From positions 4,252,501 through 4,316,500 of the forward strand of contig JAYKYS010000001.1 in NCBI GenBank assembly GCA_036924285.1: a stretch of 64,000 nucleotides of DNA. The letters are read 5' to 3'. The DNA is from Asterella californica (Eukaryota > Streptophyta > Marchantiopsida > Marchantiales > Aytoniaceae). This document shows, one piece after another, positions 1 through 64,000 of the stretch (its first letter is position 1; each line of letters opens with the position of its first letter). The notes under the pieces are model-generated. The model made no database searches and was not told where the DNA came from. It saw nothing but the letters and a program-made list of their open reading frames with translations. A program made the translations under genes and the position numbers.

Positions 1-948
1 AAGGTTTAGACTTCGGAACTTCTCCTACATGCCAATGAGGTCCTACTGGATAAACATACGAAGTTTCAGCTTGAGATCAATTCAGAGCACCAAGATATGA
101 GTAGAAACTTTCTGAACAGAGAAATTATGACAATTTCTGATACCCAACCAGCTATTTCGACCTATAACAGGAGATTGGCTCGATCAATTTTGAAGTTTCT
201 TACAGGATTTGCAGTACACAGCTTGTTGAACACTCCTGTGAAGTCGGATATCCTGATTGTACACAGAACTCCAGATTTCGTTCTCTGAAGTTGCTGCTCT
301 AGATTGCGAGCTTTACAGACCTCCTCTGCTTCAGCGGCCGCCCTGAATTACTCGGTAACTCAAATCACTTGAAACTTTTTTGACAGTCGTAGCCTGGCTG
401 ACAATGAACACAACCACGAAGGTTTGAAGCGATTTCCTCAATTCTGCTACAATTGACACTCAAAACCTCAAATTCAACAGAAGTGCTGCAATTCTGACAC
501 AAATCGAACTTCAATCAGCCATAACTCCTTCTTTATTGCTCCAAATCGATCAAACCTTTCGCTGACAGTGCTTGGCACGACGAGCTCTCTCTCCCTGTGC
601 TCTCAGATTTTGCATTGTCCTCACCAATTGCCCGAAATCCTCTTTAGAGCTCTATTTCTAAACTTAGAGTTTTACAAAAGACAAAAATGGACCAATGGGA
701 GTTCATAGCTCCACTTGACTGTCCTTTTGTGCCTTAAACTACCTGGGTAACTTATCTACACTCATAGGCTACCACGTCAAGCCCCCTAGAGTGCCAGCGT
801 AAAACTTAAACTACCTAAAACGACACGCAGCCCCGAAAAATAACTTTAATCAGCTAGAAAGCGTGCATGGACGACACGCAAATACAACCCATGAGCTTAA
901 ATCCTATCAACATGGTAATCAACCTACTAAGACTCAAAATATATAACA
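1..948 (-). mobile_element. Partial LTR of Ty3 family 1, cut by window edge
   Basis: This stretch aligns base by base, with scattered changes, to the LTRs of element B at 14371-15743 and 21705-23077. The first base corresponds to about position 211 of the 1373-bp LTR, so the start lies outside the window. Shared landmarks are the CTTCAGCGGCCGCCCTGAAT block, the GTTTTACAAAAGACAAAAAT block and the AAACTACCTAAAACGACACG block. Near 915 about 80 bp present in B is missing. Orientation is as in B, so coding direction is minus. It is an old, diverged copy. Confidence 0.85.
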
Positions 949-1602
949 TCTTCCAAAAATGGACTTCTCTGAGGTCTTAACTTCACTCAGAGAGACTAAC
1001 GTCTGACAGAGAAGTGAATCATTTACTATGTGAAATGATTCATATCACGACAATGCTCAGCTACTTCATCAACCACAGATCTTGTCCTGACGTTTTGAAT
1101 CGTGATGTTATTGACAGGCTGCAAGTCTTGGATGAAGCGTAGAGCTCTTGTCTTCTTAGGTACTATGAATCATCGACTAGAGTACGGAGCCATAGATGGT
1201 TTAAGAATATCCATTCGTATCCTCTCTTTCAGCAACTCAGTGATCTTCGGTAGTAAGACACGAGGAATTGGAATCGGCTTCAAGTCCTAAGGTACGTGAG
1301 GAACAGTAAAGATAACCATCGGAGCTATCACACTAGGATCCACACAACCAATCTCCTCAGCTGAGAAAGAAAATGCTTTATCATGACTAACTATCATCAT
1401 TTCTAAAGCTCATCTTTCTACTTCAGTCAAGAAGCCACCTCCTCCTATCTGAAGCTGCTCGAGTGTCTCTTGAGTAAACTTGTGTCCTACCTGTGTAGGA
1501 TCTCTAAGCATAGGCTCAGCAGCCGTTAACTCCATCTGTTGCTGAGAATCAACATGTAATTGGATCACCACAGGCTTCACCTTCCTCGTTTCGCGTGTCT
1601 AC
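949..1602 (-). pseudogene. Family-1 pol fragment (start of RT region), broken
   Basis: From about 1110 to 1575 the minus strand is a decayed copy of the N-terminal pol region of element B (equivalent to 18415-18880). It covers the segment just before and into the reverse transcriptase, including the counterpart of the stretch that ends in the W-F-T-V-P-K-K motif in B. Only this short piece of pol remains between the LTR fragment on its left and the chromovirus LTR on its right, so nearly all of pol has been deleted. Bases 949-1100 hold no recognisable coding sequence, only a perfect 9-bp inverted repeat near 1017-1042 (GAATCATTT and its complement). Confidence 0.7.
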
Positions 1603-3204
1603 TGCCTTATTGCGCCAGCAGAAGCTCTTGCTCAGTAGGTCACGAACTTTACACTGCTAACCTGCAAACTTTAGCGTCCATGCACCACTTACCTTAATCC
1701 GTTTGGTCCGGACCGGAGCCGGACCGTCTCCTTAATCATCAAGCTCAGCAAACTTAGGTCCCGACCTAGACCCGCCTAGGTCGGTCCCAAACATAAGCAA
1801 GTCACAATATGACTTGGGGCGGACTTCCTATAAAGTCGAGGGTCCTAAACGGTACCTCCAGCACACCTAGCGGTCCAACCGCCTGTGATGTCCGTCTGGA
1901 TCTAGGCTTCCGAACGGTGGTCTAACCCGCCGACTCGTTCCCTAGTCTTGCCTTAGCCCTTACATCGTTCCTAAGTCCAGACGTCAAAGTCTGGACCGGA
2001 ACGTGCCTTGGAATCGGCCCAGCCATCACCTCATGCCCCCAGAGTCCGTCCGTCGAACCCTGGGGTCGGGTGACTCGTCCTGGCCCACCTAGGCATCGAG
2101 CCCCCCTCATATTTACTTCTGGGGATCGGCGACCCCGCCCTCCTCTTTGGTCCTTGAAAATTATACCACAATCCGATCGTAATTCGGCCATAATTCTCAG
2201 CTCGGAGGTCAGATCGAGGAGTGCTACATATCATTGGAAAGCTCTCACCTAGATCTTTCCAATGATACCTCACTCGCCTCGAGATCTTACGTGGAGCTCC
2301 GTCCACGACCTAAAACGTCACTGGAGCTCCAACACTTAGTCATTTTTCGGAAACCTGTGGTCCAGACCCAGACTCGAACCCTGTGGTTCGGACCAGCATC
2401 CGAACCACGGTCCGTCTGCGTCTCGGACCCATGTCTCAAACCTATGTCTCAGACTTATGTTTCGGTCCGTTTCCAGACTTGTCCCCTTATGTCAGCGTTC
2501 GTCCGGGATTGTCTTGGGGTAGGCCCTTACGTCCTAACCCAATGTTCTAACCTTGGTTCAGAGAACCACTTAAGATTCATCTGATCTTGACTTCCCGGTC
2601 CAGCCGTTAAGTCCAACTCGCAGCGTTCACAACCTAGCGCAAGTCCACTAGGGTTCCATTGTTCGCGTCTGCGCCTGATCTTGAGAATGAGAGTCGCAAC
2701 ACTCACCCCCACTTTGGAGGTTGATGCCCTCATCAACAATGATCATTTAAGTTAACACCAAGTTCAAAATGGGTAGCCAACCCCTTGGCGTCTGAATTGC
2801 GTTCCGGTAGCTAACCCGCAATTTCCTTCTTGGCTTGAGTCTTAAGTTGTCGCTAGAACACTTAGAAAATTCCAACTAGTCTCGGGAAAAACCTTACCTT
2901 TTTGGCTTACCCTAAACAAAACTAGTTGACAAATTCTAAACATTCTACTTAAGACTCTAACTTGCTAACTATAAGTATTCACACCTACTTACAAGGTCTC
3001 CCGAAACTCACTTTCTGGTCGCAACCTGATTTGACTTAGACGCGCGACTAAGTTTACTTTGCAGTTTGAAAACCGCAGAGCAAGATCACCCCAAGTCCCA
3101 AGACAAGTATGAAAGTTCATACTTGCTTTGCCAACGCTACGGCAAACCTAAGTCTTGATTTAGATGCTTATCCAAACCAGCTCGTTTCCTTTGAGTGTGC
3201 TACG
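1603..3204 (-). mobile_element. 3' LTR of chromovirus D
   Basis: This roughly 1.6-kb LTR lies downstream of the minus-strand D coding region. Its left end (TGCCTTATTGCGCC) matches the 5' LTR fragment at 24517 and the E LTR near 39465. Its right end reads GTGCTACG, a decayed form of GTGCTACA, the complement of the TGTAGCAC start seen in element G. It is followed by a polypyrimidine run that reads AAGAGGAGGAA on the minus strand (3205-3215), the expected polypurine tract. The left boundary is approximate. Parts of this LTR recur at 24517-24781, 30305-30416, 38312-38695 and 39465-40076. Confidence 0.75.
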
Positions 3205-3215
3205 TTCCTCCTCTT
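3205..3215 (-). promoter_or_regulatory. Polypurine tract of chromovirus D
   Basis: On the minus strand the sequence AAGAGGAGGAA lies directly before the 3' LTR start. This is where Ty3 elements keep the purine tract that primes plus-strand DNA synthesis. Assignment rests on position and composition. The 200 bases between it and the end of pol look untranslated. Confidence 0.55.
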
Positions 3216-3416
3216 GACAACATCCTAGGCATCTGATCAGAACTAGTCATAGCCATGCACTACCAATACACTTAGACAAAATTTCAAGAAACAAAATCTT
3301 TATTTCCAAGTACAAGACAAAGCTACAAAGTCCATCGGTCCAAATCACCTCAAGTTGCTACTCGTATGGTTTGTCGTTCCTTCACTCCTCGCTTGGAAGG
3401 AGATGTCCTCATCTTG

Positions 3417-3704
3417 CTAACGTCTTTGTTGTCTTTGTCTTCTTTGAAGAGGTCCAATACTTCGCTTGCATTGTGTGAGCTCTTCCTCTGGCACCCAAGT
3501 TGTTTCCTTCAAATGATAGCCACGCCATTTGACCAAATACTCTATTTGGTTAGACTTGCGTCGCAATCGCAAAATGATCTCTATCTCATATTCTGCTTCG
3601 CCTTGCACGACTTCAGGTTGAGGCCTGAGTACATGTTTGCGCTCCGGCCGCAAATCATCCTTGAAGTATTTCTTTAATAAAGAAACATGGAAAGTCGGAT
3701 GCAA
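3417..3704 (-). pseudogene. Chromodomain end of D polyprotein
   Basis: The minus-strand reading gives the end of a chromovirus polyprotein. A short HPTFHVSLLKKY segment, typical of the integrase tail (H-P-x-F-H-V-S-x-L), is followed by a chromodomain with the pattern E-Y-E-I-E...I-E-Y-L-V-K-W-R-G-Y...T-T-W-V-P. Chromodomains at the integrase C-terminus direct insertion toward particular chromatin and define chromoviruses. The domain itself is open, but it is separated from the rest of pol by a stop and frame changes, so the element is dead. Confidence 0.85.
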
Positions 3705-3707
3705 CTG

Positions 3708-5047
3708 TCACTCGTGAGGAATGTCTAATGTATAGACATCTTCATGCGGATTCTTAACAATGACAAAAGGTCCCGTGAACTTCGATGAAAACTTTACTGA
3801 TATTTCTTTCGGAAGAGTGAAGTTTTTCATACTTAACCGTACTTCTTCGCCCACTTGAAACTTCACTTGCCGCTGATGCTTGTTTACCTGCTTCGTGTAA
3901 AGTTGCTGCGCCTTGTCGAGGTTGTTCTTCACTTGTTCCTCTCGCCGCTACATCTCTGCCACCAACTCTTCAGCTGATGTTTGTCATGCTCTTGGTCGTG
4001 CCGATGTCGAACTCCCTGCAAGAGTCAAGTCAAGAGGCCCTTCTGGCTCACGTCCGTAAGCCAGCAAGAAAGGCGATTCGCCGGTTGCTGAATGCTTCGT
4101 GGAATTATAGCAATACTCCGCAAGACTGAGCCACTCTGCCCAATCACTTTGATCCGCACTCACATAATTCCTCAAGTATTGATTCAGAACCGAGTTAACT
4201 CATTCCATTTGCCCATCTGTTTCCGGATGAAAGACGATACTAAATTTTAACTTAGTCCCCAAATTTTGGAACAAGTATTTTCAAAAGGCACTTGTGAACT
4301 TAGAGTCTCTATCTGAAATAATACTTCGAGGCAATCCGTGTGAACGCCATCAAGTATCTAAGAACAACCGAGAAGTCGTGAACGCTGTTGCAGTATCGAA
4401 GGTCGGGATAAACTTCGCTAGTTTGCTAAACCAGTCAACTACAAAGATTGCTTGTATCTTTTTGAGTCAGGCAGAGAGGTAATGAAGTCCATGCTTATGC
4501 TTTCTCAAGGTCTGGCTGAAATCGGCAAAGGATGAAGCAATCCTTGTTTCTTCTCATAAGAAACGCGAATCGCTTGACAGGTTACGCATGTTTTCACAAA
4601 GTGGGCAACATCGTCTTTCATGTGGGACCAATAAAACTTTTTAGCTATCACTGCTAAAGTGGACTTTTCTCCTTTATGGCCTGATAAGAGCGCATCATGA
4701 CATTCTTTGATTAACTTTGTCCTAAGTTTTCCTTGTCCCACATAAACCCGACTTTGCTTGAACATGAGTAAACCATGTCTTAGCTGCATGTTTTGCAACT
4801 TCACTCCTCGTTTGAGCTGTTCTAGATACCCCTTCGCTTGATCGTCGCTCATGTTACTTTCACGTATTCGTCTCTCCAAGTCTGACTCCTTAAGATACAT
4901 AGCTGGCAAAATCTGTGTGGACGATGGAAGATATTCTTTCTTGCGACTCAAGGCGTCAAGAACCACATTGTCCTTTCCCGCTTTGTGGATTAATTCCACA
5001 TTCATGAGCGCCAAGATATCATGCCACCGTAGTTGCTTTGACGTCAT
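3708..5047 (-). pseudogene. Integrase region of D, fragmented
   Basis: Three minus-strand pieces (about 4505-5047, 3984-4175 and 3708-3932) together cover a Ty3 integrase. The first holds the zinc-binding H...H...C-V-T-C-Q region (ECHDALLSGHKGEKST, then VKTCVTCQ). The middle piece carries the WAEWLSLAEYCYNSTKHSAT block near the core's end. The last piece carries the GPF-type C-terminal module. Between 4175 and 4505 the catalytic core is unreadable without frame changes. Integrase joins element DNA to the host chromosome; this copy cannot. Confidence 0.85.
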
Positions 5048-5304
5048 CCGATCTCAAAGTACTTGAGCGAAATGTTATCAGTATACACTTGGGTTTGGTG
5101 AAGTCCCAAGTAATGCCACCATTCCTCAAGCAATGAACCACCACAAATAGTTCCTTCGCGAGTCAGCCACTGATTCTCCGTCCCAGATAACTTCTTGCTT
5201 TCGTACGCTACAGGTTTTCCATCCTGCACCAACACTCCGTCAATCCCATAGTCACTCGCGTCCATGTGCACCTCGAATGGTTTGTCGAACTCCGGCAGCT
5301 TCAA
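5044..5304 (-). pseudogene. RNase H domain of D
   Basis: The minus-strand reading includes F-E-V-H-M-D-A-S-D-Y-G-I, the first catalytic aspartate motif of Ty3 RNase H, followed by K-P-V-A-Y-E-S-K-K-L and a later Y-T-D-N motif. RNase H degrades the RNA strand of the RNA-DNA hybrid during reverse transcription. The piece starts after a break near 5304-5390 and ends in a frame different from the adjoining integrase. Confidence 0.85.
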
Positions 5305-5390
5305 ACTGGCGCCTTTGACAAAATAGTTCTGATCGTCTGAAACGCATCATCCACCTCCTTGGTCCAACTTACCTGTGAGTCTTTGTCCGT

Positions 5391-5975
5391 CTAGTTCGTC
5401 AGCGGCTTCGTGATCTTTGAAAACCTCTTCATATACTTGCGGTAGAACTGCGCCAATCTTAAGAATCGCCGCATCCCTTTCATTGTAGTCAGAGGCTCCC
5501 AAGTCACAATCGCATCCACCTTCTGCATATCCGGGCCGACTCTTTCTGCACTAATGACATGTCCCAAGAAGTTAATGCGTTCCAAACCAAACTCACTCTT
5601 GTCAATTTTGGCAAACAGCTGCTTCCGCAGCTTCATCAACACCACCCTTAGCTGCTCCATGTGCGACTCCAAGGTTTTGGAGTATATCAAGATGTCGTCG
5701 ATGTAAACGATGACAAACTCATCCATCTCCTCGCGAAAAATTGTGTTCATCAATGTAGTAAACGTCGAAGGGGCGTTGTAGAGTCCAAATTGCATCACCA
5801 TGAATTCAAACGATCCGTATCTGGTTCGACAAACGATTTTTTCAACATCTGGATCAGCTATCCGGATCTGGTAATATCTTGACTTCAAGTCGATCCTGCT
5901 GAAGTACTTTGCGCCCGTTAGCCTATCAAAGAGGTCGTCTATCCTTAGCAAAGGATAATTATTCTTCACCGTCAC
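5391..5975 (-). pseudogene. Reverse transcriptase domain of D
   Basis: The minus-strand reading carries the palm of a Ty3 reverse transcriptase: VKNNYPLLRIDDLFDRL, then the catalytic pattern I-V-Y-I-D-D-I-L-I-Y-S (YIDD), then N-F-L-G-H-V-I-S. Domain order and motif spacing are normal for chromoviruses. It is continuous for 194 codons but cut off from the upstream pol segment (6057-6563) by a frame break near 5976-6056. Substitutions such as Y-N-A-P in place of S-N-A-P show decay. Confidence 0.9.
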
Positions 5976-6056
5976 CTTATTGAGTGCACGATAATCTACG
6001 TAGAGTCGTAACTTCCCATCCTTCTTCTTTGCAAAAAGAACTGGGGCTCCATAAGG

Positions 6057-6563
6057 TCACTTATTAGTTCGAATATATCCCTGCACTAATAGCTCACCGA
6101 GTTGTCTTTTCAACTCAAAGAGTTCCACCTGATTGAGTCGGTAAGGGGCTTTGCAAGGTGGTTCTGATCCTGGTAAGACTTTAATCTTGTGATCCACCAC
6201 CCGCCTTGGAGGTAACTCAGCAGGTAACTCATCCGTCAAGACATCCTCACACTCCTTAATCACTTCGCGAAGCACCTCCGGAAGTTGAGTCGCGTCTCCT
6301 GATGTTTTCTCTTGTCTGTCACCCGTCATCAAATCTGCAACCCGCATTAAACACATGACTCCATTGTTGAAGTCCATCTGTTTGCCTGTGATCGAATTTA
6401 CTGCAAAGTCATCAATTTTCCACACCTTTTGGATCAGCCTCACTCCCAGCTTCCGTCTTTTAACTCTAACGTTCAACTTTAAAGGTTTCCGCCTAAGTTC
6501 CACTTCAAACCTGTCCAAGAAAGTGTTCTCCAAAACCGCATGGATATCATCCATCTCGCACAC
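6057..6563 (-). pseudogene. Protease-RT linker and RT start of D
   Basis: The minus-strand reading ends in the region just upstream of the RT palm: PAELPPRRVVDHKIKVLPG, then PYRLNQVELFELKRQLGELL, then GYIRTNK. This is the conserved L-P-P-x-R-x-x-D-H-x-I segment of Ty3 pol proteins. The N-terminal half corresponds to the protease tail and linker. It is out of frame with both neighbouring pieces. Confidence 0.8.
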
Positions 6564-6681
6564 CGTGAAGTTCTCTGTGAACTACAGTTTCCCACACGCA
6601 AATCGTACATCCAAGACTACTTCGGACGTTTGATACGTCTTGCCCTTGGCAAAGTGCACCTGAATAGGCTTGTCTGCCTAT

Positions 6682-7562
6682 TCAAGTGACAAGCCCAACT
6701 TCTTCACCAACTTTGGACTTACGAAGGAGTGAGTCGCTCCTGTCCACAAGAAAAGTAACATCACGGTTAGCAACCTTGGCTTGTAGAAACATCAGTCCCG
6801 ACGTCTTCTTCGTGGTTCTCAAGGTCACAGTCATCTGGTCCTCCAACAAGTCCTTTGCAACAAACGCATTCATGCTACAGTTACTAACCTTAGGTTTCGT
6901 GCACTCCTTAGCAATATGGCCCGCCTCAACACAATTGTAGCAAGTAAACTTAGCGCCATTACCCTTCTGAGGTGTTTGCCCCTTAGGTTTTGCTCCTGTT
7001 TGCTGTCGCTTTGCTGCCGGGGCAGAAGAATCCTTTCGATCTTTCTCACCCTCATCCCACTGTCGCTTGAAGCCTTTGTTCTTCTTCTGGAACTTGTTCG
7101 TGTTGCGTGGTTCAAAAGGTTTTTGATGCTGGACTTCATCGTCTCCAATTCGCTCCGTTAGCTTCAAAAGTTTAGCACTTATCGATGATAGCTCTGACAT
7201 TCGAAAGAGAGCCTTCTCTGAGCTAGACTTGAGTCCTCCAATAAATATACATATTTTGGTCTCCTTAGTCCACTTGGAGAACGAATCCAGCTTAGCACTG
7301 AACTCGCGTACATAAGCATTTAGCGTCCCTGTCTGCTTCAGCAAACTAGCTCGACACCATCTCAAATCCTTTGATACTTCGGAGTGAATCGTCCCACGAG
7401 CAATACCTTGAACTCTTTCCAACCAAGCGCCGAGACGGTCAAGGCATGCTCGTCTCTATATGCAGTCCACCAGAGAAGCGCATGATCTTTCAGGAACGTA
7501 ACCGCCGCTCTCACCTTGTCTGACTCTTGAGCCTGTTGCGTCTCAAAGTATAAGTCCAACTC
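6682..7562 (-). pseudogene. Gag and protease start of D, broken
   Basis: This holds the middle and end of Gag. A retrotransposon-gag-type segment (7362-7559, with ALLWWTAYRDE and FKVLLVGRFTPKYQ) continues after a frame change into a lysine-rich stretch. One CCHC zinc knuckle follows (C-Y-N-C-V-E-A-G-H-I-A-K-E-C, about 6900-6945). Then comes the protease active-site region near 6735-6760, where a small indel destroys the frame exactly at the D-S/T-G position. The Gag N-terminus is missing here because element A follows at about 7563; it is found at 23950-24381. Confidence 0.85.
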
Positions 7563-10069
7563 AGTTAAGACTCTTGGTCAAGATGAAATTGACTCTCAAG
7601 GCGGGCCTACGGTGGTTCCAGCAGCAACAGCAGAGCCTGCTGTAGACACGTCTTAGATCTTCAGGCGTTGGCTGCCTTGATTCAGCAGCAGCCTGCAATT
7701 GGGAGAGCTGACCAGAAGTCCACAAGAGCATTACAAGCAATTGTTGGTCGATATGGACGATTCGATGAAAGAGACGTTACTAGGTACCTGCGGGAGTATG
7801 TGGGTGAGATGGAGTTGGTCAGGGCACCTGAAGTTGAGATAATTCTAAGCTTTGAGTTGACTGTTGTCCCTGAATTGAGAGAGAAGGTGAGAAATTTATA
7901 GAGAAGACATTTAGGTGGGTGGACTTTGTTTGAACGTGCATTGAGAGAAAGAGTCACCAGAAGAACCCTCATGGATTGGATAGAGCGTCAGCCTGGACGT
8001 TCCATGGGATTGAATGAGATAATTCGTGAGTTTTAGAATAAGTACTCTCAGCTTTCTGGTCCAGAGAGGTTGACGCTGGATGCTAGGAAGACGGAGTTGT
8101 TCTTGGGGGCTCTGGATGAGTTCACAGTGGGCAGACTTTGTTTTATGTTGGATATCATGAGCTGAAGGGGGAGTTACATCTGATTGGAGGAGAGTGGAAG
8201 AAGCAGTATCCACCCTTGCTAGACAACGTCGTGGTAGGATGGTACTGCAGCTAGAGACCTTACCAGAGCAGAGAGTAGCTCCTCATGTTCCTGTAGCTCC
8301 TCCTGCAATACCTCAAGCACCTATTGTGATTCCTCAAGCACCTATAGTGGTTCCCCAAGTGGTTCCTCAAGCGCCTGCAGTACCTATCCTAGCACAGAGA
8401 GGACCTAGACAGCAGCAGCGACCTGTTGAGAATCGAAATCAACATAACTTGATAGAAAAACTTACTCAACAATTGAGAGATTTGAGGGTTGAGATGGCAG
8501 ACTTGAGGAGAGATCAACGACTCGTTGCACCAGGTGCTTGACCTGTAGGAGGAATCTTTACCAGGAGATGTATTTGGTGCGACAGCCTAGATCATCTCAG
8601 AGGAGACTGTCAAGACTTGACGGTTGTCTTGCGAGAGGACGTAGTCAACTATCAGAACAACAGGTTGTATCTAACCGTCACTGGGCAGCCTCTGAACAAA
8701 TATTTTGGAAGAGGAGGAATGAGGAGTTCTCTTCCACCACTTACTGGTGTGAATACTACAGCGATGACTGCGGGTTCTGTGGAGGCTGATGTATATACTG
8801 GGAGAGTTGAGGTGCGCTCTAATCCAACTATGGTTGAGCAGGCTATTGAGGTTCCGGTTGAAATGATGAAGAGAGGTGCTGAAAGCATTAGGAGAGCTAC
8901 TAGATGGAGAGACCCAGTAGATGCAACTTCTATTTGAATGTTTTTAGAGACGAGTGGTGAACAAGATGTCATGATCGAAGACAAAAGAAGACGGGACGCT
9001 TCTGATTTAGATGCAGGAGTACCAGAGGACAGTGACCGTCGGAGGACTACGAGGAGGAGAGCAGCGGAACCATCACCATCTGTACCAGCTGGTAGATTTC
9101 TTGCTGCAGAGGATATACCTTCTACCTCTACAGCTCCACCACCTGCAGTAGATCCTATGGAAGGTGTACAAGATTTGTCACAAGAGACTACTGCTACAGA
9201 TAGAGTACGGAGAAAGAGGTTTACAGCACAGGAGAAGGGGAAGCTCCAGCTTACAAGTCAGCGGTAGATATCGAAACAACAACAGACTTGCGTGTTGTTC
9301 TAAAGCAACGCATTTTGGATGCTAGAGTTGAGTTTACTCTCGTGAAGTGCTTTGTATCGCAAAGAGAGAGTTTCATGAGTTGATAATAGACATCATGAAG
9401 AGAAAGAGACAAGTATTGACTGAACAAGTAAGTAGTCAAATGGTTGGAGCAGTAGATGCTATTGGTGTTGATCAGTTCAGAGATGATAAGTATGAGGCAT
9501 GGGTTGCTGGTCCTGCTGTTATTGAGAATGAAGACGAAGAGTTTGAAGAGGATAGGTCAAGCGCAGATAGCGATTTCAAGGAGAAGCACTAGGCAAGAGC
9601 GACAACAGAGACGCAGGTTCTGCTTGGAGGATTTTCTGAACCAGTACCTGCACTTGTGGATCACGGGTGGGAGATCAACATCATTTTCAAGGAGGTGTAT
9701 GAAAAGGGGCAGTGGCCAATCGAAAGGAATCATGGTTGGGTACTTCGTGCTGCAAATAATCAAAAGGGTGAGTTGTACAGAGCTTGTCCCAATATGCGTG
9801 TAAGGATTGGAGATGTAGAGGTTGATCAGCATTTCTTTGTACAATCGTCTGCCTCCTATCCTGTCATACTGGACCAACCATACATCAACGCTGTTCAAAC
9901 GGAGACAAAGGTGATGAATGACGAGTCTCATTATGCCAGAGTTCGGAGTCCTGATGACAGATACTCAGTACAGTTTTTGACGGTTCGCTCAAGACATGAG
10001 CGGAATCGACAAACCCTTAGAGATTCTCAGAGGAAGAGATGTAAGTGTTTTCGCAGTCCACTCCTGTAG
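7563..10069 (+). pseudogene. Gag-protease ORF of family-1 element A, decayed
   Basis: This plus-strand region is the counterpart of B's ORF1 (19256-21628). Recognisable parts in order are the Gag core (7668-7901 and on to about 8130), a proline/valine-rich linker (about 8280-8400), and a CCHC knuckle C-I-W-C-D-S-L-D-H-L-R-G-D-C near 8575-8615. Last is the protease segment near 9650-9950 with A-L-V-D-H-G-W-E-I-N, the same unusual D-H-G seen in B and C. Stops and frame changes occur near 7901, 8034, 8540, 8936 and 9590. The 5' LTR and leader are absent: Gag-like sequence begins right at the junction with D. Confidence 0.85.
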
Positions 10070-13000
10070 AGCGGGAAGACAGGGGTGTAGAACCTACTGT
10101 TGAGATCCCGTCAGAGTTGGAAGCAAGACATGTACAAAGATCTGGCGACAGATGTAGTGTACAAAGTTGACAGTCTGGATTGCTGATGTTTGAGGTAGAT
10201 GGGTGGAGTCGATTTACAAGAGTTGAAGATATGGGGAAAGCAGATATCAGAGTTGTGGCGTGTAAGAGTTCTACCTGAAGACGAAGTGGTTTCTGATTTG
10301 TTTGAAGCGTTTATGTCTGTACAATCAAATGTCGGTTGGTTAGACAATGTGAGTAGATTGGTAGAAGGGAAAAATAGTGTGGCGGTGATCTCTATCCACT
10401 TCTCGACGCATATATGAGGAGATTGCTACATACGTGCAGTTCCTTCCTCATCCGATGCAGAATAATGAAGAGAGAGAAGCAAGTTGTTGGTGTGCACTCC
10501 CTCAGGAAGCAGATGTCCATGCGAAGTACAAATCTGTACTGAGAAAGATAAGATCGGTAGTAGCTCAACTACCTGCTAACTCCCAGCAGCAAGTACAGTT
10601 AGTGAGGACTGAGCCTATATTGCGTGATCATAGACGAGTAGGGCACCAGTTTACTGAGGAGACATTGAAGGAGCTCTAGATAGGAGGGGGTGATTTCTTT
10701 ATTGAGGTCGAGAAGACAATGTTTGAATAGATGATAGTGAGGCATGATAAAGCATTCTCTTTTTCAGCAGAGGAGATAGGTTGTGTGGACCCAAAGGTTA
10801 TAGCGCCTATGGTTATATTCACAATCCCTCATGTGCCTTGGGACCTGAAACCGATCTTAGTTCCTCGTGCTTTGTTGCCTAAGCTCATCGAGTTGTTGAA
10901 GGAAAAGGTACAGATGGGGATACTTGAGCCGTATATGAGGCCATATTCTAGTAGGTGGTTCACTGTACCCAAGAAGTCATGAGCTTTGCGTTTTATTCAA
11001 GACCTACAGCCTGCGAATAACGTAATCATTCGTAACGTTGGGACGGGTCTTGTGATTGAAGAGGTAGCAGAGGCATTTGCAGAGAGAGCTATCTATTCGA
11101 TAGGAGATCTATATTCTGGTTATGATCAGTTCCAGCTGGCTGTGGAGAGTAGAGATTTAACTACTATGCGTACGCCTCTGGGATTGATGCGGATGTGTAA
11201 TCTTTCACAAGGAGCGACGAACTCGGTGGCCCATATGCAGAATGCGATGCATAAGGTACTAAGGGAATTTATGCTTGATGTTACCATTCTATTTCTAGAT
11301 GATATTCCTATAAAAGGTTACGCGGTTGAAGACAAGGATGAAGCAGTACTTGCGAATGGATGTAGGAGGTTTGTTGCAGATCATATCAAAGATGTAGAAT
11401 GTATCTTAACTCGTTTGGAGGAGGTACATCTCACCCTGTCAGGAGCTAAGTCCAAGTTTGGTGTGTCAGAGATTTTAGTGGTTGGACATCTGTGTGGTGC
11501 TTTTGGAAGGCGACCAAATCCGGAGAAGGTTGAAGTCATAGCTAGGATGACAGACTGTAAGAATATCACGGAGGTTCGATGTTTTCGTCGAGGTGCTTGT
11601 GTATTTTATCGTTTATCCATTCCTCATTATGCTCATGTTGCTGAGCCTTTGTATGCATTACTGAGGAAAGATAAGAGGTTTGTATGGACCTCAGTCCATC
11701 GAGAAGCTATGAATAGGTTGAAGGAGGCTCTACAGTCTCCACCTATTTTGAGAAGAGTAGACTACGGGTGTGGGAGACCTGTCATTGTCACAGTAGATAC
11801 TATTCCAAAGGTGATTGGTTGGGCGATAGGTCAAGATGATGCGGATGGTATACGACTTATCTCTGGGTTTGGAGCTAGGATCTTGACGGACAGGCAACGA
11901 GATTAACCCTAGGTGAACCGTGAGTTGTGGGGAGCTGTGACAGCGATGAAGACGGACCGTGAGTTTCTGATTGATGCTCATGTAGTCCTAGAAACGGATG
12001 GTCTATCTCTACTAGGCATGATATCCAACTGTAACACGCCAGACATAGCGATGTTACGTTGGATTGCTTATATTAGAAGCTTGAATCTAGAGCTGAAACA
12101 TATAAAAGGAAAGGAGAATGTGGTCGTAGATATGTTGTCAAGGGCTCGATTCGTAGATGAGGATGTCATGTTTTCAGAAGTTGAGGAAGAAGAGAGAAAG
12201 GATGCTCAGTGTCAGGTCAATCGACGGGCTACAAACTTGGAGTCATTGCTGTTCAGAGAGGAGTTCTACACTGGAAGGTTACGTGACATTGGATTCTTTC
12301 TGAGTTCTTTAAACAGGCGGGAAGGTTTGAGTGATGCAGAGTTTAGAGAGGTAAGGAGGAAGGCATATGATTACTTATTGCGAGATGGGTATCTTTGGAA
12401 ACGTCCAAAGAGAGAAGACGGAGCACTTTTACGAGTTATAGATGATCTGCAGACCAAGCAACGGTTGATGAAGGAGTTTCATGACGCCTTGTGGGCCGGA
12501 CATCGAGGAGCTTGGGCTACCTACACAAAGTTGAAAGAGAGATACTGGTGGAGAGGACTTTATCAAGATGTGGTGAACTTTGTGAGTTCATGCTTGCACT
12601 GTCAATTTTATTCAAAGGTACGTTACAGAGATGGTCTGGTGCCAACCTATCCACCTAGTATCCATTTTCAATGGATTCTTGATTTGGTAGCAATGCCTCC
12701 TGGGTTATGGGGTATGAGGTACTTGGTGTTGGCTCGAGAAGACCTCTCCAACTTTGTGGAAGGACGAGCTTTGAGGACGAAGATCACAGAAGGGATATGT
12801 AGGTTTGTTCTTGAAGATATTAACTGTATGTACGGATTTATAGGGAGATTGCGTGCAGATAGAGGAGAGTTGCGTGGTACGGAAGCGAAGGAGTTCTTCG
12901 TCCAACACGGAGTGAAACTCAAACTCACTACTGCTATGAATCCGGAAGGGATTGGTAAGAGCGAGAGAGGACATCCGTCAATTGTTCAAGCTCTAGTAAA

Positions 13001-13664
13001 GGCATGCGATGGTAGGCATAGACAGTGGCCTAGGTTGCTCCCTTTTGCTCTATGGGCTGACAGGTCGACTCACTGCACTACTACTGGGTACATGCCCATT
13101 GAACTAATGCTGAGTCAGAAACCAATTATGCCGGCAGAGGAGGACTTTCTTACATGAGCTATTTTACCGTGGGAGGACGAAATGGATCATGTACAACTTC
13201 TTGCATTTCGAATCAGGCAGTTGGAACATAGAGAGGAGGATCTTATAGAGGCTCAACAGAAATTGAGAAAAGTCCGTCTCAAAAACAAGGATAGGTTTGA
13301 CAAGACCCACAGGCTCCGACTGAAGCACATACATGCTGGAGACGGGGTTTTGGTGTATGACAGTACGTTAGAGAATCAGCACTCTACGATTCGGAAATTT
13401 TCTAGGAGGTGGTTTGGCCCGTATGTTGTCTTAGAAGTACATCAGAATGCTACTTACTCTTTACGGGAGCTCGATGGTACACCTCTAAGACTTCCTGTTG
13501 CTGGTAAGCGTATCAAGTTGTTTAGAAGAAGGAGAGAATCCATTGAGCTAGATGAATTTTTGGAGTCAGATCAGATGATGAATGCAGATGCAGATCTCGT
13601 ACCAGAAGGAGACGTAGAGGGCGATGAGGAGGACGATGGTAATTTAGAGAACCATGAGGACTAG
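10070..13664 (+). pseudogene. Pol (RT-RNase H-integrase) of family-1 element A
   Basis: This is the counterpart of B's ORF2. From about 10731 to 13664 one plus-strand frame is kept, interrupted by only three stop codons (10980-10982, 11904-11906 and 13155-13157). Motifs seen are the RT start near 10960, F-L-D-D-I-P-I-K-G (RT catalytic, about 11290), V-T-V-D-T-I-P-K-V-I-G-W (RNase H, about 11790), and the integrase zinc finger with H-D-A-L-W-A-G-H-R-G and C-L-H-C-Q (about 12480-12605). The core motifs D-L-V-A-M, A-D-R-G-E and K-S-E-R-G follow (12675-12970). There is no chromodomain. The 10100-10730 part is more decayed. The copy is old but less damaged than C. Confidence 0.9.
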
Positions 13665-13700
13665 TGGAAAAGTTGGCACGTATCGGAGGATGTGCATGTT

Positions 13701-13713
13701 TGGAGGAGGTCAA
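13701..13713 (+). promoter_or_regulatory. Polypurine tract of element A
   Basis: TGGAGGAGGTCAA lies immediately before the 3' LTR start (TGTCGTAGTGCATGAC at 13714). It aligns with the AGAGGGGGTGGA tract before the 3' LTR of B, and the upstream GGAGGATGTGCA block is shared too. Confidence 0.7.
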
Positions 13714-14213
13714 TGTCGTAGTGCATGACATTCCACATGATGAAACGGAACTTCAGAAGACACTCAACCAGCATTTGTTCGGGAAGCTGCGCCCTAGCTT
13801 ATCAAGCTGGGCAGGAGCTAAGCTAGGGCCATGCTTGACAAGCTGCCCCCTAGCTTAGACTGAAATATCATCCTGAAAGAGGTCGAAGGGCATCAAAATG
13901 CAGAGCTCGACGAGGAGAGCGACCTCATGCTTCCAATTTTGTCAGAAAGTGCTTTAAGCAATAGTTAGTACGGGTTTTAGACTGAGAAATATGCGAAAGA
14001 GAGAAATCCGTCGATTCTGGCTCGTGACTTGAACTCAGAATCTGATAGCGTGAGTGTGTAGGTGTTCACAAATACTATAGTTTTGACTCCTTATTCATTA
14101 AAAACGGAGTTGTATAGAGAAGTTAGCGTAGGAAAGGCTAGTAAAGACTTTACAGGAAAATTTCCTCAGGAAAACATATGTACAGAAAATTTTACCTTCT
14201 TGAACGGAACCAA

Positions 14214-14280
14214 AGGCCATCCTAGTGATAGGGCGCCTGCCTAGGAGGGAAGTGGTCTCAGGATCAATCCCTCCTGGCCT
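14214..14280 (+). other. tRNA-like (SINE-like) sequence, degenerate
   Basis: The stretch opens with AGGCCA and closes with the exact complement TGGCCT, like an acceptor stem. Near the start it has TCCTAGTGATAGGGCG, which resembles the tRNA D-arm/A-box. Near the end it has GGATCAATCC, which resembles a B-box (GGTTCGAATCC) with several changes. At 67 nt it is slightly short, and the T-arm does not pair properly. I read it as a decayed tRNA-derived promoter unit inside A's LTR, not a working tRNA. Chance resemblance is possible. Confidence 0.35.
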
Positions 14281-14314
14281 CTGGTTCCTATTTCGGCATG
14301 TTGGCCTCCTAGAA

Positions 14315-14370
14315 GGGAGTCTATGTTGGATATGCAGCCATGTCTTGCATATCTAGGGACGGGAGACCGG
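14315..14370. repeat. 75-bp tandem repeat, unit 1 (split by element B)
   Basis: The unit starts GGGAGTCTATGTTGGATATG and runs to CCGG at 14370. Its last 19 bases lie at 23082-23100, beyond element B. The second, unbroken unit is at 23101-23175 with about 90 percent identity. Because unit 2 shows what unit 1 looked like before the insertion, it verifies the 4-bp CCGG target duplication of B. Confidence 0.85.
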
Positions 14371-15743
14371 TGTCGGAGTGTGATCCGTCTACCTAGGAAA
14401 GCGCCGGGCTTCTGGCTGTGGTTGTTTACTCAAGAGGTTGGCTTTCAGGTCACAACAGGAGCTATAAACACTCACACAGGAGTGTAGGATCCTCTGATAT
14501 GCTCAAAAAGCGAAATTTAGGTCTCACTGGTAGTAATAGGCTTAAGCGGTGAACTTTGACACTCAAAGAGAGGAAAACTATGAAGGTTTAGACCTCTAAA
14601 CTTCCCCTACATGCAAATGAGGTACTACTGAACTCACAGACGAAGTTTCAACCTGAGATCAAATTCTGACACGGAGATATGAACAGAAAAGTTCTGAATA
14701 AGAGAATTATGGCAATTTCTGGTACCTAGACAGCTATTCAGACATAGAACAGAGAATTGGCTCGATGAATTTCAAATCTTCTCACAGTATTTGAAGTCTA
14801 CAGGATGCTGAACATCCCTGTGAAGTTGGGACTCCTGAATGTTTGTAGAACTCCAGATCTCCTTCTCTAAAGTCGCTGCTCTAGATTAAGAGCTTTTCAG
14901 ACCCCCTCTGCTTCAGCGGCCGCCCTGAATTACTCAATTACTCAAATGATACAAAACTTTTTGGACAGTCGTAGCCCTCCTGACAGTGAACGCAACCACG
15001 AAGTTTTGAAGTGATTTCCTCAATTCTGCTGCAATTGGCACCGAAAACCCCAAAATCAACAAAAGTGACGCAGTTTTGGCACAATCCGAACTTCAATTGG
15101 GCATAACTCCTTGTTTATTGATCCAAATCGAGCAAAACTTTCACTGACAGTGCTTGGCACAACGAGCTCTCTCTTCCTGTGTTCTCAGATTTCGAAGATC
15201 CCTCACCAAATGCTCGAACTCTCCTCTAGAGCTCTGTTTCTAAACTTAGAGTTTTACAAAAGACAAAAATGGACCAATGGGAGTTCATAGCTCCACTTGA
15301 CTGTCCTTTTGTGCCTTAAACTACCTGGTAACTTTTCTACACTCATAGGCTACCACGTCAAGCCCCCTAGAGTGCCAGCGTATAACTTAAACTACCTAAA
15401 ACGACACGCAACCCTGAAAGTTCACTTAAATTAGCTAGAAAGCGTGCATGGGCGACAAGTAAGTACAACCCATGAGCTCAAACCCCTATCAGCATGGAAA
15501 CCCTAAGTTATGTACATTGAACGTCATAGACAAGTAAGAAGTCACTTGCACAAGCGCACAAATGCTTGAACAAGATAACTAACATACTATCAGCCTACTA
15601 GGACTCAAAATAGTGTTAACACCGTATGCAAAGGTGTCAAACATATACATAAAAGACTAGAAGTAATATGAGCTAACTTCTAGAACTACCAAACCTAAGC
15701 ATCGGAGTAGAAGTCAAGCATGTAGCCGCCAAGTAGCGCGACA
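14371..15743 (-). repeat. 3' LTR of element B
   Basis: 1373 bp, TGTCGGAGTG...GTAGCGCGACA on the plus strand. It is identical to the 5' LTR at 21705-23077 as far as I could compare by eye along the whole length. It directly follows the polypurine tract on the coding strand. Confidence 0.95.
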
Positions 15744-15755
15744 TCCACCCCCTCT
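15744..15755 (-). promoter_or_regulatory. Polypurine tract of element B
   Basis: The coding strand reads AGAGGGGGTGGA immediately before the 3' LTR (TGTCGCGCTACTTGG). Position, purine content and similarity to the tract of A support its role as plus-strand primer. Confidence 0.85.
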
Positions 15756-15791
15756 GAACCTGCACATCCTCCGGTATGTGCCAGATCCAGA

Positions 15792-18700
15792 TCAAGACTC
15801 TTGAGCTTCAGCTTCAAATTCATCTTCAATCTCCATTGAGTCTTCAGCTTCATTTTCAGTAAGCTCTGCAATGTTCTGGTCCTCCCCTCTCCTTCTGAAG
15901 AGCTTGATTCTCTTCCTGGCGACTGGTATCTTGAGCACTGCACCATCTAACTCTCTCAAAGAATATGTGGCATTATCATAAACTTCTAACACCACATAAG
16001 GTCCGAACCATCTCTTGGAAAACTTTCTGATAGCGCTATGCTGATTATCAAGACTACTATCATAGACTAACACCCAATCACCCTCCTTAACTGGTTTAGG
16101 TCGTAATCTATGCGTTCTATCAAATCTGCCTTTGTTTCTCTCTCTAGCAGTCTTTAATCTTTCGACAGCTTTGGCAACATCCTCAGGTCTTCGTTCTAAC
16201 TGCTGGATCCTTAATGCAAGAAGATCCTCCGTACTTCTATCATCTTCCCATGGCAAAACATTCCAAGTAGGCACAACCTCCTCAATCGGCATCATAGGTT
16301 TCTGTCCTAGTATCAACTCTGCTGGCATGTAACTTGTAACGGTACTATGAGTTGTACGATCTGCCCACAAAGCAAACGGTAGCAGTCTAGGCCATTCACG
16401 GATCTTACCCTTGCAAGCTTTTACCAAAGCTTTGATGATTGGCGGATGACCTCTTTCGCTCTTGCCATTCCCTTCAGGATTGTAAGCAGTGGTTAACGCC
16501 AACTTGATTCCCAATCGCTTGAAGAACTCAACTGCTTCTTGTGAATCCAGCTCACCCCTATCTGCAGTGATCTTTCCCACACACCCATATCTACAAATAA
16601 CATCTTCAAGTAGAAAGCGGCAGACACTAGCAGTGGTCTTCGTCCTCAAGGCACGGCCTTCAACTTGGTTAGATAGATCTTCTCTAGCCAAGACTAGATA
16701 CCTCATTTGTCCAAGTCCAAATGGCATAGTTACCAGATCAACTACCCATTTGTAATGAATGGCTAAAGGATAAGTAGGATGCAGTCCATCACGATGACGT
16801 ACGTTGGAATACATCTGGCAAGGTATACAGGATGAAACAAACTGTACTACATCCTTATACATACCCTTCCACCAATACTTCTCCTTCATCTTGGCAAATG
16901 TAGCCCAAACTCCTCTATGACCGGCCCATAAACTCTCATGGAACTCCTTGATCAGCTTCTGCTGCAATTCCAAGTCACATACCACCCGCTGCGGTATACC
17001 TCCTGGTAGCTTGGGACGCTTCCACAGATGTCCTCCATATAAAAAGTACCCATAAGCTATTCTACGGATCCTCTTGAAATCTGCATCAGACCAGCCTTCT
17101 TGCCTTTCCAATGAACTCAAATAGCGCCCAAGATCCAACCACTCGCCATCGTACATAGTTTCCTCAAATAACTCCAATGGAGCTGCAAAACAGCTTCTAT
17201 CCCTTCTAGCAAGAGCACTAGAATAGAACTCTGTTCCAACATCCTCCTGATCATCTATCATTTCTTTCTCATCGTAATACCTAGCCCTTGATAACATATC
17301 TGCCACAGGATTGTCCTTTCCTGCGATATGTCTAAACTCTGGGTTCAAAGACTTGATATATGCTATCCACCTCAACATAGCAATATCTGGAGTTGTACAG
17401 CTAGTGATCATTCCTAAGAGAGGTAAACAATCTGTCTCCACAACCACAGGTGCTCCTATCAAGTATTCCTTATCACTCTTCATCGCAGTAACTACTCCCC
17501 ATAGCTCTCTCTTGACCTGAGGGTAGTCTCTCTGCCGTGAACTTAATACCTTAGCACCAAAACGCACCACATATCTATTTCCTTCCTGATCATCTTGTCC
17601 TATAGCCCATCCAATGCCAATAGGACTAGTATCAACAGTAAGGATAACAGATCTGCCCAACTCATATGTTACCTTCCGTAGAGTTGGTGGTAAAGACAAC
17701 AGACCCTTCAACTTCTTCATAGACTCGCTTTGCTCCTCTTGCCACTGAAATCTCTGCCCCTTCCTCAACAACTTGTACAACGGATCTGCTACATGTGCAA
17801 AGTGTGGAATCCATATATGATAAAACACACATGCACCTAGAAACCTTCTCACCTCAGTAACCGATCCACATGTCTCCTTCATCCTTCGGATGGCATCAAC
17901 CTTGTTTGGACAAGGTTTCCGACCATAAGATCCACACAGATGTCCCACTATTAACACCTCCTGTTCTCCAAACACAGACTTGGCTCCTGATAAAGTCAAA
18001 TGAACCTCTTCCAGTCGACTCAGTATCTTATCACAATCAGCTATGTGATCTGCTACAAACTTACGGCACCCCCTCTGATCTTTTACCTCATTCTTCTCCT
18101 CCTCAGCACATCCTTTGATCGGCACATCATCAAGGAATGGCATAGTTTTTTCAGGAATGAAATCCCTCAAAACTTTATTCATGCCATTCATCATATGTGC
18201 TACAGAATTGGTAGCACCTTGTGGCAAGGTGCACATCCTTAGTAACCCCAAAGGTGTCCTCATTGTAGTCAAGTCTCTACTCTCAGAGGATAGTTGAAAC
18301 TGATCATAACCTGAATATAAGTCTCCCATCGAATAGATAGCACGACCAGCAAAAGCCTCTGCAAACTCGTCTACAATAGGTCCTATACCCATATTCCTGA
18401 TAGTCACCTTGTTAACTGGCTGCATATCTTGAATGAATCTCAAAGCTCCACTTTTCTTCGGAACAGTAAACCATCTGCTAGAATAGGGAGCTATAGATGG
18501 TTCCAAGATACCCATCCTAATCCTCTCATTGAGCAAGTCTATCAGCTTTGGCAGATGAGCTCTAGGCACAGGGATAGGACGTAGATTCCAAGGCACATGC
18601 GGTATAGTAAAGATTACCATAGGTGCAACCACACTTGGATCTACACATCCTACTTCATGTGACTCTAACGCGAACGCCTTACCATGCCTAGATAGCATCT

Positions 18701-19297
18701 CCCTGAAGCTCTTCTTCTCTTGCTCGGTAAGAAATCCATCACCTCCAATCTTCAGCTCCTTCAGTGTTGTTTCTGTGAACTGGTGCCCAATTCTTCTTGG
18801 TCCTCTGAGCGTCGGTTCTCGTGCAGCTTGCTCCATCTTCTGATTGTAATCGAGTGGCAAAGGCAAAGCCACTGGTTTGACTTTCTTTGCCACTGACTTG
18901 TACTTGGTCTCCACATACACCTCTTGCCGATCTATAAACTTATCAATTACATCATAAAGCTCCTTGGAGCTCACTCTCACCACTCTATCTACATCATCTA
19001 CAGAACTTTCTACTATAGATTTCAACTCCCCTATAGTATCTACCAAATACTGCTCTTCAAACACTCCAGATATATATTCATCTCCTGCTAACTCTCCACT
19101 GTCCCACAAAGACTGCTGTACACACTTCACATGTTGCCTCTCAAACCTCTTCAGATTCTCAACCTTCCTATAACACACTGACCCACATGCCGTCAATCCT
19201 AAGAAGCCAGTGGATAAAGCCTCATGCTCTACTGGATCAGGCGAGAATCCTAGCTCTACTGTACCGTTGAAGTCTCGCTCTTCAATGGTACTCTGCC
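15792..19297 (-). CDS. pol: Family-1 pol: reverse transcriptase, RNase H, integrase
   Basis: ORF2 of element B copies element RNA to DNA and inserts it. Counting from codon TTG at 19196 it has 1134 codons, but the frame is open upstream to a TAG just before the slippery site. It is probably made by a -1 frameshift from ORF1 at 19298-19304 rather than from its own start. Motifs: W-F-T-V-P-K-K near 250; the RT catalytic F-L-D-D-V-P-I-K-G near 354, with F-L-D-D in place of the commoner Y-x-D-D; RNase H V-D-T-S-P-I-G-I-G-W near 519. The integrase zinc finger H...H-R-G...C-I-P-C-Q is near 750-792, and the core D, D35E residues are near 819, 878 and 913 (T-A-D-R-G-E and G-K-S-E-R-G). The acidic C-terminal tail has no chromodomain. 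No stops or frame breaks are seen. Confidence 0.93.
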
Positions 19298-21628
19298 AAA
19301 ACCCCTAGACTCTCTAAACTCCTGAGTAATCTTAGGTAGTGGACGGTCTCTCAAGCTGTCACGATTCCTCTCATGTTCTGCAGCAACGGTCAAAAACTGA
19401 ACAGCTCTTTTGCCGTCTCTACTACGTATCCTAGCATAAGCTGAACCATCATCCATAACTCGTGTCTCCATTCTAACAGCAGTAATGTAAGGCTGCCCTA
19501 GAATGATAGGATAGGTTGACATGTCTTGAACAAAGAAATTCTGAACATCACTGATGTCACCCACAGTTACCTTGATGTTGGGACAAGCACCATAGAGTTC
19601 TCCCCTCTGGTTGTTGGCAGCACGGATAAGCCATCCATGATCGGTGTCTATGGGCCACCTCCCACGCTTGTACAGCTCCTTAGACATCAGATTAATCTCT
19701 GAGCCATGATCAATCAACGCCACCACAGGTTCCTCTAGATCTCCCAGCTTCACTAAGGTCTCTGTGGTTGCTCTCGCCCAATGGTTGTGAGAATAATGGC
19801 TCTTCTGCGATGCTTCCACCTCATCTTCAAACCTCACGTGCTGATCTGATCTTCCCTCTGATACTTGAGAGCAGTAACCAGCAATCTCATCCTCCTCATC
19901 CTCCGACAGTTTGGTCCCTAGAGCGTTAAGCGTAGCTGCTTCACCCAAAATCTGACGTTTCCTCTTGATGATATCTATGATAACCTCATGGAACTCACGC
20001 TTTGCTATCCCAAGAATCTCACCCAAGGTAAACTCAACCTTCCCATTCAAGATACGATTCTCTAACACCTGCTTCAGGTCTGTAGCAATCTCAATATCAG
20101 ACTGAAGTTTGTATGCAGGCATCTTACCCTTCTCCTTGCTTCTCTCCTTCTCCTTTGGTGTTGTAGGTGGTAGATCCTCCATAGTCTCTTCCCGAGTAGG
20201 TGTTGTCTCCTGTCTTGTCTCTGGTCTAGCCCTTTCACTCCTTGTAGCAGGTCGTTTGGCTGTAGAAGCCTCACCTGCATCCTCCCTCCTGCGTTTTTCT
20301 TCTAGTACAGCTTCATGCTGACTTCTTGCAACATAAGCATGCACTGACATAGTATCCACAGGGTCATTCCATCCTGTAGTTTCTCTAATTGAGTTGCCAA
20401 CCCTTCGTAGCACATCCTTGTCTAGCTCTGTTCTAGCTACGGACCGCACTACATCTGACCACAACCCAGTAGTCCCTTTCTCTCTCTCCATCTCCACTTT
20501 CACTCCACAGGTAGCAGCATTCACAAGAGAAACAGCATGTGATGCTGATATCTCATTCACAAGTCTCTTCATACCACCCTTGCCAAAGTTGGTTCCCAAC
20601 ATCATCCCAGTTTCTCTCAGATGGATCTTACCATCTTTGAAGAAGATCAGATCCTTCCTCAATGCATCAGAAAACTCCCCACAATCTCTTCTTACATGGT
20701 CTAGGCTATCACACCATATACAACGATGAACAAAGCCTTCTCTCATCTGAGGTCTCTGCATAGCAGGCTGTACATTCTGCTCCTTCTCTTCTAACCTAGT
20801 GAGCTTAAGCTTAAGCTCCTTCATACCCTTAATCAACTCATCAAGCGGTGAGTCTTCCTCTCTAGCAACTACCAAAGCGGGCTTAGTAGGCAACTGCTTG
20901 ACAGGAATTATCAGAGGTGTTGCTTCACTTACCACCACCTTGTCCCTTCTTCTCTGTCTCTTGGCCAGCAAAGAAACAGCCTCTTCAACCTCCTTCCAGT
21001 CAGTCTTCAATCCTCTCTCCTCACTCTTGTCTTCCAGCAACAGCTCAAGCTTCTCCTGAATAGTCACGTCCGCTGCTTGTAGGAAAAGCTCGGTCTTCTC
21101 AACCTCTAGTGTAAGCTTCTCTGTCCTAGAAAGCTGAGCATATTGACGATCAAACTCCCTTAACAACTCATTTACAGACAAACCTTTGTTAGGTTTCACC
21201 ACCCACTCCAAGAATGTTCTCTTGGTCACCCTCTCTGAATCTTCAGTGTAGTACTCCTCCTTCAAAGCTCGCATAAAGCTCTCCCAACTCTGTCCTTGCT
21301 GCTGCTTGAGCTCCTTCACACGCCCACGAATCTCAGGGACAACAGCAAGTTCAAAGTTCTCCACCATCTCCTTCTCAGGTACCTTGTTCACCTCCATCTC
21401 CCTAGCATAGTATCGCACATACTTGGAAATATCTGTACCCTTGAACTGGTCCATCTGATGCACCACAGATTGCAACGCCTTGGTTGCTAATACCTCTTTC
21501 CTCTCAGTGCTCTGCTGCTGCTGCATAAACATGGAAAAAGCTTGGAACATCTTCATCGTAGCAGCATCCAACTGAACAGGTTGCTGAGCAGCAGCAGCAG
21601 CTCCACTTGATGATCCTTGGTTGGCCAT
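19256..21628 (-). CDS. gag: Family-1 Gag-protease polyprotein
   Basis: ORF1 of element B has 790 codons, with the ATG at 21628 and TAG at 19256-19258. The start (MANQGSSSG) is followed by an alanine/glutamine-rich segment. Next is a helical Gag core of about 200 residues rich in charged residues. A CCHC zinc knuckle C-I-W-C-D-S-L-D-H-V-R-R-D-C lies near residues 302-316 and binds element RNA. After a basic, low-complexity linker comes an aspartic protease domain with A-L-I-D-H-G-S-E-I-N near residue 640. Retroviral-type proteases normally have D-T/S-G; histidine in the second position also occurs in A and C, so it is a family trait. The protease is in the Gag frame, upstream of the frameshift. 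Confidence 0.92.
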   Translation of the reverse strand: MANQGSSSGAAAAAQQPVQLDAATMKMFQAFSMFMQQQQSTERKEVLATKALQSVVHQMDQFKGTDISKYVRYYAREMEVNKVPEKEMVENFELAVVPEIRGRVKELKQQQGQSWESFMRALKEEYYTEDSERVTKRTFLEWVVKPNKGLSVNELLREFDRQYAQLSRTEKLTLEVEKTELFLQAADVTIQEKLELLLEDKSEERGLKTDWKEVEEAVSLLAKRQRRRDKVVVSEATPLIIPVKQLPTKPALVVAREEDSPLDELIKGMKELKLKLTRLEEKEQNVQPAMQRPQMREGFVHRCIWCDSLDHVRRDCGEFSDALRKDLIFFKDGKIHLRETGMMLGTNFGKGGMKRLVNEISASHAVSLVNAATCGVKVEMEREKGTTGLWSDVVRSVARTELDKDVLRRVGNSIRETTGWNDPVDTMSVHAYVARSQHEAVLEEKRRREDAGEASTAKRPATRSERARPETRQETTPTREETMEDLPPTTPKEKERSKEKGKMPAYKLQSDIEIATDLKQVLENRILNGKVEFTLGEILGIAKREFHEVIIDIIKRKRQILGEAATLNALGTKLSEDEEDEIAGYCSQVSEGRSDQHVRFEDEVEASQKSHYSHNHWARATTETLVKLGDLEEPVVALIDHGSEINLMSKELYKRGRWPIDTDHGWLIRAANNQRGELYGACPNIKVTVGDISDVQNFFVQDMSTYPIILGQPYITAVRMETRVMDDGSAYARIRSRDGKRAVQFLTVAAEHERNRDSLRDRPLPKITQEFRESRGFGRVPLKSETSTVQ
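19298..19304 (-). promoter_or_regulatory. -1 ribosomal frameshift slippery site GGGTTTT
   Basis: On the coding strand the Gag codons AGG GGT TTT GGC contain G-GGT-TTT, an exact X-XXY-YYZ heptamer. A slip of one base back leads into the pol frame at TGG CAG AGT. The pol frame has a TAG immediately upstream, so the usable overlap (about 45 nt up to the Gag stop) starts just where this heptamer lies. In A and C the equivalent site has substitutions. Any stimulatory RNA structure downstream was not worked out. Confidence 0.75.
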
Positions 21629-21674
21629 GATATCTGATCCTATAACACTCTCAAGAAAACTCCCACCCTAGGTG

Positions 21675-21693
21675 TTTCACGTCGAGTTCACCA
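21675..21693 (-). promoter_or_regulatory. Primer binding site of B, tRNA-Trp type
   Basis: On the coding strand, 11 nt after the 5' LTR, lies TGGTGAACTCGACGTGAAA. Its complement ends GAGTTCACCA and matches the 3' end of plant tRNA-Trp (…CACGTCGGGTTCACCA) apart from about two positions. Element C has the same site. The tRNA-Trp 3' end is from general knowledge and not checked against this genome. Confidence 0.7.
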
Positions 21694-21704
21694 AAAAGAG
21701 AGTA

Positions 21705-23077
21705 TGTCGGAGTGTGATCCGTCTACCTAGGAAAGCGCCGGGCTTCTGGCTGTGGTTGTTTACTCAAGAGGTTGGCTTTCAGGTCACAACAGGAGCTATA
21801 AACACTCACACAGGAGTGTAGGATCCTCTGATATGCTCAAAAAGCGAAATTTAGGTCTCACTGGTAGTAATAGGCTTAAGCGGTGAACTTTGACACTCAA
21901 AGAGAGGAAAACTATGAAGGTTTAGACCTCTAAACTTCCCCTACATGCAAATGAGGTACTACTGAACTCACAGACGAAGTTTCAACCTGAGATCAAATTC
22001 TGACACGGAGATATGAACAGAAAAGTTCTGAATAAGAGAATTATGGCAATTTCTGGTACCTAGACAGCTATTCAGACATAGAACAGAGAATTGGCTCGAT
22101 GAATTTCAAATCTTCTCACAGTATTTGAAGTCTACAGGATGCTGAACATCCCTGTGAAGTTGGGACTCCTGAATGTTTGTAGAACTCCAGATCTCCTTCT
22201 CTAAAGTCGCTGCTCTAGATTAAGAGCTTTTCAGACCCCCTCTGCTTCAGCGGCCGCCCTGAATTACTCAATTACTCAAATGATACAAAACTTTTTGGAC
22301 AGTCGTAGCCCTCCTGACAGTGAACGCAACCACGAAGTTTTGAAGTGATTTCCTCAATTCTGCTGCAATTGGCACCGAAAACCCCAAAATCAACAAAAGT
22401 GACGCAGTTTTGGCACAATCCGAACTTCAATTGGGCATAACTCCTTGTTTATTGATCCAAATCGAGCAAAACTTTCACTGACAGTGCTTGGCACAACGAG
22501 CTCTCTCTTCCTGTGTTCTCAGATTTCGAAGATCCCTCACCAAATGCTCGAACTCTCCTCTAGAGCTCTGTTTCTAAACTTAGAGTTTTACAAAAGACAA
22601 AAATGGACCAATGGGAGTTCATAGCTCCACTTGACTGTCCTTTTGTGCCTTAAACTACCTGGTAACTTTTCTACACTCATAGGCTACCACGTCAAGCCCC
22701 CTAGAGTGCCAGCGTATAACTTAAACTACCTAAAACGACACGCAACCCTGAAAGTTCACTTAAATTAGCTAGAAAGCGTGCATGGGCGACAAGTAAGTAC
22801 AACCCATGAGCTCAAACCCCTATCAGCATGGAAACCCTAAGTTATGTACATTGAACGTCATAGACAAGTAAGAAGTCACTTGCACAAGCGCACAAATGCT
22901 TGAACAAGATAACTAACATACTATCAGCCTACTAGGACTCAAAATAGTGTTAACACCGTATGCAAAGGTGTCAAACATATACATAAAAGACTAGAAGTAA
23001 TATGAGCTAACTTCTAGAACTACCAAACCTAAGCATCGGAGTAGAAGTCAAGCATGTAGCCGCCAAGTAGCGCGACA
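21705..23077 (-). repeat. 5' LTR of element B
   Basis: 1373 bp, same ends as the 3' copy. On the coding strand it precedes the primer site and ORF1, so it should carry the promoter. It is followed by CCGG, the right-hand copy of the target duplication. Confidence 0.95.
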
Positions 23078-23950
23078 CCGGTATCTCTCTTAATCACCCA
23101 GGGAGTCTATGTTGGATATGCAGCCACGTCCTGCATATCTAGGGGTGGGAGACCGGTATCTTCCTTAATCATGGGCTTCCTGGCCTAAGCCTTCGCATGC
23201 CATCCTGAATATACTATGGGAGATACCTGGTGCTCATATGGGGGGGCTGTAAGGCCTGTGGGGTAGCCTCATAAGTGTTGGAGCTTCGGCCTACATTGGA
23301 TGGCTTGTAGTATATTCAGGGTGGCATCAAGATGGCATCAAGAGTACGGGAAACTTTTGCTAATTAGTTAAATAACCATCGAGTCGGCTTGCGATGAGGA
23401 GTGAGGCTATGAGAACCTTTATTAGTGAAGGGGTAGAGTTTGTGGAGACAACTGTGAAACTTGTATTAAAAAGGGGCCAACTTTGTAAATAAAGCTCTGT
23501 CTGAGGAGAAATTACCTCAGGAGGCAGTTTTATTGAGAGAGATCGTTTGAAAATCTACAGAGGACTTTTGATCGATGCTGGATCTAAATTTTGAGAGTTT
23601 CAGTTGGGACAAAGAGAGGAATAAGATTCAGGGGCATGAATTTAACTATTAGGTTCGGATTGAGACGTACTTGGTAGACTTTTGGCTGAGAACTGATTGA
23701 TGGAAGAGAGAGGCACGCAAGAGAAGAAGAGAGAGAGATTTTCTTTACAATTGAAGAAATTGATGGTGCAGCGACACTGAAATAAAGTTATTTGAATCTT
23801 GAGAGACCTATCTGTGTACCCAAGGTGTGTTGGAGTGCTTGTTTTTGTAATCGGTGGACGCAAGAAGCAGGATTTTGGAGATCTCATCGTCAGCGACTGC
23901 CCGTTTTTCTCTTCTGATTGTTTCTCTGATCGATCACAGTCAGGAGGTCC
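23078..23950 (+). mobile_element. 3' LTR of element A, second part
   Basis: This continues A's LTR after element B. It contains the end of tandem unit 1, the whole of unit 2 (23101-23175) and an inverted repeat with 18-bp arms (23199-23216 and 23308-23325, one mismatch). A promoter-like or regulatory role cannot be judged. The right end is near 23950, where Gag sequence of chromovirus D resumes; the exact base is uncertain. Confidence 0.65.
23101..23175. repeat. 75-bp tandem repeat, unit 2 (intact)
   Basis: GGGAGTCTATGTTGGATATG...GGGAGACCGGTATC...TTAATCATGGG. It is nearly the same as unit 1, which element B split after GAGACCGG. It provides an internal record of the pre-insertion site. Confidence 0.85.
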
Positions 23951-24381
23951 GCCCTCCTCAAGAAAGGCTCTCGTCACGTCATCGTCCTATACCGCCATGT
24001 CATCGTCCTCAAAAACGGGGTCGGCAAATTCGTCTTACAAAGCTTTCTGGTAGACGAGGAACTTCCTTGGTCTGTCTCAAGCTCAGCGATACGTTTATCC
24101 TTGGAAACCATACCCTCCTGCATGATCTTCATCATCTTGATGAGTTTCGCATACAAGGCTCCTTGACTTCTCGTGCTTGAATCGTTGGACACCGTTGGCA
24201 AGACTCCATCTTGCTGCACTGGTGCCGTAGCTGATACTGGGCTTCCTTGACATTGGGGCGAAGGTTGTCTGTTATCGTCTCCTGACTGTGTCTCGAGGTT
24301 AGCTCGAGTCGATCTGGTCCCGGTGTCAACCGTCACTCGTCTCTTGGTCTTCCTCTTGAAACTCTGTCCTACGTCGGCCAT
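23950..24381 (-). pseudogene. Gag N-terminus of chromovirus D
   Basis: The minus-strand ORF starts at ATG 24381 (MADVGQSFKRKTKRRVTVD) and runs to 23974. It has a basic N-terminus, a Ser/Gln-rich stretch, and a short helical segment (KLIKMMKIMQEGMVSKDKRI) typical of the predicted coiled coil at the start of chromovirus Gag proteins. It is the missing front end of the D Gag that breaks off at 7562. The two halves were separated by A, with B inside A. A homologous fragment lies in E (39074-39385). Confidence 0.75.
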
Positions 24382-24488
24382 CGCTCCAAGTGTTCATTTA
24401 GAAACGTTGATCCACTTCGTGTCTCGTGTCCCTCCTCAAGCGTCCAGCTTTCAGCTGCTACCTCAAGTTCTCGCTCACCGAAGCGTTG

Positions 24489-24500
24489 GCTTTGATATCA
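24489..24500 (-). promoter_or_regulatory. Primer binding site of D, initiator-Met-like
   Basis: The coding strand reads TGATATCAAAGC, two changes from TGGTATCAGAGC, the initiator tRNA-Met site used by many plant Ty3 and Ty1 elements and present intact in element H. It lies 16 nt from the presumed 5' LTR end. Confidence 0.5.
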
Positions 24501-24516
24501 CTTTTCTCGTCTATAC

Positions 24517-24781
24517 TGTCTTGTTGCGCCAGCGGAAGCTCTTGCTCAGTAGGTCATGAACTTTACACCACTAACCTGCAAACCACAGTTACAAGTTAGC
24601 GTCCAGATCAAAGTCGGACCATCTCCTTAATCATCAAGCTCAGCAATTCTAAGTCCTGACCTAGATCCGTCTAGGTCGGTCCCAAACATGAGCAAGTCAC
24701 AATATGACTTGGGGCGGACTTCTTATAAAGTCCAGGGACCTAAACGGTGCCTCCAGCACACCTAGCGGTCCAATCGCTCAT
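24517..24781 (-). mobile_element. 5' LTR of chromovirus D, truncated
   Basis: The sequence matches the first 265 bp or so of the D 3' LTR (1603 onward), including the CTCTTGCTCAGTAGGTCA block and the hairpin GACCTAG...CTAGGTCGG. It stops at 24781 where a family-1 LTR begins with TGTCGCGC. The remaining 1.3 kb of this LTR is not found in the window. Confidence 0.75.
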
Positions 24782-25582
24782 TGTCGCGCTACTTGGCGGC
24801 TACATGTTATATTTCTACTACGACACTTGAGTTTAGTAGTTCTAGAAGTTAGCTCATATTACTTCTAGTCGTTTATGTATATGTTTGACATCTTTGCATA
24901 CGGTGTTAACACTATTTAGAGTCATAGTAGGCTGATAGTATGCTAGTTATCTTGTTCAAGCATTTGTGCGCTTGTGCAAATGACTTCTTATTTGTCTATG
25001 ATGTTCAATGTACATAACTTAGATTTATCATGTTGATAAGGTTTAAGCTCATGGGTTGTACTTACGTGTTGCTCATGCACGCTTTTTTTAGCTGGTTTAA
25101 GTTTACTTTCAGGGCTGCGTGTCCTTTAGGTAGTTTAAGATTTACGCTGGCACTTTAGGGAACTTGACGTGGTAGCCTATGAGTGGAATTAAGTTACCAC
25201 ATGGTTTAAGACACAAAAGGACAACCAAGTGGAGCTATGCACTCTTATTGGTCCATTTTTATCTTTTGTAAAACTCTAAATTTATAATCAGAGGTCTAAA
25301 GGAGAGTACGAGCATTTGGTGAGGGGACTGCGAAATCTGAGAGCACAGGAAGATAGAGCTCGTCATGCCAAGCACTGTCAGAGAGATTCTTGATCGATTT
25401 GGAGCAATAAAGAAGGAGTTATGCTCAATTGAAGTTCGGATTGAGTTGAAACTGCGTCACTTTTGTTGGATTTGAGGTTTTGAATGTCATTTGCAGCAGA
25501 ATTGAGGACATCGCTTCAAACCTTCGTGGTTGCATTCACTGTCAGGAGGGCTACGACTGTCCAAAAAGTTTCATCACCTATA
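24782..25582 (+). mobile_element. Partial family-1 LTR, plus orientation
   Basis: It begins TGTCGCGCTACTTGGCGGC, exactly the coding-strand start of B's LTR. It follows that LTR with about 10 percent change for about 800 bp and is cut off after CCAAAAAGTTT at about 25582. The start sits inside the chromovirus D 5' LTR, so this is a further nested insertion later truncated. No coding region follows. Confidence 0.8.
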
Positions 25583-27147
25583 GAATGGTTTTTCTAACGT
25601 TCTAACTCCACTTTGATATTTTATTGTTATGTATTTGTATACTTAACAATAATTTTTAATAAAAGTAAAACTATGTAGCTGTATCATCGCTTCGTTCCTT
25701 GATTCCGTATTCATTTCCATTGATTGTGATATTTCTAACAATATTCATTTTCTTTTATTTATCAAATGCATAGCATTGTTATCTATGTAGCACAGTAGCA
25801 TTCCTAGAGGGGTCGGACCGAAAGACTTTTTGGGCTTTCCCCTCGGACAGAAATATGCAATTTCGTCTCATGTGAGCATTTTCGGCAAAAAAAAGACATA
25901 GACGAATATAGTGAATGTTGTCGAGCCGGAGAAAACCGCGTTGAGTATACAACTTCGGTAACGCTGTGCCGTGGTCAACTGTGTCTCTTGGAAACGGGAC
26001 GGTCCTGGAGCCAATCGATGGGTTAGCTAGAGGCCGTACGCAGCGCCGCACAGCCTCGTCTAAAGGTGGCTACACGCGCCTAGTAGAGGTGCCTTGCCCT
26101 TGCAGGCGAATTCCATGAAACGAAGGAAAGTTACCTGATTGCTCTCTGCCATTTACCTAATATTAGTTACTCTGTTATAAGACTGTAATCTTAGTCGGGG
26201 GTTAGTGAAACGCTAACCACAGTAGTTCTCTTACACTTGCGTAAGCACTTTACAAACTTTTTGTTGGTTTGTAGAGTAGTTGGATTTTGTTTCATTTGGA
26301 ACAATTCATTCATCCGAGTTAATTGTGAAATAAATTTTTGATAATAAGTTTGTAGTATTATATCAATTGGTAAAAAAGATTACGATATGCAAATTGTTGG
26401 TAAGAGTTATTTTTAACGATACTTAAAGAAAACTATGATTAACGTTCCTCATGATTTACTACGATGATTGTCCTTTAATTCATGTTCTGCAATTATTAAC
26501 TACGATATTTTCCCTTAATTCACTTTCTCTAGCTCTCGTGCATTCATTCTCATAAATCTCATTTTTCTTCGAAATTGTCACCAGGATCACCGATAATGTT
26601 CTCTCCCAAGAATCTATACAACGTTTTCTTAGAGAAAATCTATCCTCAACATGTAAGCTCTTGATTCAGAAGTTGAAGACAACTGAATGAAAATAAGTTC
26701 TTGGATACTATTTACATATAGGTTTGCAATGCACCTTCCAAACCATGTCATCTGATGCTTTAAGAAAAACATTTCACCCAATTTTACACAGCATTAATGT
26801 TCATATCATGAAAAACCTGACCCAGATGAAGGTTATAAGAGTTCAAAACGACGCAAAGATAAAGTTTGTTAATTTATAATGCGTTTACGCTGGCTAAATC
26901 TCAGGAAACTGAGAGTTGCACCGTTTACGGATTTCTCCTCGACTTCCAGTTCAAGTGGTGCAGCTCGCTGCTTACATTTCTATAATTAATCCTGAAAACC
27001 ACCAACATAATAATTAATTAATTTATCATATAAAATTTAAGATTTTACTTGCTGTAACAAACTACATTCTTTCAACATAATTATTTCATCAGCTCCTGAA
27101 ATCTCTTCCTTTTGGTCATGAGTAACTATAACTGTATATATATTCAC

Positions 27148-27208
27148 CTCTTCCATCTGAAGATGGAAGAGAGCTGCATGCTTAATTTATGTAATTAAGC
27201 ATGCAGCT
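27148..27208. repeat. Two abutting perfect hairpins
   Basis: Hairpin 1 (27148-27171) has arms CTCTTCCATCT and AGATGGAAGAG with a 2-nt loop. Hairpin 2 (27172-27208) starts at the very next base and has arms AGCTGCATGCTTAAT and ATTAAGCATGCAGCT with a 7-nt loop. No mismatch in either. Confidence 0.9.
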
Positions 27209-27473
27209 GGAATGTTCGGACCGACAAAGTGCGTAGCACCTCTCCCTATAGCACTCGTGCGCAAGAATAAGCAATTTCCGTAAACTCTTTTGCATTCACG
27301 TAAGAAGGGACTTCATTTATGGGTTCTTTGAGAGCTTTCCGTAGTTTTTTTGTTTAGTTAATATTTAATATTTAAATATTAATTTTATTTTCAATAAAAT
27401 TTAGTATAAAATTTCTATGATAAATATATATTTTAATAATAAATATTAAATAAAAATTCTCCGAAGTTTATAT

Positions 27474-27850
27474 TGCATGCATATTCATCCTCTTCCAAGT
27501 TCGGATATATGAGAGTGTACAAGGTTTTTAATTTATGTCTTTAACTCTTTTTCTTGGTAGGGTTTAGGTTATAACCTAAACCTTAAACTATAGGTTATAA
27601 ATACGAACTAGAAAATATTTTTACTCATGGAAGGCACATGCCTTAATACCAAAAAGAGGTTTAGTCTGTGGAAGTTGCTTATGGGTTTTCTGTAATTGCA
27701 ATGACAACGTATAATCAAGTGAACCAAATGGTTATTAATTTTAGCAGATCAAATTTGGCAATTTGAATTTGGTATTTTAAATATAGTTAACCAAATTTAG
27801 AAAAAAATTCATTGTCTAAAATGTTTTCTCAAACCCACTCGAGCGCCAGT
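27474..27850 (+). repeat. Dispersed repeat copy 1
   Basis: This stretch aligns with the reverse complement of 49620-49912. Shared blocks are GCATGCATATTCA at the start, TATGGGTTTTCTGTA in the middle, AAGTGAACCAA and then ATGTTTTCTCAAA near the end. The two copies are diverged with several indels. No coding capacity is seen; it could be a non-autonomous transposon or an LTR piece. Confidence 0.65.
27561..27582. repeat. 22-bp perfect palindrome with telomere-like half-site
   Basis: Each 11-bp half is GGTTTAGGTTA. It sits inside the dispersed repeat copy and is preceded by TAGGGTTTAGG, similar to the plant telomere repeat TTTAGGG, but with only one or two units it is not a telomere tract. Confidence 0.85.
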
Positions 27851-30304
27851 TTTCCTTGAAAGTAAATGCTTTACTCCATGTTGCTAATATATTTTTCACT
27901 AAATATCTTTGAAACCAGTTGTCAACCAATCGCTAATTACAATTTTGTATCTTGTTTAAACGTTTGTCTTCTTCTTGGCCAAAAGTGCATTTTGCATGCA
28001 TCTTGTTATCAAGGTTTTTCTCTGCTTAAACTTCTGCTACTCAAAACCAGCTCCGCACTGGTCACATGTATTATTTCTCTAAACCTCGAGTGCACCTGGT
28101 AATCTAGAATACCTTATTTTGCAGGTTTTCCTTCATAGAACTGAGAAATTTAATCATTATGCAGAAAATGGTTATGATCATTACATCCTCATCTCAATGT
28201 AAAATCTATGAAATAAAAAATAAAATTAAAACTATTCACTAGCTTTAGAAGTATGATTAATCTCAAAGAAAACTAATTAGTATTGGCAGAAAAATGAAAG
28301 CAAAACAGTTTATATTTTTTCAATCTCAAATAACACTACAAGGAAAAAAGAAATATCCTCGTTCTTGCTTTTATACTCATATTCGGGGTTTAAGAACAAT
28401 TATCCTTATATAGAGTCGACTGTCCGATAAACAGATATATTTATCCTGGTTAGCATTAGCTAGTTTTAATAAGAATTTGTTACAAAATATTTAGATCTAT
28501 TTAGAAGTATAACATATCTTATCAGTTTTAGTTGCTTCCAAATGAAATAAATAAAAGGAGAAATGTTTTCCTGACTATTTGTACTGAAATGTTGACTTTT
28601 ACATGGAGGCATAATCGTGCAATCATTTCGGCCGAATGAGGCACTGAATGCGCTGTTACGGTAACCCGTTCTGACAGGGAGACGAGTTTGAACCCAGGTA
28701 TGATAGATCCCAGAAACACGGCATGGAAGGGAAACGGAAAGGATGGGGTCAAAGGGCAGAAGCTGCCAAATGATTCTGTCGCCCTATTTATACCTTCGAG
28801 GGGGTTTAGAAACCAACCTAGATGCAATTTTAGCAAGTGAAGCAAGCAACGAACATATGTTCTGGTCTCCCATGTCCTCGACAAACATTCAACTGAAAGA
28901 TCGAAAGAAGTTTGAACGAGCTAAAACAAGTCGCCTGCGATAGTCAGTTGGCAATCAACGTAGTGTCACTGTAGTAATTCTATCCAACCAGAGTGGAGCT
29001 ACTGTGAGGCTCAAATTGGGAATCTGGATCCTACCTAGAAGGTCAGTTAACTACGAGTCGCCGCGACTGCTATCTCCGTCAATCTACCATCATACCATGG
29101 CTGCCTGGCAGTGCCTGCGGTCTGAACTTTTTAAATATGGCTGTACCCTAAATTGGACTGGCTCTGGTCCGGAAAGTTGCGGAGCATCCAGCCTATGGCC
29201 GATGTATCTAGTTCATGTGGAGTTACTCTCATGTGCCTTTGTTCCTACCTTGTTGTGGTAACTAACGCAAGGAGTTTTAATTAACCAGGATGAGTAAACC
29301 CCCGGTGTACCTTTAGTAGACAAAAAGAAATCATTTCTTCTTCTTAGATCTAAAGTTGAATATTTAAAATTTTTTTAAACTAGAAAGAAACTAGAGGAAT
29401 CTTTAAAGCAAGCATCTTTCTTTTACATTTTCTGTCGTAAGTGGATGATTTCAAGTGTGTCGGAGAAACCTCATCCCGCTGCACAGTTGATGTATTGTGT
29501 GTCACTGCCGTGTCTAAAAATATCATTGCGTGAAAACACATGTTCGGTCTGTTTCCATTGAAATAGTATTCCATTTATCAAATAGTGTTGGAATCTCTGT
29601 TCTATACACTACTCTTGAGAATATCATATTAGAAACCCTCACGGAAATAATGTCACGTAGACTAATTCAAGTAATCGTGTAAGGTAGAGGGTGGTAAAGG
29701 TGTAACAATGTAAACTGTAAGACTCCGCGTAGTAATTTTAATTTTATTATTTATTCTACATCTTTTTTGAGACTCCGCGTAGCAATTGACTCGAACCGTT
29801 TTACATGGAACCGAACTAAACTAAGACTACATTATTTTCAAAATTTTGAATTGAACTATTTTGAATCTAAATCATTTAAAGAAATCTTTGGACCAAATTG
29901 TCTTCTAATAATTTCACTCAAACTAAACAGTTAATAAATTGTGTATTACTTACATTGTTATGATAAAAAGACATTAGTTATTAGACTATATATATGTCAA
30001 TCTTTTATACTACAGAACTTGACCGTTAAAAGAGCATCTATTTGAGTACCTGATTAAAAACCAGTCAGTGAAAAACATAATCGTTTCAAAATTCAATTCT
30101 AAACTAAATCGTTACCGAACTGGCTCAATTTGAACCAAACCGCAAAAACCATTTCGAGATTGAATTAGAGCCGACTCTTAACTCAAGGTCATCCAACTTC
30201 ATAGTAATATGGGTTTTGAGTAGAGGAGAGGAGAGAAGAGGAGGGAGAAACGTCAACGATTTTATCAAGGAGAAGATTTTTTTTCGCAGTCCGAGAACTC
30301 TCAA

Positions 30305-30416
30305 GCTCAACCTTCCCTAAGTCTCGACCTAGACCCAGCTAGGTCGGCCCCAAAACATGAGTAAGTCACAACATGACTTGAGACGGACTTCTCATAAAGT
30401 CCAGAGTCTTATACGA
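30305..30416 (-). mobile_element. Chromovirus E 3' LTR, fragment left of element C
   Basis: The piece matches D's LTR (about 1745-1845), including the GACCTAG...CTAGGTCGG hairpin and CAACATGACTTGAGACGGACTT. The next LTR bases appear at 38312, on the other side of element C, showing that C was inserted into this LTR. Confidence 0.75.
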
Positions 30417-31866
30417 TATCATATCGGATATTGCGTGAAGGATGTCCAAGAAAACATGAGGTTCCTGGTTGTGGAGATGTAGTGTGCTGAACAGAGACAA
30501 GAAAGAAAAACACAAACACGAAAACGAATGTCGCAATCTCTCAATGTATATACACAGCCGGTTCTTTCTCCTTAAGATTACAAACTGAGTAGCAAACCAG
30601 AGCGGTCTGTAATCTGCTGTAAAACCCTTTAAACGAGTCCCTGAATCTCAACCCAGACCCAAAACTATCGAAGCGTAGCTCAAAGCAAGAGAAACATCTC
30701 TTTGCTAACAAAAAGAGCTGTCTCAGTATCACACGATTCAAACCTAAGTCCAAACAACGTTCATGTACAAGCTCTTAGCTAAGGCTAGCTACCACAAGCT
30801 GTACATAACCAACTAGAACTCCAACGAACTCAAAAAGACAAAAATTTAACGAATGAACCGAAAAAGATTTATTTGAGAACTTTCTCCTTTCGTCAAACGG
30901 TCTTAAGACATCGATAGGGTCTTCTTCCTTGACTCCGTTGGTCCAGAAAACCTTCAGATCCGACTCCCAACAGCCGAGATATCTCAGATTTTCAGTCGTA
31001 GGTGATCGAACCTTCCAAAACTCGCTCCTGCGGCTTAAAATCACACACACCGTCCAAACGGATCGTCTGATCTGATATCCGTCTTCTCTGGTAGGTAGAT
31101 CTAGCTATCCTGAACCCAATGAGACTCCAAACAAGCCGTTTGGAGTTCTCCTCGCAAAACCATGCAAGAAATTTGATTGCAAGATACAAAAAACTGATGT
31201 AAATTGACTCCTTACGGCTCAAACTTGCTTACCACACCCAATCCAACAATCCAATCCACACATGGTCTTCTCTTGTGCGTAGATGAAGACTTCATGATCG
31301 CATAGGCACCAAGAATGAAGAGCTTGGTTCACCTACCGCGAAGAACACCCAATCTCAAGTCGCAGGCGGTGAAAAACTTACGTAAGCGCTTTCTTGCGAG
31401 TCAATTTCACCCAGAACTCTCAAATCGTCCGATGAAACTTTGTATCGTCTTCAATTTCTTGAAGAACTCAGCGTTTTGATCCTGATGAATCCAATGACAG
31501 CAAGTTTGGACTCCAAAACGATCAGAACGGTCCAACTCTCCTTCACGTATCACTGAAGCCTCCAAAAACCTCTCCCCGCGTCTCAATTTCTCCCAGAACC
31601 AATCATTGATCCGCCTCTTCACGAACCGTCTTAACCAACGCGTAGCCTGCACATATTTGAACCCAATGACACCTTGCGCGCATGCATTGAACTTCTAAAT
31701 TCTCCAAACCGTCCACCGACAAGTCGTAGAAACAATCTAATCTCTTAAGTTGCCCCCTTATGTCAAACGTTGTACATACAAAAATTCACAGATAATGAGG
31801 AAGCAGGCCCTTTGCATCCTTAGTATAGCCTGAACTGCAAATACCCAGTCAGCAAAAGTAAACTAA
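30417..31866 (-). mobile_element. 3' LTR of element C, right end deleted
   Basis: It aligns with the right LTR (36479 on) from GGATATTGCGTGAAGGATGTCC through CAGCAAAAGTAAACTAA. After that the match is lost and pol sequence begins, so the last 450 bp or so of this LTR and the end of pol were removed together. The small frames inside it (for example 30541-30753, copied at 36640-36822) are LTR sequence, not genes. Confidence 0.75.
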
Positions 31867-34239
31867 GGCTCAGCTTGATTTTCTTCTCTAGCAAAAAGAT
31901 GAGATACGCTACGAGTGAAGCAAAATTCTCATGAAATACCTTGAGCAACTTCTGCTGATCTTCTTTGTCGCAAATCACTCATAGCGGTATCTCACCTTTC
32001 TGCTTCGGTCGCTTTCAAAGAAACCCATCTTGCAACATGAAGTTGTAGGCCTTCCTTCGAACTCTCGAAATCTCTCATCCGTCCAACATGTCTGCTTAAC
32101 CATCGTACCAAGATACCTCCCGATGTTAAGCAAATCACCATCATACAATCCTTCAACAAATAACTCATCTTCTCTTCATGTCTGTGCAATCGAATAGAAC
32201 TCTGCATCCACGTCGTCAATGTCTTCAACCATCTCATCCTCCTCATCGTATCGAACTCGAGATAACATATTTGTCATCAAATTATCCTTCCCTGCGATAT
32301 GTCTAAACTCCGGATTCAATGACTTGATATATGCAATCCATCGCAACGTCGCAATATCAGGAGTCGTACAATTCATGATCATCCCTTGTAACGGCAAACA
32401 ATCAGTTTCAACCACCACTATTGCTCCAATCAAATACTCTTTCTTAGTTTTCATGACTGAAACAATATCCCATAGTTCTCTCTTCACTTGCGGGTATTCA
32501 CGTTGTCGAGCACTTAACACCTTCGCTCCGAACCTTACTGCGAATCTGTCTCCATCCTCATCATCTTGTCCTACTGCCCATCCGATTGCAACCGGACTTG
32601 TATCTACAGTAAGAACCACCGGCCTGTCACCCTTGTAATAAATCCTTCCCAAAACTAGAGGAGATGATAGTAAGGACTTCAACTTCCGTACCGCATCGGT
32701 ATGCTCTTCCTCCCATCTGAACTTATGACCCTTACGCAATAACTCATATAATGGATCCGATACATGTGCATAATGAAGGATCCAAATGTGATCGAATACA
32801 CAAGCACCCAAAAATCTTCTTACTTGTGTCAACGAGTTGCAAACCTCCTTCATCCTCCCAATCGCATCCACTTTGTTCGGGTCTGGCTTCCGACCAAATG
32901 ATCCACACAAATGATTAACGATCAAAATTTCTTTGACCTCAAATGTAGACTTCGCACCTAACAGCATGAGATGAACTTCCTCAAGTCGAGATAGGATCTT
33001 CTAATAGTCTGTGATGTGATCGATGACGTATCATCGACACCCTCTCTGATCTAATGCTTCATCCTTCTCATTTTTCACACATCCTTTGATGGGGATGTCA
33101 TCCAAGAACGACATCGTCTTTCAGGGATGAAGTCCCTTAGAATCTTATTCATCCCGTTCATCATGTGTGCTACCGAGTTGATAGCTTCTTGTGGTAAGAT
33201 ACACATCCTAACCAACCCTAAAGGTGTCCTCATTGTCGTGAAGCTTCTGCTCTCCTCCGCTAGTTGAAATTGATCATATCTTGAATAAAGATCTCTCATT
33301 AAGTAAATTGCTCTCACTGCAAACGCTTCAGCAGACTCATCCACAATCGACATTTCTGATTGTTATTGCGTTCACTGGTTGCATGTCTTGGAGGAACCAC
33401 AGTGATCCATTCTTCTTAGACACTGTAAACCATCTGCTCGAATAAGGTGCAAACGACGGCTCCAAGATCTTCATCCGCATCTTCTCCTTCAACAACTCCA
33501 CCAGTTTAGACAAGTGAGCCCGCGATACTAGAATTGGTCTCAGATTCCATGACATATACGATATTGTGAAGATAACCATCGAGGTAACAACGTATGGACC
33601 TACACACCCAATCTCATGTGGCTCAAAAGCAAATGCTTTCTCATGTCGTGAAAGCATCTCTTGGAAGCACATCCTCTCTTCTGGTAGAAGAAACCCATCG
33701 GATCCAATCTTCAGCTCTTCAAAAGTCTTCTCCATGAACTTATGTCCTATCACTGCAAGATCTCTCAAACTCTTCTTCCTTGAAGCTCGATCCATCTGTT
33801 GGTTAGTGTCATCCGACAAAGGACCAGCAACTAACTTTATCTTCTTATCCATTGTCTTGTACTTCGTCTCAACTCGAACTTTAGGTGTACGGAATGATTC
33901 GATCACCGAATAGACCTCTCTTGAATGAATCTGCACAACCTTATTCATATCCTCCCATCCAATAGACATGATCTCTCGTAAAGGATCCTCCAATCCATCC
34001 TCTTCATAAACACCAGAAATCCATTCATCCTCTTCTAGCTCACCCAGCTCTTTCAACATCAACTCAACATCACACAAATGTTTTTGTTCTTTTGTTCTTA
34101 GCTCTTCTACCTTCTTGTAAATAGCAATCCCACACTCTGAGAACCCAACAAACCCTGCACAAAAAGCACTTTCTCCTTCAAGCGAGAGTACTTTTTCCTG
34201 CGCGCCACCACAATCTCGCTCTATAGTGGTACTCAACAA
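31867..34239 (-). pseudogene. Pol of family-1 element C, decayed and 3'-truncated
   Basis: Minus-strand pieces 33337-34239 (region before RT), 33075-33353 (RT fingers and palm), 32176-32967 (RT end, RNase H with V-D-T-S-P-V-A-I-G-W) and 31992-32246 match B's pol in order. The F-L-D-D motif is still readable near 33100 but in a shifted frame. The protein ends near the integrase zinc-finger region (counterpart of B about 16925), so the catalytic core of the integrase is gone. At least three frame changes are present. Confidence 0.88.
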
Positions 34240-36427
34240 AAATCTTTGAACTTTTCACTCACCCTTGGAAGTGGTTTCTCTCTCAGACGATCTCGATTGC
34301 GCTCGTGATTGGACGGTACAGTCAAGAATTGTACCGCTCTCTTCCCATCTTGACTTCAGATCTTAGCATAAGCAGATCCGTCGTCCAGTACCCTTGTCTC
34401 CATCCGAGTTGCTGTGATGAAAGATTGACCAAGAATGAGCGAGTATGATATTGCTTCTTGAACAAAGAAGTTTTGCTCAATAGCAACGTCACTTATGTGC
34501 ACTCTAATGTCTGGACAAGCTCCATATAAATCTTATCTTGTGTTGTTGGTTGCTCTTATGATCCACTCATGCTCTGTGTCGATTGATCACTTCTTCCTCT
34601 TGTACAACTCTTTTGACATGATGTTGATTGCTGATCCATGGTCAATTAGAGCAACCACCGGCTCATCCAAGTCTTCGATCCTCATCAGCGTCTCCGTCGT
34701 AGCTTGAGCTCAATGACTGTGACTGTAATGACTTGAGCTTTGCTTCTCATCCTCCTCTTTATCCTTAAAATGTACCCTGCGTCTTCGATCTCTTTCTTCC
34801 TCTGCAGAATAAACACTGCACTTTGCAAATTCTCTCTCCTCGTCCACAGACATCTTAGTATCCAAGGCATGCGATAAACCAATCTCACCCGTAATCTATC
34901 GCTTCTGTTTGATAATGTCGATGATGACATCATGAAACTCACGCTTAGCAATGTCCAAAACTTCCCTCAAAGTAAACTCCACCTTCACATTTAGAATGCG
35001 ATCTTCCAAGACTCCCTTCAAGTCTATTGAAGCCTCGATGTTCGACAGTAGTTTGTATGCAGCCAGCTTATTCTTCTCTTTCTGAAACTCTTTTGCTCAT
35101 TTTTTTGATGGAGAAGGAGCATCATCCATCGGTAGGTCTTGAGCTCTTGCATCCCGAAGCTCTTGACGAACCTTCTCTCCTCGAGTCTATCTTTTGGAAG
35201 AAGTTCCTTCCCCTGCATTCTCTGAATCTCGTCTTTTCTTCTCTTCCAACAACGCTCCGTGTTGGTTCTTGGCGATGTAAGCATGTACTGATAGAGCTTC
35301 TATCGGATCATCTCATCTAGTATCCCTTCGGATCGTAGTAGCTGTCCTCAACAGTGTTTCACATGCCATCTTTTCTTTCTGTTTCATGGAGATGGTAGAT
35401 GACCACAATCCACTCGGCTCAACATGCTCGTTAAAACTCTTCTCAGCTTGATCTTTAACCCTTGTGTCATAAGTTCCAGTCTCCACAATCGCAACCCTTT
35501 GCACTGATATGTGGTCCTCAACCAACTTCTTCATCCCTCCTCTACCAAAGTTGGTCTGAAGAAGTGCACCGATACCTCTCAATGCCACTTTCTCATTTTT
35601 CCAAAAGATCACCTCTTGTTGCAAGATATCAGTGAACTCCTTGCAATCTCTTCATGGATGATTGGTACCATCGCACCAGATACACCTTTGGATCTAACCT
35701 TGCTTCCCAACAAGTTTTGCTCCACTTGTAGATCCCTGCTCCTGCAATCTTGTCTTTCTTCCAACTACTGATCAAACCATCATCTTCCTCCTGATCCTCC
35801 AGGAACACTTCCAGCTTCTCTTGCAGCTTCTCATCTGCAGCTCGAAGAAATAACTCAGTCTTGTTGGACTGCAACGTCAACTTCTCCATCCTAGTCAACC
35901 TAGAGAACTGTTTTTCAAACTCCCTGAGTAACTCAGTAGCTTGTAAACCTTTCCTTGGTTGCTCAACCCATTCCAAGAATGACTTCTTGGTGATCCAATC
36001 AGAGTCCTCCAAGAAGTACTCATCCATCAAGGCATGAGCAAACGTCTCCCAATCCTTGTTAAAATGCTTCGTTAACATTTTAACAAGGATGATATCTAAT
36101 CTCAAGAGCTGCTGCCAACTCAAACGTCTCAATCATCTCATCTGCTGACATCCGGTTGAGCTCCATCTCCTTCACATAAAGTCTGAGATATCTTGAGACA
36201 TCTCTCTCATCGAACTGGTCAATCTTGCTGACCACCGCTTGAAGCGTCTTTGTTGTCAAAGCTTCTTTCCGCTCATCAGACTGTTGTTGCTTTAAGAACG
36301 TTGTGAAAGCTTGGAACATCGATGCAGTCGCAGGATCCAACTGCACCTTCGGTAATCCACCCGAACCGCTAGCTCCATCACCTTTCTCCTCCCACTCATG
36401 ATTATCAATCTCCTCTTCAAAGTTCAA
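34240..36427 (-). pseudogene. Gag-protease of family-1 element C, decayed
   Basis: This is the counterpart of B's ORF1. The start at 36427 (MNFEEEIDNHEWEE) is followed by the Gag core (36080-36427 and 35629-36132). The knuckle region near 35660 has lost cysteine pattern through a frame break. The protease segment near 34640 reads A-L-I-D-H-G-S-A-I-N, again D-H-G. Multiple stops and frame changes occur. The place of the frameshift heptamer (near 34225-34235) reads GATTTTTG, which no longer fits the rule. Confidence 0.85.
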
Positions 36428-36453
36428 ACACGGAAGAAATCTCCACCTCAGAC

Positions 36454-36472
36454 TTTCACGTTGAGTTCACCA
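36454..36472 (-). promoter_or_regulatory. Primer binding site of C, tRNA-Trp type
   Basis: Coding strand TGGTGAACTCAACGTGAAA, one base different from B's site, 6 nt from the 5' LTR. Its persistence in an old copy supports a shared tRNA-Trp primer for the family. Confidence 0.65.
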
Positions 36473-36478
36473 CCGTAT

Positions 36479-38311
36479 TGTGTCAGATATTGCTTGAAGG
36501 ATGTCCAGGAAAACACAAGGTTCCTGGTTGTGGAGATGTAGTGTGCTGAACAGAGACAAGAAAGAAAAACACAAACACGAAAATGAACGTCGCAATATAT
36601 ATCAACTCGTAATGTATATACACAGTCGGTTCTTTCTCCCTAAGAACACAAAACTGAGTAGCAAACAAGAGCGGTCTGTAATCTTCTGTAAAACCCCTTA
36701 AACGAATCCCTGAATCTCAACCCAGACCCAAAACTATCGAAGCGTAGCTCAAAGCAAGAGAAACATCCATTTGCTAACAAAAAGAGCTGTCTCAGTATCA
36801 CACGATTCAAACCCAAGTCCAAACAACATTCATGTACAAGCTCTTAGCTAAGGCTAGCTACCACAAGCTGTACATAACCAACTAGAACTCCAATGAACTC
36901 AAAAAGACGAAAACCGTAGCGAAGGAATCAAAAAAGATCTATCTAAGAATTTTCTCTTTTCGTCAAACGGTCTTAAGATATCGATAGGGTCTTCTTCCTT
37001 GACTCCGTTGGTCCAGAAAACCTTCAGATCCGACTCCCAACAGCCGAGATATCTCTGATTTTCGGTCGCAGGTGACCGAACTTTTCAAAACTCCTTCCCG
37101 CAGCTTAAAATCGCACACACCGTCCAAACGGATCCTCTGATCTGATATCCGTCTTCTCTGGTAGGTAAATCTAGCTACCTTGAACCCAGTGAGACTCCAA
37201 ACAAGCCGTTCGGAGTTCTCTTCGCAAAATCACGCAAGAAATTTGACTGCAAGATGCAAAAAACTGACGTAAATCGACTTCCTACGGCTCAAACTTGCTT
37301 ATCACACCCAATCCAACAATCCAATCCACGCACGGTCTTCTCTTGTGCGTAGGTGAAGACTCCTTGATCGCATAAGCACCAAGAATGAAGAGCTTGGTTC
37401 ACCTATCGCGTAGAACAACCCAATCTCAGGTCGCAGGCGGTGAAAAACTGACGTAAGCGCTTCCTTGCGAGTCAATTTCACCCAGAACTCTCAAATCGTC
37501 CAATGAAACTTTGTATCGTCTTCAATTTCTTGAAGAACTCGATGGATCCAAGGACAGCAAGTTTGGACTCCAGAACGGCCCAAACGGTCCAACTCTTCTT
37601 CACATATCACTGAAGCTTCCAAAAACCTCTCCCTTCGCTCAATTTCTCCTAGAACACAGTTCTCGATCCGCCTCTTCACGAACCGTCTTAACCAACACAT
37701 AGCCTGCACAGATTTGAACCCAATGACACTTTGCACGCATGCATTGGACTTCTAAATTCTCCCCGTCCACCGACAGATCACAGAAACAAGCTAGTCTTTT
37801 AAGCTGCCCCCTTACGTCAGACGTTGTACGTACAAGAATTCACAGATGATGAGGAAGCAGACCCCTTGCCTCTTTAGTATAGCTCCTGGAACTGAAATAT
37901 CCAATCAGCAAAAGTAAACTAATGTCCAATTTTATTTTCTCATCTTTTGAGTCTCGTAACTTCTGCACTAGGCGTCCAAAGGAAGTAGACAAGGTGCCTA
38001 CCCATTGATCAGGAGCTCTACCCATTGATGCGATGAAAGTGAAGATTTGAAGTTGTGTCAAAAGTCCGTAAGTTGGGGCTTAGCTTGTTGTACCCTTCTT
38101 TCGAATCTCGTAACTTCTCCACTAGGCGTCCAAATGAAGTAGAGAAAGTACCTATGGAACGCTGACAACAAGCTCTATCCATTGATGCGGTGAAAGTGAA
38201 GATCCGAAGTTGTACCAAAAGCCCCATTTTTAATCTCATGAGTGTCTTTGGAGCGATAACGATAAGTGTCGCAAACAGATTTTAAGATGGGAGCTGGTCC
38301 ACGACACGACA
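36479..38311 (-). mobile_element. 5' LTR of element C, full length
   Basis: It begins TGTGTCAGATATTGC on the plus strand and ends near ACGACACGACA at about 38311, giving about 1.83 kb. The next bases are the continuation of E's chromovirus LTR. The first 1440 bp align with 30417-31866. The distal part holds two tandem copies of a roughly 147-bp unit (37955-38235). The right end is accurate to about 5 bp. Confidence 0.7.
37955..38235. repeat. Two tandem copies of a roughly 147-bp unit
   Basis: TCTCGTAACTTCTGCACTAG near 37957 recurs as TCTCGTAACTTCTCCACTAG near 38104, and GATGCGATGAAAGTGAAGAT near 38028 recurs as GATGCGGTGAAAGTGAAGAT near 38186. Both are in the LTR of element C. Confidence 0.85.
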
Positions 38312-38695
38312 ACGTTGTCTCCAATACACCTAGCGGTCCAACCATCCGTGATGTCTGTTTGGGTCCAGACTCCCGTATGATGATCTAACCCACCATCTCG
38401 TTCTCTAGTCTTACCCTAGCCCTTAGATTGTTCCTAAGTCCAGACGTCCAATTCTGGACCGGAAGGTGCCTTGGTAATGACCCAGTCATCATCTCATGCC
38501 CCCAGAGTCTGCCTGCCAAACTTTGGAGTCGAGTGACTCGTCTTAACCCACCTAGGCATCGAGCCTCTCTCATATATACTTCTGGAGATCCGCGACCTCG
38601 TCCTCCTCTTTGGTCTCTGAAAATTATACCACAACTCGATCACGGGATCGACCATAATTCTTAACTCCGATGTCAATTCAATCAAGGCCTTCGTT
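38312..38695 (-). mobile_element. Chromovirus E 3' LTR, fragment right of element C
   Basis: It matches D's LTR from about 1850 to 2215 (CACCTAGCGGTCCAACC, CAGACGTCCAATTCTGGACC, TGAAAATTATACCACAA). It then jumps straight into Gag-coding sequence near 38695, so the rest of the LTR, all of pol and part of gag have been deleted. Confidence 0.75.
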
Positions 38696-39464
38696 TGCTT
38701 CAACCTAACTAGCTCAACACCATCTCGAATCCTTTTGATAATCTAGAGTGAATCATCTCGCAAGCAACTCCTAGAACTCTTCCTAACCAAGCGTCGAGAT
38801 AATCAAGGCAAGCTCGTCCTTGTATGCAATCCATCAGAAAAGCACATGATCGTTTAGGAACGTAACCACCGCTCTCATCTTATCTGACTCCTTAGCATGT
38901 TGCGTCTCAAAATATAGGTCGAACTCAGTTTAGAAATTCTTAACCTTGCGAGCCCGTTCTATACTTGACAACGAGGTTGGTAAATTTATTTTACAAAACT
39001 TTATGGTAGACGAAGAACTCTCTTGACCTACCTCAAGCTCAACGATATGTTTATCCCTAGAGATCATATCATCTTACATGATCTTCATCATCTTGATGAG
39101 CTCTGCATACAAAGCTCCTTGACTTCTCGCGCTTGAATCGTAGAGCACCGTTGGCAAGACTACATCTTGTTGCACAAGTGCCGCAGCTGGTATTGGGCTT
39201 CTTTGACGTTGGGATGAAAGTTGTGGTATATCGTCTCCTGACTGTACCTCGGGACTAGCTCGAGTCGATCTGACCTCGGTGTCAGTCGTCACTCGTTTCT
39301 TGATCTTCCTCCTTGAACTCTGTCCTACGCCGATCATTGCTCCAAGTGTTCTCCTAGAAACGTTGATTCGCTTCGTATCTCGCATCCCTCCTCAAGCGTC
39401 CAATCTTCGACCCCTATCACGAGTTCTCACTCACCGAAGTGATATCACTTTTTGCGTACCTACC
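38696..39464 (-). pseudogene. Gag fragment of chromovirus E
   Basis: The part at 38696-38940 matches D's Gag core (7330-7562). The part at 39074-39385 matches the N-terminus seen at 23974-24381, with VGQSSRRKIKKRVTTDTE near the start and ALYAELIKMMKIM at the end of the open stretch. Start codon and frame are uncertain. Since this copy is continuous across the place where D is split, it shows that D lost very little sequence there. A decayed primer site (GTGATATCA) lies near 39440. Confidence 0.75.
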
Positions 39465-40076
39465 ACCTTGTTGCGCAAGCGGAAGCTCTTGCTCAGTAGA
39501 TCACGGAACTCACAACGGTAACCTGCAAATCACAATCACACGTTAGCGTTCATGCACCACTTACCTTTGTCTCGTTTGGTCCAGGCTGGAGCTTAACCGT
39601 CTCCCTAACTCTCAAGCTCAACCTTCCTTAAATCCCAACCTAGACCCAACTAGGTCGATCTCAAAACATGAGCAAGTCACAACATGCCTTGGGGTGGAAG
39701 TGCCTCTAGCACACCTAGCGGTCCAACCGTTCGTGATGTCTATCTAGGTCTAGACTCTCGTACGATGGTCTAACCCGCAGTCTCGTTCCTTGCTCCAGCC
39801 TTAGGTTGTTCTTAAGTCCAGACGTCCAAGTCTGGATCAGAACGTACCTTGGTACTAACCCATTCATCACCTCATGCCTCCAAAGTCCGTCCGTCAAACC
39901 CTGAGGTCGGGTGACTCGTCTTGGTCCACCCAGGCATCGAGCTCCTCTCATATTACTTCTGGGGATCGCCGCTCTCGCCCTCCTCTTTGGTCTTTGAAAA
40001 TTATATCACAACCTGATCATGAGATCGGTCATACTTCTCAGCTCTGAGGTCAGTTTGAGGATTTCTACATATAGGT
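39465..40076 (-). mobile_element. Chromovirus E 5' LTR, truncated
   Basis: It matches D's LTR from its left end (TTGTTGCGCAAGCGGAAGCT) to about 2235 (GGATTTCTACATAT). It is cut where element G begins at about 40077. The hairpin GACCTAG...CTAGGTCGG is present with changes near 39628-39652. Confidence 0.75.
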
Positions 40077-42510
40077 GGTTCTTATCATTTGGATTGAAGA
40101 ACGTCCTTGCTGAGTTCCAGAGGGTGATGGACAAGATCCTAGCAGGATTGGATTTTATCAGATGTTATATTGACGACATCTTAGTCTATAGTGCTACTGT
40201 GGAGGAGCACGAGAGACACTTACGAGATGTGTTCGAGCAGTTGAGAGCTCATGGGTTGAAGTTATACCCTGGGAAGTGTAAGTTCTTCCAAGAGTTGGTA
40301 GAGTATCTGGGCCACACCATCTACCCAGGTGGGTTGGATGTTCAACAGACGAAAGTTGAGGCTATTGCACCGTATCCCACGTCCCACAGATGTGAGTCGA
40401 GTTCGGACATTTGTTGGTTTGACAAACTTCTATCGTCGGTACGTGATTTAGTGCAATTACGAAGCCATTGACCAAGCTGATGAAAGTGGATCAAGAGTGG
40501 CAGTGAGGAGATGAGCAAGAGCGAGGTTGACATCTGCTCTCATCTTGAGGAGACCCGTTAGGATGTGTCCTTTTCAACTGCACACTGATTGGAGTATGTT
40601 GGGACTTGGAGCAGTGCTGACTCAGCATGATGATGAGAAAAAGGAGTTTGTGGTGGTGTGTGCCAGTCGCTCCAACAATTCGGTGGAGGTGAGGTACAAT
40701 TCGTACGAGGGGGAGTGTTTAACTGCAGTGTGGGTTGTTGCACACTTCTGATGTTATCTGTTTGAGAACTCTTTTACTCTCATCACTGATCACCAGTCGC
40801 TCAAGTGGTTGATGAAGTCTGACAAGCTTACACGGAAGCTTGCACGATGAGCTCTTATCTTACAGGAGTATGACTTTCATGTAGTACATAGACCTGGAGT
40901 TGCAAACTTAGATGCCGACGGGTTGAGTTGTAACCCATGCACGAGTCAGCAAGATCAGACTGGAACTCGATGACATGACGAGGTTGATGAGGAGATAGTG
41001 CCAGGGTGGCATGCATTTGCCTTTCTTTGTGTGTTGGTCATGAACTCTAGTATGGAGGACCAAGTCGTATCTTTCTCTGGTCAGAGAGTAGATGATGAAT
41101 CTCCAGATCCTCAGGGTGGAGATGGTGTATCAGATCAGCGAGATATCCATGATGATGTGATTGTTAATGGAATATCTACGTACTGGCGTGGTGGTAGACA
41201 TAGTAAGTGTCAGGAAGCGAGATCGTGTCTTTCAACGAGCGAAGAGATTCGACGAGAAGGACGACATGTACTTCGAGTGTGAGATGATGGGAGAGTACAG
41301 ATAGTGTCACATCCATCTCAGAGGGCACAGTTAGTACGACATGCCCATGAGGAGTTGGAACATTTTGGAGTGAAGCGTACGTGTAGCCTACTCCAAAGAC
41401 AATATTGGTGGCATGGTATGCACGTCGATGTGCAGCAGTTTGTCGCACGATGTGTGGTTTGTGATCGAGTTACACCCCTTACCGATTATGAGGTTGAGTT
41501 ATCGTTGGAGTTTGGATTTTACGAGACTTTTACTGTTGACTGTATGTCACCACCGGTATGTGTTGGTGATGGTGAAGCACTTCTCCAAGTGGATTGAGTT
41601 GGTGGCATTACCGGACAAAGCGAGTGAAGGGACGACATATGCGTTCTTAGATCGAGTGCTGAGTCGTTTTGGAGCACCAGCTGAAGTGCTCACAGACCAA
41701 GGTACAAAGTTCCTTGGTGAGTTTCAAACCTTGTGTGATCAGGCTCTGATTGATCATCTGACTACATCTCGAGGTCATCCTGAGACGGATGGTTTGGCGG
41801 AGCGGGTAATTCAGACGATGAAGAGAGGATTGTGCAAGTATGACTTGCAGAAGGACCACTTGGGAGACTGTGATGTGCAGTTACCATGGTTGGCTATGGG
41901 CTACCATTTTAGTCGACAAGCGTCTTTGGCTTCCTTCTCACCGTATTTTCTATTGTATGACCGAGATCCAGTCTATCTTCGGTCATTCGTCGTGATTCTG
42001 CTGAGGTGCTGAACCTTGATGATCCGGATATGTGGATGAACGCATGTTCTCAACGAGTAGAGACATTTCAGAGAGTTATGCCTATGACTTTTGAGAACTT
42101 AGCAATTGCTCAGCATAGAGACACGTTGCGATAGGCGACTATTCGAGGAGGAGGTTATCGATCATCGATTTGCAAGTTTCATCCTGACGATTATATCTAT
42201 CTACAGCAGAGTACGAGTGCGTGAGGTGTTATCTTCTGGAGTACTCATGTTAGAAGGTCGTGATGGTGTTGTTTGGAAGGACCATGTGCGTAATTGTGCA
42301 TTATGTCATCTTTCCAACATCAATGATACCGTTGACTCAAGCTTAGCAGTTGTACGTGCGGGCTTGAAGTGTATGTTGTGTGGGTCTGCTGGTGGAGCAT
42401 CCCGTATGTTGGTGTGTGATGGTTGTTCTAGAGGTTGGCACATGTCATGTTTGACTCCGCCTCTTTGTGTCGTTCCTACTGGATAGTGGGTTTGTCCTCG
42501 ATGTATATAG
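40077..42510 (+). pseudogene. Ty3 pol of element G with C-terminal PHD finger
   Basis: The plus-strand reading starts abruptly inside the RT palm (FGLKNVLAEFQRVMDKI, then C-Y-I-D-D-I-L-V-Y near 40165). RNase H (QLHTDWSMLGLGAVL near 40575) and the integrase zinc finger (HAHEELEHFGVKRT to C-V-V-C, 41343-41465) follow. Next are the core (LTDQGTKFLGEF near 41690; HPETDGLAERVI near 41775) and a degraded linker. A PHD-type finger ends it (42370-42504; C-M-L-C, C-D-G-C, W-H-M-S-C, C-P-R-C). Stops and frame changes are scattered, including a TAG at 42484 just before the last cysteine pair. Everything 5' of the RT palm is missing. Confidence 0.85.
42370..42504 (+). pseudogene. PHD finger (C4HC3) at the end of G pol
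   Basis: The spacing C-x2-C, x11, C-x2-C, x4, H-x2-C, then W-V-C-P-R-C fits a PHD zinc finger, the domain that reads histone H3 tails in chromatin proteins. It lies in the pol frame, where chromoviruses keep their chromodomain. A TAG at 42484-42486 separates it from the final C-x2-C, and the reading ends at TAG 42508. A role in targeting insertion is inference. Confidence 0.8.
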
Positions 42511-42574
42511 CATGGATAGCCGATTAGATCTTTGCGTGATATGGATTGCAGACAGGCGACTAACGATGGGGCGA

Positions 42575-43195
42575 TGTAGCACCCGGCCTCCTGATCCTTG
42601 TACCCATGAGGGGATATGGAGCTAGTTGGGATATGGAGCTATCTGGAGTTAGAGGGACTTAACCATCAGTTAGAGGACGATTGTGATACACTTGTGTATG
42701 TGTATGAGATCGTCCATGTGTTATGTGTATGTGTGGTGTATCTCTGACAGCGATGTATGTTGTGTAGCGATGTGTATGCGCATGACAACTGTCACGTCAG
42801 TTTGGCATCCCGGCTAGGTTGACGAAGTGTGGAGTGACGAATCTCGGTAGGGCCGTTAGTGCCGTTAGGGCGAGTCCTTGGGATGATCCACTAAGGGTAT
42901 ACTTTGCAAGTAAGGCTTGGAGGCCTTATTTCTTCAAGTTGAGCCTTCAAGCTCCTAGCTATGGTGGATAGTCTTTGCGAGTGTAATCTGGAGTCTCTGC
43001 GAGCACAGAGTGGATTTGGCTCGACTTTAGTGATTGTTTAGTGTCCGTTGGCATGGTGGAGTGAATACATACTGTTTATCATTGTGGTACACTTGTGTAT
43101 GTGTATGAGATCGTCCATGTGTTATGTGGATGTGTAGTGTATCTCTGACAGCGATGTATGTTGTGTAACAATGTGTATGCGTACGACATCTCGCA
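42575..43195 (+). mobile_element. 3' LTR or 3' end of element G
   Basis: TGTAGCACCCGGCC follows the purine-rich GATGGGGCGA, the same arrangement as GGGGCGAT-TGTAACACC before H's 3' LTR, so 42575 is a good LTR start. Within it a segment of about 107 bp occurs twice (about 42684-42790 and 43086-43191). Unit start: ACACTTGTGTATGTGTATGA. The right limit is uncertain because the LINE follows directly. Confidence 0.55.
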
Positions 43196-45430
43196 TCACT
43201 TTCTCTTTTTGCTCTCCTTGGGGATTTTCTTTATCTTTTCTCATTATTGACCAGCCTAACACATTCTGCTTCTGCTGGATACATGTTAATGGTAGTCTTA
43301 CCCACCTTTAGCACTTCAGCATGGTGTCCGTCAAGGTTGCTCGTTGGCTCCTTTACTTTATGCTTTGGTCATTGTTTAGTTTTTCTTCCATTTCTCCACA
43401 GCTACTGCTAGAGATCTCTTACAAGTACCGCTTGTGTCCTAGACCTTTGTTGTTTTCCTTACTTGCTTCGCTGATGACACCGTCATTTAAACCTGGACCA
43501 CTCTTCCTTTCAATTGGCTCGAGGTCTCTTTGTTGACCACATTTCCAATCAGTCTTTGGAGCCCAAATCACCTACGTGAAGTCTAAGGTTCTTTTGTTAC
43601 GTTGATACCACACCTTTCCGGGCTGGCTCCAAGATATATCTTTTCTATTTTTGGAAAGCATCAAGTTACCCAATATTTGGGTATACCTCTCGCTTCGGAT
43701 CTACGGCCTCATGAAGCCTGATGCTACTTTACAACTTTGCTTCCCAAATGTCTTTTCGCACTTAATTCTCATTTCCTCTCTTTTGCTACTCGAGCTCCGC
43801 TCTATGGTTTTTACTACAAGATATTTTTTTCACTCTTTCTACAACGTTTCTTTGTAAATCTCACTTTTCTTCGTCTTTATCACCTTTTCTTTTGGGGGCA
43901 GACAGAGAGAGAGGGCAAACCCAAGCTCCCCTTGGTTACTTGGACTGCCTTGCACAACCTGAAGCACATGGAGGACTTGGCATATTCAATACTTCTACTT
44001 TTCAAACCTCTCTTTTTGTTCACTTGCTTTCTAACATGCTCAATACCGAGCAGGATGCCCAATGGCCTCCGGTCCTTGCTCACCTTTGGGGTGTTAAGCC
44101 CCCTTACTCTCTTCCACTTTTGACGATCTTCATTTATCGTGCACCTGACACTCCTCTGGTAACGCTAATGTTGCAGGCCTAGTTCTCTAGAATCACTACC
44201 GTCTTTTGGCTCTTCTGCGTAATACTCTGCTCGCTTGCTTGCTTATTTCTTCCTCTCTTAACCTCTTTGCAAGAGCTTGCATTATCTTTTGTTCGCATGT
44301 CCTACCTCTAAGTCTAGCTTGTCATCATCTCGGAATTACCTCCCTTCTCTAGCTCGCCTCCTTGTCTCCTTCTTCAAGCTCTCGTATTCTCTTGGATTTG
44401 GCTCTGACTATGTGCTTGTATCATTTAACCCATACTTCTTATTGATCTCAGGTTCCTACTTGGTCCTTTCTTGGGGAGCATCGCTCACTACCTTGGATAG
44501 CTTCACTCTTCCTGTTCAACTTACATACAAGTTTTCATGAAACAACACGTGTCCATCCATGCACACCGACTAAACAAGAAGTAGGCTTTCACTTGATCAT
44601 GATCAGAGTGACAGGAGGTTTGGTAGGATATCTGGAGTTCTTCTGTTCATCAACGTAACACGATTTTCCTATGGCGGATATTGCAACATGATTTCTTCTT
44701 TGGCAGTCGTGTTCAATGCATCTTTAATTCTCCACAACTTTGTCCGGTCTTCCATAGTGTCCAAGAGGATCTGCAACACCTTCTTGTTTCTTGCTCTACA
44801 CATTTGGTTCATTGGAATAAGTTTGCTATTGTTATTCCTCAACTGAAATCAGTTATGCAAGTTATTACCCAAGGTGCACCACGATCATCATTTTTTTAGA
44901 CAATCCGATCTTTACAACCTTCTATACACTTACTGTATTTATTACTTCCTACCATCTATTGGCAACAAATCTGAAACTTCCAATATTCTTTACTCTTTAC
45001 TGGTATTGCATCAGCATTTTCACTCCATTTGGTTTTGTAACTCGCTTTTCATCTGTGGCCACGTTTGTTCACTTGACCAAGCGCTTCTCTTACTTTGTCT
45101 GTCATGCGTCTGCTTGGCTTCATCATACAAATAGATAGTTCAAGATTTGCGTTTGTATTTCTCTTTGCTCTATGTGCAAGACAAGCTTGCAGTTATCATT
45201 GCACCTTATTAACAAGTTTTTTTGTCAAGGTTGCTTTAGACCTTTTTTGTTTTGTTCCTCCCATATGTCCGTTTATTCCCTCAGGTTTTGTTCTTACAGC
45301 CCCTTCACTGTCTTGGGTGCTGTTGGTCAGGCCTTTGGTTCGGTCGCCTGTTGTACATTTCTCCCTTTTTCTAATAAAGTTTTCAGACGCTCCGTCGTCT
45401 TTCCATTGAAAAAGAAAAAAGAGAAAAGAG
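43196..45430 (+). pseudogene. 5'-truncated L1-like LINE reverse transcriptase remnant
   Basis: In shifting plus-strand frames the signature of a non-LTR reverse transcriptase can be read. L-Q-H-G-V-R-Q-G-C-S-L-A-P-L-L-Y-A-L near 43315 is the motif before the active site, followed by C-F-A-D-D-T-V-I (catalytic F-A-D-D) near 43465. Then come Q-Y-L-G-I-P-L-A near 43670 and a G-G-L-G-I-F block near 43970, both typical of plant L1 elements. No endonuclease domain precedes it. It ends with an A-rich tail (GAAAAAGAAAAAAGAGAAAA, about 45407-45427), as expected for a LINE. Many stops make it inactive. Confidence 0.8.
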
Positions 45431-46699
45431 CTCTGGGTCATCCGGACAAGTTTAGGTGCACCCGGGGTTTAACGATTTGGCAATCGCCGCAGATCTCTCC
45501 GCTTGAGCGACTCTTCAGACACCATCGGTTGGGCCAATACACGGATCGCGGCTTTGTTTCGCCGGTTTTAGGTCCGGGGTTCACGTCAGGTGGATTAGGG
45601 TGACACAATCCACGGTTTATCCACCCTAAACCCCTGCATAACACGGTTCATCAGCGTCACGTCACAATGTCAGTTAGCAGTATCAGTTTGGAGTCTAGAG
45701 TCTAGACCGTGGTGGGAATTTATTAGTGGGAAGGAAGTTCATGGAACTAGTCTTCTTCAGCCGCGTTTCCCGTAACAGTTTGCGTGTGGTGCTCTTGTGA
45801 CGCAAACAGCTTCTCTCGCCCGTCGAATCAGCGTTAGCAACTCTTCCTTTCTTCCCGTCTGTTTCTCTAGCGGAGTCTAGCCAAGCCAAGAGTTGCTAAT
45901 CTAGAACGTTGACCGACTAGCAATTGAGTCAGCGTCCCACTTGACCACGCCGGCAGTCCCAGCCCAGGGTTTTCCTGCTTACCTGCAATTTACCGGCGGT
46001 TTTTGACAATTGACGGACTACTGTGTTAATTCACCTGGCGATTTTTAACAAATTTCGAAGATCTTTTTATATTCTATATTTAAGAAAGAAATTATTCGAG
46101 CATTCTCTATTTCTCCTGCATTTTTAGAAAAGTGGCCGGGGCACATAACACGGGATGCCGGATTTGGGCTGGCGCTGGACCACGCTATACCGTAGGATAC
46201 GATAGAGGATTATATAAGGTTTTTACTTGTACATCCTCTATTATATAGAGTTGAACAATAAGCTTTCCACAGTAATCTAAGTTACTTGTCCAAGGTTTTT
46301 GGACTAGGGTAAAAGTTAACACTTCACAGAACGTTTCGACGTCCCACATGCTTGCTTCCGTGTACACTACCCTATGCGTCTCCTTCTATATCCGGTTGAG
46401 ACTGGATCCGCTAATTTTCTTTTTCATTTTGCTGGACAGGAGAGAAAACCAAGAATTTCCTTCCGGATCCTCTAACTTAGAATTGCACTTTGTGTGTTCT
46501 CGCCGGACAAGTAAATATACATACAAACGGCCGTTTTGGAGAAGTGGCGGAAAAGGACAAGCACGGCGGTCGGGACGGAAAATCTCGGGGCACGGTTGGC
46601 CGGGAGGTGGGTTTCAGGTTTAAAAAACAGCGGGACGACATTAGGGCATTAATGCGAAGGAAGGGAACTGTTATGTGAGAGGACGGTGTAATAATCGGT
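45431..46699. other. No recognisable gene
   Basis: No reading frame here resembles a known family. A 9-bp inverted repeat (ATAGAGGAT...ATCCTCTAT) surrounds a TATATAAGG box near 46200-46240. The left boundary of the HUH element probably lies somewhere near the right end of this stretch, but I could not find it. Confidence 0.4.
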
Positions 46700-47292
46700 T
46701 AGGGCATCGTGAATCATTTCTCGTTTGGGTGTCGAAGTGATCAGGCGGTCCTGTGTCCGATGTTGCAGCGGGCTGTGCTACTGCTGGTGTTCGGGTATAG
46801 GTGGTGCTGCAGGAGTTTTGCTCGACGATCGTTCTGTCCGGCCGGGTTGCTATTGTTTACGTGCTTACGTTGTGCACGTTTCTGATTTGTGCTGTGGTTC
46901 TGCTGCCTCGCAGCGAGGTGTGGCAGAGGATTTCATTTGTTGATTTTCATTTCGGTCGGTTTGCTCTTATCCTCTAGGTTTGATCCGTCACGGCGAGGTG
47001 TGGCGGGTAGGTCAGATTTGGTTTCGTTGTTCCATTGGTCGTCCGCTTGTGATGTTTGCTTGCACGTATCATTTGTTCTTGCCTGTGATGGCTTGTCTGT
47101 TACTTCTCATCTGGGCACGACATTTGAATGGGTGCGGTACAAGGGCGAGAACAGTCTGTCTCTCGTCGTGTCAGCTGCCAGGAAAACACAGTGTGGGTTC
47201 GACTTCCATCAGCATGCGGACGGCATGGGGTTCGCTTGTACACGATCAGATAAGTACAGTCTGTCTGGTTTCTTTCTCGTTAGTGTTTTTGA
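46700..47292 (+). other. 5' flank of the HUH endonuclease gene
   Basis: GC content is higher than in the surrounding AT-rich DNA, like the gene itself. The sequence CGAGGTGTGGC occurs twice (near 46914 and 46995). A CTGTGCTACTGCTGG motif near 46772 resembles the CTGCTACTGCTGTGCAG repeats downstream of the gene, hinting that the mobile unit spans both sides. An overlapping plus-strand frame (46889-47326) is open in another phase. Whether it is an exon, leader or chance cannot be decided. Confidence 0.4.
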
Positions 47293-48765
47293 ATGGCTGC
47301 TTCAAACCAAACCTCAGAAAAAGTAGATGAATCGAGTGGGAGCAGTTCTTCTGTCGACGTACAGTCCAGCCCGCCTCATAGTGACCAAGTTTTGCACCTA
47401 CATTTCTCTTCTGTTGATCCCCGTTTTCCTTTGTTGTCTTCAAAACGACCTATGATCCCGTTTTCAGACAGTAGCCTTCAGCTGATCCGGACATATACCT
47501 ACTTAGAACTGTCTTCTGCTCGAGAAGTGCCACCATTCTTACTCAAGTTCGACTACATCAAGATTAGCAGAACTTGTTCTCCTTGCCAGTTGCATTCTTG
47601 TCCGATATATTCCATGTCAGGTCCATATCGTTTTTTTTCCTACTCGACTGATAACCTCTTCCTCTACTTGCAGGACTGCAGGTATCGGATGTTCTCATAC
47701 CCTACCTTCTTTAAACGTCCGGACAGCAGTTTCGAGTGCACTGTTGCTTGCTTGTACAGACATCACTTTCTTCCGTGCGATGTTCTGTGTTGGATCCTTT
47801 CCAGTTCAGGTTTGTTTGTCATCATTACTCATCCTTCTCCTGAGACAATGTCTTTGAGGAGGGAAGCGAGAGCCAGGAGACCGACGCTGGAGACGTCGGT
47901 GACAGTCTGCAGGACCGGCACTGATCTGGAGACGTCATTGTTTCCTTTGATTTCAGAGTTTCTCCATGCACACTGTGTCTCAGGGGTTTTCTCTGTCGAG
48001 CGTGGAGGCAGCCTGCTCCACTTGCATTTCCAGGGGGTAATCTCTATTCATGCAAAATCTTGTATTGATGTCAAAAAGCGTGTGATGCAAGCTCTCGGGT
48101 GGGACAAAAACAAGCCTGTGGGGGGCGAAGTGTGTGTAAAGGTCCTCTCCAACAAGGGCCTTCACACCTTCGTGGGAATGGTAGGTTATTGTCTCAAGGA
48201 CCATCAGGAGGAGCACCACATTGCGACCATGAAAAACATAAACGAGTCAATGGTGGCAGATGGTAAAGAGTTGTACATGTTACTTGGGGCGTCTGACACA
48301 AAAAACCGTGTGGAGCTAACGTTTTTCAACATATTACAGAGAGCGCTGCAGTTCAACAGGTATAAAAGTCGTCATCCATTGTCAACAACCTTTCCGCGTT
48401 GTCTTCGTGCCATGCTGATGTCTGGTAAGTATATCCCGTCTCCCAGATGGCTCCTCCAGCACGGGATACACAAGACACGGACCGATGCCCTATGGACTTC
48501 TCTGATTAGACCCGCTGATATAAGTCCTGAGGATATTGACGACATATTTTTTTACAGAGAGTCTCAGCGTTGCGGACACTGCGGTCGCAGATACTATTAT
48601 AACGGCAAAGGCGATGGAGAGGAGGCTCCAAAGTCCCCATGTGAACCGGAACCGCCATCAGCACCGCAGAGGGCCCCTTCTGACGTCTTACCAGACTACA
48701 TACTGCTCGTGGATGCCTTCCTCCGTTCGACTGGTGTAGATAGATCTTTTCCCATCGAAGTCTGA
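47293..48765 (+). CDS. Rep-type HUH endonuclease, replitron-like transposase
   Basis: An intact 490-codon ORF. ATG at 47293 is fixed by an in-frame TGA directly upstream; the TGA stop ends at 48765. Residues 200-310 look like a rolling-circle Rep nuclease: a strand with V-F-S-V-E-R-G near 230-236, the metal-binding HUH motif H243-L-H245-F-Q-G, and the catalytic motif Y299-C-L-K302-D (Y-x-x-K). Such enzymes nick single-stranded DNA and stay covalently joined to its 5' end through the tyrosine. I see no Walker A/B helicase motif. The N-terminal half has a C-x2-C-x4-C cluster near residue 95; the C-terminal part has R-C-G-H-C-G-R-R (C427, C430) and a proline-rich tail. A single-Tyr HUH protein without helicase fits the transposons called replitrons; a captured viral Rep is the alternative. 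Confidence 0.75.
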   Translation: MAASNQTSEKVDESSGSSSSVDVQSSPPHSDQVLHLHFSSVDPRFPLLSSKRPMIPFSDSSLQLIRTYTYLELSSAREVPPFLLKFDYIKISRTCSPCQLHSCPIYSMSGPYRFFSYSTDNLFLYLQDCRYRMFSYPTFFKRPDSSFECTVACLYRHHFLPCDVLCWILSSSGLFVIITHPSPETMSLRREARARRPTLETSVTVCRTGTDLETSLFPLISEFLHAHCVSGVFSVERGGSLLHLHFQGVISIHAKSCIDVKKRVMQALGWDKNKPVGGEVCVKVLSNKGLHTFVGMVGYCLKDHQEEHHIATMKNINESMVADGKELYMLLGASDTKNRVELTFFNILQRALQFNRYKSRHPLSTTFPRCLRAMLMSGKYIPSPRWLLQHGIHKTRTDALWTSLIRPADISPEDIDDIFFYRESQRCGHCGRRYYYNGKGDGEEAPKSPCEPEPPSAPQRAPSDVLPDYILLVDAFLRSTGVDRSFPIEV

Positions 48766-48799
48766 AGCACTTGTTTTCTGTCAACTACTGTGCACAAGT

Positions 48800-48941
48800 C
48801 TTCGGGCGAACTGCTACTGCTGTGTGCAAGTTACTCTCTTCTAGTTAGACGAACTGCTACTGCTGTGCAGTCTGTACAGTTGGGTTTCTCAAAGGTTATG
48901 TGAGCGTGGTCTCCAGGCGAACTGCTACTGCTGTGCAGTCT
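48800..48941 (+). repeat. Three direct repeats of a 19-22 bp motif
   Basis: CGAACTGCTACTGCTGTG(CAG) occurs at about 48807, 48849 and 48918, with 42 and 69 bp spacing, starting about 40 bp after the HUH ORF stop. Two of the copies continue into CAGTCTGTAC or CAGTCTCTAC. Repeats like these could be sites bound or nicked by the encoded protein; that is inference. Confidence 0.85.
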
Positions 48942-48961
48942 CTACTGTTCTACTTATGTGT

Positions 48962-49079
48962 AGAGCGATTTCTACTTATTTTCTCCTGCCAGGAAGCACT
49001 GTCACTTCTACTTATGTGCAGGCCGACTTCTACTTATTTACTGCTGTATAGAAGCATTGTGATTTCTACTTACGTCCAG
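48962..49079 (+). repeat. Two tandem 59-bp units
   Basis: Each unit contains TTCTACTTAT, GAAGCA(C/T)TGT and TTCTACTTA(T/C)GT and ends CAGGCCGA-like. They run on directly from the three shorter repeats, forming a structured 3' region. Confidence 0.8.
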
Positions 49080-49104
49080 GCCGAATGTAGTGAAGTCGTC
49101 CGAA

Positions 49105-49310
49105 TGTAATTTTTTCTGCCACTGGCATATAAACGTGTTTGGAAATTCCCAAGTTTTTCTCTGTACAGTTGTCTGAATGAAATGAGCCTCGGTGTGCGCT
49201 GTGTACTGTGTTTTGTCTCGCTGGGCTTTTCCAGCCACAGGCATCGAAACGTGTTTGCAAACGTGTTTACTTTTCCAGCCACAGGGATAGAAATGTCTTT
49301 GAAAATTTTG
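49105..49310. repeat. Three dispersed copies of a 40-bp motif
   Basis: TTTTCCAGCCACAGGCATCG near 49226 recurs as TTTTCCAGCCACAGGGATAG near 49269 and as TTTTCTGCCACTGGCATATA near 49111. Each is followed by AAACGTGTTT or AAATGTCTTT. They may mark the right end of the HUH-bearing element. Confidence 0.7.
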
Positions 49311-49619
49311 GAAACTGGGCCCGGTGAAATGAAACATGGTTGAGCCAGAGGATTTGTACCTATGCGAAGAGGGGGAAGCCAAAAAACGAAAACCGCCCTA
49401 GGGGACCGGAAGAAGTGATGCTAGTGGTGGACCGTAATAATAATTTGAAAATACAACCAGCAACACAGACGCAGTTGGAACTTTCGCTAGGCTAAATATG
49501 CATACGAACTTCACTTCTTGCCGAAAAGAAGAAAAAGATAAACGTACAAACTAACAATAAAATTATCATGAGGGATTGGCTAAAAATTAGCTTTAAAATG
49601 TTAATAAAAAATACAGTAA

Positions 49620-49912
49620 CAACATGGTGCTCGACATTTGAGAAAACATGAGTGGACAACAAAGTTTATTAAATTTATTTGACTAAATGTAACTTGGTAA
49701 ATTAAGTTGCTAAATTTTAAATACTAAAGTTAAAACCACTTGGTTCACTTCATTACATGTTGTAAATCCAGGTACAGAAAACCCATATGTTACTCCTGCA
49801 TACTGAACTTCGTTTTGGTATGGGAAGGTCTGGGTCTTTCACCAATAAAAAAGTTTACATTTGTATAGTTTTAATTTATTTCTTCACCCTTCCATGGGAA
49901 GGTGAATATGCA
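49620..49912 (-). repeat. Dispersed repeat copy 2, inverted
   Basis: Its reverse complement aligns with 27474-27850: GCATGCATATTCA, TATGGGTTTTCTGTA, AAGTGAACCAA and TGTTTTCTCAAA occur in the same order. Near 49883-49906 a near-perfect inverted repeat TTCACCCTTCC ATG GGAAGGTGAA marks one end. Confidence 0.65.
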
Positions 49913-50394
49913 TGCTCCACAATTAGCTTAGTTATGCAACTTTCCAGTTCAACTCTGTGAAATCAGAGATACATAAACGAGGAGTCATGTTTGCAGTGGA
50001 ACTGCGAAGTTATGTATTAGCGATTAATCAGAATCTATATCCTTTTTCTTTTCTGGGTTTCACAACCACTCCTCTTGATACTCGTCCGTCTGTTAACTCT
50101 ACACTACAAAACGTTCCCCTTTCTTTTTCGGTTTTCACGATCAAAAGCTATGCTTATGCATAAGAGTAACCAATAACAACCCTTGCAATAGAATGACAAT
50201 GCTACGTGTTAGTGATTTATCTAGACTTAAATCTTTTTCTCTCTTTTCAGTTTTCACAATGATTTCATCCCTCTGTTTCCATTACAGGATAAAATATTCT
50301 CCTTTTCTTTCTTAGTTTCTTTTAAATAAAAGATTTTTTTATTACATTTGATAGATGGATATAGTATCCGACGATAGAATCGGATGATAGATCT

Positions 50395-51080
50395 TGAGAC
50401 CATAGAGATACACATATCTATCAAACAATAAATGTCAAATATATAAAGTGTGCAAACGAGTGAATAGTTTGTTTGATAACAAATTTCTCTTGGGAATTCT
50501 CATAGAGGGACACATATCAATCGAGAAATAAACATCACATCAGTATCCAAATGTGCAGACGACCGAGTATTTTATTTGACATGGAAATTTATATGAACCC
50601 GGTCGAGCCGAGCAGAGTAAGACAACATATCCAACCCCCAAGCGTACATATGGTTGAATATTTCATTTGACAAAAAAATATCTTGGAATTCCTCTAGAGA
50701 CACATATCTATTGAGAAATAAACATCACATCAATACCCAAAGTAAGGTAGACATATCTATCAGAAAATAAACATCACATCCATATCCAAAATGTGCAGAC
50801 GACCGAATAATTTATTTGATGAAAAAACTATATTAAAATTCTCATGAACCCGATAAGGCCAAGAAGAGTAAGACAACCTATCCAACTCTCAAGCGTACAT
50901 ACGTCCAAATATTTTGTTTGACAAAAAACTAGAACTCCTACAGAAATACACATATCTATCAAGAAATATACATCACATCAATACCCAAAGTATGCAGACG
51001 TCTGTTTGATAAAAATCTATATTAAAATTCTTATAAACTCGATCGAGAAAAAAAATAAGACAACATATCCAACCTCTAAG
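50395..51080. repeat. Degenerate satellite-like array
   Basis: A motif AAATAAACATCACATC preceded by ACACATATCTAT recurs near 50412, 50510, 50699, 50752 and 50945 in degenerate form. A second motif, AGTAAGACAACATATCCAAC, recurs near 50617, 50868 and 51055 (about 190-250 bp apart). Together they suggest a higher-order repeat of roughly 200-250 bp in three or more decayed copies. Confidence 0.8.
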
Positions 51081-52143
51081 CACTCCAACGCCAGAACCCT
51101 TCTGGAAAAAAGAACAAAATTGAACAGTGATATGTAGAGAGAAAACCGCCACTGGTACCTGTCGAGCTAATGCTGGAGAGTTTCTTTTTTACTCTTTCCA
51201 ATCGACGTGTAGCAAAAACCACGTTTAATTTAGTACTGAACTCTTTCACGAGTTTTGCAATTAAAGGTTAAAACGTTTTATTCGATTATCTAAACTTTTA
51301 GACCGGCTCAGCAGGCGCGCTATGCTTATAGTTTCTTTTCCAACTCCTGGCTCTCGGTTCCGCTCTCCCTGCGCTGCCGGCATTTCCCGTGGTTCTGCTC
51401 GTCGTCCTAGATCAAATTCTGGAATCTAAGAAGTTGCTGTCTCTACCCCAAACGACATGCGGGTCCTTTGGGGTTCTATAAAAACCTACAACTAAGCCAA
51501 TTCTTCCCATGAGTCTGTGCAATTTCATTGGTTGCATTCTTGCGTTTCCTTATATCGAGATGATTCCATTTTAGAAGCAAAGCGTGCTTGATTTTATAAA
51601 CAAGAATAAATATTTGTGAAATAATTTCATTTTCTTGCTCAATACGACTTGACAACAAAGATCATTTAAGGCTAAACTTGGCTACACCTTCGTTTAGACC
51701 GGAAGACCACGCCGTCTAGCTCACGTCAACAGACGGAGTTGACTAGCGTGACCCTTGACATAGCAAATTGACCTGGAGCGGAAATATACTTCAAGAACGG
51801 GTTGTAAAATCACCACCGTGAAGTAGAAAGTGGAAAACAAGAGATGAAAATCTCTAGATGAGACAAGAGAAATCACCTAGAATATACTTGTTTTGCAAGA
51901 GATTTCAGGTAAAATCTAGTTTTGTACTGCAATTTGATAAGAAACAGTTTACGTCCTAAATTTTACATAAGAATTTCATGGAAGCTACAATCAGTTATGA
52001 ATGAGTTGCTCCTTGATTGAACCAGAATCATGCAGTGACATGATTCGTAAATTTTTGTAAATTCGTATGAGATGAAAGTATCAGATTAGTAATCCTACGT
52101 AAGCAAGAAGATTCACTGTACTTGTCTTTCGAGAAATTGACTT

Positions 52144-53086
52144 TGTAACACCTTTTGCTTTTTCCCCAAACCAGATGGCATTCGGGCAGTGATTAATCAA
52201 AAGTGGCAGCTGCATGGCACAAGGCAGGCTCAAGAGACTAGATAAAAGAGTGTCGTGAACCCTAAAGGAGGCCATTCTCAGTTTTTCAGTTTTGGAGAGA
52301 GCACTCTTGGTAGTGAGGGAGGAGACTGTATTTTCAGTGTAGTATACATTGCCTTTGAGGTCAGAAATCAGGAGCTAGAACTGAGGCACATCAAGCTCCT
52401 TGGAGAGCAGATTTGAAGAGGGACCTTGAGAGCAGACTTGGGGTGTTGATTAGGGCGCTGACTTGGGGTCTGATCTGTTGAGTAACAGAAATCAGGGCGT
52501 TCGGAGTGAAAGTAGGTTCTCTGGTGAAGTCTTAGTTCTGGAGTTGCTGAGTAGTGAAGGATTGCCGGTCCAAGAGCGCTGCGTGACCTTGTCAGCAAGT
52601 AATGCCATGTAATGTATATGAGCCCGTGACTTTCTCCATTCTGATAAATAGGCTTGAGTTGTGTGCCAAAACTGAGTTGGGCGCATCTGGTGTCGTGTTG
52701 ACTTTATTTCGGTGTAATTGCTTTGCCTTCCTACTTCCTAGCATCTACTAGGTCTCCTAGTCTTGGCGGTTGCTCCTTGTGGGTCCTGGCGTTCCGACTT
52801 GATCACCAGTAGCGGAAGCGCTGCCCAAATTTTATGCAACCCAGGTCTAGAATAGTTCCACCTGTATTTAGCAACCTAAGATTGACCAGAGACCTACAAA
52901 AGACTAGTTGGTTATTCGAAACCCGTTCAACAGTTATCAAATCCTCGGTGCTCATTAGCTGATAGTTTAACGAACTGGATCTGGAGACACAAATAAAGTA
53001 TACAGGTCTCTAGGGAGGTTCACGTTCGGCCGTTCATTGGTTAGAGATTAAAGAATCTGTTCCGAGATCTGCGATCGAACGTTACA
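52144..53086 (+). repeat. 5' LTR of element H
   Basis: 943 bp from TGTAACACCTTTTGC to GATCGAACGTTACA. The promoter should lie within it; a TATA-type GATAAATAGG lies near 52641. Confidence 0.95.
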
Positions 53087-53088
53087 GT

Positions 53089-53100
53089 TGGTATCAGAGC
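53089..53100 (+). promoter_or_regulatory. Primer binding site of H, initiator tRNA-Met
   Basis: TGGTATCAGAGC, two bases after the 5' LTR, is the exact 12-nt complement of the plant initiator tRNA-Met 3' end, the usual primer of many plant LTR elements. Confidence 0.93.
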
Positions 53101-53136
53101 AGGTTCAGGTTGAATCTTTGCTCAACACCATCGACA

Positions 53137-56100
53137 ATGGAAGCCGTGCCGACTGGGATGGACGAGATGCAGGCGTTTCTGAAGAAGTTGGAAGGCCGAC
53201 TTGAGCAAGTGGAAGCTGAGAACAAGGTGCTTAAGGCGGATTTAGCTCAAGCAAAAGCGACACAGGAGAAAGAAGCAGAGGTCCCTGTACTACAAACTGA
53301 GCAAGTCAAGGATTTAGCACTGCTGGGTGAAGGAGCAGTTGATGCTACTCAAGCAGATAAGAATGAAGATGGGTCACAGAAGGCGCAAGAGAATGTTGCG
53401 GAAGGCAGCTCAGCCAAAGAAGGGCACAAGCGGAAAGTGAAGTGGGCTGAACCAGCGACACCATCAGCCTTCAACGGTGAGAAAAGCTTTTCCAGGTTTG
53501 AGTTATGGATTACTGAAATGGAGAATTACTTGGAGAACTTCGATGAGCGCAGCTGGTTCACCTATGCTGTTAGTAGACTGGAAGGAGAGGCTAAGGAATG
53601 GTATGGAGGTCAACAGCGGATGAGGAGTTTGAACGGTACAACTCCTATGTCCACTTGGCCGGAACTGAAGGATGAACTCAGAAGACATCTGGTACCGGTG
53701 GATGAAGCTACACAGTTTCGGCTGGAGCTCATTCATCTGAGACAGACAGGGAGTATCAGGCAGTATCTCCAGCGATTTTCTGAGTTGGTTACTCGTTTGC
53801 ACATGGTGGATCGCACCGACTTGCTGTTTCACTTGAAGAAAGGTCTGCAGGGTTTCTATGCTGGTGTGTTTGATAGCTGGGTTATGTTTCACAAGTCCGA
53901 GGACATGCAAGACTTGTTTGCATTTCTGGAAGCAGCAGAGAACACTAGGGAACGTAATTACACCGTGCAGCCTTCCAAGTTTCAGCGTGGAACAAGTGGT
54001 GATGAGCCTAGTCGAGGATTTTGGCGTAATCCTCAAGGACAGATAGCGTCCTCTCAGAGTAGAGGTGGTAGAGGACGTGGTGGTGGAAGATTTGGTACAT
54101 CTGGAAGGGGATTTTCTCGTGGCTCTCAGCAGCGAGGAGTCACTCGTGGTCCTATTCAGACACGACCTACTGGATCCTATGCATCCAATGCAGGATCCAA
54201 CCAAGCTTCGACTTCAGGTGCTAGGAGCAGTGGCGCTAGCAGTGCTATACCTTCAAGGACGATCATCTGTTTTCGATGCGGACGAGATGGTCACATCGCT
54301 CGTGAGTGTCCTCAACGTTCAACAGCGAGCAACGTTCGTGGGTTGACAGCTGAAGAGACAACCAGTGTGGAAGAACCAGTTGAGGCGACTACTGAAGCAG
54401 AGGTATGTGCTGGTGAGCATTTGGTAGAGCATGGGGATTTTCTGCCGTGGATTGAAGTGAAAATAGGAAACCACCGGTGTTGTTTGCTTATTGATACTGG
54501 AGCAGATGTGAATGTCTTGGATGAAAAACTAGTCAGGACCTTAGGGGTGACTAGAACCAAGATCATGAGCCCGTTGTTGGTAAGGTTTGTGCAAGGCAGC
54601 ACAACCGTTACAGAAAAGCTCATGAGTGTTCCTATTACTGTTGGAGGGGTAACTAGGAAGCATGAGTTTTTAGTTATGAGCTTAGGTGACACGATGGAGG
54701 GTATCTTGTCATGGTCTTGGTTACAAGAGACCAAGGCAAAACTAGATGTTCAAGAAGGGAACATCATAGTCATGGATCGATGGGGCTCGGGTCAACCACA
54801 TCCATTGGTCATCAAAGAGAGACCCAAGGAGCCAAACCATGTTGCTCGTAGGTTCCAACGAGCAAAGGTGGCATTTCAGATCTGCACAGCTAGACAGTTT
54901 GGAAAGCAGATCAAGTCAGTAGATGAAGCTTGGGTTGCAGTGATGTCTAAACCCAAGGTGGAGACGGATGAGGAAGAACGTGTTGCTGCTCTTCCCATAC
55001 ATACTGATATGCAGGCATTGATTGAGAGGTATTCTCATCTAATGCCGGACCAGTTACCAACAGGACTTCCGCCGAGGAGAGCCTTGGATCATGCTATTGA
55101 TCTGGTTCCTGGGGCTACCCCTACTGTAGTGCCATCAAGACGGATGTCGTTTGATGAGCTGACAGAGCTGAAGACTCAACTGAAAGAGTTGGTAGCTCAG
55201 GGTATCTTACGACCAAGTATCTCACCTTATGCTGCCCCGGTGTTGTTCGTGGCCAAGAAAGATGGTGGTATTCGCATGTGTGCGGACTATCGTGCACTCA
55301 ATAAGGTTACTGTCAAGAACAAGTATCCTCTTCCTCTCATGGATGAAACCACCGATCGGTTGGCCACCGGAAGATACTTCACCAAGCTGGATCTGCGTTC
55401 TGGATATCACCAGATCCGGATCAAAGAAGGAGATGAAGAAAAGACAGCTGTAAGGACGAGGTATGGCTTGTTTGAGTATACAGTGTTGCCGTTTGGATTG
55501 TCCAATGCACCTGGTACTTTCTGCAGGCTAATGAACGAGATCTTCAGAGATCTCTTGGATGAGAGTGTTATCGTGTATCTAGACGATATCATCATCTTCT
55601 CATCCACTTGGGATCAGCATCTAGTAGATGTTGAGATGGTGTTTAAGCGCCTAGAAGAACATCAACTCTATCTCAAGAAGAGCAAGTGCTCTTTTGGACA
55701 AGAGAGTGTAGTGTTTCTAGGATGTTTGATCGATGCGCAGGGCATTCATCCTAACAGGGCTAAGATTCGAGCCATTGTTGAATGAAAGAGACCTGAGAGT
55801 GTTCATGAGCTCAGATCTTTTCTTGGATTAGCCACATATTTTCGACGCTTTGTTTATCAGTATGCGCATAAAGCCGCACCTTTGTTTGGCTTATTGCGCA
55901 AGGCTTCCAAAGTTGTTTGGAATCCAGCAGCTGAACGAGCGTTTCAAGGATTGAAACAAGCACTGACAGAGATGCCCGTGCTAGCTCTTCCAAAGATGGG
56001 AGAACCTTTCGAGGTTCACACAGATGCTTCTCAATGGGCCATAGGAGGAGTGTTGATGCAAGGAAAGCATCCGGTGGCTTACGAAAGTCACAAGTTCTCA

Positions 56101-57918
56101 GAGACTGAGGCAAAATGGCCCGCTCATGAACAGGAGATGTTCGCAGTTATCCATTGTTTGAAGCGTTGGGAGCATTATTTGTTACCAAGCAAAGTTACTG
56201 TTGTAACGGACTGTGAGGGTAATACATACTTTCAGAGTAAACCTCGTTTGTCACGTAAACAACAGAGGTGGCAAGTGGAGCTTGCACGTTTTGATATCGA
56301 ATGGCGGTATCAAAAGGGGAAGGAAAATATTCCAGCGGATGTGTTAAGCAGACGTGTCCAGGCGTTAACAACCCAAGACACAAGTGAAGAGCTTTTGGAT
56401 CGAATCAGACAAGCATTGCCAGATGATCCTCAGGCTCAACGTTGGACCAGCCAACAAGGGAGAGATCCATTGGTACGTCATCTCTCATTTCGCAATGGCC
56501 TTTGGTTTTACAAGCAAACCAAGGTCTATGTTCCAGCTGGATCTCTAAGGACACTCGTCATGCAAGAATGTCATGATTGTGAACTGGCTGGACATGGAGG
56601 ACAAAATAGAACATTGCAACGAGTTAAAGAGCAGTTCTATTGGCCGTCCATGTTGGAGGATGTAATCAAGTACGTGCAGACTTGCTTGACATGTCAGCAA
56701 CAACGAACTGAGCGGAGGAGACCTGCAGGGTTGCTGAGGCCATTGCCAATACCTGATGGGCCTTGGGAGAGCATAAGTATGGACTTATGCACAGGTTTAC
56801 CCGAATCAGGAGGTTTTGATGCTCTGTTAGTTGTTATAGATCGTTTCAGTAAGCAAGCTCACCTTATCCCTTGTAGGGAAACAGTGACGTCAAGAGGTGC
56901 CGCTGAACTGTTTATACGATATGTTTTTAAGTATCATGGGATGCCTAAAGACATTGTTTCAGATCTGGATAGGAGGTTTGTAGCTGATTTTTGGAAGGGT
57001 TTGTTTCGAAGGCTCGGAACTACCCTCAAGTTCAGTTCCTCTTATCATCCTGAAACTGATGGTCAGACGGAAAGGACGATCCAGATAGTAGAGCAAGGGT
57101 TGAGGAACTATATCATGCGAGATCAGAGTGATTGGAGCGAGCACTTGGACTTGGTGGAGTTTACATATAACAACACCAAGCACTCGAGTACAGGATTTAA
57201 ATCATTTGAAGTGGTTTATCGGGGCTCTCATGCACCTTGGACTCCTATAGCTTTAGCTACCAAGGGGCATGAAAACACAGGAAGGTCGAATCAGGATCCT
57301 CCAGATCTAGAGACTTTCATACGTGTTCAGGGGACTGTGTTTCAAGAAGCCAAGAAACAAATGGAGAAGGCACAACAACGGTATGCTAAGTATGCAAACC
57401 GTGGTAGGCAAGATTTACAATTCGAAGAAGGGCAGAGAGTCTGGTTGAGAACCAAGAACTTCAGAATCCCAGCAGGGGTGGATTTAGCCAAGAAGCTTCT
57501 TCCAAAGTGGGCAGGACCATTCCTGATCGAGAAGAAGTTAGGTCCTGTGACCTATAAGTTACATTTTCCAGCTAGCATGAAACATTATCACCCCATCATT
57601 CATGTTTCTAACTTGAAAATGTTTCGTGAAGAACTAGAATCGTTGCCAGGAAGATATCAGAAATGGCATCCAGTGTTAGAAGCATTACCAAGAGCTGATG
57701 ATCTTGAGTTGATTGAGATAGTAGATCATCGAGCATCACCGAATCCAGATGGAGCTGGAGAACCCGTCACTCAATATCTATGTCGTTGGACAGGTAGAGT
57801 CCCGGGATTGGTAAGTGAAGCTTGGGAGTACCTAGATGATCTAGCATTGTACAAGTTTCAAGAACCACTGCGTAGATATTTTGTGAGACGACAATCTGCA
57901 GTGGTTTCTTCCAGCTAA
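53137..57918 (+). pseudogene. gag-pol: Gag-Pol polyprotein of H with one internal stop
   Basis: I start at ATG 53137 because the open frame before it begins only with TTG. The frame runs 1594 codons to 57918, broken once by TGA at 55783-55785. Parts in order: coiled-coil N-terminus (residues 1-50), Gag core, Arg/Gly-rich stretch, CCHC knuckle C-F-R-C-G-R-D-G-H-I-A-R-E-C (about 376-389), protease L-I-D-T-G-A-D (about 452), and RT with V-Y-L-D-D-I-I (about 811). RNase H V-H-T-D-A-S-Q (about 960), integrase zinc finger (56575-56700) and core motifs S-M-D-L, S-D-L-D-R and E-T-D-G-Q-T-E-R (56777-57080) follow. A diverged chromodomain-like tail ends at P-L-R-R-Y-F. The stop replaces the usual tryptophan codon after the RT, consistent with TGG to TGA. 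Confidence 0.93.
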
Positions 57919-58320
57919 GCGGTGGATTGAATCGAGTCAGAAGAGTCATGCCTAAGGGCCCTTCAAGGACACTGGAACCGAGTAGATCTGGCCAATCTGC
58001 TCGTCTAAAGGTGGAGTTGTGGTCTGCTGACTGCTTATGGCTGTCGGATGTCAATCAGGTTTAAGCTGACGCTACTATGGTGTATCATAGTAAGGAGGTG
58101 GATAAAAAGAAACTGACGAGTTCACCACCTGGAAGCTAGGGTTCTGTCTCACCCGAAAGCTTCAACGGATGCTCGGTAATGGAGCATAGCCTTGAGAAAG
58201 GGCTTAATCTTATCTTGGATGGGGTACTGTTCCTCTGGATTTGAGGAAGTGTTGTTTCTAATGTGGTATTGTAGATACCGCAGTTCAGTGGAAGAACTGC
58301 GTTTTGCTGGTTGGGGCGAT
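57919..58320 (+). other. 3' untranslated region and polypurine tract of H
   Basis: No coding sequence. Just before the 3' LTR lie an 8-bp perfect hairpin (CGCAGTTC/GAACTGCG, 58279-58301) and the purine-rich GGTTGGGGCGAT. The tract end GGGGCGA is shared with element G, suggesting a common polypurine tract. Confidence 0.7.
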
Positions 58321-59263
58321 TGTAACACCTTTTGCTTTTTCCCCAAACCAGATGGCATTCGGGCAGTGATTAATCAAAAGTGGCAGCTGCATGGCACAAG
58401 GCAGGCTCAAGAGACTAGATAAAAGAGTGTCGTGAACCCTAAAGGAGGCCATTCTCAGTTTTTCAGTTTTGGAGAGAGCACTCTTGGTAGTGAGGGAGGA
58501 GACTGTATTTTCAGTGTAGTATACATTGCCTTTGAGGTCAGAAATCAGGAGCTAGAACTGAGGCACATCAAGCTCCTTGGAGAGCAGATTTGAAGAGGGA
58601 CCTTGAGAGCAGACTTGGGGTGTTGATTAGGGCGCTGACTTGGGGTCTGATCTGTTGAGTAACAGAAATCAGGGCGTTCGGAGTGAAAGTAGGTTCTCTG
58701 GTGAAGTCTTAGTTCTGGAGTTGCTGAGTAGTGAAGGATTGCCGGTCCAAGAGCGCTGCGTGACCTTGTCAGCAAGTAATGCCATGTAATGTATATGAGC
58801 CCGTGACTTTCTCCATTCTGATAAATAGGCTTGAGTTGTGTGCCAAAACTGAGTTGGGCGCATCTGGTGTCGTGTTGACTTTATTTCGGTGTAATTGCTT
58901 TGCCTTCCTACTTCCTAGCATCTACTAGGTCTCCTAGTCTTGGCGGTTGCTCCTTGTGGGTCCTGGCGTTCCGACTTGATCACCAGTAGCGGAAGCGCTG
59001 CCCAAATTTTATGCAACCCAGGTCTAGAATAGTTCCACCTGTATTTAGCAACCTAAGATTGACCAGAGACCTACAAAAGACTAGTTGGTTATTCGAAACC
59101 CGTTCAACAGTTATCAAATCCTCGGTGCTCATTAGCTGATAGTTTAACGAACTGGATCTGGAGACACAAATAAAGTATACAGGTCTCTAGGGAGGTTCAC
59201 GTTCGGCAGTTCATTGGTTAGAGATTAAAGAATCTGTTCCGAGATCTGCGATCGAACGTTACA
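58321..59263 (+). repeat. 3' LTR of element H
   Basis: 943 bp, matching the 5' LTR apart from one base (59208). Followed by ACTT, the right copy of the target duplication. Confidence 0.95.
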
Positions 59264-59569
59264 ACTTCAAGAAGAAATGAAGTATGTAATACATGTACTC
59301 CTAATGGAATTTACATGTATTACATCCTATTTCACATTTCTGGATTATATATCTGAAATCTATATTGTAACAAGTAAACAGTACAGGTAAGCACAGATAT
59401 GTTTTCCTTTTTATCTATCTTTGCAAAAATCTATATGGATCCATCTTTTTACATCTTAGCAAAAGTTATCTGTATAACCTTCGTGGTTCCATTGGATATA
59501 GGTCTGAACTTAAATAGACAAGTAAAGGTTGATGATTTGATAAATGAATATATATATGCATGCAACCCA

Positions 59570-60600
59570 ATCTGGAAAGGATGTTTCTTTGAAGAAACTG
59601 GATCGTAGTTTGAGTGGTCGCTCTAGAGAAAGATTCTGCCTCTGCCCACTTGGTTACATAGTCCACTGAAACTGTGATGTACCTATGGTGGATGATTTTT
59701 GATGGAGGGTTAATTGATCCGACGAAATCGATGTCTCATTCCTGGAATGGCTGTGTCGTTAGGATTGGTGTCAACATCACCTTGTATTTGCCGTGGGCTT
59801 GTCTTGTTGTTGGCAGACATTGTATCTTTTGACGTAATCGTGCGAATCTCTGATAACTGTGGGCCACCAATAGCCAGTAAGGTAAATCTTCCTGGCCGTT
59901 AAGTCTCTTGCAAAGTGTCCTTCCGTTTCATCCTCGTCACAGGCTTTGAGTACCACGGGAATTTTTGTATGATGATGTACCTCCTGAATACATTATCAGC
60001 TCCCATCTTGTAGAGTGTGTCTCCAGTGACAGAGAATGAGAGTGCAGCATAATAGGAGGTTTTGATTTTATTTGGAGGTAAGTTCTTTGGTACATTGCCG
60101 GTCTCCATTTAATCTTTCATCTGTTTGATCCATGGGGATCGTGTAATGGTCTCCTTGCGTATCAAGACAAGTTGAAAACTCACAAGGTCGGTGTTGATAC
60201 ACATGAGGAATGGATCTCTTTCTAGTTGACTTGGAAAATCTACGTTGACATATATCTTCCTTGGTCGCTATTCCATTGTGAATGTGAACTCCTGAAGGAG
60301 CAGCATCCACCTGGCTAACCTCCCTGGTCTCGTTGGTTTATTGACCAGGTATTTCAGGACTTGATGATCAACATGAAATACAAATGTATTCTTTAAGAAA
60401 TAGTGATGAAATTTTTACACAACAAATATCATTCCCAGATATTCTAACTCTATGGTGAAGTAGTTGTGCTCTGCTGAACTGAGTTATATACTGGCGTAGA
60501 AGATTGGGTGATTCTTCTCTGAATTGTCTAGCTGCAAGAGTACTATCCCTATAGTACTCTTGTAGGCGAGAATCTCATCCGAGCGTGCATATTATGATTC
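59570..60600 (-). pseudogene. Tat-like Ty3 RNase H-integrase remnant
   Basis: Minus-strand readings give the tail of a Ty3 pol. H-Y-F-L-K-N-T-F-V-F-H-V-D-H-Q-V-L-K-Y-L-V-N-K-P near 60330-60410 is the end of RNase H in Tat/Athila-type elements. It is followed by G-R-L-A-R-W-M-L-L-L-Q-E-F, then a decayed zinc-finger region, then I-T-V-S-V-D-Y-V-T-K-W-A-E-A near 59645-59680, the start of the integrase core. Many stops and frame changes. Nothing upstream or downstream of this piece is recognisable, and no LTR was found. Confidence 0.7.
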
Positions 60601-63600
60601 CAACAAAAACATATCAACGTTTCATCTTGTCTGACGTTGTATCATGCTCTTCTATGCATTCTTTCCGGAAAAAATTGAAAAAAGTGAACGGACGTAAAAC
60701 CGAGCACTGCATTATCCGAGAGTACTATTCGCAGTCACGAAAAAAGAGTGGACTATGGGTCTAACTAGCAATTTCTTGTTTGAATTGAACTCGGGAAGTA
60801 TAGTGTATAATATGGAGTGTCAAAGCTAAAATCAAAGAATCTCTAACGTAAAGAAGGAAAATAATTATAGTTTTCCCAAAAGTAACTTTGTCAGGAGCTG
60901 TGTATCGCTCAAAATGGTGTTTTTGAATTATTATAGATACTTTTTGGAAAAATAATAAATTTTCTAAGCACTAAACTTGCTTGCCGTTGAAATTCACGAC
61001 CGTATCAATCGCCCGAATAATTCCAAAGGTTCAAACTTTGACACGCCCTATTATCAATATAATAGATAGGAGGTTTCCGTCTTGAGAATATCTATTCCCG
61101 TAAAGGATATCAGTAAAGCTTTTACGGGAATGCTGCAGAGTAGGCGGAGCAGTTCACCGAAATGTTTATGCTCCCATAAACCTCCCCAAAAGAGAAAAGA
61201 AAGAAGAAAACCACTTGTTTAGAATCGTTGGCCGGAACGCGCCCCCCATTTAGAGCCTTAAATTCGCGCAAATATCTGTACGGATACAGTACTTTTTCGG
61301 GGATTTGTCGAGGGCACACCTTACGGAAATGACCCAATTCCCCTAACATTCACGTTTCTCCCAAGACTGAAAACCCTAATAAGGATCTAGAGATCTTAAT
61401 GAACATATCTATCATATTAGTAAATGAAGTTGATAATGTGCTCAAGAGAAAGGTAATTACAGTTTGATACAAACAATTCAGGCAATACATAAATGTAGCA
61501 GTTAGTTATTATATACTTATAGACTTCACAATACTACTTCTTCTATTATCAAGCGACTAGAATACATCACTTGTTCAGGAAGATCGTGTAAAAAGAACTT
61601 CTTTGCACATAGTTTTTTGAAGATGTTTTTTGGTGTGTCTCTCGTGTGGAATGTGTAAGCAGGTGGACCGGACTGTGCCAGTTTTTTTGCGAGAAATCTA
61701 TTTCAAACCGGTCTGTACATTTTCCTACCATTTGGGAAAAGGTATTAGCCGGGCATTTTTCCAACGGGTTATAGTTTTTCATCATATGAAGTAAAATAAA
61801 GAAACCTCTCTCTCTATTGCGGTGTAAAACTCAGGTACATGCAACCTCCTTGGTTGTTTTTCAACAACTACCAAGTTTGGAATGTTAAAAAAAAACCGAA
61901 AAACAAAGAAAGAGAACCCAAAAAACTATGTGCGAAATCGCTCGAAGTTGTTTGAATCCAGCACCACCAAGCATCCCCATGAGAAATGAATCAGAATGAA
62001 TGTATCCTAGCAGCAACGAGCATCCCCATGAGCATTTCAAGTCAACGTGTGTATATATGTTGTATATATATTGTGAATATATCGTAAGGGACTACAGAGA
62101 GAGAGACGAGGGAGGTAAATGTAAAACGCGACCTTTCTGCCCCCAATCTAGAAAGGTAAAAACGTTGTTTACATGAGGATCTTCCTGCTCCGTTTTGCTG
62201 AAAGAGACAAAGAAAGAGAGACAAAGGATGAGACAAAGGGAGGGGGTACTTCCTGCTGTTCTTCATTGTACGGCAGTTGCGGCCTTGCGGGCAGCGAGAG
62301 CAAGGGGAGAGAATTTTTAGAGACTTCCAGTTAGAATATGTCATGCGTGAACATAGCAAACTATGGATGAATATGTAAGCAGCGAGCAATGTGTTCAGAT
62401 GCGATCCAGAATATGAGGAATTCTTACTTTCATGCAATACTACTGCTATTCTTGTAGCCGCTATCTCGGCTAGTAAGATGTGATGATGCTATGATGACTT
62501 ACTACTTCCCTGCTTGAAGTCTTGCGCTGAGGAAGAGTCCATCTGGAGGATGATGAAGGAGAAACTGTAGAGGAATTTCTCAAGTATAACAGCAGTCGCA
62601 ACGAAGTTTTTATCCACATATATGACAACGCTTATGTCACGTTCACCCGGTAGAGCACTGGCGTGTATCCCTCAGCCTCAGGCCTGTCTTGTTCCAGCAC
62701 ACCAATTGGGCAGGAATTACTGTGATGTTGCTGCCTTCCTCACGTCAGTCTCCGCAACATTGCGATATTGACTTCAGATCTTTACTGGTCTATCACTCCT
62801 GTATGAAAGTGCAATGACATGATATGATAGCTAAGGTACACAAGGTCCACGGAAGAGCACTTCAAACAGTATGTGAACAACGGTATTCAAGAAAATGGAA
62901 AGCAAAACAGCAGCTATCTGAACTCTGCAACAACAGAAGAGAAGCTGTGGTGAATCTGGTGATGGTAGACATCGTAATGTTATCCTTCAGGAGGACAGCT
63001 TGTCTCTGCGGTCAAACGCCTCCAACGTTACGCACTCCACTTACTGTTTTGTAAAGTGGCTCCCTCTGGGAGATGCAGCGCAGTTATCTGATGACTTCTC
63101 TTCGCAAATTACGTAAGAAGACATCTCGAGTTGATATGAACAAGGGAAAAGAACAAATTTTCAGCTTTCATCTAAACAGTCCAGGAGAAATTCTACTGTG
63201 TCTCTACTACTGTAGATAGCTTGTCTTCCTTGTAAAATGGTCCACAATATTACTCCTAGAAGAAGAGAATCAAGTCTATCATACACTGAATTTCGGATCT
63301 TTTCCTCTCCTAGATGATGACACAGGGAAGATGTAAACATCGCCTGAATTAGGAAGACAGAGCCACTACAGAAACATTAAATGACATTCTGCTCTTTCTC
63401 AGCGACTTCCACTCTGGTGTGAAACGTTGAAGCTACAGGAAGCTGATTAATTCAATGCACAAATACTTATACCTTCATGACACTGACTTCCATCCGTTCG
63501 TGTTCTGAGATGAACATAACGTTGTAAGCTTCAAATAACCAGCGAAACAACATCTCGTACCATCACGAACCATCAAGAGAGCTTGTAGCGTATTGTTCCC

Positions 63601-64000
63601 GGAGACAAAATACGGTTCACGTGACATGGGGATCGATATTATAGCCCCGTATGTACATGAATGATTTACGGGTATTTTGTTTACAAATACTCATTTACAT
63701 ATGCAACAGTAGGTATGAAGTAGAAAAGGTTGAGATGTTTGCTTCCTTTTAGACAACACACCCTTCCTGTGAACGGACTTCTGGCTCAAAGCACTGGCGT
63801 CTATTAATACCATTCCTAGCATACACCTATGTCAAGTCCTAAGATCGAGAAAGAATGAATGTGCAAAACCGTGTGCGCGCCATACGAGACCGTGGTTTGA
63901 TACCAGAATCCGGTTTTGCTCAAGCTGTTTACATCCAACTATGTTAAGAGAAGCTACGACGTACGAGACTGAGCAGACGCGCAGCAGCTGCAGCCAGAAG
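60600..64000. other. No recognisable gene or element
   Basis: Only short frames are present (for example 62824-63054 plus, 62042-62437 minus and 61122-61349 minus), none with a family I recognise. A short plus-strand reading near 62535-62651 (E-E-F-L-K-Y-N-S-S-R-N-E-V-F-I-H-I-Y-D-N) looks protein-like but ends at TAG and has no start. It could be a decayed exon. The region may hold introns or regulatory DNA of a gene beyond the window. Confidence 0.35.

Follow-up and report, generated by a model that had tools for sequence, protein, structure and literature searches.

The window, a 64,000-nucleotide stretch of Asterella californica DNA that was analysed here, very probably carries a replitron of about 3 kb, a member of a lineage in which an upstream gene (ORF1) overlaps the gene of a nuclease with an HUQ motif (ORF2); in the window copy ORF1 is broken, a deletion has fused the two frames into a chimera, and ORF2 is open. 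The fused frame comprises 490 aa (47293-48765; all features below lie on the forward strand), is open throughout, and contains HLHFQG from residue 243, YCLKD from residue 299 and 17 cysteines, among them those at positions 95, 98, 103, 427 and 430, in agreement with the coordinates, motifs and cysteine clusters of the original prediction.

Based on its domain matches, ORF 47293-48765 encodes a predicted Replitron transposase, which is a single-tyrosine nuclease of the HUH superfamily without a helicase. The Pfam family Replitron_HUH (PF21859) matched residues 210-328 (47920-48276) with an E-value of 2.4e-12 and a score of 47.8 bits (cut-off 28.5), which bears out the suggestion that replitrons are the closest concept and answers the profile search proposed with it. 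A weak match to Replitron_C (PF21860) covers residues 371-420 (48403-48552) with 15.6 bits, below the cut-off of 27; three copies scored 15.6-17.6 bits for this family and three proteins of the liverwort Riccia sorocarpa 21.1-23.6 bits. These two replitron families were the only Pfam matches of the window ORF up to E 10, so that the expected lack of a visible helicase holds; no helicase family appeared in the scans of the window ORF, ORF1 or ORF2, and no Helitron family among the matches of the ORF and ORF2. Because 47.8 bits were obtained against a cut-off of 28.5, and because 88 matching rows were found in the same genome, the replitron identity lies far beyond chance.

Protein searches with the window ORF returned only six proteins, all from R. 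sorocarpa (P0001-P0006, R1sor gene models), which are 46-51% identical to it across 37-49% of its length; on the window ORF, the main match begins at residue 242 for one of them and within residues 181-189 for the others. A PDB sequence search with the window ORF gave no match, and the nuclease profile gave a single, unrelated PDB match (E 1.2). Against PHROGs, nothing was found with the window ORF2 and one match (E 0.099) with that of copy L028. The predicted structure of the chimeric 490-aa ORF had a mean pLDDT of 42.5 and was set aside, and in a predicted-structure fold search, absences from which were given no evidential weight, the nuclease domain showed a weak, partial match to Rep nucleases.

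The Replitron_HUH domain includes H245-F-Q247 (48025-48033), Y299 (48187-48189) and K302. Y299 is conserved in 19 of the 20 other aligned rows, L029 being the exception. H243 is not conserved in the same alignment, and all five Riccia rows with data have N or K at its position. Of the catalytic residues that had been predicted, H245 and Y299 are kept, but the metal-binding pair is, judged by this conservation, probably H245/Q247 rather than H243/H245, with H245-F-Q247 as the motif. The pair C427-x-x-C430 (48571-48582) is present in 12 of 15 rows of the own genome and in none of six Riccia rows; it does belong to ORF2, whereas the N-terminal cysteines, which had been placed with it on either side of one nuclease domain, belong to ORF1.

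Two overlapping genes

Copies were searched for in the assembly of the window itself (516.7 Mb, 773 contigs). The 88 matching rows are a lower bound for the number of copies, though in some cases two rows come from the same element; no stop interrupts 28 of these rows, two of which adjoin each other. Twenty copies were studied with their flanks, namely the window copy (L009) and L010 to L028, and four shorter stretches (L029 to L032) were added. They were grouped in family A (L009, L010, L011, L013 and L022), family B (L012, L015, L018 and L019), family C (L016 and L017), family D (L021 and L026 to L028) and family E (L020 and L029). The siblings L010 and L011 are about 97% identical to the window element over about 2985 bp, and L013 is 92% identical.

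Outside family E, the N-terminal gene, ORF1, encodes a cysteine-rich protein of about 210 aa, and the nuclease of about 306 aa is encoded by ORF2, whose frame is +1 with respect to that of ORF1. The ORF1 stop occupies the same alignment column in 20/20 copies examined outside family E (17 copies including that of the window, plus L013, L025 and L030; L031 and L032 stand outside this count). Both ORFs are open in seven of 11 listed copies (L011, L015, L016, L021, L026, L027 and L028), in which the end of ORF1 lies 76 nt beyond the first nucleotide of the start codon of ORF2, giving a 77-nt overlap, and both frames are open together over 307-418 nt.

Both ORFs show, in substitution patterns, the signature of purifying selection. 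For the ORF1 body, dN/dS was 0.13-0.42 in 21/21 pairs of the seven two-ORF copies, and for ORF2 outside the overlap 0.04-0.33 in 14 of the 21 pairs, the other seven being saturated. The ORF1 tail within the overlap gave 0.59-1.79 between families, so that selection is not shown for the tail by itself. Synonymous differences are lower in the first 26 codons of ORF2 than in the rest (0.267 versus 0.443; permutation p 0.0054, five sequences; two other 26-codon windows out of 283 were equally low or lower).

Searches with three ORF1 sequences yielded no Pfam match at E 10 or below, and ORF1 has no PDB sequence match. By eye it displays a C-x2-C, followed later by C-x-C ... C-x-H, a pattern that suggests, as a guess, zinc and DNA binding; its product is probably a DNA- or partner-binding accessory protein. 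In family E, ORF1 and the nuclease lie in one frame, which is open for 514 aa in L020 and damaged in L029, and this single-frame family suggests that the two proteins work together. Riccia P0002 likewise starts with an ORF1-like stretch (37% identity over 70 residues and E 1e-8 against L020; E 0.008 against L028), to which an ORF1 profile gave 13.1 bits as compared with at most 5.9 for shuffled sequences (n=1000); nothing of weight was found in the other five Riccia replitron proteins. In a tree of 19 nuclease rows, family E forms one clade (100/99), and rows labelled as split occur on either side of the deepest bifurcation of the rows from the own genome (94/90 and 86/85), an argument that depends on L031 and L032, damaged copies with long branches, and in which L012 is labelled split by its family though its own frames are joined. 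From this topology, the split two-ORF layout is probably the older state in this genome.

An internal start, splicing and +1 frameshifting are candidates for the translation of ORF2. Leaky scanning is not supported: out-of-frame ATGs lying between the ORF1 and ORF2 starts are not depleted, with 2-5 observed and 2.2-4.5 expected in seven copies. Programmed +1 frameshifting or coupled reinitiation from ORF1, which would yield free ORF1 protein and an ORF1-nuclease fusion and would make the single-frame family secondary, is a tentative and rather doubtful proposal; to our knowledge no such recoding is known for HUH transposons. An arrangement of ORF1 and ORF2 as two exons, spliced into one chain of about 500 aa, would agree with the gene model P0002, in which a long stretch separates an ORF1-like part from the nuclease within a single protein, and with the single frame of L020. 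We nevertheless regard it as unlikely: L020 needs no intron, one stop position is kept in the 77-nt overlap, L014, L021 and L024 have, by eye, lost the candidate donor CAGGT that comes directly after LQD, a motif of ORF1, and no GT-AG pair at the ORF1/ORF2 junction was seen, by eye in the 20-copy alignment, to be kept in all families.

The fused frame of the window copy

Comparison of the aligned copies makes it most likely that the 490-codon ORF is a chimera of two overlapping genes joined by a small mutation, because the window copy is one nucleotide short and its ORF1 frame contains an additional stop. The deletion point lies at 47779/47780, where 19/19 other aligned copies, including the siblings L010 and L011, are one nucleotide longer (in the 20-copy alignment L025 shows a separate gap at a distance of three columns); as a result of the loss, ORF2 continues the frame of ORF1. 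Upstream of it, residues 1-162 (47293-47779) are an in-frame remnant of ORF1. Further on ORF1 is disrupted: residues 163-185 come from ORF1 DNA translated out of frame, which removes its second cysteine/histidine cluster, and in the ORF1 frame the extra stop at 47841-47843 precedes the shared stop column at 47922-47924. ORF2 itself (47848-48765, 305 aa, the replitron transposase) starts at M186 and is open. The frame had been described as an intact single gene whose 490 uninterrupted codons pointed to recent activity or selection; this description is not confirmed, since the continuity comes from the frame-joining indel and is therefore no sign of a selected or recently active 490-aa protein.

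Four further copies (L012, L013, L025 and L030) have other indels, through which their ORF1 DNA likewise comes to share the frame of ORF2. Together with the end-to-end openness of the window ORF and the 514-aa ORF of L020, they could be taken to favour a genuine, selected single-chain transposase of 490 aa. The five joins, however, all differ in position; L013 and L025 have breaks at other points, L030 is open to its end and L012 only as far as residue 420; and the join in L020 lies at yet another point and leaves ORF1 whole. With the nucleotide, the stop and the cluster described above also standing against it, such a 490-aa transposase is improbable. We take the frame-joining indels to be decay in a region where both frames are open together, the alternative being that fusion is tolerated.

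Ends and target sites of the element

The whole family A element spans 46514-49499 (about 2.99 kb, AATAT at both ends included). L010, L011 and L013 align with the window from about 46514 to 49499 and diverge beyond both ends, so that the counting and aligning of genomic copies proposed with the original prediction did define the ends. The 5' terminal direct repeat of the window copy is AATATACATAC (46514-46524). In 20 copies (A)ATATACAT follows differing left flanks, namely in 14 of 15 rows and at six further places, and this start is common to the four families A to D. The one row of 15 without it, L021, stops short of the element end; in a set of 14 places, L041, L042 and L044 are without the exact motif searched, and L038 (the L022 copy) has a variant of it.

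At the other end, the elements finish with GGTGAATAT or a near variant, the 3' direct repeat of the window copy being AATATGCATAC (49495-49505), and AATAT(ACAT) is found at both termini in four families. AATAT is present in 13 of 14 listed 3' junctions, a count that includes L014, L021 and L024, whose junctions were set by motif and not by sibling alignment, and that leaves aside L050 (ACT at that place) and copies without a defined 3' end. RCA follows AATAT in 10 of these 13 junctions, compared with 84 of the 813 AATAT sites that the fetched loci contain (binomial tail 3e-8). Near-identical siblings differ directly after AATAT or AATATACAT, and the bases 3' of the terminal AATAT are therefore probably target DNA. 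The target sites, which are similar to AATAT-RCAT, thus resemble the element's own 5' junction, as would follow if, by analogy to IS200/IS605 elements, a single nuclease recognised one short site in both donor and target. The 5-bp AATAT on either side can be a duplication or a match to the target. No empty site was found; the right flank of L010 matched 40 places, and L010 itself is the only one of them to include its first 54 bases.

In the window element, no terminal inverted repeat of at least 12 nt pairs the two ends, and no stable hairpin was found at the ends (z 0.19 for the 3' end). Direct repeats occupy 48804-49305, between ORF2 and the 3' end, including a 58-bp period at 48948-49084. 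Such tandem arrays before the 3' end are family-specific (58 bp x2.4 in L009 and L011; 88 bp x2 in L015) and are possible binding sites; none was reported for L020, the 3' limit of which is a guess.

Related systems, putative mechanism and neighbouring repeats

Replitrons were reportedly presented as a transposon group by Craig in 2023, and their occurrence in liverworts is already published. The window element shares with them a single-tyrosine HUH nuclease without a helicase, the Pfam family Replitron_HUH, short terminal direct repeats and a non-seed plant host; the window lineage may differ from the group in its overlapping, selected ORF1, and its Replitron_C match is weak. Target site duplications of 2-8 bp and copy-and-paste transposition are further traits of replitrons. 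PMC10741241 gives a size range of 0.9-4 kb, within which 2.99 kb falls, and names non-seed land plants as expected hosts (section 3.1.7), which fits the plant-type genome that had been predicted. The window element is thus a further copy of a known kind of transposon in an expected type of host; worth keeping are the conserved two-ORF layout, which may be new for replitrons, and the target preference. The Riccia proteins, of which only P0002 has an ORF1-like stretch of weight, differ further in the N or K at H243 and in lacking the C427/C430 pair.

The HUQ motif is found in circoviruses and nanoviruses, and the H-x-Q-G of the window nuclease resembles it. Rep proteins of CRESS-DNA viruses and parvoviruses share part of the predicted nuclease fold, but the SF3 helicase fusion of CRESS-DNA virus Rep is absent here and transposon ends are present. 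Helitrons have an HUH nuclease and a rolling-circle type of transposition would be expected here as well; their ends are 5' TC and 3' CTRR with a subterminal hairpin, unlike the ends of AATATACAT and GGTGAATAT type, and their Rep-SF1 helicase fusion is absent. That the element is instead a Helitron fragment or the remnant of a Rep from a CRESS-DNA virus, a reading to which the partial fold resemblance to Rep nucleases would point, is extremely improbable, the best family being Replitron_HUH, helicase families being absent and many copies having common ends.

The domain, the conserved Y, K, H and Q residues, the direct repeats at the ends, the target preference and the two selected frames are observed; nicking, strand transfer and the need for a host helicase are extrapolated from the HUH superfamily, and the role of ORF1 is conjectural. 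ORF2 would bind the element end, and Y299 would nick one of the strands close to the AATAT/ACAT junction, becoming covalently joined to the DNA through a 5' phosphotyrosine. Host replication enzymes, including a required host helicase, would displace or copy the strand as far as GGTGAATAT at the 3' end, where termination would occur, and the strand would be joined into a target resembling AATAT-RCAT. Three features offer direct handles on replitron movement, in which a single-tyrosine nuclease lacking a helicase mobilises plant DNA: an accessory gene that is conserved and overlaps that of the nuclease, a preference for targets like the element's own end, and the dozens of copies in the genome. 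The window copy also illustrates that an extended ORF in a single copy of a repeat can be a chimera created by an indel, something that alignment with sibling copies brings to light.

Several neighbouring repeats were observed. Nested, head-to-tail insertions occur in L010 (2800-2900 and 5860-5900) and L024 (oriented, near 2487), with replitron-like 5' ends directly at the GGTG/AATAT or GATG/AATAT ends of hairpin-ended repeats. In L016 (oriented, 2560-2860), a 188-bp unit stands in tandem directly before a full family C element; its 5' end is like that of a replitron, its 3' part resembles a hairpin (fold z -1.4), and it is perhaps a non-autonomous replitron. Repeats with the palindrome ATATTCACC...GGTGAATAT were seen by eye in L010 (fold z -3.8 for this example), L021, L024, L025, L028 and L044, and may be short replitron-dependent elements. 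L028 carries the 3' end motif TCGCTGGGTGAATAT twice, 26 bp apart (5508-5550), as if termination had been read twice. Within the window, an ARAGORN tRNA-Cys call (58274-58358), absent from Rfam at gathering thresholds, is probably spurious. An inverted shared repeat with 73% identity (49637-49852 and 27618-27833) lies just outside the element, and long retroelement-like ORFs are found at 53014-57918 and 15792-21667, with matches at 53134-55785 that carry reverse transcriptase and integrase domains.
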